From: an uncultured Eubacteriales bacterium
Lineage (GTDB): Bacteria; Bacillota; Clostridia; UBA1212; CASDQQ01
DNA: 37,595 nucleotides
Direction of reading: 5' to 3'
NCBI GenBank assembly: GCA_949282945.1
Contig: CASDQQ010000029.1
Span: 1-37,595, forward strand
Position 1 is the stretch's first letter. Each line of letters opens with the position of its first letter. The notes beneath the pieces were generated by a model. That model ran no database searches, was not told the origin of the DNA, and saw nothing but the letters and a program-made list of their open reading frames with translations. The position numbers and the translations under genes are program-made. Below, piece by piece: positions 1 through 37,595 of this stretch.

Positions 1-36
1 CTGGGAGGAAAGAACATGGGTGAAAATATCCTCTGA
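1..36 (+). CDS. HIT-family (histidine triad) hydrolase, C-terminal fragment
   Basis: Only the last 11 codons are present, reading LGGKNMGENIL then TGA in the first frame of the window. HIT/HinT proteins typically end just after the histidine triad with a stretch close to LLGGRNMG, so this reads as the tail of a nucleotide-binding HIT hydrolase whose body lies upstream. A HIT gene next to rpsU is a familiar arrangement in Firmicutes, which supports the call. The assignment rests on a very short peptide and on context. Confidence 0.55.
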   Translation: MGGKNMGENIL

Positions 37-125
37 CAAACGCGTCTTAATGACAGAAGGTCAAATTTGCACAGATTACATTCTGAAGCTGAGGGTGATC
101 TTCGCAAACTCAAGGAAGTTAGGTA

Positions 126-154
126 TTGACACTAAAAAATATATTAAATATAAT
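126..154 (+). promoter_or_regulatory. Consensus sigma-A promoter of rpsU
   Basis: TTGACA at 126-131 and TATAAT at 149-154 are separated by exactly 17 bases, so both hexamers match the housekeeping consensus perfectly. Transcription should begin near 161, giving a leader of about 65 bases before rpsU. It is the strongest promoter in the window by sequence, as expected for a ribosomal protein gene. Confidence 0.9.
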
Positions 155-227
155 ATTCGTTGAGCTTTGAATTGGTTTTACTAATCCCCAGAGCCAGAAG
201 CAATCAGCGGAGGGAGGGAAAATATAG

Positions 228-404
228 ATGTCTGAAGTTAGAGTAAAGGAAAATGAATCCTTGGACAGTGCGCTTAAAAGATGGAAAAGACAGTGCGCTA
301 AGGCAGGTATTGTTGCGGAGGTGCGCAAGAGAGAACATTACGAGAAGCCGAGCGTAAAGAGAAAGAAGAAATCTGAAGCAGCAAGGAAAAGAAAGTATAA
401 GTAA
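228..404 (+). CDS. rpsU: 30S ribosomal protein S21
   Basis: A 58-residue, very basic protein beginning [20 protein letters not shown], the characteristic S21 start. It continues with [20 protein letters not shown] and a lysine/arginine-rich tail ending RKRKYK. S21 sits on the small ribosomal subunit near the 3' end of 16S rRNA and helps initiation. The length is normal for the family. A long purine-rich ribosome binding site (GGAGGGAGGG) lies at about 209-218. The gene has its own consensus promoter and is followed by a hairpin terminator, so it appears monocistronic. Confidence 0.96.
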
Positions 405-416
405 TGTAAATATTAA

Positions 417-450
417 AGAGAGGCCTTTAAGGAGGCTTCTTTATTTTTAT
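417..450 (+). terminator. Rho-independent terminator of rpsU
   Basis: AGAGGCC at 419-425 pairs with GGCTTCT at 434-440 around an 8-base loop, with one G-T pair. A T-rich run follows from 441. It lies just after the rpsU stop codon. Confidence 0.8.
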
Positions 451-496
451 ATACAAATAAGAGCAAGACCGACTTATTTTACAACATTATAAAATC

Positions 497-505
497 TGAT
501 ATAAT
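497..505 (+). promoter_or_regulatory. Extended -10 promoter upstream of recJ
   Basis: TGATATAAT at 497-505 is a full extended -10 element. The hexamer 17 bases upstream (TTTTAC, 477-482) is a weak -35. It would drive the recJ-rel-MBL-hemZ run and possibly the hydrogenase genes behind it. Confidence 0.55.
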
Positions 506-536
506 AAAATATTATAGGCGGAAGGAGATGCTTTGC

Positions 537-2264
537 ATGGTGAGATCAAATTGGGTATGCGGCAAAATAGACGAAGCAAAGCTTAAGGAGATTTCCGCCC
601 GAACGGATGTAAATCCTTTTATATTAAAAATACTTCTCTCGAGAGGAATAGAGGATATACAGGAAATAAATAAAATTTTATACGGTTGGAAAGACTTGGA
701 ATACGACCCCTTTTTGATGAGGGATATGGAAAAGGCGGTGGGCATAATAACGTCTGCTCTGGATGCCGGAAAGAAAATAACCGTGTACGGAGATTATGAC
801 TGCGACGGGATAACTTCCACAGCCGTGCTCGTAAAGTTTCTCAGGTCGGTAAACGGCAATGTAGATTACTATATTCCGGACAGACTTACCGAAGGATATG
901 GTATGTCCTTTGAGTCTGTACAATCCATATTGAACAGTGGGACGGAGCTTATCATAACCGTTGACTGCGGTATAAGATCCTTTGAAGAGACGGAACTTAT
1001 AAAAAAGCTAGGAGCGGATATTATCGTTACCGATCATCATCAATGCGGAGATACTATTCCTGCAGCGGACGCGGTCATAAATCCGCACAGGCCTGATTGT
1101 GGTTATCCTTTTAAAATGCTATCAGGGGTAGGAGTGGTATATAAGCTTATACAGGCTATATGTTCAGTAAGGAATTTAGGAAAAGTATACAAAAAATATG
1201 TTGATTTGGTTTCTTTGGGTACTATTGCCGACGTTGTAAGCATAACGGACGAGAATAAAAGTATTGTATCAGACGGTGTAGAACATATAAATTCTACTGA
1301 AAATATAGGGCTTGACATACTTGTGAAACTATCGGGAATAAATAAATATAAAATAACGGCGCAGTCCTTTGCTTTTGGGTTGTCTCCGAGAATAAATTCC
1401 GCGGGAAGAATGGGAAACGCTGAAATAGCTCTACAGCTTATTCTCGCGGAGGATAAAGATACCGCAAAAGAACTGGCTTTTCTTTTGGACGCGTCAAATA
1501 AGCAGAGACAGATAGTTGAAAACAGGGATCTTGAGAGCGCCGAGTCTATGATAGAGAAAGAAAAAAAAGCTGAAGGCCCTGTAATAGTCATAGCCTCGGA
1601 AAATTTTCATCAGGGAGTCGCAGGAATAGTAGCAGCTAAGATTGCCGAAAAATACGGGAAACCGTGCGTACTTTTATCTGTAGAAAATAAAACAATGGCC
1701 AGAGGTTCGGCCAGAAGCGTATACGGAATAAATATTTTTGAAGCGCTGAAAAAGTGCGGGGACATTTTAGAAGAATACGGAGGTCATGAGCTTGCAGCGG
1801 GAATGTCTTTGGATATCTCTAAAATAGAAGCTTTTGAAAGCAGACTTAACGACGCGGTAAAAAATGATGAAAAGGCTTTTCCTCAATTTGTAAGGAAGGC
1901 GGATCTGATCTTGCAGCCTGAGGAAATAACGGAAAAAAATGTTTTTGATCTGGAAAAACTTGAGCCGTACGGCTATGGAAATGAAATGCCTGTGTTTATG
2001 TCGGAGAACATGACTGTGGAAAGCTTAAAGCCAATGGGGGAGGATGGCAGGCATTTGAAAATATTTTTTCGAAACGGAGGAGTAAAAACGGAAGGGATTG
2101 CGTTTAATGCAAAAGAACGGGCTGAGGAAATTTTATGCGGAGAAAAGTACAGTGTGGTGTATAATCTTGAAAATAATGTTTGGAACGGAAGGGTGACTCC
2201 GCAAATGAAAATAATAGATATTTTCAGAACGGATTTGGAAAATGCAGACAGGTCGAAGGAGTGA
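537..2264 (+). CDS. recJ: Single-stranded-DNA-specific exonuclease RecJ
   Basis: RecJ is a 5'-3' exonuclease acting on single-stranded DNA in recombination and mismatch or base-excision repair. DHH-superfamily motifs are clear: YGDYDCDG at about residues 84-91, DCG at 143-145 and DHH at 166-168. The DHHA1 motif GGHELAAGM is at about 415-423. These aspartates and histidines bind the catalytic metals. About 575 residues matches the short form of the family, without the extra C-terminal domain of Bacillus RecJ. An ATG at 528 abuts the Shine-Dalgarno GAAGGAG (521-527) too closely, so I prefer the ATG at 537. The stop lies just before the start of rel, so the two are probably cotranscribed. Confidence 0.95.
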   Translation: MVRSNWVCGKIDEAKLKEISARTDVNPFILKILLSRGIEDIQEINKILYGWKDLEYDPFLMRDMEKAVGIITSALDAGKKITVYGDYDCDGITSTAVLVKFLRSVNGNVDYYIPDRLTEGYGMSFESVQSILNSGTELIITVDCGIRSFEETELIKKLGADIIVTDHHQCGDTIPAADAVINPHRPDCGYPFKMLSGVGVVYKLIQAICSVRNLGKVYKKYVDLVSLGTIADVVSITDENKSIVSDGVEHINSTENIGLDILVKLSGINKYKITAQSFAFGLSPRINSAGRMGNAEIALQLILAEDKDTAKELAFLLDASNKQRQIVENRDLESAESMIEKEKKAEGPVIVIASENFHQGVAGIVAAKIAEKYGKPCVLLSVENKTMARGSARSVYGINIFEALKKCGDILEEYGGHELAAGMSLDISKIEAFESRLNDAVKNDEKAFPQFVRKADLILQPEEITEKNVFDLEKLEPYGYGNEMPVFMSENMTVESLKPMGEDGRHLKIFFRNGGVKTEGIAFNAKERAEEILCGEKYSVVYNLENNVWNGRVTPQMKIIDIFRTDLENADRSKE

Positions 2265-2272
2265 CAGACTTT

Positions 2273-4453
2273 ATGGATGATAAGGTTACATTGCTGAAAG
2301 ACACAATTGAAGAACATAATATAAAATGCGATATAAACAGGCTCGACAAGGCGATCGTAACTGCAATGAAGGCTCACGCCAATCAGCTCAGAAAATCCGG
2401 GGAGCCGTATTTTATACATCCTCTTGAAGTAGCCAGAATGCTGGCGGAAATGGAAATGGATGAGTCGACTATAATAGCGGGACTTTTACATGACGCCGCC
2501 GAGGATACCGATTACGGCCTTGATAAAATATCCGCAGATTTCGGCGAGGAGGTCGCGCAGCTTGTAAACGGAGTAACTAAATTAGGTAAGATCCCATTTT
2601 CCTCAAAAGAGGAAGAGCAGGCTGAAAATATGAGGAAAATGTTTCTTTCTATGGCTAAAGATATAAGAGTGATTGTTATAAAGCTTTGCGACCGTCTTCA
2701 CAACATGAGAACACTTGAGTATCAAAGCCCGGAAAAACAAAAATATAAGGCTTCAGAAACGCTGCAGATATACGCTCCTCTTGCTCACAGGCTTGGTATG
2801 ATAAAGATAAAGTGGGAGCTTGAGGATCTGTGCTTTAAATATCTGGAGCCCGAAGAGTATAAGAAACTTGTAGGCCAGATAGCGGAAAAGCGGGCTGAAA
2901 GAGATGCTTTCATAAAAGATATAATAAATATCATATCTCAAAAAACAGAAGAAATGGGTATAAAATCCCAGATAGACGGGAGACCTAAACATCTTTACAG
3001 TATACACAAGAAAATGGTTCGGCAGAATAAGACTCTGGATCAGATATTTGACCTGTACGCCGTAAGGATAATTGTGGATACGGTCAAGGACTGCTATGCG
3101 GTGCTTGGTATCGTACACGAGCTTTTCAAACCTATGCCGGGAAGATTTAAAGATTATATAGCCATGCCCAAGCCGAACATGTATCAGTCTCTCCATAATA
3201 CTCTTATTGGTCCAAATGGCGTTCCGTTTGAGGTACAAATAAGAACATGGGATATGCACAGAATAGCTGAGACCGGAATAGCTTCCCACTGGAGCTATAA
3301 AGAGGGCGGAAAGACGGACGCTAAATTTGACAGTAAGATAGCGTGGATACGTCAGCTTATGGAAGAGCAGAAGGAAATGGAGAGCGCCAGCGAGTTTATG
3401 GAGCTTTTTAAGCTTGACCTTTTTACTGACGAGGTTTTTGTGTTTACTCCTAAAGGAGATGTTTCAAACCTTCCCGCCGGCTCTACTCCTGTGGATTTTG
3501 CCTACGGTATACACAGCGCCATAGGAAACAGGATGATGGGGGCCAAAATAAACGGTGAGATAAAGCCTCTTGACTATAAGCTTAAGAACGGAGATATAGT
3601 TGAGATAATAACGTCTTCAGCCGTAAACGGTCCGAGCAGGGATTGGCTCAAGTTTGTAAGGACCTCTAACGCGAAGAACAAAATAAACCATTGGTTTAAA
3701 AAGGAAATGCGCGAGGACAATATCAAAAGAGGCAGGGAAATGCTTGAGCAGCAGCTTAAAAAGTACGGTATAGCCTGGAACGATCTTTTTAAGGCCGAGT
3801 GGGTGAATCCCATATTGAAAAAATATAATTTTTCCAATATGGACGATCTGTATTCAGCCGTGGGATTTGGAAGCATATCCACAAATAAGATCATAGTCCG
3901 CCTGAGAGACGAATATGCCAAAACGGTAAAGCCTGAGGATCTTGATAAAAATTTGGCTATAGCCAAGGAGTTTGTAAGCGATAAACCTAAAAAAGAAAAA
4001 TCGGCCGCGGACGGCATAGTTGTAAAGGGCATTGACAATTGTCTTGTACGTTTGTCAAAATGCTGCAACCCGGTGCCGGGAGATTCTATAGTAGGGTATA
4101 TTACCAGAGGGAGGGGAGTATCCGTCCACAGGAGCGACTGTGTAAATATACTCTCGGGACTTGACTCGGAGGCCAGACTTATAGAGGTATCTTGGACCAA
4201 CGCGCCTAAGACGTCCTATCCGGCAGACCTTATTATAGTTGCCATTGACAGGAATATGCTTCTTATAGAAATTATGAATCAGATATCCGATTCTAATTTG
4301 ACGCTGAGGGCTATCAACGCTAAGGTCAACAAAGAGGGCAACGCTATCATAAACGTGACTCTCGATATACAGGATACGGTCCAGCTAGACAGGATAATCA
4401 ATAAACTGCTTAAGGTGTCCGGGGTTATGGAGGTTAACAGAATAAAGCACTGA
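2273..4453 (+). CDS. rel: Bifunctional (p)ppGpp synthetase/hydrolase Rel
   Basis: Rel makes and degrades the stringent-response alarmone (p)ppGpp. The 726-residue protein has the full long-RSH layout. The HD hydrolase domain shows HP at about 49-50 and HDAAED at 73-78. The synthetase domain shows RFKDYIAMPKPNMYQSLH near 291-308 and EVQIRTWDMHR after it. A TGS domain lies at about 385-448, then a cysteine-bearing zinc-finger-like domain (LSKCCNPVPGDS) and a C-terminal ACT domain. RFKD in the synthetase is the form found in bifunctional Rel enzymes. The reading frame is open back to 2180 inside recJ, but the start is set by GAAGGAG (2255-2261) about 11 bases before ATG 2273. An in-frame GTG at 2261 is less likely. 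Confidence 0.95.
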   Translation: MDDKVTLLKDTIEEHNIKCDINRLDKAIVTAMKAHANQLRKSGEPYFIHPLEVARMLAEMEMDESTIIAGLLHDAAEDTDYGLDKISADFGEEVAQLVNGVTKLGKIPFSSKEEEQAENMRKMFLSMAKDIRVIVIKLCDRLHNMRTLEYQSPEKQKYKASETLQIYAPLAHRLGMIKIKWELEDLCFKYLEPEEYKKLVGQIAEKRAERDAFIKDIINIISQKTEEMGIKSQIDGRPKHLYSIHKKMVRQNKTLDQIFDLYAVRIIVDTVKDCYAVLGIVHELFKPMPGRFKDYIAMPKPNMYQSLHNTLIGPNGVPFEVQIRTWDMHRIAETGIASHWSYKEGGKTDAKFDSKIAWIRQLMEEQKEMESASEFMELFKLDLFTDEVFVFTPKGDVSNLPAGSTPVDFAYGIHSAIGNRMMGAKINGEIKPLDYKLKNGDIVEIITSSAVNGPSRDWLKFVRTSNAKNKINHWFKKEMREDNIKRGREMLEQQLKKYGIAWNDLFKAEWVNPILKKYNFSNMDDLYSAVGFGSISTNKIIVRLRDEYAKTVKPEDLDKNLAIAKEFVSDKPKKEKSAADGIVVKGIDNCLVRLSKCCNPVPGDSIVGYITRGRGVSVHRSDCVNILSGLDSEARLIEVSWTNAPKTSYPADLIIVAIDRNMLLIEIMNQISDSNLTLRAINAKVNKEGNAIINVTLDIQDTVQLDRIINKLLKVSGVMEVNRIKH

Positions 4454-4465
4454 AAGGGGAAATAT

Positions 4466-5101
4466 ATGTTTTTAAAAGTTTTAAATAAAGGATTTGCGGG
4501 TTCAAATTCATATATACTGGGGAATGACGAAGAAGCGGCCGTTATAGACGCGGGAAATATGGCGGATGATATTTTTGAAATTGCCGTTAAGGCCGGAATG
4601 AGGATAAAATACATAATACTTACCCATGGGCATTTTGACCATATAATGTATCTTGAGGAACTTAGGAGAAAGACAAATGCTAAGGTGGCTATACATGAAG
4701 AGGACGCAAAAGCGCTTACCGATCCGTTTGTCAATGTGTCTTCGCTTTTCGGCATGCCGAGGACCTTTACCGAGGCGGATATTTTGCTTAAGGACGGAGA
4801 TTTTATAGAGGTGGGAGGACTTATGTTGGAAATAATGCATACTCCGGGACATACAAAGGGAGGGATATGCGTAAAATGCGGGGACGTTATTTTTACAGGA
4901 GACACCCTTTTTGACGGAGATTTTGGACGAACTGACCTGCCCGGAGGGGACCGCCTTGAACTGAGAAGATCGCTGGAAAAAATATTCTCAATGAATCCCG
5001 GGCTTACAGTCTATCCGGGACATGAGAGTTCTAATCTTTTAAAAAATATTATTATAAAATGCAGAACAGGTTTTTTACTGAATGATGAATACTGGGAATG
5101 A
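4466..5101 (+). CDS. Metallo-beta-lactamase-fold hydrolase (YqgX/glyoxalase II-like)
   Basis: A 211-residue MBL-fold enzyme of the small hydroxyacylglutathione-hydrolase-like group. The metal-binding motif THGHFDH lies at residues 53-59, and further ligands appear in HTPGHT, TGDTLF and YPGH. The substrate cannot be read from sequence; family members hydrolyse thioesters or related bonds. After the last histidine the tail reads HESSNLLKNIII rather than the usual G-P-x-T-T-I pattern (see findings). It lies 12 bases after rel, preceded by AAAGGGG, and overlaps the start of hemZ by about 20 bases. This rel-MBL-hemZ order is common in Clostridia. Confidence 0.88.
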   Translation: MFLKVLNKGFAGSNSYILGNDEEAAVIDAGNMADDIFEIAVKAGMRIKYIILTHGHFDHIMYLEELRRKTNAKVAIHEEDAKALTDPFVNVSSLFGMPRTFTEADILLKDGDFIEVGGLMLEIMHTPGHTKGGICVKCGDVIFTGDTLFDGDFGRTDLPGGDRLELRRSLEKIFSMNPGLTVYPGHESSNLLKNIIIKCRTGFLLNDEYWE

Positions 5102-6611
5102 AAAAGAAAACAGCATAATTGTTTTTATATCCGACGAGAGGTTCAGGTACCATACCCATGAAATACTTTCAGCTTTCTTTCCGGCGGAAAATATCGTCTA
5201 TTTAAATGAAAATATTTTGAGCCCTGCAGGTTGGTATATGTCCCTTTACGTACAGGAGTCGGCGGATGACTTTAACTTTACGGCCGAGATATTTTTTGAC
5301 GGGGATATTAAGGGGAAATACATATTTAAGGCTACTGAAAGCGCGTTTTTCAGGGATCCGGAGGGAGCGACGCTGCTTATACGAAGCAGAAAAGCGCTTA
5401 AGGCTAAACTTTATGACATTTTTTCATATATAAAAAATAAACAGCTTCCATGGGGAAATGTTACGGGAATAAGGCCCGCCAAAATGGTAAATAGTTTATA
5501 TTCTCTGGGAATGTCTGACCGGGAGGTGTTTTCCGAACTTATAGAAAAGTACAAAGTGAATGATAAAAAGGCGCGGCTTGTTATGAATGTTGCGCGTACT
5601 CAGAGAGAAATACTTAAAGATGCGGGAAGAAGAAATATATCTCTTTATATAGGAATACCCTTTTGTCCAACGAGATGTTTATACTGTTCTTTTACGTCCA
5701 ATCCCATAAACAAATACAGGTCCATAGTAGGGGAATATATAGATACTCTTATATATGAAATGAAGAGTACTGAAGAACTTTTGGGATCGGGAGATATTTC
5801 TATTGAAAGTATTTATATAGGGGGAGGTACGCCAACGTCTTTAACTCCGGAGTATTTGGACATCCTCCTGGGGACGGTAAGATCCGTATGGGGAAAATAT
5901 GGTATCGCAAAAGAATTTTGTGTCGAGGCCGGAAGACCGGATTCCATAGACATTGAAAAGTTAAAAATTCTGAAAAAATACGGTATTACGAGGATAAGCG
6001 TAAATCCTCAGACTCTAAATGACGAAACACTGGAGCTGATAGGAAGAAAGCATACGTCGGAACAATTTTTTAAAGCTTTTTATCAAGCCAGAAATGAAGG
6101 TTTTGATAATATAAATGTGGATATGATCGCCGGACTTCCGGGAGAAAGCTTTGAAATGTTTAAACATACTCTTGAAGGTATATTGAGTTTGTCTCCTGAA
6201 AATTTAACGGTACATACAATGAGTATAAAACGTGCCTCCGACTTGAAAAAATACAGCGGAAATTATGTTTTGACAGACGGAGACGTGGTAGAAAAAATGG
6301 TGGAAGAGGCTTATGACGCTTTGACCCTATCAGGATATGATCCTTTTTATATGTACAGACAGAAAAATATGTTAGGGAATCTTGAAAATGTTTCTTACAC
6401 TAAACCAGGCTTTGAAAGTTATTATAATGTGCACATTATGGAGGAGGACCAGACTATTTTGGCCTTTGGAGCGGGAGCCGTGTCGAAGTTTGTATTAGAC
6501 GGCGTTATAGAAAGAGCTTTTAATGTAAAAAATGTCGAAGAATACATAAAAAGGAAGGAAGAAATGATAGACAGGAAGAGGATTTTTGTATATAATTACC
6601 TGGTTGGATAA
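5082..6611 (+). CDS. hemZ: Coproporphyrinogen dehydrogenase-like radical SAM protein HemZ
   Basis: A 509-residue radical SAM enzyme of the HemN/HemZ family. The cluster-binding CxxxCxxC reads CPTRCLYC (C195, C199, C202), followed by GGGTPTSL and SVNPQTLND, which are family SAM-binding segments. An N-terminal domain of about 180 residues, seen in HemZ but not in HemN, precedes the barrel. HemZ is annotated as oxidising coproporphyrinogen III without oxygen, but many HemN-like proteins have other substrates and no other heme genes are in view, so the biochemical role is uncertain. The start overlaps the end of the MBL gene; ATGs at 5082 and 5085 are both possible and no strong ribosome binding site decides between them. 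Confidence 0.85.
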   Translation: MMNTGNEKENSIIVFISDERFRYHTHEILSAFFPAENIVYLNENILSPAGWYMSLYVQESADDFNFTAEIFFDGDIKGKYIFKATESAFFRDPEGATLLIRSRKALKAKLYDIFSYIKNKQLPWGNVTGIRPAKMVNSLYSLGMSDREVFSELIEKYKVNDKKARLVMNVARTQREILKDAGRRNISLYIGIPFCPTRCLYCSFTSNPINKYRSIVGEYIDTLIYEMKSTEELLGSGDISIESIYIGGGTPTSLTPEYLDILLGTVRSVWGKYGIAKEFCVEAGRPDSIDIEKLKILKKYGITRISVNPQTLNDETLELIGRKHTSEQFFKAFYQARNEGFDNINVDMIAGLPGESFEMFKHTLEGILSLSPENLTVHTMSIKRASDLKKYSGNYVLTDGDVVEKMVEEAYDALTLSGYDPFYMYRQKNMLGNLENVSYTKPGFESYYNVHIMEEDQTILAFGAGAVSKFVLDGVIERAFNVKNVEEYIKRKEEMIDRKRIFVYNYLVG

Positions 6612-6643
6612 TGAAATAAAATTATTAGCGGGAGGTTATTATA

Positions 6644-7135
6644 ATGAGCGTTAACGGTTGTTGCTGCGGCTGTGAAGACGAGAATTTGAAAAAGCTCAAA
6701 GCCGTTATTGAAGAAAATAAAAATGTTCGCGGTTCTTTAATAAAGGTCTTACATGAAGCGCAGCTTATTTACGGATATTTGCCTATCGAGGTGCAGAAAG
6801 TAATATCGGAAGGTTTGAATATTCCTTTGGCTGAAATTTATGGCGTTGTAACTTTCTATGCCCAGTTCTCTTTAAAGCCCAAGGGAAAATATAATATTTC
6901 GGTATGTCTTGGAACTGCTTGTTATGTTAAAGGAGCGGGATTGCTTTTAGATGAGCTTAAAAAGCTCCTGGGAGTTGACGTTGGAGATTGCACGCCGGAC
7001 GGAAAGTTTTCGCTCGAGGCTTGCAGATGTATAGGAGCCTGCGGTTTGGCCCCTGTTCTCACTATAAATGAAGATGTACACGGAAGGCTTGTTCCGGATG
7101 ATATAGCTGGGATTCTTGCCAAGTATAATGATTAA
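6644..7135 (+). CDS. hndA: Bifurcating hydrogenase, NuoE-like [2Fe-2S] subunit (HndA/HydC type)
   Basis: A thioredoxin-like [2Fe-2S] subunit of 163 residues, homologous to complex I NuoE. The four cluster cysteines are C88 and C93 (CLGTAC) and C129 and C133 (CIGAC). The helical N-terminal part, through LPIEVQKVI, is typical of NuoE. In HndABCD/HydABC complexes this subunit sits beside the flavin subunit. Just after the start the protein reads MSVNGCCCGCE, a four-cysteine cluster not needed for the NuoE fold. The gene opens the hydrogenase operon 32 bases after hemZ, with a GGGAGG ribosome binding site. No separate promoter is obvious in that gap. Confidence 0.93.
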   Translation: MSVNGCCCGCEDENLKKLKAVIEENKNVRGSLIKVLHEAQLIYGYLPIEVQKVISEGLNIPLAEIYGVVTFYAQFSLKPKGKYNISVCLGTACYVKGAGLLLDELKKLLGVDVGDCTPDGKFSLEACRCIGACGLAPVLTINEDVHGRLVPDDIAGILAKYND

Positions 7136-7156
7136 TATTTTTTAGGAGGATTTTAA

Positions 7157-7525
7157 ATGAAAACGTTAGCCGAGTTAGAAGCGATAAGAAAGAAAACTTT
7201 GGACGATATAAGCCTGAGGGCAAATAAAGACGGAGTGAGGGTTGTGGTAGGTATGGCTACCTGCGGAATAGCGGCCGGAGCAAGACCTGTTATGAACGCG
7301 TTTGTTGAAGAGCTTGCAAAGAGGAGCCTTAATAATGTTACCGTATCCATGACGGGCTGCATAGGAATGTGCAAGCTTGAGCCTATAGTAGAGGTTATAG
7401 GGACCGACGGCGCGAAGGTTACTTACGTAAATATGACTCCGGAAAAGGCAGTCAGAGTTGTTTCGGAACATCTGGTAAACGGAAAGGTTGTTTCGGAATA
7501 CACGATAGGAGCAGCCGGTAAATAA
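7157..7525 (+). CDS. hndB: Bifurcating hydrogenase, (2Fe-2S) ferredoxin-like subunit HndB
   Basis: A 122-residue thioredoxin-like ferredoxin domain protein matching the small HndB subunit of NADP-reducing hydrogenase. VGMATCGIAAGA (C36) and TGCIGMC (C68, C72) are recognisable. Only three cysteines lie in the expected cluster positions, the GIAAGA sequence taking the place of the second ligand, so whether it binds a [2Fe-2S] cluster is open. It sits 21 bases after the NuoE-like gene, with a TTAGGAGG ribosome binding site, and 35 bases before the NuoF-like gene. This is the standard operon order. Confidence 0.9.
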   Translation: MKTLAELEAIRKKTLDDISLRANKDGVRVVVGMATCGIAAGARPVMNAFVEELAKRSLNNVTVSMTGCIGMCKLEPIVEVIGTDGAKVTYVNMTPEKAVRVVSEHLVNGKVVSEYTIGAAGK

Positions 7526-7560
7526 TGCGTGAACGGTTAAATAAATAAGGAGGACTATAA

Positions 7561-9351
7561 ATGCAGGTTTACAGATCGCATGTTTTAGTTTGCGGCGGTA
7601 CAGGCTGTACTTCTTCCAATTCTGCTAAGATTATGGAAGCGTTGGAAGCTAAAATTAAAGAAAATAATATAGATAATGAAGTAAAAGTTATTAAGACCGG
7701 ATGTTTCGGACTTTGCGCCGAAGGTCCTATAGTTGTGGTTTATCCTGAAGGCTCCATGTATGTGAAAGTTAAATTAGAGGACGTTGAGGAGATCGTGTCC
7801 GAGCATCTTGTAAAAGGAAGGATCGTAAAGAGACTTTTGCTCAACGATGTGGCGGACGATGTGGAGACTTCTGTTGAAGGAGTTCAGTTCTTTGAAAAAC
7901 AGACGAGGATAGCTCTCAGAAACTGCGGAGCCATAAATCCTGAGAAGATCGATGAGTACATAGCTTATGACGGGTACAAAGCGTTAGCTACTGTTTTAAG
8001 CACAATGACGCCGGAACAGGTAATAGACACTGTTAAAGCTTCAGGCCTCAGAGGAAGGGGCGGCGCCGGATTCCCAACCGGAATGAAATGGGATTTTGCC
8101 AGAAAGTCGGTCAACGAACAGAAGTATGTTTGCTGTAATGCAGATGAAGGAGACCCGGGGGCTTTCATGGACAGAAGTATACTTGAGGGAGATCCTCACT
8201 CTGTTATTGAAGCTATGGCGATCGCCGCTTACGCGATAGGATCCAATCAGGGATATGTTTATATAAGAGCTGAGTATCCTATAGCTGTCAAGCGTTTGGA
8301 AATAGCTATAGAACAGGCCAGGGAATACGGACTCCTGGGAGAAAATATCTTCGGAACTGATTTTTCTTTTAACCTTGAAATAAGATTGGGTGCAGGAGCC
8401 TTCGTGTGCGGAGAGGAAACGGCTCTCATGACTTCTATTGAAGGAAAGAGAGGAGAACCCAGACCAAGGCCTCCGTTCCCGGCAGTCAAAGGTTTATGGG
8501 AAAAACCGACAATTTTGAATAACGTTGAGACATACGCCAATATTCCGGTTATTTTCCTTAAAGGGGCCGAGTGGTTTAAAAATATAGGTACTGAAAAGAG
8601 CAGCGGAACTAAGGTTTTTGCTGTAGGCGGAAAGATAAACAATACAGGTCTTGTAGAGATACCTATGGGTACCACTTTAAGAGAGATCGTTTACGATATC
8701 GGCGGCGGCATACCTAACGGAAAGAAATTTAAGGCCGCTCAGACAGGAGGACCTTCTGGAGGATGTATCCCTGCGGAGCTCATTGATACGCCCATAGATT
8801 ACGATTCTCTTATCCAGATTGGATCGATGATGGGATCGGGCGGACTTATCGTAATGGACGAGGATTCCTGTATGGTAGATATCGCTAAATTCTTCCTTGA
8901 ATTTACAGTTGACGAGTCCTGCGGAAAATGTCCTCCGTGTCGTATAGGAACAAAGAGGATGCTTGAGATCCTTGATAAGATAACCAAAGGAAAGGGAACT
9001 CTCGAAGACATAGACAAATTGGAGGAACTGGCTAAAACCATCAAGACTTCCGCTCTCTGCGGACTTGGTCAGACAGCTCCAAACCCTGTTTTAAGTACGC
9101 TTAGATATTACAGGCACGAATATGTAGCCCATGTAAAGGATAAAAAGTGCCCTGCCGGGGTATGTAAAGCATTGCTGCAATATAAAATTGTTGAGGATAA
9201 ATGTAAAGGATGCAGCCTCTGTTCAAGAGTATGTCCTGCAAACGCTATTTCAGGCGAAATTAAGAAACCGTTTGTTATCGATCAGGATAAGTGTTTAAAA
9301 TGCGGAGCTTGTATTGAAAAATGTAAGTTCGGCGCGATTGTCAAAGAATAG
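7561..9351 (+). CDS. hndC: Bifurcating hydrogenase, NuoF-like flavin subunit (HndC/HydB type)
   Basis: A 596-residue diaphorase-type subunit that carries FMN and binds NAD(P)H. An N-terminal thioredoxin-like [2Fe-2S] domain has C11, C16, C48 and C52. The NuoF core shows GLRGRGGAGFPTG at about 163-174 (NADH/FMN site), NADEGDPGAFMDR and GAGAFVCGEETALM. A [4Fe-4S] motif follows (SCGKCPPCRIG), and the C-terminus is a two-cluster ferredoxin domain (CKGCSLCSRVC and CLKCGACIEKC). The fusion of all these parts is typical of HndC/HydB and separates it from a simple complex I NuoF. It lies 14 bases before the catalytic subunit gene. Confidence 0.95.
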   Translation: MQVYRSHVLVCGGTGCTSSNSAKIMEALEAKIKENNIDNEVKVIKTGCFGLCAEGPIVVVYPEGSMYVKVKLEDVEEIVSEHLVKGRIVKRLLLNDVADDVETSVEGVQFFEKQTRIALRNCGAINPEKIDEYIAYDGYKALATVLSTMTPEQVIDTVKASGLRGRGGAGFPTGMKWDFARKSVNEQKYVCCNADEGDPGAFMDRSILEGDPHSVIEAMAIAAYAIGSNQGYVYIRAEYPIAVKRLEIAIEQAREYGLLGENIFGTDFSFNLEIRLGAGAFVCGEETALMTSIEGKRGEPRPRPPFPAVKGLWEKPTILNNVETYANIPVIFLKGAEWFKNIGTEKSSGTKVFAVGGKINNTGLVEIPMGTTLREIVYDIGGGIPNGKKFKAAQTGGPSGGCIPAELIDTPIDYDSLIQIGSMMGSGGLIVMDEDSCMVDIAKFFLEFTVDESCGKCPPCRIGTKRMLEILDKITKGKGTLEDIDKLEELAKTIKTSALCGLGQTAPNPVLSTLRYYRHEYVAHVKDKKCPAGVCKALLQYKIVEDKCKGCSLCSRVCPANAISGEIKKPFVIDQDKCLKCGACIEKCKFGAIVKE

Positions 9352-9365
9352 GAGGTTGGCATAAA

Positions 9366-11099
9366 ATGGTGAATATAAAAATTAACGGAATGGCAGTTCA
9401 GGCCGAGGACAATTCTACTGTCCTTGAAGCCGCTACAAAAGCCGGAATACATATTCCTACGCTCTGCCATTTAAAAGATATAAATCAGATAGGTGCCTGC
9501 AGAGTATGTCTTGTGGAAATAAAGGGAGCCAGAGCTCTTGCAGCTTCCTGTGTTATGCCGGTAAGCGAGGGAATGGAGATATTTACAAACTCTCCTGCCG
9601 TAAGACAGGCCCGCAGAAGTACGGTACAGCTTATTTTATCAAATCATAATATTGAATGTCTTACATGTCCAAGAAACGGTACCTGTGAATTGCAGACGCT
9701 TACAAGAGATTTAGGTATCGATACGGTAGGATTTGAATGTACGAATGATGGAAAGATTGACGATTTGTCGCCTTCCGTTGTAAGAGACGCGAGCAAATGT
9801 GTACTTTGCAGAAGATGTATAGCCGCCTGCGGAGAAATCCAGAAAATAGGAGCTATAAGCGTCCAGAACAGAGGATACAGGACTACTATAGGGGCTGCTT
9901 TTGGTATGCCTCTGGCAGATTCTAACTGTGTAAACTGCGGTCAGTGTATAAACGCGTGCCCTGTGGGAGCACTTTATGAAAAGGACAGTACCAAAGAGGT
10001 CTGGGATGCCATCGCCGATTCAGAAAAGCATGTTGTCATTCAGGCTGCTCCGGCTGTACGCGCTGCCCTGGGAGAAGAGTTCGGGCTGCCAATAGGAACA
10101 AACGTAACAGGAAAAATGGCTGCGGCCATGAGAAGACTTGGAGTGGATAAGGTATTTGATACCAACTTCGGGGCGGACCTTACGATCATGGAAGAGGGTA
10201 CGGAATTTATCGACAGGCTCCAAAACGGCGGAAAGCTTCCTCTCATTACTTCCTGCAGTCCCGGATGGATAAAATTCTGTGAACATAATTATCACGACTT
10301 ATTAGATAATCTTTCTTCATGTAAATCTCCTCACGAGATGGAAGGAGCCGTAATAAAGTCCTATTATGCCAAGAAAGAGGGAATTGATCCTAAAGATATT
10401 TTTGTGGTATCTGTAATGCCGTGTACGGCTAAAAAGTTTGAGGCTAAAAGAGAAGAGCTTGCCTCGTCGGGGTATCCTGATGTGGACGCGGTCATCACCA
10501 CAAGAGAGTTGGCTACAATGATCAAGTCGGCGGGTATAGAGTTTAATCTTCTCCCTGATGAGGGATTTGACGAGATGCTCGGGGATTATAGCGGAGCCGG
10601 AGTAATATTCGGAGTTACCGGAGGAGTTATGGAAGCCGCTTTACGTACGGTAGCTGAGGTTGTTACAGGGGATAAACTGGAAAATATTGATTTTACTGAG
10701 GTAAGAGGCTTCAGCGGTATAAAGGAAGCTACTGTAAACCTTAAGGGACAGGATGTGAAAGTGGCTGTGGCTCATGGTACGGCCGCGGCTCAGGAACTGC
10801 TCAATAAAGTGAGGGCCGGAGAAAAATATGATTTTATCGAGATCATGGGCTGCCCGGGAGGATGTATAAATGGCGGAGGACAGCCTCACGTATCGGCTAA
10901 GACAAGGCGTACGGTAGATTACAAAACGCTGCGTGCAAAGGCTCTTTATGATGAGGATTCTGCAAAGGTTATACGTAAATCCCATGAGAATCCTTCTATA
11001 AAGAAGCTGTATGAGGAATATTTCGAAAAGCCTGGATCTCATGTGGCTCATGAGATTCTCCATACACATTATATAGCCAGAGATAAATTCGGCAAATAA
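9366..11099 (+). CDS. hndD: Catalytic subunit of bifurcating [FeFe] hydrogenase (HndD/HydA type)
   Basis: A 577-residue [FeFe] hydrogenase that interconverts protons and H2. Domains in order: N-terminal [2Fe-2S] domain (C34, C45, C48, C62); His-ligated [4Fe-4S] segment (H94, C98, C101, C107); two [4Fe-4S] ferredoxin clusters (C145-C155 and C188-C198); the H-cluster domain. H-cluster motifs are L1 TSCSPGW (295-301), L2 MPCTAKK (C353) and L3 EIMGCPGGCINGGGQP (C496, C500). L1 carries Ser where the textbook TSCCPGW has the second Cys (see findings). With its three partner genes this should form a soluble cytoplasmic complex coupling H2 to NAD(P)H and reduced ferredoxin. A strong terminator follows. 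Confidence 0.96.
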   Translation: MVNIKINGMAVQAEDNSTVLEAATKAGIHIPTLCHLKDINQIGACRVCLVEIKGARALAASCVMPVSEGMEIFTNSPAVRQARRSTVQLILSNHNIECLTCPRNGTCELQTLTRDLGIDTVGFECTNDGKIDDLSPSVVRDASKCVLCRRCIAACGEIQKIGAISVQNRGYRTTIGAAFGMPLADSNCVNCGQCINACPVGALYEKDSTKEVWDAIADSEKHVVIQAAPAVRAALGEEFGLPIGTNVTGKMAAAMRRLGVDKVFDTNFGADLTIMEEGTEFIDRLQNGGKLPLITSCSPGWIKFCEHNYHDLLDNLSSCKSPHEMEGAVIKSYYAKKEGIDPKDIFVVSVMPCTAKKFEAKREELASSGYPDVDAVITTRELATMIKSAGIEFNLLPDEGFDEMLGDYSGAGVIFGVTGGVMEAALRTVAEVVTGDKLENIDFTEVRGFSGIKEATVNLKGQDVKVAVAHGTAAAQELLNKVRAGEKYDFIEIMGCPGGCINGGGQPHVSAKTRRTVDYKTLRAKALYDEDSAKVIRKSHENPSIKKLYEEYFEKPGSHVAHEILHTHYIARDKFGK

Positions 11100-11144
11100 C
11101 GCTTTTGACAAAGAGCTATAAAATGTAAAAGGTTGTAGTAAACT

Positions 11145-11182
11145 AAGGGGACTATTTCAAAAGTTGAGATAGTCCCTTTTTG
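11145..11182 (+). terminator. Rho-independent terminator of the hydrogenase operon
   Basis: A 12-base-pair stem runs from 11147-11158 to 11166-11177, with a 7-base loop and a T run directly after. It lies about 50 bases past the hndD stop codon and ends the long codirectional run that starts at recJ. Confidence 0.9.
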
Positions 11183-11284
11183 TTGTATGGGCGGCAGGAA
11201 AAACAAAGACCGTTATTTTTTCAGCCTCGTTTGTGTTTTTTGACCTGTATGTATACCATATAAATAATTTTCAGGCCTTTAAAT

Positions 11285-12256
11285 CTATTTCCTATCAATT
11301 ACGATATATGCGTTTTCGGTAATATTTTGCAAAATAAAAACCATATCATCCCTGGGAACCGACACACATCCGAAGGTAGGTTCTCCCGTGCTGCAATGTA
11401 AAAAGAAAGCGGAACCTGCTCCGGGAACACAGTCAAGGTTATAGTCAATTGCGATCGCGTAGGCATAGGCTGAGGGAGAGTCCAAAAGGTGTTCTGCGGA
11501 AATCCAGTCCTTATCAACGTTATTTGTGCTTACGAACCGGTTATAATATTGAGAATTTGGATCGTCTACCCAATAATGGGAATCATTTACCTGCACGTAT
11601 GGCAAGGAGGTTCCCGGATCCGGACATACTCCAAAAGCCTGTGTCAGCGTATATATCCCTTGCGGTGTCGCAGGTGAACTTTCCGAAGCTGTACCGACAC
11701 CGCCTGTCCCTACGTAGCCTGAAGTGGACATGATTTCATGCCAGAGGCCGTTTACGTCCTTTTCATGCATGGAAACCTCCGCCGCTGTTCCCGACGCCAG
11801 AACAGAGATTATTTGTCCGGCAGTTTTAGCAATATTCCACTCGGATACAAAACTCTGAGATTTTTCCGGCTCAGACGTAGGAACCAGATCGCCGGAAGAT
11901 TCTGTTTCTGGCGTAGGATATAATTCGCCCGTGGATTCCGATTCCAATACTGGCTTGCCGGTAGGCTGGCTGGCGAGCGCGCTGTTTTTCGTTCCGGATA
12001 ACGGTTGGGTTGGGTTATTTTCCGTCTCTGCTCCGGAAACTGCAGGATTTGTCAGGACAGGGTCAGTCTCTGATAAAATTGTGCTGTGGTTGGAAACCGG
12101 GATTTTTGTTCTATGTTCCGTAGTTGTCAAGACGATCAGAACGGCTAAGGCAGATAGGACCAAGGCCGCTGTACAGGCAAAAAAACAGTTACGGTTTTTT
12201 CGACTGAAAAAGAATTTTGCGATCTTCTGTTTAATCCTGTCTGGCAATGTTAACAC
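11285..12256 (-). CDS. Membrane-anchored L,D-transpeptidase-like (YkuD) protein
   Basis: About 323 residues. A basic start is followed by one hydrophobic segment (about 24-44), then a Ser/Thr/Pro/Glu-rich linker of about 90 residues with a loosely repeated ESTGELYPTPE / ESSGDLVPTSE pattern, then an extracytoplasmic catalytic domain. The end shows FLHCSTGEPTFGCVSVP, with H287 and C297 matching the His and Cys of the YkuD signature, although the usual S/T-H-G-C reads TFGC. Such enzymes crosslink or modify peptidoglycan; activity here is inferred. The open frame begins at a GTG (12256) touching a GAGAG sequence. An in-frame TTG at 12247 has better Shine-Dalgarno spacing and may be the real start. 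Being next to a Bce-type cell-envelope stress module fits a wall role. Confidence 0.72.
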   Translation of the reverse strand: MLTLPDRIKQKIAKFFFSRKNRNCFFACTAALVLSALAVLIVLTTTEHRTKIPVSNHSTILSETDPVLTNPAVSGAETENNPTQPLSGTKNSALASQPTGKPVLESESTGELYPTPETESSGDLVPTSEPEKSQSFVSEWNIAKTAGQIISVLASGTAAEVSMHEKDVNGLWHEIMSTSGYVGTGGVGTASESSPATPQGIYTLTQAFGVCPDPGTSLPYVQVNDSHYWVDDPNSQYYNRFVSTNNVDKDWISAEHLLDSPSAYAYAIAIDYNLDCVPGAGSAFFLHCSTGEPTFGCVSVPRDDMVFILQNITENAYIVIDRK

Positions 12257-12549
12257 CTCTCAAATAGTATCCCGGATTGTATAAAGTCTATTTTTATTTT
12301 ATAAGCTATTGCAATGATTGTAAACTGGAATACATGTTAAAATCAGCCAATATTTGACAGGCCGGCAATAATGTTCTGGCTTGAAATCTTTAGTTTCAGG
12401 ATGCTTTTCATAGTACGGCGGGAATGTGCCTGATACGGAGTTGATGTTTGCGGCGAGTTCAGAAAGTAGAAAAAGCTATGATTGTATGCTATAATACTGT
12501 TCAAATTAACAGAATGTCTGATAAATATGTTTTGAAATAAAGAGAGAAA
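12257..12549. other. Divergent intergenic region, L,D-transpeptidase / response regulator
   Basis: About 290 bases between divergent genes. An extended -10 element for the response regulator lies at 12487-12495. TTGACA occurs at 12354-12359 but no -10 lies at the right distance. I see no small gene, no structured RNA and no clear minus-strand promoter for the transpeptidase gene. Confidence 0.5.
12487..12495 (+). promoter_or_regulatory. Extended -10 promoter of the two-component genes
   Basis: TGCTATAAT at 12487-12495 is a perfect extended -10; the -35 region (TAGAAA at 12467-12472) is poor. Transcription would start near 12502, about 48 bases before the response regulator gene. Confidence 0.6.
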
Positions 12550-13224
12550 ATGTATCGGTTATTGATAATAGAAGATGATAAAGGAATAGCGGAAGCAATT
12601 AAAGAGCAGGCTGAGATGTGGGATTTGCGAGTTCAAACGGTCCAGAATTTCCGCAATGTAATAAGCGAGTTTACAGAGTTTGACCCTCATATCGTTCTGC
12701 TTGATATTTCTTTACCTTTTTTTAACGGCTATTATTGGTGCGCCGAAATTCGTAAATTTTCTAAAGTGCCTATTATTTTTATATCTTCCGCCGCTGATAA
12801 TATGAATATGGTTATGGCAATAAATATGGGGGCTGATGATTTTGTAGCCAAGCCATTTGACCAAAGTGTACTTATGGCAAAGATACAGGCAATGCTTCGG
12901 AGAACATACGATTTTGGAAAGGCAGTTCCGGTGATAGAACACCGGGGCGCGCTGCTTAACACCGGAGATAATACGCTGACATATAAAGATGAGAAAATAG
13001 CTCTTTCAAAAAATGAGTTTTGGATATTACTTACCCTTATGGAGAACAAAGGTAAAGTTGTCAGCCGGGAGAAGCTGATGGAACAGCTTTGGAAAACAGA
13101 TAGCTTTGTAGATAAAAATACTCTTTCAGTCAATGTAAACCGTCTGCGCAAAAGATTAAATGCGGTGGGATTGGAGGATTTCATCATAACGAAGTTTGGC
13201 GTAGGCTATCTCATTGAAAGTTGA
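12550..13224 (+). CDS. OmpR-family response regulator, BceR/GraR-like
   Basis: A 224-residue regulator. The receiver domain has the acidic pair at residues 9-10 (EDD), the phosphorylation site D52 in LLDISLP, a conserved Ser in FISS (79-80) and K101 in KPF. A winged-helix DNA-binding domain follows, with LSKNEFWILLTLMENKGKVV and the C-terminal FGVGYLIE signature. The partner kinase lacks a sensory domain and a BceAB-type transporter follows, so this is a peptide-antibiotic sensing regulator of the BceR/GraR/BraR class. A matching box lies upstream of the transporter genes. The trigger peptide is unknown. The gene ends 10 bases before the preferred kinase start. Confidence 0.9.
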   Translation: MYRLLIIEDDKGIAEAIKEQAEMWDLRVQTVQNFRNVISEFTEFDPHIVLLDISLPFFNGYYWCAEIRKFSKVPIIFISSAADNMNMVMAINMGADDFVAKPFDQSVLMAKIQAMLRRTYDFGKAVPVIEHRGALLNTGDNTLTYKDEKIALSKNEFWILLTLMENKGKVVSREKLMEQLWKTDSFVDKNTLSVNVNRLRKRLNAVGLEDFIITKFGVGYLIES

Positions 13225-13234
13225 GGCGGCGGGT

Positions 13235-14224
13235 ATGAGATTGTTTTTTAAGTATATAAAACAGCGGCGGCGCGGTATAGCTATGGGAGCGGTATTTTGC
13301 ATCATCTTCCTGGTAACCTTTCTTATGTATCATCTTCCTGCCGGAGCAATATTTTATCCTGCTGGCCTTTGTATTTTTCTGGGTCTGATTATAATGACGG
13401 CAGACTTTTGGCGTGTGAAACGTAAACATAAAATGTTGGAGAGTATCCATAACCTTACTGATGTGATAACCGGCTCGTTTCCGCTAGCCGACGGCATAGA
13501 GGATGAGGATTATCAGCAGATCATACATTTTATTGCCGAAGAACACAATGAATACAGGACTAAGGCAAACGGCAGATATTCAAATATGATCGATTACTAT
13601 ACTGTATGGGCTCATCAGATCAAAACGCCAATTGCGTCTATGCGGCTCCATCTGCAAAACGAGGACTCGGATTTTTCCCGTAAGCTTTCGGCGGACCTGT
13701 TTCGCATAGAGCAATATGTAGAGATGGTGCTTATGTTTCTTAGACTGGATTCAGAAAGCACCGATTATGTAATTAAAGAGTATGATTTGGACTCTATTGT
13801 AAAGCAGACTATAAAGAAATTTACAGGAGAGTTTATAAGCAGGGGGCTGAGCCTTAAATATGAACCGTTGGATACGACCGTCATTACCGATGAAAAATGG
13901 CTTTCTTTTGTAATTGAGCAGGTATTGTCAAATGCTCTGAAATATACTCCGTCCGGCAGTATTACCATTACATTGGAGGCGGAAAAGAAACTTTGTATTC
14001 GTGATACGGGTATAGGTATCTCTCCGGAAGATCTTCCGCGTATATTTGAAAACGGCTATACGGGATATAATGGGAGAACGGATAAAAAAGCCAGCGGTAT
14101 TGGTTTGTATCTATGTAAACGTATTTGCGGAAATCTTGGACATAGTATAAAAGCGGAATCTGTTGTTGACAAAGGCACTGCTATTATTATAGATCTTGAA
14201 CAGGCAAAATTAGGAGAGGAATAA
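13235..14224 (+). CDS. Intramembrane-sensing histidine kinase, BceS-like
   Basis: About 329 residues. Two transmembrane segments (about 14-33 and 37-57) are separated by only a few residues, so there is no extracellular sensor domain; this is the hallmark of kinases that read the state of a BceAB transporter. The dimerisation box is WAHQIKTPIASMRL with phosphorylated H127. ATPase motifs follow: VIEQVLSNALKYT (N box), RDTGIGIS (G1) and ASGIGLYLCKR (G2). The frame opens at a TTG at 13214 inside the regulator gene, but ATG 13235 follows GAGGCGGCGGG and fits better. Arginine codons are mostly CGN. Confidence 0.9.
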   Translation: MRLFFKYIKQRRRGIAMGAVFCIIFLVTFLMYHLPAGAIFYPAGLCIFLGLIIMTADFWRVKRKHKMLESIHNLTDVITGSFPLADGIEDEDYQQIIHFIAEEHNEYRTKANGRYSNMIDYYTVWAHQIKTPIASMRLHLQNEDSDFSRKLSADLFRIEQYVEMVLMFLRLDSESTDYVIKEYDLDSIVKQTIKKFTGEFISRGLSLKYEPLDTTVITDEKWLSFVIEQVLSNALKYTPSGSITITLEAEKKLCIRDTGIGISPEDLPRIFENGYTGYNGRTDKKASGIGLYLCKRICGNLGHSIKAESVVDKGTAIIIDLEQAKLGEE

Positions 14225-14232
14225 ACTACTTC

Positions 14233-14277
14233 TTACAAAATTGTTAGATTTCAAAAGGATTTGTAAGCTGATTTTAT
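14233..14277 (+). promoter_or_regulatory. BceR-type operator and promoter of the ABC transporter genes
   Basis: TTACA-AAAT-TGTTA at 14233-14246 is one base from the TNACA-N4-TGTNA inverted repeat (second half-site TGTAA) described for BceR-type regulators. It lies just upstream of a weak -35 (TTTCAA, 14249-14254), a 17-base spacer and a weak -10 (TTTTAT, 14272-14277). An activator box directly before a poor promoter is the arrangement expected of a peptide-inducible bceAB operon. The site was recognised by eye. Confidence 0.55.
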
Positions 14278-14298
14278 GGCGAGGCAAATCCTTCTTTT
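14255..14298 (+). terminator. Possible terminator/attenuator between kinase and ABC genes
   Basis: AAGGATTTG (14255-14263) pairs perfectly with CAAATCCTT (14285-14293) across a 21-base loop, and CTTTT follows. It could end transcripts arriving from the two-component genes. A competing 8-base stem, CTTACAAA (14232-14239) with TTTGTAAG (14260-14267), shares its central strand, so the two are mutually exclusive. The long loop makes this a moderate candidate. Confidence 0.35.
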
Positions 14299-14336
14299 GT
14301 TACAATATGGACAGAATTTTGAAGGAGGATTCTGTG

Positions 14337-15101
14337 ATGAGTATTTTAAATGTAAGCGGAGTACAAAAAGTATATACGACCCGCTTTGGCGGAAATAAGG
14401 TAGAAGCGCTTAAAAGTGTGACGTTCAGTGTTGAACAGGGTGACTATGTGGCTATTATGGGAGAGTCAGGTTCTGGTAAGACCACATTGCTCAACATTTT
14501 GGCAGCGCTTGATAAGCCTACGTCAGGTACGGTCCTTCTTGACGGAAAGGATCTGTCAAAAATTAAAGAGTCGCAGGTAGCGGCTTTCCGCAGGGATAAT
14601 CTTGGATTTGTTTTTCAGGAGTTTAATCTGTTAGATACTTTTTCCATTGAGGATAATATCTATTTACCTTTAGTATTGGCAGGCAAACATTATAAGGAAA
14701 TGAAGGAACGTCTGCAGCCGATTGCCGCGTATCTGGGCATTACAGAACTAATGAAAAAATATCCGTATGAGATTTCCGGCGGACAAAAACAGCGGGTAGC
14801 CGTTGCAAGGGCTTTGATCACCAATCCCAGACTGCTCCTGGCGGACGAGCCGACAGGAGCGCTTGATTCAAAGGCAACTGATGAACTGCTTCATCTGTTC
14901 AGTGAAATTAACAGAACCGGTCAGACTATTTTAATGGTTACACACTCGATCAAGGCTGCAAGCCGGGCCGGACGGGTCTTGTTTATAAAAGATGGAGAGG
15001 TATTTCATCAGATATATCGCGGTAACAATACTGATAATCATATGTATCAGATGATATCAGATACGCTGACCATATTGGCGACTGGAGGGGAACAAAAATG
15101 A
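14337..15101 (+). CDS. BceA-like ABC transporter ATPase
   Basis: A 254-residue ATPase of the MacB/LolD-like peptide-resistance group. Walker A is GESGSGKTT (about 42-50), followed by the Q-loop FVFQEFN, the signature ISGGQKQR, Walker B LLLADEPTGALD and the H-loop MVTHS. With the following permease it should form a Bce-type complex that frees lipid II-cycle intermediates from antimicrobial peptides and signals to the kinase. The frame is open from 14241, but AAGGAGG at 14322-14328 sets the ATG at 14337. The stop codon overlaps the permease start by four bases (ATGA), indicating translational coupling. Confidence 0.95.
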   Translation: MSILNVSGVQKVYTTRFGGNKVEALKSVTFSVEQGDYVAIMGESGSGKTTLLNILAALDKPTSGTVLLDGKDLSKIKESQVAAFRRDNLGFVFQEFNLLDTFSIEDNIYLPLVLAGKHYKEMKERLQPIAAYLGITELMKKYPYEISGGQKQRVAVARALITNPRLLLADEPTGALDSKATDELLHLFSEINRTGQTILMVTHSIKAASRAGRVLFIKDGEVFHQIYRGNNTDNHMYQMISDTLTILATGGEQK

Positions 15102-17131
15102 AAGCAGGATTTTATCCCAAACTGGCTCTGGACGGCATACGAAAAAATAAACGCTTGTATATGCCGTATATTTTTACCGGAAGCATTATGGTAATGATGT
15201 TTTATATACTGTGCTTTTTGGTAGAATCTCCAACTCTGGCTCAGATGCCCGGAGGGGATACTCTGATGAGCATGCTTCCTATGGGAGCCGGGGTTATCGG
15301 TTTTTTCTCGATGATCTTTCTGTTTTACACCAACTCGTTTTTAGTACGCCAGAGAAATCGCGAGTTCGGGCTTTACAATATCCTTGGCATGGATAAAAAT
15401 AATATTAGCAGGATTATGTTTTGGGAAAGCCTGATCGTGGGGTCCTTTGCGATCATCTCAGGCCTGGTTTTAGGTATAGCGCTCTCAAAAATGGCGGAAC
15501 TGGGATTATTGAATCTTTTACATTTGGATGTGTCATATCAGTTGAGTATAGGAACCGCAGCGCTGTGGCAGACATTTCTTGTGTACGGCCTGATCTATCT
15601 GCTGCTTTTATTTAATTCACTGATTAAAGTGCGCCGTTCTAAGCCTCTTGAACTTATACAGAGCAGTAAAGTGGGGGAAAAGCCGCCAAAGGGCAACTGG
15701 CTGCTTGCTGTAACAGGCGTTGTGGGTCTTGGAATAGCTTACTTTCTTGCCGTTAGTATAGAAGAGCCGCTCACTGCGCTTATTGTCTTTTTCATGGCTG
15801 TTATTTTGGTCATCGCCGCAACCTATTTACTTTTTATTGCCGGATCGGTAGTGCTGTGCCGGATATTACAAAAGAATAAGAAATATTACTATAAGCCTAA
15901 TCATTTTGTGTCAGTGTCTTCGATGGTTTACCGTATGAAACGCAACGGAGCGGGGCTTGCGTCAATTTGTATCCTGCTGACAATGGTGCTGGTTATGATT
16001 TCCTCTTCCGCGAGCCTTTATTTTGGTTCGGAAGATACCATACAGAACCGTTATCCGCACAGTGTCAATGTAGACATCAAAATAAAGGATATTACTTACT
16101 TTAATGATGAGAATATAAACTTTTTACGTGATACTATAAGTAAAAGCGGAGGAAATCAGGGCAATATGGCAGGTTACCGGACGGGGGAGGTCTCAGGCCT
16201 TTTTACAGATACCGGAATTATTATTGACGTGGATTCCCTGACGAATTTTAACCTGAATACATATGACAATGTAGGTACCATACAGGTAATTCCTCTTGCC
16301 GATTATAACCGACTGATGGGGACGGAAGAAACTCTTAATGAAAATGAGTGTATGATCTACTGTATACGTACAGAATATACCGGGGACACCTTTGCTATTG
16401 CCGACGGTCAGCCGTACAAAGTAAAGAAAGTATTAGACAGCTTCTTTTCTGACGGACATATAAATATGCAGATAGTTCCTTCTATTTGTATTGTAGTAAG
16501 TGATTTTGAAGCGTTTGTAAGACCTGCTCTTACTTTAAAAGATTCGCTGGGCAATAATATGATGCAGCTCAGCTATAAGTGCGGTATCGATATGGATACT
16601 GGTGCTGAATCTGAGATTGCCGTCGGTGATAATATACGTTCCGCACTATATAAACTTGAAATTGAAGGTATTTACGGCATTACTTCCGAAAGCGTGGAAA
16701 GCCGGGAAGAAAACAGAGAGGATTTTTTTGCCACTTTCGGCAGCCTGTTTTTTCTTGGAATCATGTTGAGTATTGTTTTCTTGCTTGCCGCGGTGCTTAT
16801 AATATACTATAAGCAGGTTTCTGAAGGATATGAGGACAGATCGCGCTTTGAGATCATGCAGAAGGTCGGAATGACGAAAAAAAATATTCAAAAGAGTATA
16901 AATTCTCAAATGCTTACGGTATTTTTTATGCCCCTGTTATTTGCTGGATTACACCTGGCCTTTGCGTTTCCGCTTGTTTGGAAGCTTCTGCAATTGTTCA
17001 ATTTGAGAAATTTATCGCTTGTGGTCATAGTAACAGTAATTTGCTTTTTGATTTTCGGACTGTTTTATGTTCTGGTGTATAAGATTACTTCCAATGCTTA
17101 TTATTCAATTGTAAGCGGAAAAAAAGAGTAA
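15098..17131 (+). CDS. BceB-like ABC transporter permease (FtsX domains)
   Basis: A 677-residue membrane protein with the topology expected of BceB. An N-terminal hydrophobic segment and four-helix FtsX-like domains are seen in the first half, ending near a repeated helix pair around 280-310. A large hydrophilic loop of roughly 210 residues follows (about 310-525), then three more helices at the C-terminus. That loop, between the seventh and eighth membrane segments in BceB proteins, carries peptide specificity and contacts the sensor kinase. The motif VRQRNREFGLYNILGM is typical of the family. It overlaps the ATPase gene by four bases. The substrate cannot be predicted. Confidence 0.93.
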   Translation: MKAGFYPKLALDGIRKNKRLYMPYIFTGSIMVMMFYILCFLVESPTLAQMPGGDTLMSMLPMGAGVIGFFSMIFLFYTNSFLVRQRNREFGLYNILGMDKNNISRIMFWESLIVGSFAIISGLVLGIALSKMAELGLLNLLHLDVSYQLSIGTAALWQTFLVYGLIYLLLLFNSLIKVRRSKPLELIQSSKVGEKPPKGNWLLAVTGVVGLGIAYFLAVSIEEPLTALIVFFMAVILVIAATYLLFIAGSVVLCRILQKNKKYYYKPNHFVSVSSMVYRMKRNGAGLASICILLTMVLVMISSSASLYFGSEDTIQNRYPHSVNVDIKIKDITYFNDENINFLRDTISKSGGNQGNMAGYRTGEVSGLFTDTGIIIDVDSLTNFNLNTYDNVGTIQVIPLADYNRLMGTEETLNENECMIYCIRTEYTGDTFAIADGQPYKVKKVLDSFFSDGHINMQIVPSICIVVSDFEAFVRPALTLKDSLGNNMMQLSYKCGIDMDTGAESEIAVGDNIRSALYKLEIEGIYGITSESVESREENREDFFATFGSLFFLGIMLSIVFLLAAVLIIYYKQVSEGYEDRSRFEIMQKVGMTKKNIQKSINSQMLTVFFMPLLFAGLHLAFAFPLVWKLLQLFNLRNLSLVVIVTVICFLIFGLFYVLVYKITSNAYYSIVSGKKE

Positions 17132-17190
17132 GTTAAAACTGGTCGCTTTAACACAGAGACCAGGTAAAAAATAAACGCGCAAGCGATGAT

Positions 17191-17224
17191 AAAAAACGCC
17201 GGAAACCATAATGGCTTTCGGCGT
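17191..17224 (-). terminator. Terminator of the sigma-factor gene (possibly bidirectional)
   Basis: ACGCCGGAAACC (17196-17207) pairs with GGCTTTCGGCGT (17213-17224) with one mismatch. On the minus strand it is followed by six T, so it is a good terminator for the sigma gene that ends at 17232. It may also stop transcripts from the convergent permease gene. A separate inverted repeat, CTGGTC (17139-17144) with GACCAG (17158-17163), lies nearer the permease stop. Confidence 0.8.
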
Positions 17225-17231
17225 AACTTCA

Positions 17232-18782
17232 TTATTTATGCTGTATCATCACATCACATACGCTATCAGGGGACGGCGCTTTTAATAACCCTTTTTCCTT
17301 TGCTATATCGCATATTACAGTAGCGTAAAGAGTAAGGAACATGTAATGGCATTCTCTCGATACATCATCTTTAAGATGGGCCGGAAAAAGTTTTCTGTAG
17401 CCGTTCAGATATTTTGAAACGGCGTCTGAGTACAATTCGATTGTAGATTCAAATGCGTCTTCAGCGTAGTTTTTAAAGCTTTCATACTGTGATCTTGTAA
17501 ACGCGGGCACTGTAACGGCCAACTCATTATCCTTTTTTATTACATAACCTCCCTCGATTGCAGCCGCTGTTGAATCAATATCCTTGCTCTCACTGTTCGT
17601 TAAAATATCTTCGCATACATTTATTTCGTTATCAAACATCATTTTACGATAGGAAAAACCGCCGAAATTATATGAAATATGCTGATATGTGCCTCTGCTG
17701 CCAAGATTATTAGAACACTCCCGCCCAAGACACCTGACGGACTTTTCATTGTCCTCCGTCAGATGTAAATGTGCAAAATATCTCCAACGGCAGCCATCAT
17801 AACGAACAGGAAGTTCGGGACTTTCGGTGGGGTTATACCTGGCGCTTAAATGTTCAAGAGCCATTATTCCGTAAAGATAAATTAATTCCTCTTTTGGCTT
17901 TTTAGCGTTATATATATCCAGAGTGTCTGTGTATTCTGCAAGCTGCCTCATGGAAGAAACGAATTTTTCCACCAAAGGGGCAAAAATATTTTTTGCGTTT
18001 TCTGTATACTTATTTATCTTACTTGAATAGATGATAAATTCCGTACGGTATTTCCCTTTTTGTGGTTCAGAAACCGCCTCGCGCTTTATTAAATTTGACA
18101 GGCAATCCTCAACATAATAGGCGGGAACCGCGCACAATTTTGCCAGTTCCTCAACCGTTTTTACCTGTTCATAACAATAATAGAGGATGTTTTGCGATAA
18201 TGCGTCACTGATATACACATAAGGAAAAGGACTTGTTGTACCATTGTAATTACCTTCGCCGGTTATGCGTATTGACATTTTTACAGGTCTCAATGCTGTG
18301 TAATCCATAAATTCATACTCCTTTTTAAGTTTTTTTCGAGCCTCCGAAAGGCGCCATGTTACAGTACCTTCCGGAATATTCAGCTTCTCGGAAATTTGTT
18401 TTGTAGAAAGGCCGTCATAATAGTAAAGAATGATGATATTACGATATATTGCCGAAAGCATAGCTATTTTTGTCCGTAAAGAATCATATATTTCCTCCTG
18501 TTCGCTGCTATATTGATCTTCACAGGACATATTATCCAGTATGTCATAAGAATACATCGTACGCTGTTTTCCCATATGACGCCGAAAGCTTTTAGCCATA
18601 TTGCCTGCCAGACTCCAAAGCCACGGTTCGAATTTGCTGTCATCTTTTAATTTCGGCAGTTCATGTACAACAGTAAATAATATTTCCTGTGACAGCTCAT
18701 CTGCCTCTTCCCGGGAATAGGTATGATTGACAGCATATCCGTAAACCTTTTCAATGTAGTTTTCAATTATATCGTATTTCAT
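17232..18782 (-). CDS. ECF-like sigma-70 factor with long C-terminal extension
   Basis: About 516 residues. The first 165 or so form an ECF-type sigma factor: region 2 with SREEADELSQEILFTVVHEL and FEPWLWSLAGNMAKSF, then region 4 with LYYYDGLSTKQISEKLNIPE and GTVTWRLSEARKKL as the helix-turn-helix. The remaining 350 residues are unusual for an ECF factor. A winged-helix-like part (VEELAKLCAVPAYYVEDCL) is followed by a domain I do not recognise, with several cysteines around VRCLGREC. No anti-sigma gene lies next to it, so the extension may act as the built-in regulator; this is inference. The frame is open to 18791 (GTG), but AAAGGCGG favours the ATG at 18782. Arginine codons are often CGN, as in the Bce genes. 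Confidence 0.82.
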   Translation of the reverse strand: MKYDIIENYIEKVYGYAVNHTYSREEADELSQEILFTVVHELPKLKDDSKFEPWLWSLAGNMAKSFRRHMGKQRTMYSYDILDNMSCEDQYSSEQEEIYDSLRTKIAMLSAIYRNIIILYYYDGLSTKQISEKLNIPEGTVTWRLSEARKKLKKEYEFMDYTALRPVKMSIRITGEGNYNGTTSPFPYVYISDALSQNILYYCYEQVKTVEELAKLCAVPAYYVEDCLSNLIKREAVSEPQKGKYRTEFIIYSSKINKYTENAKNIFAPLVEKFVSSMRQLAEYTDTLDIYNAKKPKEELIYLYGIMALEHLSARYNPTESPELPVRYDGCRWRYFAHLHLTEDNEKSVRCLGRECSNNLGSRGTYQHISYNFGGFSYRKMMFDNEINVCEDILTNSESKDIDSTAAAIEGGYVIKKDNELAVTVPAFTRSQYESFKNYAEDAFESTIELYSDAVSKYLNGYRKLFPAHLKDDVSRECHYMFLTLYATVICDIAKEKGLLKAPSPDSVCDVMIQHK

Positions 18783-19109
18783 CGCGTTCACCCGCCTTTC
18801 GTTTATAAAGTGTCTGGATTATCAGTTTCATTGGGTACTTTTTATATTTTTTTTAAAAAAGTAATTTTTATTCATTGTAACATATTAGTGTTCTTTTATT
18901 TTCAAACATAAGACGCAGTGTATATCAAACTGCGCAAAACATTTGTTTAAAAGCAGAATTTTTTCAAAAACTGGATTTTAAATTTATTATTTAAAGATAA
19001 ATACATTTAGTTTATGAGTAGGCGCTCAATTTAAATGGGTATTGCAAATGTGTTATGTTATGATAAAATTACTCTAAAGAATCTAATTAATTTGCGAGGA
19101 GAAAATATT
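18783..19109. other. Divergent intergenic region, sigma factor / DUF4965 hydrolase
   Basis: 327 bases without a gene. A weak minus-strand promoter for the sigma gene can be drawn (TGAAAC at 18830-18825, 17 bases, TATAAA at 18807-18802). An inverted repeat, CGCAGT (18914-18919) with ACTGCG (18929-18934) around 9 bases, lies mid-region and could be an operator or small hairpin. The plus-strand promoter for the hydrolase is listed separately. The rest is very AT-rich. Confidence 0.4.
19042..19069 (+). promoter_or_regulatory. Probable promoter of the DUF4965/hydrogenase-sensor operon
   Basis: TTGCAA at 19042-19047, a 16-base spacer and TAAAAT at 19064-19069, about 40 bases before the first start codon. 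It resembles a moderate sigma-A promoter. Confidence 0.45.
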
Positions 19110-21101
19110 ATGAAGTTAAGAGCACCATCAGTACCGCTTATTACTCATGATCCGTATTTTAGCGTGTGGTCCCCTTCTGATAAGCTTAATACGGAAACCA
19201 CAAGGCATTGGACGAATTCCAATCAGACGATGGCGGGGTTGGCCGTTATAGACGGGGAGAAATATAATTTTTGCGGAAAGTCAAATGATACGGGAAGAGG
19301 CGGAGCTACTCCTATGGAGCAGGTAAGCCTTGAAATAAAGACAATGTCTACTGAATATATTTTTGAAGCCGCAGGAATAAGTCTTACACTAAACTTTTTG
19401 TCCCCTCTTTTTTTAGATGATGTATATCTTTTATCAAGACCATGTTCTTATTTGAAATTGACAGCTAAGTCCACCGACGGTAAAGATCACGCGGTAAAAA
19501 TTATTTTTGACGTAACTGAAGAAATATGCGTAGACCGTAAAGAAGAGTATAAGACAAAAACCGACGTTATAAATATAAATGACGGCATAACGGCGGCAAA
19601 AATGGGGACTGTATATCAGCCGCATTTTAACAAAGCGGGAGATAATGTGAGAATCGATTGGGGATATTTTTATCTCTGCGGAAGGGAAAAAACCCGTATG
19701 AGTTTAGAAAAATGCAGGCTTAAAGCCAATCCTAAAGGATTCTGGCCGTCATGGAAAAGTCCCGTTGACACTGACAAACATCCGCACGACTATGTGGAGT
19801 GCAATATGGTAAGCGCTAATATCGATCTGTCAGTAAATGACCGCGGAGAAAATTCTGAATTGCTTGTATTTGTTTATGACGACGTAGTTTCTTTAGAATA
19901 CTTCCATAAAGTATTGAAATCCTGCTGGACGTATAAATGGGGCAGTATAGAAGAAGCTATATCCGCGGCGTACGCGGAGTATGACAGTTTGCGCGTCAGA
20001 GCGGAAAAGTTTGACGAAGAGCTAGTGAAAGAGTCCGTTAAAAACGGAGGAGAAAAATACGCTGAAATACTCAGGCTCGCGTACAGACAGGCGATAGCCG
20101 CTCATAAGGCCGTTTTTGATACTAACGGAGATCTGCTTTTTATATCCAAAGAATGCTTCAGTAACGGATGTGCGGCTACTGTGGATGTAAGTTACCCTTC
20201 AATACCGCTTTTCCTGAGATATAACCCTTCTCTTATAGCGGGTATGATAAGACCTATCGTGGCTTTGGCGGAAAATGACAAAATGTGGCAGTTTAATTTT
20301 GCGCCTCATGACGTGGGAACATATCCTAAAGTTAACGGACAGGTTTATGGAATGGATTCTATAGACGGACAGATGCCTGTTGAAGAGTGCGGAAATATGC
20401 TTGTAATGTTGGCGGCTATGAGCCTTTTTTCAAATGACGCTACTTACGCGCTTGAGAACAAGGAACTGTTTAGAAAGTGGGTAGAATATCTCGAGGAGTT
20501 TGGACTTGATCCTCAAAATCAACTTTGTACAGATGATTTTGCCGGACATTTGGCTCATAACTGTAATCTCGCTATTAAAGCTATAATGGGTATTGCAGGG
20601 TATTCTCTGCTCTGTAAAATGTGGGGAGAGATGGAAGAAAGTCAGCGGCTTATGGACATAGCCAGAGATATGGCGGGCAAATGGCTTGAAATGGCTTCCG
20701 ACGGCGAGGGAAAGTCTACAAGGCTTGCTTTTGATAAAGAAGGGACCTTCAGCTTGAAATACAATTCTGTCTGGGATAAAATATTTAAAACGGGATTATT
20801 TCCTGAAGAATTTTATAAGACGGAAGTTAACCAATATTTGACGGTACATATGCAGAAGTACGGTACACCTTTGGATAACAGAAAGAATTACACTAAGGCT
20901 GACTGGCTCATATGGGCAGCGGCGCTTTCAGACGATAAAAAGGATTTTGAAGCAATGATAGAACCGTTGTGGAGGGCTTATAATGATATGCCGTCCAGAG
21001 TGCCAATGTCCGACTGGTACGATCTGGATGACGCGCATCAGATGAATTTTCAGCACAGGTCTGTGGTCGGAGGATTTTTCATAAAAAATATAATGGAGTG
21101 A
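19110..21101 (+). CDS. DUF4965 / GtaA-type glutaminase-like hydrolase
   Basis: A 663-residue protein matching the glutaminase-A group. The start, PSVPLITHDPYFSVWSPSD, is the DUF4964-like opening. A beta-rich DUF5127-like domain follows, then an alpha-helical barrel-like DUF4965 region with RQAIAAHKAVFDTNGDLLF, FAPHDVGTYPKVNGQ and MPVEECGNMLVMLAAM. Fungal and Bacteroides relatives are described as glutaminases, but sequence alone does not fix the substrate. No signal peptide is visible, so it is probably cytoplasmic. The frame is open from 19035, but GCGAGGAG before ATG 19110 sets the start. Only four bases separate it from the next gene, putting it at the head of the signalling cassette; the functional reason is unknown. 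Confidence 0.82.
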   Translation: MKLRAPSVPLITHDPYFSVWSPSDKLNTETTRHWTNSNQTMAGLAVIDGEKYNFCGKSNDTGRGGATPMEQVSLEIKTMSTEYIFEAAGISLTLNFLSPLFLDDVYLLSRPCSYLKLTAKSTDGKDHAVKIIFDVTEEICVDRKEEYKTKTDVININDGITAAKMGTVYQPHFNKAGDNVRIDWGYFYLCGREKTRMSLEKCRLKANPKGFWPSWKSPVDTDKHPHDYVECNMVSANIDLSVNDRGENSELLVFVYDDVVSLEYFHKVLKSCWTYKWGSIEEAISAAYAEYDSLRVRAEKFDEELVKESVKNGGEKYAEILRLAYRQAIAAHKAVFDTNGDLLFISKECFSNGCAATVDVSYPSIPLFLRYNPSLIAGMIRPIVALAENDKMWQFNFAPHDVGTYPKVNGQVYGMDSIDGQMPVEECGNMLVMLAAMSLFSNDATYALENKELFRKWVEYLEEFGLDPQNQLCTDDFAGHLAHNCNLAIKAIMGIAGYSLLCKMWGEMEESQRLMDIARDMAGKWLEMASDGEGKSTRLAFDKEGTFSLKYNSVWDKIFKTGLFPEEFYKTEVNQYLTVHMQKYGTPLDNRKNYTKADWLIWAAALSDDKKDFEAMIEPLWRAYNDMPSRVPMSDWYDLDDAHQMNFQHRSVVGGFFIKNIME

Positions 21102-21105
21102 AACT

Positions 21106-21462
21106 ATGAAAGTAAAAGATATTATCAAAATACTTGACGCCAAACTTATTACGGGAGAAGAAAATCTTGAACTGGATATCGTGTCCGGATGCGGTGCGGA
21201 TTTAATGAGCGACGTTATGGCTTATGTTAAGGAAAGCGTTATTCTTTTGACGGGACTTACTAACACTCAGGTTATAAGGACTGCGGAAATGATGGATATA
21301 CAGGTCATATGCTTTGTCCGCGGAAAATGTCCGAATGAGGATGTTATAAATCTGGCAAAGGAAAGAGGTATAACCATCCTGACTACCAAAGAAACTCTTT
21401 TTATATCCTGCGGAAAGCTGTACAGCGCGGGGATAGTCGGGAGAGGTGTCTGGAATGAGTGA
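21106..21462 (+). CDS. DRTGG-domain protein (first copy)
   Basis: A 118-residue single-domain protein. It aligns along its whole length with the second DRTGG protein at 23178: an N-terminal VKDIIKILDAKLITG, a glycine-aspartate segment (VSGCGADLMSDVMAYVKE), a TNTQVIRTAEMMDIQVI helix-strand unit and a C-terminal TILTTKETLFISCGKL. DRTGG domains occur beside CBS and other ligand-sensing domains, and their ligand is generally unknown. The canonical DRTGG pentapeptide is degenerate here. Its stop overlaps the next start (ATGAGTGA), so it is coupled to the ATPase gene. Confidence 0.8.
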   Translation: MKVKDIIKILDAKLITGEENLELDIVSGCGADLMSDVMAYVKESVILLTGLTNTQVIRTAEMMDIQVICFVRGKCPNEDVINLAKERGITILTTKETLFISCGKLYSAGIVGRGVWNE

Positions 21463-21883
21463 TAATATCATAAGGCTTCATTACGATATAGATGCGGATG
21501 ATTTTTCTTCCGCGGGATTAGCCTCCAGCGGTACGAAAAGGATGCTGAACCAACTGGGGTTTAATCCGGCGATAGTAAAAAAAGTGGCTATTTCCATGTA
21601 TGAGGCAGAAATAAACGCGGTCATACATGCCGACGGAGGCTGCGCAGATGTGGAGATAACTCCTGAAAAAATTGTTGTAGTCATAAGCGATAAAGGGCCG
21701 GGCATTCCTGATATAGAACAAGCTATGCAGGCCGGTTGGTCTACTGCTACCAATGAAATAAGGGAACAGGGATTCGGAGCCGGAATGGGGCTTCCAAATA
21801 TGAAAAGATATACAGATGATATGAAGATAGAAACGGAGTTGGGAGTAGGGACCAAAGTGACGCTGATAATAAATGTTAATTAG
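21455..21883 (+). CDS. Anti-sigma-factor-like HATPase (RsbW/SpoIIAB type)
   Basis: About 142 residues of GHKL/HATPase fold. The N box reads YEAEINAVIHA, G1 is SDKGPGIPD and G2 is GFGAGMGLPNMKR, so ATP binding looks intact. Proteins this size are serine kinases that inhibit sigma factors or phosphorylate STAS-domain antagonists. No STAS partner lies in the window. The nearest sigma gene is the extended ECF factor at 17232-18782, but pairing them is speculation. A GTG at 21446 also opens the frame; ATG 21455 has correct spacing from GAGAGG at 21441-21446. It overlaps the first DRTGG gene by 8 bases. Confidence 0.85.
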   Translation: MSDNIIRLHYDIDADDFSSAGLASSGTKRMLNQLGFNPAIVKKVAISMYEAEINAVIHADGGCADVEITPEKIVVVISDKGPGIPDIEQAMQAGWSTATNEIREQGFGAGMGLPNMKRYTDDMKIETELGVGTKVTLIINVN

Positions 21884-21897
21884 GAGCTAAGATTGTT

Positions 21898-23181
21898 ATG
21901 AAAGGGTATTCTCATTCTATACGGCTTGAGGCGGATAAATGCCGCGGATGTACTAATTGCATAAAGACCTGTCCTACGGAAGCCATAAGGGTAAGAGGCG
22001 GAAAGGCAAAAATTATCGACAACAGATGTATAGACTGCGGCGAGTGTATACGGGTATGCCCTCATCAGGCTAAAAAAGCAAATACTGATGAGTTTGAGAC
22101 TATTTTTAACTACAAATATAAAATAGCGCTTCCGGCTCCCAGTTTATACGCGCAGTTTTCTAAAATATATACGAGAGGACAGATACTTGCGGCTTTAAAG
22201 CTGCTTGGATTTGATTATGTATATGAGGTCGCCAGAGCCGCGGAGCTTATAACAGCCGAAACTAAAGAATACCTTAAAAGAAAGGACATTATAAGACCTG
22301 TTATTTCATCGGCATGCCCCGTGGTGGTAAGGCTCATAAGGCTTAAGTATCCGAGCCTTATCCCCAATATTTCCCAAATAGAATCTCCTATGGAAGCTGC
22401 GGCTGAAATAGCGAGAAACGAGTTTGCGGCAAAGACGGGAGCCAGGCCTGAGGAAATAGGAATATTTTTTATATCTCCATGCGCAGCTAAGCATACTGCG
22501 GCTAAAATGCCTATAGGAAACTTAAAGTCAAATGTGGACGGAGTTATAGCTATAAAATCTATTTATGTTAAGCTTTTAAAATTGCTCTCGGATTCCGAAG
22601 AGGCGGATTTTAAGGTTATGGCAAGTAAATACGGTGTGCGTTGGGCCAACAGCGGAGGAGAAAGTCTCGCTCTTGAAACGGATAATTTTATTGCTGTTGA
22701 CGGAATACATAATGTGGCCAAAATACTTGAAGAGATAGAGGATGATAAAATAAACGATGTAGATTTCATCGAGGCATTAGCCTGTAACGGAGGCTGTCTC
22801 GGAGGTCCTCTGTGTATGGAAAATGTATATTCTGCCAAAGCGATATTTAAGAAAGTACTTGAAAAGGATATATCTCAAAGCGCTCTGCCGTATACTGACG
22901 AAAGATTTAACCCTATGCACGACGCGGAAATAGAGTATGTAGACGCTTATTCACTTGACAAGGATATGTACGCGGCAATAAATAAAATGGCTGAGATGAA
23001 TAGGATCGTAGCAGAACTTCCGGGCCTTGACTGCGGAGCCTGCGGTGCTCCCAACTGCCGCGCGCTGGCCGAGGATATCATAAGAGGAGAAGCTTCTGAG
23101 AGCGACTGTATTATAAAGCTCAAAGAGGAATATAAAAAATTAAAGAAAAAAATTGGTGCTGAGAAAGGAAATGAAAAATGA
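21898..23181 (+). CDS. Sensor-type [FeFe]-hydrogenase-like iron-sulfur protein
   Basis: 427 residues in three parts. An N-terminal two-cluster ferredoxin domain has C15, C18, C21, C25 and C44, C47, C50, C54. The hydrogenase large-subunit domain has L1 SSACPVV (C140), L2 SPCAAKH (C195) and L3 EALACNGGCLGGP (C296, C300), so all four H-cluster cysteine ligands are kept. The proton-shuttle cysteine before the L1 ligand is Ala, as in regulatory HydS-type hydrogenases. A C-terminal [4Fe-4S] domain has C379, C382, C387 and C404. There is no PAS domain. Slow catalysis and a sensing role are therefore likelier than bulk H2 turnover; this is inference from the family. The stop overlaps the next start by four bases (ATGA). 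Confidence 0.88.
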   Translation: MKGYSHSIRLEADKCRGCTNCIKTCPTEAIRVRGGKAKIIDNRCIDCGECIRVCPHQAKKANTDEFETIFNYKYKIALPAPSLYAQFSKIYTRGQILAALKLLGFDYVYEVARAAELITAETKEYLKRKDIIRPVISSACPVVVRLIRLKYPSLIPNISQIESPMEAAAEIARNEFAAKTGARPEEIGIFFISPCAAKHTAAKMPIGNLKSNVDGVIAIKSIYVKLLKLLSDSEEADFKVMASKYGVRWANSGGESLALETDNFIAVDGIHNVAKILEEIEDDKINDVDFIEALACNGGCLGGPLCMENVYSAKAIFKKVLEKDISQSALPYTDERFNPMHDAEIEYVDAYSLDKDMYAAINKMAEMNRIVAELPGLDCGACGAPNCRALAEDIIRGEASESDCIIKLKEEYKKLKKKIGAEKGNEK

Positions 23182-23534
23182 CGGTAGCCGAGATTGCGCG
23201 TGATTTGGAAATGGATGTTGTGTCCGGAGCGGCGCTGACAGACAGACAGATAGGAGGAGTATATGTGGGAGATCTGCTTAGTTGGGTCATGTCCCATGCC
23301 AAAGACGATGATCTTTGGATAACGGTGCTTACTAATCTGAATACGGTGGCGGTGGCTGTTTTATCAAATGTGGCCTGCGTTGTAATACCGGAGGGAATAG
23401 AGGTAGAAGAGGCTACCGCCAGAAAAGCTGAAACTGAAAACGTAATAATACTCAGGTCGAAAATGACGGCCTATGAAATTTGTATAAAAGTTTATGAAAA
23501 GTTAAAAAATCAGAATGGATATGATCGTAATTGA
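23178..23534 (+). CDS. DRTGG-domain protein (second copy)
   Basis: 118 residues, the closer of the two copies to the standard domain: LTDRQIGGVYVGDLLSWVMS, then DDLWITVLTNLNTVAVAVL, IPEGIEVEEATARKAETE and the C-terminal AYEICIKVYEKL. The segment TDRQIGG corresponds to the D-R-T-G-G region. It is coupled to the hydrogenase-like gene (ATGA overlap) and overlaps the PHP gene at ATTGA. Two copies flanking the hydrogenase-like gene suggest a pair or heterodimer that relays the redox signal; the ligand is unknown. Confidence 0.85.
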   Translation: MTVAEIARDLEMDVVSGAALTDRQIGGVYVGDLLSWVMSHAKDDDLWITVLTNLNTVAVAVLSNVACVVIPEGIEVEEATARKAETENVIILRSKMTAYEICIKVYEKLKNQNGYDRN

Positions 23535-24253
23535 AATACGCTGTTGATCTGCATATGCACTCTTGTCTTTCACCTTGCGGCGATAACGACATGACCCCTA
23601 ATAATATTGTAAATATGGCATTGATCAAAGGCCTTGATATTATTGCGGTGACCGATCACAACACCGCTGAAAATCTTGAAGCCGTTTTGGAATGCGCAAA
23701 AGAAAACGGACTTACAGTAATTCCAGGCATAGAAGTGGAAACTGCGGAGGAGGCGCATATAGTGTGCCTTTTTAGAAAAGTTGAGGATGCGTATAAATTG
23801 CAGGAAATTATATATGACGCTCTTCCTCCTTTGAAAAACAGAGCAGAGATATTCGGAAATCAATATATTTGCGACAAAAACGACAATGTAATCGGAGAAC
23901 TTGCCCAAATGCTGATAACCGCCACTTCCATAAGTACCGACGATATTTTCGATTTGGTGGAAGGCTTGGGGGGAGTAGCCTATCCGGCTCATGTCGATAG
24001 GGATTCATACAGTGTTTTATCCAACTTAGGCTTTGTACCGGAGGCTTATAAAGGAAAGTACCTGGAGCTTTCACGAAACTGTAACTTCCAGTATTTTTCA
24101 GACCAGGCCGACGAGCTTACAAACGCCGGATATCATTTTTTCAGGGCGTCGGACGCCCATTATCTCTGGGATATATTTGAACGTGAAAATTTTATGGAGC
24201 TAAAAGAAAAAAGTGTGGACGCGGTCATTGATAAACTTTTGGCCAGGCGCTGA
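23531..24253 (+). CDS. PHP-domain phosphoesterase
   Basis: A 240-residue metal-dependent phosphoesterase of the PHP superfamily. Metal ligands are visible in DLHMHSCLSPCGDND (H8, H10), AVTDHNTAEN, IPGIEVET, YPAHVDR and the C-terminal SDAHYLWD. Relatives include nucleotide phosphatases and 5'-3' exoribonucleases (RNase AM), but this branch is mainly known from [FeFe]-hydrogenase-linked clusters and its substrate is unknown. The start must be TTG at 23531: an in-frame stop sits immediately upstream and the next ATG is inside the HMH motif. The 3' end overlaps the convergent kinase gene by 29 bases. Confidence 0.87.
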   Translation: MKYAVDLHMHSCLSPCGDNDMTPNNIVNMALIKGLDIIAVTDHNTAENLEAVLECAKENGLTVIPGIEVETAEEAHIVCLFRKVEDAYKLQEIIYDALPPLKNRAEIFGNQYICDKNDNVIGELAQMLITATSISTDDIFDLVEGLGGVAYPAHVDRDSYSVLSNLGFVPEAYKGKYLELSRNCNFQYFSDQADELTNAGYHFFRASDAHYLWDIFERENFMELKEKSVDAVIDKLLARR

Positions 24254-25325
24254 CGTTAAATTTAAACTGACATTTTTCTGCCGCACCGGTATGGGAAAAG
24301 TACAGATTTTCCATGGGTATCCACTCCTGCTCAAATCTTTTCAGCATTTGGGGGCCATTTCTTTTAAGAATACGTTCTTTCTGTTCTCTAGGATCTATAT
24401 CAAGAAAAACATTTATATCGCTGTAATCACCAAATTCGGGGTGCAGACAATAAGCTCCCTCTATGACTGTTACAGGGGTATTTTTTATGCTTACAGCCTG
24501 ACGGATACACATTTTAGAACAGTCAAATTCACCGTAGGAGAAAGACTCGCCGCGGGTTATATTTTTTACGACTTCCTGATAAAAGCGCTCATAATGTATA
24601 TTGCCGCCGATTTCCAAAAGGCGTTCTGGCGTCCTGAGTTTTGGGGGCAGAAAAAAATGGTCCGTATGTATCACGCTGCATTTTTCACCATAAACGTCTT
24701 CTATATATGAAGCAAGGGTGGTTTTGCCTGAAGCGCATTTACCTTCTATGGCTACAACTGTACGGCTTTTATTTTTCAGAGCGTAATCTATTGCTTCAAA
24801 TATGTCCATATATCTGGCAAAGGCGCCGCTTATCACACGGTATGCCGGATCGTACAGTTTTTTAAAGGAATCTGAATGGCTTACCGGAGGGAAGCCTTCT
24901 TTTTTATAATCAGATATATATTTTTCCACATCGGACGGGCAGTAGGGGAAAATATTCTCTTTACAGCATTCTAAAAATATATTTAATTTTTTTGAAAAAT
25001 TTTCAGCATTTCCTGGTTTTGCCTTAAGAGAGCTTTGGATAAATATATTGTTTATCGTTTGAGGAAGCAGAGGACCATTAACTGCAGCAGGATATAAATG
25101 GAGCCTGTAAAAATTATTTCCTATATATTCGAGCTTGCTCTTTGATGAAGAGCGAGAAGAAAGACGTTTTAATTCTTCGGTAATCCTGCGCAAAGATAGG
25201 GCCTCTTGGGAAATAAAATGACCGCAGCCAAATTCATTTTGATAAATAAATTTTACCATGTCGAAAAAAGGCATGTCGGGATAGGTATTATATTGTTCTT
25301 TCAATAGTTCTATAAAATTTTCCAT
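24225..25325 (-). CDS. Uridine-kinase-like nucleoside kinase with extra N-terminal domain
   Basis: 366 residues. The C-terminal half is a P-loop kinase of the uridine kinase/phosphoribulokinase group: EGKCASGKT at 194-202, VIHTDHFF, and VIEGAYCLHPEFGDYSDINVF as the Walker-B-like strand. It ends with a KERILKRNG lid-like region. The N-terminal 180 residues form a separate helical domain (FIYQNEFGCGHFIS, LHLYPAAVNGPLLPQTIN) that I do not recognise. The natural substrate is probably a nucleoside or sugar, but that is not proven. There is no Shine-Dalgarno before the ATG, and an extended -10 lies so close that the mRNA may be leaderless. Confidence 0.8.
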   Translation of the reverse strand: MENFIELLKEQYNTYPDMPFFDMVKFIYQNEFGCGHFISQEALSLRRITEELKRLSSRSSSKSKLEYIGNNFYRLHLYPAAVNGPLLPQTINNIFIQSSLKAKPGNAENFSKKLNIFLECCKENIFPYCPSDVEKYISDYKKEGFPPVSHSDSFKKLYDPAYRVISGAFARYMDIFEAIDYALKNKSRTVVAIEGKCASGKTTLASYIEDVYGEKCSVIHTDHFFLPPKLRTPERLLEIGGNIHYERFYQEVVKNITRGESFSYGEFDCSKMCIRQAVSIKNTPVTVIEGAYCLHPEFGDYSDINVFLDIDPREQKERILKRNGPQMLKRFEQEWIPMENLYFSHTGAAEKCQFKFNVSAWPKVYQ

Positions 25326-25332
25326 AATATGA

Positions 25333-25341
25333 AGTATAACA
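25333..25341 (-). promoter_or_regulatory. Extended -10 promoter, kinase gene (probably leaderless)
   Basis: On the minus strand TGTTATACT spans 25341-25333. The usual spacing puts +1 at 25326 or 25325, and the A of the start codon is 25325. The -35 region (TTTTAT at 25361-25356) is weak. Confidence 0.5.
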
Positions 25342-25370
25342 TACTTTAAACCCGCATAAAAGAAGAATGT

Positions 25371-25416
25371 CGTCGGCTTTTGGAAAGTTCGGTCGTATCT
25401 GAAGAAAAAGCCGATG
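25371..25416. repeat. Long inverted repeat between kinase and prfB
   Basis: TCGGCTTTT (25373-25381) and AAAAGCCGA (25406-25414) are perfect inverted copies, extended by a G-T and a C-G pair, around a 24-base interval. It lies between the two divergent promoters. It could be an operator or a hairpin; no T run follows on either strand. Confidence 0.5.
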
Positions 25417-25428
25417 ATTTTCCGGCGT

Positions 25429-25456
25429 TTGCTTTTAACTGAGAATCTGATATAAT
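25429..25456 (+). promoter_or_regulatory. Promoter of the prfB operon
   Basis: TTGCTT (25429-25434), a 16-base spacer and TATAAT (25451-25456), with TGA at 25448-25450 making an extended -10. The leader of about 50 bases contains the small hairpin CGGC-GGGA-GCCG and a 10-base palindrome at 25476-25485. Confidence 0.65.
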
Positions 25457-25514
25457 AGCTTCACAGTACGGCGGGAGCCGCGGCTATTAATATAACACGA
25501 GAGGGATGAGTTAA

Positions 25515-26628
25515 GTGATAGAGTTAGAGCAGTATAAAATTGAAATATCCGCTTTGCAGAAAGATCTTACAGATTTGAGGGATTCACTTTGACATAGCGG
25601 GCCTTGAAAATCAGATAGAGGAGCTGGATAATAAGGCTACTGAGCCGGATTTCTGGAATGATCAGGAAAATTCTCAAAAGATATTGCAGAAAACGAAGGC
25701 TTTAAAAAATAAATTGGAAAAATTTCGTAACCTTGAGACTCAGTACGACGAGCTCATGCTGCTTATAGAGTTGGGTACCGAGGAAAACGACCAGTCTGTG
25801 GTAGAGGAAGTTGAACGCGGGCTTTTAAAGTATAAAGAGGATTATTCTACTTTAAAATTAGAGACTCTTTTAAGAGGTCCATATGACAAGAATAATGCTA
25901 TACTCACTATACACGCGGGCTCAGGCGGAACGGAGGCGCAGGATTGGGCGCAGATGGTATTGAGAATGTATACCAGGTGGGGTGAAAAGAAAGAATACGA
26001 GGTAAAAATACTGGACATACTTGACGGCGATGAGGCGGGAATAAAGAGTGCTACAGTACAGTTTACCGGAGATAACGCTTACGGGTTTTTACGCAGTGAA
26101 CACGGGGTGCACAGACTTGTCAGAATATCCCCGTTCGACGCGGCGGGGAGAAGGCATACCTCCTTCTGCTCGGTAGAAGTTATGCCTGAAATAAATGAAG
26201 ATATAGAAATAGAAATAAAACCGGACGATTTGAAAATGGATGTATACAGAGCTAGCGGAGCCGGAGGACAGCACATAAATAAAACATCTTCCGCCGTACG
26301 CCTTACTCACATACCTACGGGAATCGTAGTAGCGTGCCAGAATGAAAGATCTCAGTTCCAGAATAAGGAAACTGCTCTCAAAATGCTGAAATCAAAGCTT
26401 TTTGAGTTAAAGGAAAGGGAGAATAAGGATAAGATAGAAGACCTTAAGGGGGTCCAGCTTGAAATTACATGGGGAAGCCAGATAAGATCCTATGTATTTT
26501 GTCCTTATACCCTTGTAAAGGATCATAGGACCAACTATGAGGAGGGAACGGTAGATAAAGTAATGGACGGCAATATAGACGGATTTATAAATTCCTATTT
26601 GATAGACGAGTTTAATAAGTCTAAGTAA
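25515..26628 (+). CDS. prfB: Peptide chain release factor 2, programmed +1 frameshift
   Basis: RF2 releases peptides at UGA and UAA. The gene has two reading frames: GTG at 25515 runs 25 codons to CTT TGA at 25587-25592, and translation continues in the +1 frame from GAC at 25591 to 26628. The product is 370 residues, normal for RF2. The shift site CTTTGAC is preceded four bases upstream by the Shine-Dalgarno-like GAGGGA (25577-25582), the classic RF2 autoregulation signal: when RF2 is scarce the ribosome stalls on UGA and slips. SPFD (stop-codon tripeptide region) and GAGGQH (catalytic GGQ) are present. The start is GTG, since the upstream ATG at 25506 reaches TAA after two codons. It heads the operon to 29182. 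Confidence 0.96.
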
Positions 26629-26642
26629 CGGGGTGCTTTAAT

Positions 26643-27170
26643 ATGAAAAAATACCTTATACCTTTGGGAATGATCATAGGAGGACTTTTTGGAACGCTGA
26701 TAGGGCTTTTCAGCGATCTGGGAGTGATCTTTTATATTTGCGTGGGATGTGTATTGGGTATTGCCGCCGGCACGGCGGCCCAACTTGTGATAAATCAGAT
26801 ATATCCTGACGAGTACTTTGTCAAAAAGAAGAAAAAAGAGATAACTGACGATTCCCTTTTTTCTGAAAAAGAAATTGCAAAAAGAGAGGCTTACACCGCG
26901 GAACATGCCTATAAGGATAATTACGCTATAGAAGATACTGATAACGAGAATTATGTAAGCTCCGAAGAAATCGAGATGGAAAGAAGGTTAAGACAGGAAG
27001 AAAAATGGCGGGAACAGGCCGAAAGGCTTCGGGCCAGAAAAGCCGCCGAGGAAAAAGCTAAAAGAGCTGCGCAGCAGCCTAAAAAGCGGTCAATATTTGA
27101 AGAACCGGAACCTTCCAAAAACTCCGGCAAAAATAAAAAGACCGTGATAATAGAAGAGGACGACGACTGA
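26643..27170 (+). CDS. Small membrane protein with charged coiled-coil tail
   Basis: 175 residues, family not recognised. Two hydrophobic helices (about 5-24 and 29-50), the first with a glycine-rich GMIIGGLFGTLIGLF face, are followed by about 120 very charged residues. The stretch EIEMERRLRQEEKWREQAER and the residues after it are likely coiled coil, and the end is acidic (EEDDD). The tail should lie in the cytoplasm. The gene follows prfB by 14 bases and its TGA overlaps the next ATG by one base. Confidence 0.7.
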   Translation: MKKYLIPLGMIIGGLFGTLIGLFSDLGVIFYICVGCVLGIAAGTAAQLVINQIYPDEYFVKKKKKEITDDSLFSEKEIAKREAYTAEHAYKDNYAIEDTDNENYVSSEEIEMERRLRQEEKWREQAERLRARKAAEEKAKRAAQQPKKRSIFEEPEPSKNSGKNKKTVIIEEDDD

Positions 27171-27625
27171 TGTATAAATTGGAAGAGATGACAGAAGAGT
27201 ACGCCAATATAATAAACACCTGGCGGTATGGACCTCCATATGAAGCATACAGCTTTGACGGAGACATAGATGATTTTGAACAGATAATGTCGGGATATTA
27301 TTTTGCGGTAGTGGAAAAGGAAGAGGTCGTAGGTTTTTTTTGTCTGGGTCCGGCGGCCCAGAAGATAACTGATGAAAATGAATATATTTTTGAAGATGAA
27401 AGTTATACGGATATAGCGTTCGGTTTAAGGCCGGATCTGACAGGAAAGGGTTTGGGAAATGCGTTTCTTGAGACGTGTATAAATGAGGCTAAAAGATTTT
27501 TTCCAGAGGATGGCGTTAGACTGTGCGTCATGAAGAACAATACGAGAGCCGTGAACCTGTACAGAAAACATGGATTCAAGGCAGTATATGAGGATGAGAA
27601 TATAATGGTAATGACAATAAAATAA
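27170..27625 (+). CDS. GNAT-family N-acetyltransferase
   Basis: A 151-residue GNAT protein. The acetyl-CoA-binding motif A reads FGLRPDLTGKGLGNAFLE (R/Q-x-x-G-x-G/A type). Motif B follows as CVMKNNTRAVNLYRKHGF, with the usual asparagine and tyrosine. The N-terminal WRYGPPYEAYSFDGD segment is seen in a clostridial GNAT subgroup. The acetyl acceptor cannot be predicted. The start overlaps the preceding stop by one base (TGATG), so it is translationally coupled. Confidence 0.85.
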   Translation: MYKLEEMTEEYANIINTWRYGPPYEAYSFDGDIDDFEQIMSGYYFAVVEKEEVVGFFCLGPAAQKITDENEYIFEDESYTDIAFGLRPDLTGKGLGNAFLETCINEAKRFFPEDGVRLCVMKNNTRAVNLYRKHGFKAVYEDENIMVMTIK

Positions 27626-27643
27626 ATTATTAAGGTGATAATG

Positions 27644-28312
27644 ATGGTTAGAGAAAAAAAAGGTATAAAAGAGGGAAAGCTTTATACACTTGGAGAGGAG
27701 ATATTTAACTCCGTGAGCCACGGCGTAGGAGCAGCTCTTTCCATAGCTGCTTTGGTTCTTTCTATAATTGCCGCAGCCATAGGCAAGGGAACGGCAAAGG
27801 CTGTAGTAAGCGCTGTAATATACGGAGTATCCCTGATAATACTTTATATGTCCTCAACCTTGTATCATGCTCTTACGGCTCCTTTGGCAAAGAAAGTTTT
27901 TCGGGTATTTGACCATTCTTCGATTTTTATACTTATAGCGGGAACATATACGCCTATTGCTCTTGTAACTTTGGGGGATACTTCCACAGGAGTAATTTTA
28001 TTTTCAATAATATGGGCTTTCGCCGTGATTGGAATCATTTTAAATTCTTTAAGTATAGAAAAATTTAAAATTATATCCATGATACTCTATGTGGGAATGG
28101 GATGGGCTGCTGTATGGGCGTTTAAACCGCTTTTTGAAAATATGGCTCTTCCGGGAATAATTCTTATTATCGCCGGAGGGGTTGCATACACCGGCGGGCT
28201 TATTTTCTACGCGCTTAAAAATTTTCGCTATATGCATTCTATATGGCATTTGTTTGTTTTGGCGGGGAGCATACTTCACTTTTTAGCGATAGTGCTTTAT
28301 GTTTACTATTGA
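27644..28312 (+). CDS. Hemolysin III / TrhA family membrane protein
   Basis: About 222 residues with seven predicted membrane helices and the HlyIII/PAQR signature residues: E-x-x-N-x-x-SHGVGA at the first helix, SSTLYHA, DHSSIFILIAGTYTPI, and SIWHLFVLAG before the last helix. The Ser, Asp and His residues form the metal site typical of this superfamily. Bacterial members are linked to membrane lipid or fluidity homeostasis rather than true haemolysis. The frame is open from a GTG at 27635, but AAGGTG (27632-27637) is better placed for ATG 27644. Confidence 0.9.
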   Translation: MVREKKGIKEGKLYTLGEEIFNSVSHGVGAALSIAALVLSIIAAAIGKGTAKAVVSAVIYGVSLIILYMSSTLYHALTAPLAKKVFRVFDHSSIFILIAGTYTPIALVTLGDTSTGVILFSIIWAFAVIGIILNSLSIEKFKIISMILYVGMGWAAVWAFKPLFENMALPGIILIIAGGVAYTGGLIFYALKNFRYMHSIWHLFVLAGSILHFLAIVLYVYY

Positions 28313-28324
28313 CGGGAGGTCGGC

Positions 28325-29182
28325 ATGAATAATTTTGAAAGAAAGTTTGGAAAGTTCAGTATAACTAATCTTACGGCCTATATAATAATAGGAAGGGTGT
28401 TTTTTTTCATTCTTTCTTATATAAGTCCTGAAACACTGGAGCTGTTTACGCTAGACATTGAAGCTATAATGCATGGACAAGTCTGGCGTATTTTAACATA
28501 TATGTTTATCCCTAACAGCAGTCTGTTTTGGTTTTTCTTTGAGGTCATGTTTTTATATTGGATAGGAACAGGGCTTGAACAGGAATGGGGAAGTTTCAGA
28601 TACACTCTTTATATGTTGGGATCTGTACTTGGCGTAGGACTGGCTTCGGTCATTCTATATTTTATGCCGGGACAGGATCTTATGCTTGTTACCCTGGGAG
28701 GATATTTGATCTCTAGCTTTTTTACTTATACGCTTTTCCTGCCGTTTGCCTGGTATTACGGTGAGGAGGAAATAAGATTTATGTTGATGATCACCATTAA
28801 GGTGAAATATCTTGGCATAATAGATCTTGTACTTCTTATTATGACTTTGGCGAACGCTTATTCAATAGGAGGGTTAGGACTGCTTATGGTTTTGCTTTTC
28901 TCAATGGTGAATATGATAGTGTTTTTTGCGGTAGTTTTTGCCAGGAGAGGAAAGCAAAAGGCGCGTCTTGCGGGATTTAAGGGAAAAATTTCCAAGACCG
29001 AGAAAAAAATGAATAAAAACGCTATACATCGTTGCTCGGTATGCGGAATAACGGAAAAAGACGATCCCAATATGACGTTCAGATACTGCAGCAAATGCGA
29101 GGGGGACTATGAGTTTTGTGAAAAACATCTCAAAGATCACGAGCACTTTAAGAAAGTAGTGGAATTTAAAAAAGAAAAATGA
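28325..29182 (+). CDS. Rhomboid-like membrane protein with C-terminal zinc ribbon
   Basis: 285 residues. Six or so hydrophobic helices occupy roughly residues 15-215 in a rhomboid-like arrangement: HGQVWRILTYMFIPNSS corresponds to the rhomboid H-G-x-x-W-R-L-x-T region, and WIGTGLEQEWGSFRY to the E-x-x-x-G-x-x-R-F region. The catalytic G-x-S-G serine is absent (LVTLGGYLISS at the position), and I see no clear catalytic histidine. The last 70 residues hold a zinc-binding module: CSVCG, then YCSKCEGDYEFCEKH. It is probably a non-proteolytic rhomboid relative. It ends the prfB operon just before a terminator. Confidence 0.75.
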   Translation: MNNFERKFGKFSITNLTAYIIIGRVFFFILSYISPETLELFTLDIEAIMHGQVWRILTYMFIPNSSLFWFFFEVMFLYWIGTGLEQEWGSFRYTLYMLGSVLGVGLASVILYFMPGQDLMLVTLGGYLISSFFTYTLFLPFAWYYGEEEIRFMLMITIKVKYLGIIDLVLLIMTLANAYSIGGLGLLMVLLFSMVNMIVFFAVVFARRGKQKARLAGFKGKISKTEKKMNKNAIHRCSVCGITEKDDPNMTFRYCSKCEGDYEFCEKHLKDHEHFKKVVEFKKEK

Positions 29183-29183
29183 T

Positions 29184-29474
29184 TCACAGCGTGTACCGGG
29201 TCTTATACTCGGCACGCTTTTTTAATTCTTTTTTCTTGTCGGCGTCGGCGAGGGTGGAGATATCATGCTTTCTGCAGCATTTTTTGCATACCCATTTACT
29301 TCCGCGCCTGCCAAGAGAAAGGGATATATCTCTGTGGAGCGAAAAACACTTTCGGAACTTTATTTTGCCGCATAAAAAGCATTTTGGAAATATTTCAGGG
29401 AAATATATCACAAAGGCTATGGCGGAGCCTATAATTATAAATTCAAAAAGTATTTTTAATATAAAGTTCAGCAT
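29184..29474 (-). CDS. Small membrane protein with CxxC zinc-ribbon motifs
   Basis: 96 residues, family not recognised. An N-terminal hydrophobic helix (about 4-29) is followed by CFLCG and CKKCCRKH, two CxxC-type knuckles able to bind zinc, and a charged tail. An AAAGGA ribosome binding site lies seven bases before the ATG, supporting a real gene. Its last dozen codons are the complement of the terminator that ends the opposite operon, so the two genes converge with almost no gap. Confidence 0.6.
   Translation of the reverse strand: MLNFILKILFEFIIIGSAIAFVIYFPEIFPKCFLCGKIKFRKCFSLHRDISLSLGRRGSKWVCKKCCRKHDISTLADADKKKELKKRAEYKTRYTL
29188..29226 (+). terminator. Terminator of the prfB operon
   Basis: AGCGTG (29188-29193) plus CCGGGT pairs with ACTCGG plus CACGCT, with a two-base bulge (TA) and a five-base loop. 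A run of six T and a second T-rich tract follow. It starts six bases after the rhomboid-like gene. Confidence 0.85.
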
Positions 29475-29524
29475 AAATATCCTTTAATACACATGTCCTG
29501 TAAAATATATGACGGAGAATATAA

Positions 29525-29556
29525 AAAAATGCCGCAAAGCTTAAGCTTCGCGGCAA
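29525..29556 (-). terminator. Terminator of the SASP gene
   Basis: GCCGC-A-AAGCTT (29531-29542) faces AAGCTT-C-GCGGC (29543-29554), a nearly perfect hairpin with one mismatch. On the minus strand it is followed by ATTTTTTTAT. It lies 29 bases after the SASP stop. Confidence 0.8.
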
Positions 29557-29582
29557 AAATTTAATAAACTGAACTATAGAAC

Positions 29583-29783
29583 TTATCTGTTGTCAGCGTT
29601 CTTTCCGGTGTAGTAGTTGTTTCCTGTATAGGACTCGAATACCTTTCTTACGATGTTACCACCAATAGATCCGGCTTCTCTTGAAGTTAAATCTCCGTTG
29701 TAACCGTCTTTAAGGTTAACGCCAATTTCGTTAGCTATCTCATATTTCATTTTATCAAATTTAGTTTTACTTCTGCTTGACAT
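29583..29783 (-). CDS. Alpha/beta-type small acid-soluble spore protein (SASP)
   Basis: 66 residues with both family signatures: KYEIANEIGV, which includes the site cut by the germination protease GPR (E-I-A), and DLTSREAGSIGGNIVRKV. Such proteins coat spore DNA, protect it from UV and heat, and are degraded at germination. This is direct evidence that the organism makes endospores. A strong AGGAGG ribosome binding site precedes the ATG. I could not find a convincing sigma-G promoter in the short gap upstream, but forespore expression is expected for the family. Confidence 0.96.
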   Translation of the reverse strand: MSSRSKTKFDKMKYEIANEIGVNLKDGYNGDLTSREAGSIGGNIVRKVFESYTGNNYYTGKNADNR

Positions 29784-29820
29784 TTTATTGTCCTCCTGCT
29801 TTACCTTTTTTAATAATGCT

Positions 29821-29842
29821 TTTAAAAATCCCCGTTTAGGGG
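29821..29842 (-). terminator. Terminator of the DUF1540-DUF378 genes
   Basis: On the minus strand CCCC-TAAAC-GGGG (29842-29830) is followed by ATTTTTAAAA. The four-pair GC stem is short but the T run is good. Confidence 0.65.
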
Positions 29843-29883
29843 CAACATTATTTTTTGTAATATTTCTAATATTATTCTGTCAA

Positions 29884-30099
29884 TTAATCCCTTACGTCTT
29901 CGTAATTTCTAAAAAGAAGACTTATTGAATACAATCCGCCGATTCCGACTAAAGAATATATTATTCTTGATACAAGGGCTCCGGTTCCGCCAAAAAGAGC
30001 GGCAACTACGTCATATTGGAATAATCCGACAGACAGCCAGTTTAAAGCACCTATTATAACAAGAACCAGCGCAAATCTGTCAACACCGTTTCTAGCCAT
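29884..30099 (-). CDS. DUF378 membrane protein (YuzA-like)
   Basis: 71 residues: NGVDRFALVLVIIGALNWLS and VGLFQYDVVAALFGG form the DUF378 signature, with a second hydrophobic helix (IIYSLVGIGGLYSISLLF). It is a two-helix membrane protein of unknown function, common in spore-forming Firmicutes. It overlaps the DUF1540 gene by eight bases, so the two are cotranscribed. The terminator downstream separates them from the SASP gene. Confidence 0.88.
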   Translation of the reverse strand: MARNGVDRFALVLVIIGALNWLSVGLFQYDVVAALFGGTGALVSRIIYSLVGIGGLYSISLLFRNYEDVRD

Positions 30100-30274
30100 T
30101 TACAAACAACTCTCCTTTTCCATTAGCCTTGTTCTCATGAGAGGCGGGCTTTTCTTTAAAAAATACACAGTCAGGGGACTTGGATATGGCTCCGCTGTCC
30201 ACAGCCGAGATGTCCCGTCCGCAAAGGCCGTCCTGCTGATATATACAGTTTAAAGAACAATTGATAGTAGTCAT
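30092..30274 (-). CDS. DUF1540-like cysteine-rich small protein
   Basis: 60 residues. INCSLNCIYQQDGLCGRDISAV and the later SPDCVFF give the cysteine pattern of DUF1540, a short family thought to bind metal. The C-terminal third is hydrophilic. A very strong GGGAGGTTGGACA leader precedes the ATG. Upstream, GAATA and GGGAAAGATA spaced 14 bases apart loosely resemble a sigma-F promoter (30321-30293), which would suit a gene near a SASP, though this is weak evidence. Function unknown. Confidence 0.75.
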   Translation of the reverse strand: MTTINCSLNCIYQQDGLCGRDISAVDSGAISKSPDCVFFKEKPASHENKANGKGELFVNG

Positions 30275-30374
30275 TGTCCAACCTCCCGAAAATATCTTTC
30301 CCTGAAAAAAGTTAATTATTCATGCTATAATTTAAGAAGATTTTGGCTTTAAAGATTTTGAGGGGGAAAGAAAA

Positions 30375-31091
30375 ATGCCTTTTTGTATAGCGGATTTCAG
30401 GACTGATAAAAAAATTTTAAAAAATATTGAAAAACTCGGCTTTGAGTGCATACTTATGCCCCCAAATAAGTTTGTTTCCCAGTGCTGCTGCGGTCATCCT
30501 GATATTTCATTATGTAGGATTTCCGAAAATGAAATTATTTATGCCAAAGGCTTTGATGAAAATTTTTTAAAAGATTTAAAATCAAGAGGAGTTATACTTT
30601 ATGAGGGCAGATCCTTACTCTCGGAAAAATATCCTTATGATATTAAGTATAACGCGGCCGTGATTGGGAACTATTTAATACATAAAACAGTATATACGGA
30701 CGGAACGGTAAAAGAAAAATGCGCAGATCGCAAAATGTCTTTTTTAAATGTAAAACAAGGCTACAGCCGGTGTTCTGTCGCCGTGGTAAGGAGAGATCTG
30801 GCTATTACCGCCGACGACGGGATATTTAAAGCAGTATCCGCGGCAGGAGGGATAAATGTACTTAAGATACCGCCGCAGAAGTCTATAAGGCTTGCAGGCT
30901 GCGACTATGGATTTATAGGAGGAGCCGGAGGGAGCATAGATGATAAAAGATATGCCTTGACGGGGGACGTGAAGCGCCTTGAAAACGGAAAGGAAATAAA
31001 AGAGTTCCTTGAAAAAAACGGCGTGGAGGTCATATGCCTTTCCGACAGAGAACTGGTAGATCTGGGAACTTTAATGTTTTTCACCATTTAA
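30375..31091 (+). CDS. GME-fold protein, DUF6873-like
   Basis: 238 residues. The pattern fits the guanidino-modifying-enzyme fold family annotated in Clostridia as DUF6873: an opening FCIADFRTDKKILKNIEKLG, QGYSRCSVAVVRRDLAITAD in the middle, YGFIGGAGG, and GVEVICLSDRELVDLGTLMF at the end. An early cysteine cluster (QCCCGHPD) is also present. GME-fold enzymes act on arginine-like groups, but catalytic residues are not obvious, so function is unknown. GAGGGGG is the ribosome binding site, and TGCTATAAT at 30323-30331 is an extended -10 promoter with a poor -35. Confidence 0.65.
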   Translation: MPFCIADFRTDKKILKNIEKLGFECILMPPNKFVSQCCCGHPDISLCRISENEIIYAKGFDENFLKDLKSRGVILYEGRSLLSEKYPYDIKYNAAVIGNYLIHKTVYTDGTVKEKCADRKMSFLNVKQGYSRCSVAVVRRDLAITADDGIFKAVSAAGGINVLKIPPQKSIRLAGCDYGFIGGAGGSIDDKRYALTGDVKRLENGKEIKEFLEKNGVEVICLSDRELVDLGTLMFFTI

Positions 31092-31140
31092 AACGAAAAG
31101 TCATATACTGTTTATATAATTTTAAATCGGAGTGAAGGTA

Positions 31141-31767
31141 ATGGAACGTGCAGAGCGAATTTTAAATCTTTCCGGTCAGCTTTCTGAATATATAATTGAA
31201 AATTATGAAGAAAAAATATTGAGAAAAATATTAGCCGCAGAATACGGGTACTTTCTTCCCTATGAATGCGAAGAAATCCTTGATCTGGCCAGAAAAAACG
31301 TTCCCAGGTGCCAAAAACTTATTGCAGAAAAAATGAGGGATTATCTTGAATATAATAATACTCTGTTTTTAGATGGATTTGTAAATTTTCGACTAAAGGA
31401 ATATAAATTTATTTTGGCGGAGGTTATTGAAAATTCTGTCAGGGAATATCTTATAAAAAAAGAGTATGATGCGTTTATTTCGTTCATAAAGAGTTTTCTT
31501 GCTTTGCAGCCTCCGGTCTACGGCACAGTGCATCTTTTATATCGCGACGGAGAGATAGAACTTTATTCGGATGAAAATGATTATATAATAAGGACTGCCA
31601 ATTTTGACGCGGTCTTGGATTCTCTCCTGGATACCGCTCCCATTAAAGTTGTGCTTCACGACTATGAAAAGATAAAGACAATTCCTATCATAAATACTAT
31701 AGCCAATATTTTCGGAGATAAAATTGAAATTTGTAACGGATGCGGGATTTGTGGTAAAATACAATAA
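31141..31767 (+). CDS. ytxC: Putative sporulation protein YtxC
   Basis: About 208 residues resembling YtxC: an N-terminal helical ILNLSGQLSEYIIENYEEKI, the central YNNTLFLDGFVNFRLKEY motif that is diagnostic of the family, and a C-terminal half with LLYRDGEIELYSDEND and INTIANIFGDKIEICNGC. It ends CNGCGICGKIQ, a small cysteine cluster. The biochemical role is unknown; the family is restricted to spore formers. A GTG at 31132 also opens the frame, but ATG 31141 after GGAGTGAAGG is the better start. TATAAT at 31115-31120 may be its promoter. Confidence 0.82.
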   Translation: MERAERILNLSGQLSEYIIENYEEKILRKILAAEYGYFLPYECEEILDLARKNVPRCQKLIAEKMRDYLEYNNTLFLDGFVNFRLKEYKFILAEVIENSVREYLIKKEYDAFISFIKSFLALQPPVYGTVHLLYRDGEIELYSDENDYIIRTANFDAVLDSLLDTAPIKVVLHDYEKIKTIPIINTIANIFGDKIEICNGCGICGKIQ

Positions 31768-31811
31768 AATAATGCATGTCGTATCAATGGATTTGCTGCC
31801 GGAGGAGAAAG

Positions 31812-32642
31812 GTGAAAATAACTGGTTTTGTTGGTCCGAGCGGTACCGGAAAGAGCCACAGGTCGCTTTGGGTTGCAAAGGAAAGAGGAATAGAATATAT
31901 AATTGATGATGGGCTTCTTATAAAGGGCAACACTATACTTGCGGGAAAATCCGCCAAGAAGGAGCCTACTAAATTGGCCTCTGTGAGATGCGCCGTTTTT
32001 CAGGACGACCTTCATGCAAGGGAGGTAAGAAACGCTCTTGATATGAATAAGGCGGAAAGCCTTTTGATTCTCGGAACTTCCGACGGAATGGTGGAGCGGA
32101 TAGCGCAGAGACTGGGATATGAAGGTACGGACGATATTGTAAGGATCGAGGATGTGGCCAGTGATTTTGAGATTCAGCAGGCTCTTATTTCAAGAAGGCA
32201 AAACGGGATGCACGTTATCCCCGTGCCAACCATGGAGCTTAAAAAGGATTTTTCCGGATTCTTTCTGGATCCCCTTCAGATATTGAAAAGAAAAGGCTTC
32301 GGACGCTATCAGGTCATAGGGGAGAAATCCGTTGTGAGGCCTACTTTCAGCTATCTTGGAAATTACACCATATCAGATTATACGATATATCAGATAGTCG
32401 AGTATGTGGCTTTATCCATACCAGGCGTTGAGAGTATATCACGTTTTATAGCGGATAATGATAGAGATGGCGTTCATATGGAACTCGAACTTATTTTAGT
32501 TTATGGCTATAACATTAAAGAGGCTCTTACTCAGGTGAAAAAAGCTGTCATAAAAGAAGTGGAGAACCTTGCCGCTATAAATATCCAGTCGCTTCTTGTA
32601 GTGGCAAGTAAGCTTGTAGTAAAAAACAAGGAGTTACAGTAA
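31812..32642 (+). CDS. P-loop NTPase fused to an Asp23/Gls24-type domain
   Basis: About 276 residues. The N-terminus is a P-loop, GPSGTGKSHR at residues 8-17, with IIDDGLLIKGNTILAGKSAK after it. The middle contains LLILGTSDGMVERIAQRLG. From about 185 the sequence NYTISDYTIYQIVEYVALSIPGV reads as an Asp23/Gls24 envelope-stress domain. The fusion implies an ATP- or GTP-dependent protein acting near the envelope or in wall stress, but no function is known to me. GGAGGAGA at 31801-31808 fixes the GTG start at 31812; the open frame upstream to 31776 is not used. It overlaps the next gene by one base. Confidence 0.75.
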   Translation: MKITGFVGPSGTGKSHRSLWVAKERGIEYIIDDGLLIKGNTILAGKSAKKEPTKLASVRCAVFQDDLHAREVRNALDMNKAESLLILGTSDGMVERIAQRLGYEGTDDIVRIEDVASDFEIQQALISRRQNGMHVIPVPTMELKKDFSGFFLDPLQILKRKGFGRYQVIGEKSVVRPTFSYLGNYTISDYTIYQIVEYVALSIPGVESISRFIADNDRDGVHMELELILVYGYNIKEALTQVKKAVIKEVENLAAINIQSLLVVASKLVVKNKELQ

Positions 32643-33115
32643 TGTCTTTTCTAAGCGAGTATTTTAATATATACATTTTAGACGCCATAATGATCGTTTT
32701 GGCAGTTGTTATGATAAATATAATAATCGCCATGAAAGTGAATAAAAGGGCCAGATATTCTACATTTTTGATATTTTCAGTTTACGCGGTCTGTACTGTA
32801 ATGAATACGGCCGTATACGTAGCCTTTTCCTGGTATATAGCTTTGTGCGTCGGACTTCTTATTACAGATTTGGCGGGAAGCTGGATCGTAAAGCAGCTTA
32901 AGATTGCGGCTGACGATGAAAAAAAAGGAGGTTATGGGCTTACAAAAAAAATAAGAGAAAAACAAAAGGAAGATTTTCTTTTAAAACCGTCCCCGGTCGA
33001 ATTTGCGAAGATCAAAGAGTTTGAAAAAAAGCCTGCCGTTTTCAATAAAGTAGTTTTTATGCTTGTTTCCAATGTGTTCGCTATATTGGCGGCAATAGCT
33101 TTAGTTATCCGCTAA
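32642..33115 (+). CDS. Polytopic membrane protein of unknown function
   Basis: 157 residues, not recognised. Three hydrophobic helices fill the first half (about 10-31, 40-60 and 62-80). A basic cytoplasmic loop follows with KKIREKQKEDFLLKPSP and FAKIKEFEKKP, then a last helix (about 136-156) reaches the C-terminus. The start overlaps the P-loop/Asp23 gene by one base (TAATG), so the two are translated together and may act at the membrane as a pair. It converges with the glycosylase gene, overlapping by four bases. Confidence 0.7.
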   Translation: MSFLSEYFNIYILDAIMIVLAVVMINIIIAMKVNKRARYSTFLIFSVYAVCTVMNTAVYVAFSWYIALCVGLLITDLAGSWIVKQLKIAADDEKKGGYGLTKKIREKQKEDFLLKPSPVEFAKIKEFEKKPAVFNKVVFMLVSNVFAILAAIALVIR

Positions 33116-33987
33116 ACGCCTATACCGTTTTCTCTTGCGTAGTAAAAAAGATACTGCTGCGCAAACCCTGCGTATTCTCCCCAATAATCTCTGGCAAAAG
33201 CCGCAATTTCTTTTAAAGAAGCTTCTCTTTTAAAATAAAGTTCTTCCATAACTCTTTTCACCCAGACATCAGTGGGGAATGAAGAATAGTCGCTCCCCGA
33301 AAAAAGCAGTATGCAGTCGGCGACCTTGGGGCCTATCCCTGATAGAGGAAGCAGGGCCTTTCTGCACAGTTTATTTTCAAAATGACAGTCAAGCGTACAT
33401 TCTTTACAAGTATCGGGACGACCCATGCTAAGGGCTTTAGCCGTATTGCTTATGTATTTGCATCTGAATCCGGCGCGGCAAAGATTTATATCCTCAAGGC
33501 TCAGTGAGGCAAGAGTATTTATGGTTGGAAAGGAGAAAAATTCTCTGCTGCCCCAGAGTATTTTTTCTCCGTATAGTTTTGAGAGGGTCTCTACTGATTT
33601 CATTATTCTGGGTATGCGATTATTTGATGATATTATGAAAGATATCAGTACTTCGTTAAAATCCTGTTTTAAAAGACGTATACCGCTGCCGAATCTTACG
33701 GCTTCTTTCATTATATCATCTTTTGACACAGCTTCTTTTATTTCTCCGTAGTCACGGCCCAAGTCAAAATAGTCATGCCAAAATGAGTGAAAATCTTCTT
33801 CAGTACAGTTTTCTATTACAAGGGTGTCTTCGTTCTCCATATATACTGACACAGCCCGGCCGCCTGCGACTCCTGTATATTTCCCGTCATCCTGCATAGT
33901 CCAACGGAAGCATTGTCCACATTCAAAAACATGTTTGGGAATAAAATCTTTTACTTTTGTTTTATATATATTGCTATTAATGTTCAT
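33112..33987 (-). CDS. 8-oxoguanine DNA glycosylase (OGG1-like)
   Basis: 291 residues matching the bacterial OGG1 family rather than MutM. The N-terminal domain has ECGQCFRW. Then come the HhH-GPD domain with FIISSNNRIPRIMKSVE, the hairpin LSGIGPKVADC carrying the catalytic lysine, and FPTDVWVKR carrying the catalytic aspartate. It removes oxidised guanine and nicks the abasic site, a repair function useful for an anaerobe exposed to oxygen. Four cysteines (CKECTLDC and CRKA) lie in a short insert before the hairpin. GAAGGAGAAAG precedes the ATG. Confidence 0.93.
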   Translation of the reverse strand: MNINSNIYKTKVKDFIPKHVFECGQCFRWTMQDDGKYTGVAGGRAVSVYMENEDTLVIENCTEEDFHSFWHDYFDLGRDYGEIKEAVSKDDIMKEAVRFGSGIRLLKQDFNEVLISFIISSNNRIPRIMKSVETLSKLYGEKILWGSREFFSFPTINTLASLSLEDINLCRAGFRCKYISNTAKALSMGRPDTCKECTLDCHFENKLCRKALLPLSGIGPKVADCILLFSGSDYSSFPTDVWVKRVMEELYFKREASLKEIAAFARDYWGEYAGFAQQYLFYYARENGIGV

Positions 33988-34049
33988 CGACTTTCTCCTT
34001 CTTGCGTGCTATAATAATTACATTATATTTTACATGAAGGATGGTAAAA

Positions 34050-34880
34050 ATGAAAGAAACGATTTACACTATTCCTGTCACAGAGGCTTTTGAAACGGAG
34101 TGCGAATGCCCCCTTTGTACTCTTGAGACTAAACTGGAAAATGAATATGTAGATTATGTGCTAGGAGCGTCCCTTATGGAACCTGATTCAAGAAAGCTTA
34201 CAAACGACAAAGGGTTTTGCCGTAAGCATTTTGAAATGGTTTATAAGAAGCAGGAAAATAAGTTGGGACTTGGGCTTATAATTGATACTCATCTTATAGA
34301 GCAGAATAAAAAATTCAACCGCTTAACAGGGTTTACTCCAAATTATGAAAATCCGAATAAGCCGCTTGAGGATAATGATAAAGTTAAGGTTATGAGCTTA
34401 AAGAGCGCTTTGGGTTCTATCATCGGCGGTGGAAAAAAGAAATCCCGTGATTCTGATGAGGAAGAGGCCGGGGGCGGTTTTAATATTGACAAGATAATTT
34501 CTTTTATTGATGAGTATGAAGAAAAATGTTATATCTGTGATAAGCTTAATTATACTATGGACAGATATATAGAAGTTATTTTTTATCTATATTTTAATGA
34601 GCCGGATTTTAAAAGGATGTTTGATTCAGGGAAAGGCTTTTGTTTTCCGCACCTTAAGGCTCTCCTGAGCTATTCTAAAAAGTATGATTCTAAGAAAAGG
34701 GAGCAGATAGTCAGCATTATGTTGAAAAATCAGGTGGATAATCTAGAGCGGATTGAAAAGGAGATAAACTGGTTCACTAAGAAGTTTGATTATAGATATG
34801 AGTCGGAGCCATGGGGTAATTCCAGAGACGCAATTCCAAGGAGCATTAATAAATTGACGGGACCGTGCAGGCTCCGATGA
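34050..34880 (+). CDS. DUF6062 family protein
   Basis: 276 residues of the clostridial DUF6062 family. Cysteine-histidine pairs recur along the chain: CECPLC near the start, KGFCRKHFE, CYICDKLNYTMDRY in the middle and KGFCFPHLKALL. These look like two related metal-binding halves (C-x2-C paired with FC-x2-H). They are separated by a charged, glycine-rich linker (SIIGGGKKKSRDSDEEEAGG). Function unknown. ATG 34050 is preferred over 34041 because GAAGGA (34036-34041) abuts the latter. An extended -10 (TGCTATAAT, 34007-34015) supplies a promoter. Confidence 0.8.
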   Translation: MKETIYTIPVTEAFETECECPLCTLETKLENEYVDYVLGASLMEPDSRKLTNDKGFCRKHFEMVYKKQENKLGLGLIIDTHLIEQNKKFNRLTGFTPNYENPNKPLEDNDKVKVMSLKSALGSIIGGGKKKSRDSDEEEAGGGFNIDKIISFIDEYEEKCYICDKLNYTMDRYIEVIFYLYFNEPDFKRMFDSGKGFCFPHLKALLSYSKKYDSKKREQIVSIMLKNQVDNLERIEKEINWFTKKFDYRYESEPWGNSRDAIPRSINKLTGPCRLR

Positions 34881-34917
34881 CATATACTGTAAACAGAAAG
34901 TATTATACGAGGTGTTT

Positions 34918-35190
34918 ATGAATAGTTGTATTGTAGTATGCGAATCGGGAAACTACTCCATGAGGCTCTCTGAATTATTAACGAAAGAGGGCTATTACAG
35001 CGAAGTCACCTCAACTCCGTGCAAGCTTGCTTCCGGAGGATGTAGCTATTCCGTTAAGTTTTCATGCGGTATTTTAAACGAAGTTATGGATGTCGCCGCA
35101 AAAAACGGAATCAAAATTAAAGCGGCTTACGAAATAGAACCGCAAATGTTAAAAAATAACTATATTCCTTTGAAGGGAAATATGCTATAA
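34918..35190 (+). CDS. DUF3343 (putative Se/S carrier-like) protein
   Basis: 90 residues: NSCIVVCESGNYSMRLSELL, then the cysteine segment TPCKLASGGCSYSVKF. DUF3343 proteins are annotated as putative selenium or sulfur carriers on the basis of such cysteines; the role is unproven. The GTG at 34912 is in frame, but GAGG at 34909-34912 makes ATG 34918 the likely start. Its stop codon (35188-35190) lies within the -10 element of the 6S RNA gene. Confidence 0.82.
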   Translation: MNSCIVVCESGNYSMRLSELLTKEGYYSEVTSTPCKLASGGCSYSVKFSCGILNEVMDVAAKNGIKIKAAYEIEPQMLKNNYIPLKGNML

Positions 35191-35191
35191 T
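35183..35191 (+). promoter_or_regulatory. Extended -10 promoter of the 6S RNA gene
   Basis: TGCTATAAT at 35183-35191 is a perfect extended -10. It includes the last two codons of the DUF3343 gene. The -35 region (TATTCC) is poor. The predicted start is about 35198. Confidence 0.7.
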
Positions 35192-35197
35192 GTACAC

Positions 35198-35410
35198 GTA
35201 AGAGGGACTGATTACCCTGGGGTTATCGGAAACACTCATACTTTGAACCTACATCACAATATAGGGAGCTTGGATAATTTGGCGATTTTAAATCGGGCCG
35301 CAAGCTAATTCCGGGTTACCGGCAGCGGAAGATTGAAGGATCCCAACAGAGCACCCACCTGGCTAGCGCTAGGTGTCAAAGTCTGAGTCAACGACATTCC
35401 GGGGTATTTT
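35198..35410 (+). ncRNA. ssrS: 6S RNA
   Basis: A transcript of about 210 bases with the 6S fold, which mimics an open promoter and binds sigma-A RNA polymerase. The closing stem is TACCCTGG (35213-35220) with CCGGGGTA (35399-35406), one G-T pair. An open region follows on the 5' side. A central arm runs from GGGAGCTTGG to GGATCCC, containing the hairpin CCGG-GTTA-CCGG. On the 3' side of the bubble lies a small hairpin, CACCT-AGGTG (about 35355-35374), typical of Firmicutes 6S RNA. A T run after the closing stem ends transcription. As is usual, no protein is encoded. Identified by structure and context, not by a model search. Confidence 0.8.
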
Positions 35411-35713
35411 TTTACTTTATTATGAGGTTCTTGCTGCCTGTGATTTATTCTGTATAATTCTATGAACAAAAAGATAGCAAATATTCAAAATTATATGATT
35501 TTATTGCTTCTAAATTTAGTGAATTTATTTATTGAGATTCTTGCATATATATTTTGAGTTTTCGAGAATGGGTATATGTAAGAAAGCATATAAACAATGC
35601 CAAAAAGTGGAAATAATAGGGGGAATGATAAGTATTTATTAATATTCTTGCATGTATAAACTAGGATTTTGGGGTAAATATATGCAAGAAAACATATAAA
35701 TAATATTTTATTG
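35411..35713. other. AT-rich intergenic region after 6S RNA
   Basis: About 300 bases with no convincing gene. Its main content is a two-copy hairpin repeat, listed separately. A minus-strand open frame across it (35491-35733) is rejected because it merely translates the repeat. Confidence 0.6.
35526..35704. repeat. Two-copy imperfect repeat, each copy a hairpin
   Basis: Copy 1 (about 35526-35598) and copy 2 (about 35633-35704) share TTTATT, then ATTCTTGCATRTATA at the left and TATATGYAAGAAARCATATAAA at about 20 bases' length on the right, period about 107. Within each copy the left arm TTCTTGCATRTA pairs with the right arm TATATGYAAGAA: 12 pairs, one G-T in copy 2, and one G-T in copy 1. The loops differ. 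No homology to the flanking genes was seen. Confidence 0.7.
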
Positions 35714-36553
35714 CTAAAGGCCGCAATCCACAATATGGTCAGGAATGTTACCTTCCAGAATTTGTTTTACAGTGGAAAGAAGAGTTAAGCAATTTATTGT
35801 AGAGCCATTAGTAAAAGAAAAACAGACAAGATTTTTTCCTGGAAAAATACCGTTCGTTCTATAGGTAGTAAGACGGTATTCCCAGTTCACGGCATAATCC
35901 CGTTTATCCATCATTCCAAGAAGTTCTATGTAGATAGGGTTATTGTCAACAAATATCGTAAAATCCGGACGAATTGAAATTTTCTTAGAGCCTGACCGGG
36001 GAAAAAGCAGAAGTTCCTTTTCGTACCAGTAGGGGATTTCCAGACTGGCAAGAATATTCGCGAATATACATTCATTTTTGGAATGGACATAGTCGCCTTT
36101 TAAGGTAACTATGCGGGGATTTTCTGAATTTATGTCAGGAACGGGCTTTTGGGCCCGAAAAAGTTCCGAATCTCGGATTAATGAGTATTCCTGAACGGCT
36201 TCCGATTGCAATGCGGAAAGATCAGAAGAGGGGAAAAGATGAAGTAGGTCTTTTTCCATTTTTTTTAGTTGGACAGAAAGGCTTGACACCAATCGAAGCC
36301 GCTGTTTATGAAGTGAGAAAGCAAGTTTTATTTCTGCTTCTTTGCTTTTAGGGACATATTCTTGTATGTATTTTTTTGAACCTTCACGATAAACCACTCG
36401 TTGGATATATAAACAGGTATATTCGTATACTTTATCTTTATATTTTTTGCGTATTTTTTTGGTCAGGAGGGTTCCGGTTAAAGGGGTAAACTCCGAAGCA
36501 TGGATAAAAGAAGCAAATATTTCTTTATATTTTTTAAAAAATATTGTTCTCAA
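35714..36553 (-). CDS. PD-(D/E)XK-like nuclease domain protein
   Basis: 279 residues. The first 150 are basic and helical, with likely coiled coil around LHKQRLRLVSSLSVQLKKME. The C-terminal 120 residues resemble a PD-(D/E)XK-fold nuclease: HSKNECIFANILASLEIPYW (E161), RPDFTIFVDNN (D197), IYIELLGMMD (E210) and WEYRLTTYRTNGIF. Related domains occur in mobile-element and defence proteins, where they cut or process DNA. The position often taken by lysine in the last motif is arginine. The only start is a TTG at 36553 with a weak Shine-Dalgarno; a stop lies 13 codons upstream, so the N-terminus is uncertain. It diverges from the XRE gene. Confidence 0.6.
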   Translation of the reverse strand: MRTIFFKKYKEIFASFIHASEFTPLTGTLLTKKIRKKYKDKVYEYTCLYIQRVVYREGSKKYIQEYVPKSKEAEIKLAFSLHKQRLRLVSSLSVQLKKMEKDLLHLFPSSDLSALQSEAVQEYSLIRDSELFRAQKPVPDINSENPRIVTLKGDYVHSKNECIFANILASLEIPYWYEKELLLFPRSGSKKISIRPDFTIFVDNNPIYIELLGMMDKRDYAVNWEYRLTTYRTNGIFPGKNLVCFSFTNGSTINCLTLLSTVKQILEGNIPDHIVDCGL

Positions 36554-36900
36554 TTCATCTTGTATTGATATGATACTCGCCCCCGTATGTTTTTATGAAA
36601 TTTTAGCATGGATCGAAAACTTAGAATAATATTTCCCGTATATTTCCTTGTCAGATGTCATTTTTAATATTTATTCTTTTCAATAGCATTTTTTGTCAAT
36701 ATAATGTTTGTGTATAAACGTATTTTGGCAAAAAGTACTATTCTGATTCTAAACCGGTTTATGTTTTTCAAATGTTGATATTTGTTTAAATAATATTTTT
36801 AAAAGAAAAGTGCAGATTTGATTAATAAGACGAATAACATATTTTATCATAATGGCAACAACATTATAATGGTCTGGAAAATAAAAAGGTGGTTTGAAAT
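36554..36900. other. AT-rich divergent region, nuclease / XRE regulator
   Basis: About 350 bases with no gene. TTGGCA (36725-36730) and TCTAAA 17 bases on, and TTGATT with TATTTT 16 bases on (near 36817-36844), are weak plus-strand promoter candidates. I found no clear operator palindrome for the regulator. Confidence 0.4.
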
Positions 36901-37305
36901 TTGTCTAATATTAAGAAATTTAGAGAAGAAAGGAATCTTTCTCAGAGCGAATTGGGAAAACAGATCGGAAGAAAACAGTCGGCGATAAGCAATATTGAAT
37001 GCAATCCGGATTCTTTATCCGTAAAAAACGCCAAGAAGTTAGCGGACTTTTTCAATAAAAGTATATGTGAAATATGCGAGTCCAACTGTAAAAAATTTTA
37101 CAGAGACTGTGAAAGTCTGAGTTATTTTGAGCAGAGGAAGCTTGAAATAGAAATGCTGAATAATAACCTTGAGATAGCCAAATCTTTGCCTGACAAAGAA
37201 CTGGCTTATCTTAATAACATAATCGAGGGCTTCCTTATGGGCGTTTACGGACCTGATAAAAATAAAAGGTTTGTCTATAGGGGCCGCAGAAAGTATCTGA
37301 AGTAA
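36901..37305 (+). CDS. XRE-family helix-turn-helix regulator
   Basis: 134 residues. Residues 4-60 form a Cro/C1-type helix-turn-helix: FREERNLSQSELGKQIGRKQ, then SAISNIECNPDSLSVKNAKK and LADFF. A cysteine group follows (ICEICESNCKKFYRDC), then a helical C-terminal part with SLPDKELAYLNNIIEGFLMG. The cysteines could bind metal or report redox state, but that is inference. The start is TTG, eight bases after AAAGGTGG. It is divergent from the nuclease gene and upstream of a strong promoter, so it may control either. Confidence 0.85.
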   Translation: MSNIKKFREERNLSQSELGKQIGRKQSAISNIECNPDSLSVKNAKKLADFFNKSICEICESNCKKFYRDCESLSYFEQRKLEIEMLNNNLEIAKSLPDKELAYLNNIIEGFLMGVYGPDKNKRFVYRGRRKYLK

Positions 37306-37583
37306 TCCCAATACTTATAATTTATAAAGGTAAAACAGTTTGACGAGTAAGGATATGTAGATTATAATGAATATAATCTAATAATAGAAGATACTTTCGT
37401 CAATGTTTTATGGTTTTGTCAAAGACAACGGCGATTTGATTTTCTGGAATATTACGGAAACTTATATTTAAAAGCGCAATCGGACCGCACTGCATATATA
37501 AATGTACGTTTTAAGCAGAGTTAGGTTTATCGGAATTGTTGCCACATAAAACAAAACGCTTTAAATAATTATGAGAGGTTTTT
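37306..37583. other. Long leader region before the last gene
   Basis: About 280 bases. A near-consensus promoter sits at 37340-37368 (listed separately), so the next gene would have a leader of about 208 bases. A 22-codon open frame at 37403-37471 starts MFYGFVKDNGDLIFW but has no good ribosome binding site. No known riboswitch was recognised. Confidence 0.5.
37340..37368 (+). promoter_or_regulatory. Strong sigma-A promoter
   Basis: TTGACG (37340-37345), 17 bases, TATAAT (37363-37368): one base short of full consensus. Transcription would begin near 37375 and run into the truncated gene at the window end. Confidence 0.8.
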
Positions 37584-37595
37584 ATGGCCGATTAT
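37584..37595 (+). CDS. Start of a gene cut by the window edge
   Basis: ATG GCC GAT TAT (M-A-D-Y) begins five bases after GAGAGG (37573-37578), a good ribosome binding site, and lies behind the strong promoter at 37340. Too little is visible to name a product. Confidence 0.55.

Follow-up and report, generated by a model that had tools for sequence, protein, structure and literature searches.

A contig of an uncultured Eubacteriales bacterium (CASDQQ010000029.1; the window is the whole stretch analysed, 37,595 nucleotides) encodes an [FeFe]-hydrogenase-like protein, HydS, within a compact gene set. What does this protein sense, and through which partners might the signal be passed on? Biochemical work has treated group D [FeFe] hydrogenases as putative H2 sensors since 2020, and the ATPase neighbour of group D HydS was named in work of that year. 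The interaction partner and output of HydS were called unknown in 2026 (PMC13104023).

Gene content and layout

The cassette consists of five adjacent plus-strand ORFs in the order D1-K-HydS-D2-PHP, all of them real:

21106..21462, + strand: D1, first DRTGG-domain protein, 118 aa (Pfam DRTGG 3.5e-7; AF2 fold match; fusions with K)
21455..21883, + strand: K, GHKL ATPase / putative Ser-Thr kinase, 142 aa (HATPase_c_2 1.7e-12; structure neighbours SpoIIAB and RsbW; invariant motifs)
21898..23181, + strand: HydS, group D [FeFe] hydrogenase by its residues, 427 aa (Pfam Fe_hyd_lg_C 1.5e-41, plus Fer4 and C-terminal FeS; signature residues; tree; TamHydS residues, PMC10407848, PMC11803613)
23178..23534, + strand: D2, second DRTGG-domain protein, 118 aa (Pfam DRTGG 1.1e-6; fusions to the HydS C-terminus)
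23531..24253, + strand: PHP-family metal-dependent phosphoesterase, 240 aa, TTG start (Pfam PHP 1e-11; invariant residues; AF2)

The start of K is ATG 21455, with GTG 21446 as an alternative. D1 and K overlap by 8 nt, HydS and D2 by 4 nt, and D2 and PHP by 4 nt; a 14 nt gap separates K from HydS. ORF calls and Pfam bear out the tightly linked five-gene set, with its families and overlaps, that the first-pass annotation had described. The terminator scan found terminators at the shuffled rate, and the promoter scan found promoter-like sites in moderate excess with no clear candidate. A defence-system reading was rejected; PADLOC gave just a weak PHP-domain match.

Class and signature residues of HydS

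Judged from its signature residues, HydS belongs to the group D (M2e) [FeFe] hydrogenases, the TamHydS class. It has an N-terminal 2x[4Fe-4S] region, an H-domain, and a C-terminal Cx2Cx4Cx16C cluster. The four H-cluster cysteines named in the first-pass annotation (C140, C195, C296, C300) are present and invariant across 180 homologues. The Ala claimed at the proton-shuttle position is A139, which is also Ala in 158 of the 180. HydS A139, S193, and L294 match TamHydS A137, S191, and L291 (PMC11803613), and represent the CpI-numbered changes C299 to Ala, M353 to Ser/Thr, and M497 to Leu by which group D is recognised. The group D proton path is complete, with E255, E292, S252, and D268 corresponding to E252, E289, S249, and D265 (PMC10407848); E292 is invariant in all 180 homologues. 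The Pfam search found no PAS domain in HydS, as had been claimed; the genome's own group C homologue does show one. HydS splits from HydA at 100/100 support in a tree built without TamHydS, where the group C protein from the same genome sits on a long branch. The turnover of TamHydS is slow (PMC11803613). The group D signatures support the earlier assignment to the sensory type, and HydS is probably a slow, sensory hydrogenase.

Recurrence across genomes

The cassette was found in about half of the sampled related bacterial genomes. A survey of gene neighbourhoods showed that the DRTGG-HATPase-PHP order is near-invariant: 78 of 81 class loci and 55 of 61 independent loci carry D1-K-HydS-D2-PHP in full, and all 153 complete loci are co-directional. 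The recurrence in Clostridia suspected in the first-pass annotation is thus much stronger than guessed. The PHP gene is present in 96/99 HydS+ genomes versus 0/97 HydS- genomes (Fisher 3e-53). The five-gene order is far from chance. Among the exceptions, L150 and L173 have K and HydS only, and certain other loci are without PHP or D2.

TamHydS catalyses slowly in both directions (PMC8163306), as might a low-activity metabolic hydrogenase with incidental neighbours. However, the near-invariant cassette, the reciprocal presence of PHP, and the gene fusions described below make this reading barely credible.

K and the anti-sigma question

The nearest solved structures to K are SpoIIAB and RsbW. 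In 173 homologues of K, E50, N54, D79xGPGI, and GFGAGMGLPN are invariant; E50 and N54 align to the catalytic Glu and Asn of SpoIIAB, and the ATP motifs are all kept. K therefore shares its GHKL fold, catalytic residues, and ATP motifs with the partner-switching kinases, and could be imagined as an RsbW-type kinase that uses a STAS antagonist to free a sigma factor. However, K lies far under the family cut-offs, with 57 bits against SpoIIAB (cut-off 135) and 26 bits against RsbW (cut-off 145). A search for a STAS or sigma partner co-occurring with the ATPase found no recurring family of either kind among the cassette neighbours across loci. The own draft genome yielded a single STAS protein, SpoIIAA, encoded in a spoIIAA-AB-sigF operon beside its own SpoIIAB and sigma-F. 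The fusions of K are with DRTGG proteins, the partners with which K is associated, and not with STAS. The anti-sigma-type output proposed in the first-pass annotation is thus unsupported, and partner switching appears highly improbable.

Link to the bifurcating hydrogenase HydABC

A hydrogenase operon (HydCDBA, 6644-11099) lies in the window 10 kb upstream of the cassette:

6644..7135, + strand: HydC (NuoE-like), from the HydABC operon, which is probably a functional partner of the cassette
7157..7525, + strand: HydD (2Fe-2S thioredoxin-like)
7561..9351, + strand: HydB (NuoF-like, FMN/NADH)
9366..11099, + strand: HydA, group A catalytic [FeFe] hydrogenase subunit

Electron-bifurcating HydABC adjoins the cassette in 50 of 74 assessable class contexts (about two-thirds). 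High-scoring HydB occurs in 92/99 HydS+ versus 31/97 HydS- genomes (Fisher 5e-20). A second GHKL ATPase, K2, is usually in or near the HydABC operon, and is inside most of them. Seeming HydD/HydS double matches within HydB reflect shared ferredoxin domains and are not fusions.

The first-pass annotation had missed HydCDBA in the window, the coupling to HydABC across genomes, the fusions, and the cassette in genomes without detectable maturases.

GHKL ATPases can act as chaperones. K and K2 might thus help to assemble HydABC, load it, or protect it, HydS being a scaffold or test enzyme; the position of K2 in most HydABC operons and its fusion to PHP at one locus would suit such an assembly or quality-control module. 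However, certain cassettes have no adjacent HydABC, the kinase Glu is retained in K, and low activity and an altered active site point to sensing. An assembly role is considered improbable.

Fusions, DRTGG proteins and PHP

In-frame fusions join D1 to K in three other loci, D2 to the C-terminus of HydS in two genera, and PHP to K2 in one locus. These fusions suggest that HydS-D2, D1-K, and PHP-K2 are direct partners, and that a chain HydS-D2-D1-K might exist. In an underpowered analysis of 149 loci by APC-corrected mutual information, D1-K gave the strongest coevolution signal and D1-D2 gave zero coevolving pairs over threshold. The cassette and its fusions provide a short, concrete list of candidate partners with predicted pairwise contacts.

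Both DRTGG copies pass the Pfam cut-off (30.4 and 28.9 bits; cut-off 25.2). The AF2 model of D1 (pLDDT 89) matches the DRTGG protein 2ioj (TM 0.80), and also the DRTGG domain of CBS-pyrophosphatase and the N-terminal region of HPr kinase/phosphatase (3l2b, 1ko7). Unlike the domains in those enzymes, D1 and D2 are small stand-alone proteins, present as two non-identical copies.

The cassette PHP has eight invariant metal-binding His/Asp/Glu positions (H8, H10, H43, E68, H76, H154, D208, H210); the usual first-loop Asp of the family seems to be replaced by an invariant C16. Since CpsB/YwqE are PHP enzymes, a role as a protein tyrosine phosphatase was considered, and was rejected on the fold search: the nearest folds to the AF2 model (pLDDT 97) are nucleotide/nucleic-acid PHP enzymes. 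Any role for PHP in the loop is therefore a guess.

Nature of the signal

TamHydS can be loaded with a synthetic [2Fe] cofactor and shows a response to H2 (PMC8163306, PMC13104023), and a shift of its secondary structure on reaction with H2 is reported, as cited in PMC13104023. The four H-cluster cysteines and E292 are kept in all 180 homologues, maturase-less hosts included. H2 is likely the signal sensed by HydS.

However, HydE, HydF, and HydG over cut-off are absent from 18 HydS+ genomes, of which 15 are near-complete and one is a single contig, and the absence of HydG was rechecked with another query in 13 of them. The own draft genome (84% complete), where HydE/F/G were not found, is one of the 18. 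An intact H-cluster is therefore not certain everywhere. In G140 and G083, HydS is the sole PF02906 protein. In six of the 18, E255 is replaced by Gln and position 139 is Asp or Asn, and the TamHydS E252V/D substitution abolishes H2 oxidation (PMC10407848). Furthermore, pyrK/pyrD or rnf genes adjoin certain cassettes in place of HydABC. At least some members of the HydS family might thus respond to the redox status of ferredoxin/Fe-S and not to H2, with an H-domain able to work with [4Fe-4S] clusters alone. Most of the maturase-less genomes still have group A HydA, so their lack of maturases could be due to overlooked genes or to a maturation route not yet described; together with the conserved residues and the H2 response of TamHydS, this leaves redox-status sensing rather unlikely.

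Proposed mechanism and comparison with known systems

From the identity of HydS, its invariant clusters, its near-invariant neighbours, and the fusions, we infer a relay. HydS, the slow putative group D input, would change shape in a redox-dependent manner and pass this change to its partner D2. D2 would pair with D1, and D1 would set the ATP-bound or kinase state of K; the two DRTGG domains might thus be an adaptor coupling sensor to ATPase. K, with K2, may modify or remodel a target; the simplest candidate is HydABC or one of its regulators. PHP might hydrolyse a phosphoester or nucleotide and so reset the system. That the cassette is a dedicated redox-sensing unit (most likely for H2 and/or reduced ferredoxin), attached to HydABC and working through a HydS-D2-D1-K relay, is about an even call. 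The wider proposal is more tentative: a previously unrecognised type of H2/redox signalling might exist, with a GHKL kinase under the control of a group D hydrogenase via a DRTGG heterodimer adaptor. PHP and the second GHKL ATPase would close the loop, and the action would be post-translational on HydABC, not on a sigma factor. If the predicted contacts hold, they would account for the way in which many fermenters could adjust their H2 output to H2 pressure or redox state, a matter of interest for syntrophy, biofuel strains, and fermentation in the gut and rumen.

In agreement with the first-pass annotation, no worked-out pathway for the cassette was found in the literature searched. Most of the cassette operon was listed in one organism in 2014: Halsa_1862-1871 of Halanaerobium hydrogeniformans comprises HydA, HydB, a ferredoxin-like protein, a histidine kinase, NuoE, PHP, an Fe-S hydrogenase, an anti-sigma-type kinase, and an unnamed ORF (PMC4237134). 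The list carries no interpretation, with nothing on conservation, DRTGG domains, or signalling. The group C HydS/HfsB systems of Ruminococcus albus and Thermoanaerobacterium (PMC5707799, PMC11837493) also place a putative sensory hydrogenase and phospho-signalling proteins beside catalytic hydrogenases, but they rely on a PAS domain and on a phosphatase of the SpoIIE/PP2C type. Contig C150 of the own genome has such a group C set next to adhE and rex, apart from the cassette. The closest counterpart of HydS is TamHydS (PMC8163306, PMC10407848, PMC11803613, PMC13104023), which shares the Ala/Ser/Leu signature, the proton path, the C-terminal cluster, the lack of PAS, the ATPase neighbour, and the HydABC linkage. 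The TamHydS papers name only ATPase and AraC neighbours and call the partners unknown; the present comparison adds the DRTGG pair and PHP as near-fixed members of the cassette, with fusions.

Conserved organization of the cassette

ORF calling on the window recovered the five genes where the first-pass annotation had placed them, with overlaps of 8, 4, and 4 nt, and Pfam gave the same domains for all five. The K/HydS spacing is 14 nt. The main features are as follows.

21106-24253 (+), cassette D1-K-HydS-D2-PHP (D1 and D2, DRTGG-domain proteins; K, GHKL ATPase or putative Ser/Thr kinase)
21898-23181 (+), HydS, hydrogenase-like protein
6644-11099, HydC-HydD-HydB-HydA
19035-21101 (+), GtaA-type glutaminase gene
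25560-26628 (+), prfB

The glutaminase gene ends 4 nt before the D1 start, and the likely D1 ribosome site lies within its 3' end; these genes are probably co-transcribed in the window. The neighbourhood survey did not find the glutaminase among the recurrent cassette neighbours. The prfB gene carries its customary motif for programmed frameshifting (AGGG...CTTTGAC, at about 25577-25593), so the listed ORF begins inside the gene.

Strong HydS orthologues (E<=1e-90) were found in 99/196 class genomes, and family profile matches (E<=1e-70) in 50/149 genomes of the phylum sample. Class loci were surveyed with six-frame profiles and counted only where contigs reach far enough (n=81). The DRTGG-HATPase-PHP order around HydS, raised in the first-pass annotation, is conserved: the cassette is complete in 78/81 class loci, and in 55/61 loci of a second set, which comprises named genomes from another collection and may include some of the same organisms. 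The five genes are co-directional in all 153 complete loci. The PHP orthologue occurs in 96/99 HydS-positive versus 0/97 HydS-negative genomes. The cassette is widespread, and the window copy is a typical example of it.

HydABC adjoins the cassette in 50/74 assessable class contexts; the others are solitary (11) or adjoin pyrK/pyrD (6), K2 alone (5), or rnf (2). HydB scores at least 900 bits, a threshold chosen in this analysis, in 92/99 HydS-positive versus 31/97 HydS-negative genomes. The window also holds HydC-HydD-HydB-HydA, a connection that the first-pass annotation did not make. This operon lacks K2, a second GHKL ATPase usual in HydABC operons; a K2 homologue (42% identity) lies on contig C21 of the same draft. 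In one family, pyrK and pyrD replace HydABC beside the cassette (L037, L038, L043, L047, L117, L119, L123, L124, L143), and rnf genes adjoin it in L066, L068, and L096.

HydS as a group D protein

The N-terminal clusters and H-domain of HydS match solved [FeFe] hydrogenases. The H-cluster cysteines had been numbered correctly, and Pfam found no PAS domain, as first described. Ala139, Ser193, and Leu294 replace the group A Cys299, Met353, and Met497. HydS has two N-terminal [4Fe-4S] sites and a C-terminal Cx2Cx4Cx16C site. The proton path E255-E292-S252-D268 corresponds to E252-E289-S249-D265 of TamHydS, a published group D (M2e) enzyme (PMC10407848). At the sequence level, HydS carries every published group D signature that was checkable (PMC8163306, PMC11803613, PMC10407848). 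In a tree built without TamHydS, and with the organism's own group C protein on a long branch, 19 HydS proteins separated from 11 HydA (group A) proteins with 100/100 support. In a subclade of HydS homologues (families f23/f25; e.g. L082, L084, L086, L089, L090, L091), Glu255 of the group D proton path is replaced by Gln and Ala139 by Asp/Asn, with all cysteines kept.

A second set was located on contig C150 of the same draft (locus L215).

L215 8759-17503 (-), hfs-type set: rex, adhE, phosphotransferase-like gene, group C PAS-HydS, SpoIIE/PP2C phosphatase, second HydA

The genome therefore carries both group C and group D putative sensors. Two ECF-sigma-like proteins (~520 aa, long C-terminal regions) are encoded at window 17232-18791 (-) and L215 2177-3742 (-).

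Signal and maturation

H2 is the likely, though unproven, signal of the cassette. HydF over the cut-off is missing in 20/99 HydS-positive genomes, and HydE and HydG are also missing in 18 of these 20.

Genomes that have HydS but in which none of HydE, HydF, and HydG passed the cut-off: G011, G015, G020, G056, G063, G083, G098, G101, G111, G128, G134, G140, G157, G163, G172; also G000, G023, G084

Fifteen of the 18 are near-complete, including one single-contig genome. A second query, HydG of G116 (same genus as two of these genomes), was run on 13 of the 18 and again found no HydG. Their HydS proteins all keep the H-cluster cysteines, and 6/18 combine E255Q with Asp/Asn at 139. Since most keep group A HydA, either unknown maturation or missed genes is possible.

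Predicted contacts and output

The D1 model has a DRTGG fold (2ioj, TM 0.80), and also resembles the DRTGG part of CBS-pyrophosphatase and the N-terminal region of HPr kinase. Asp32, Ser35, and Thr49 are nearly invariant and common to D1 and D2. The PHP metal ligands are intact, with Cys16 in the first loop, where Asp is usual in this family. The nearest folds to the PHP model are EndoQ, RNase AM, and an amidohydrolase that binds nucleotides; CpsB/YwqE are less similar.

In other genomes, in-frame fusions were found for D1-K (L189 from Tepidanaerobacter sp. GT38, L224, L226), HydS-D2 (L223, L228), and PHP-K2 (L246); independent Pfam models confirmed one of each kind (L224, L223, L246). Because the parts of fused proteins usually interact, the simplest reading is that HydS may partner with D2, D1 with K, and PHP with K2. 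We also infer a D1-D2 pairing from their common fold; coevolution analysis gave it no support.

In K, every GHKL motif is retained, as are the Glu and Asn of SpoIIAB. The anti-sigma output first proposed for K was not supported: K falls far under the SpoIIAB and RsbW cut-offs, the neighbourhood survey found no recurrent STAS or sigma genes near the cassette, and the only STAS found in the draft is SpoIIAA, in the spoIIAA-spoIIAB-sigF operon.

Comparison with known systems

A Halanaerobium genome paper lists most of the cassette operon without comment (PMC4237134). No paper joining a hydrogenase with DRTGG in this sense was found in the open-access literature searched. Within that literature, the cassette appears undescribed as a unit for signalling whose membership is nearly fixed and whose contacts are predicted from fusions. 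The TamHydS gene lies upstream of HydABC, and is flanked by a histidine-kinase-like ATPase and an AraC regulator (PMC8163306). In 2026, the C-terminal cluster of TamHydS was reported not to be reduced by H2, and its partners were said still to be identified (PMC13104023). The near-fixed members and predicted contacts of the cassette make the question of HydS partners testable.
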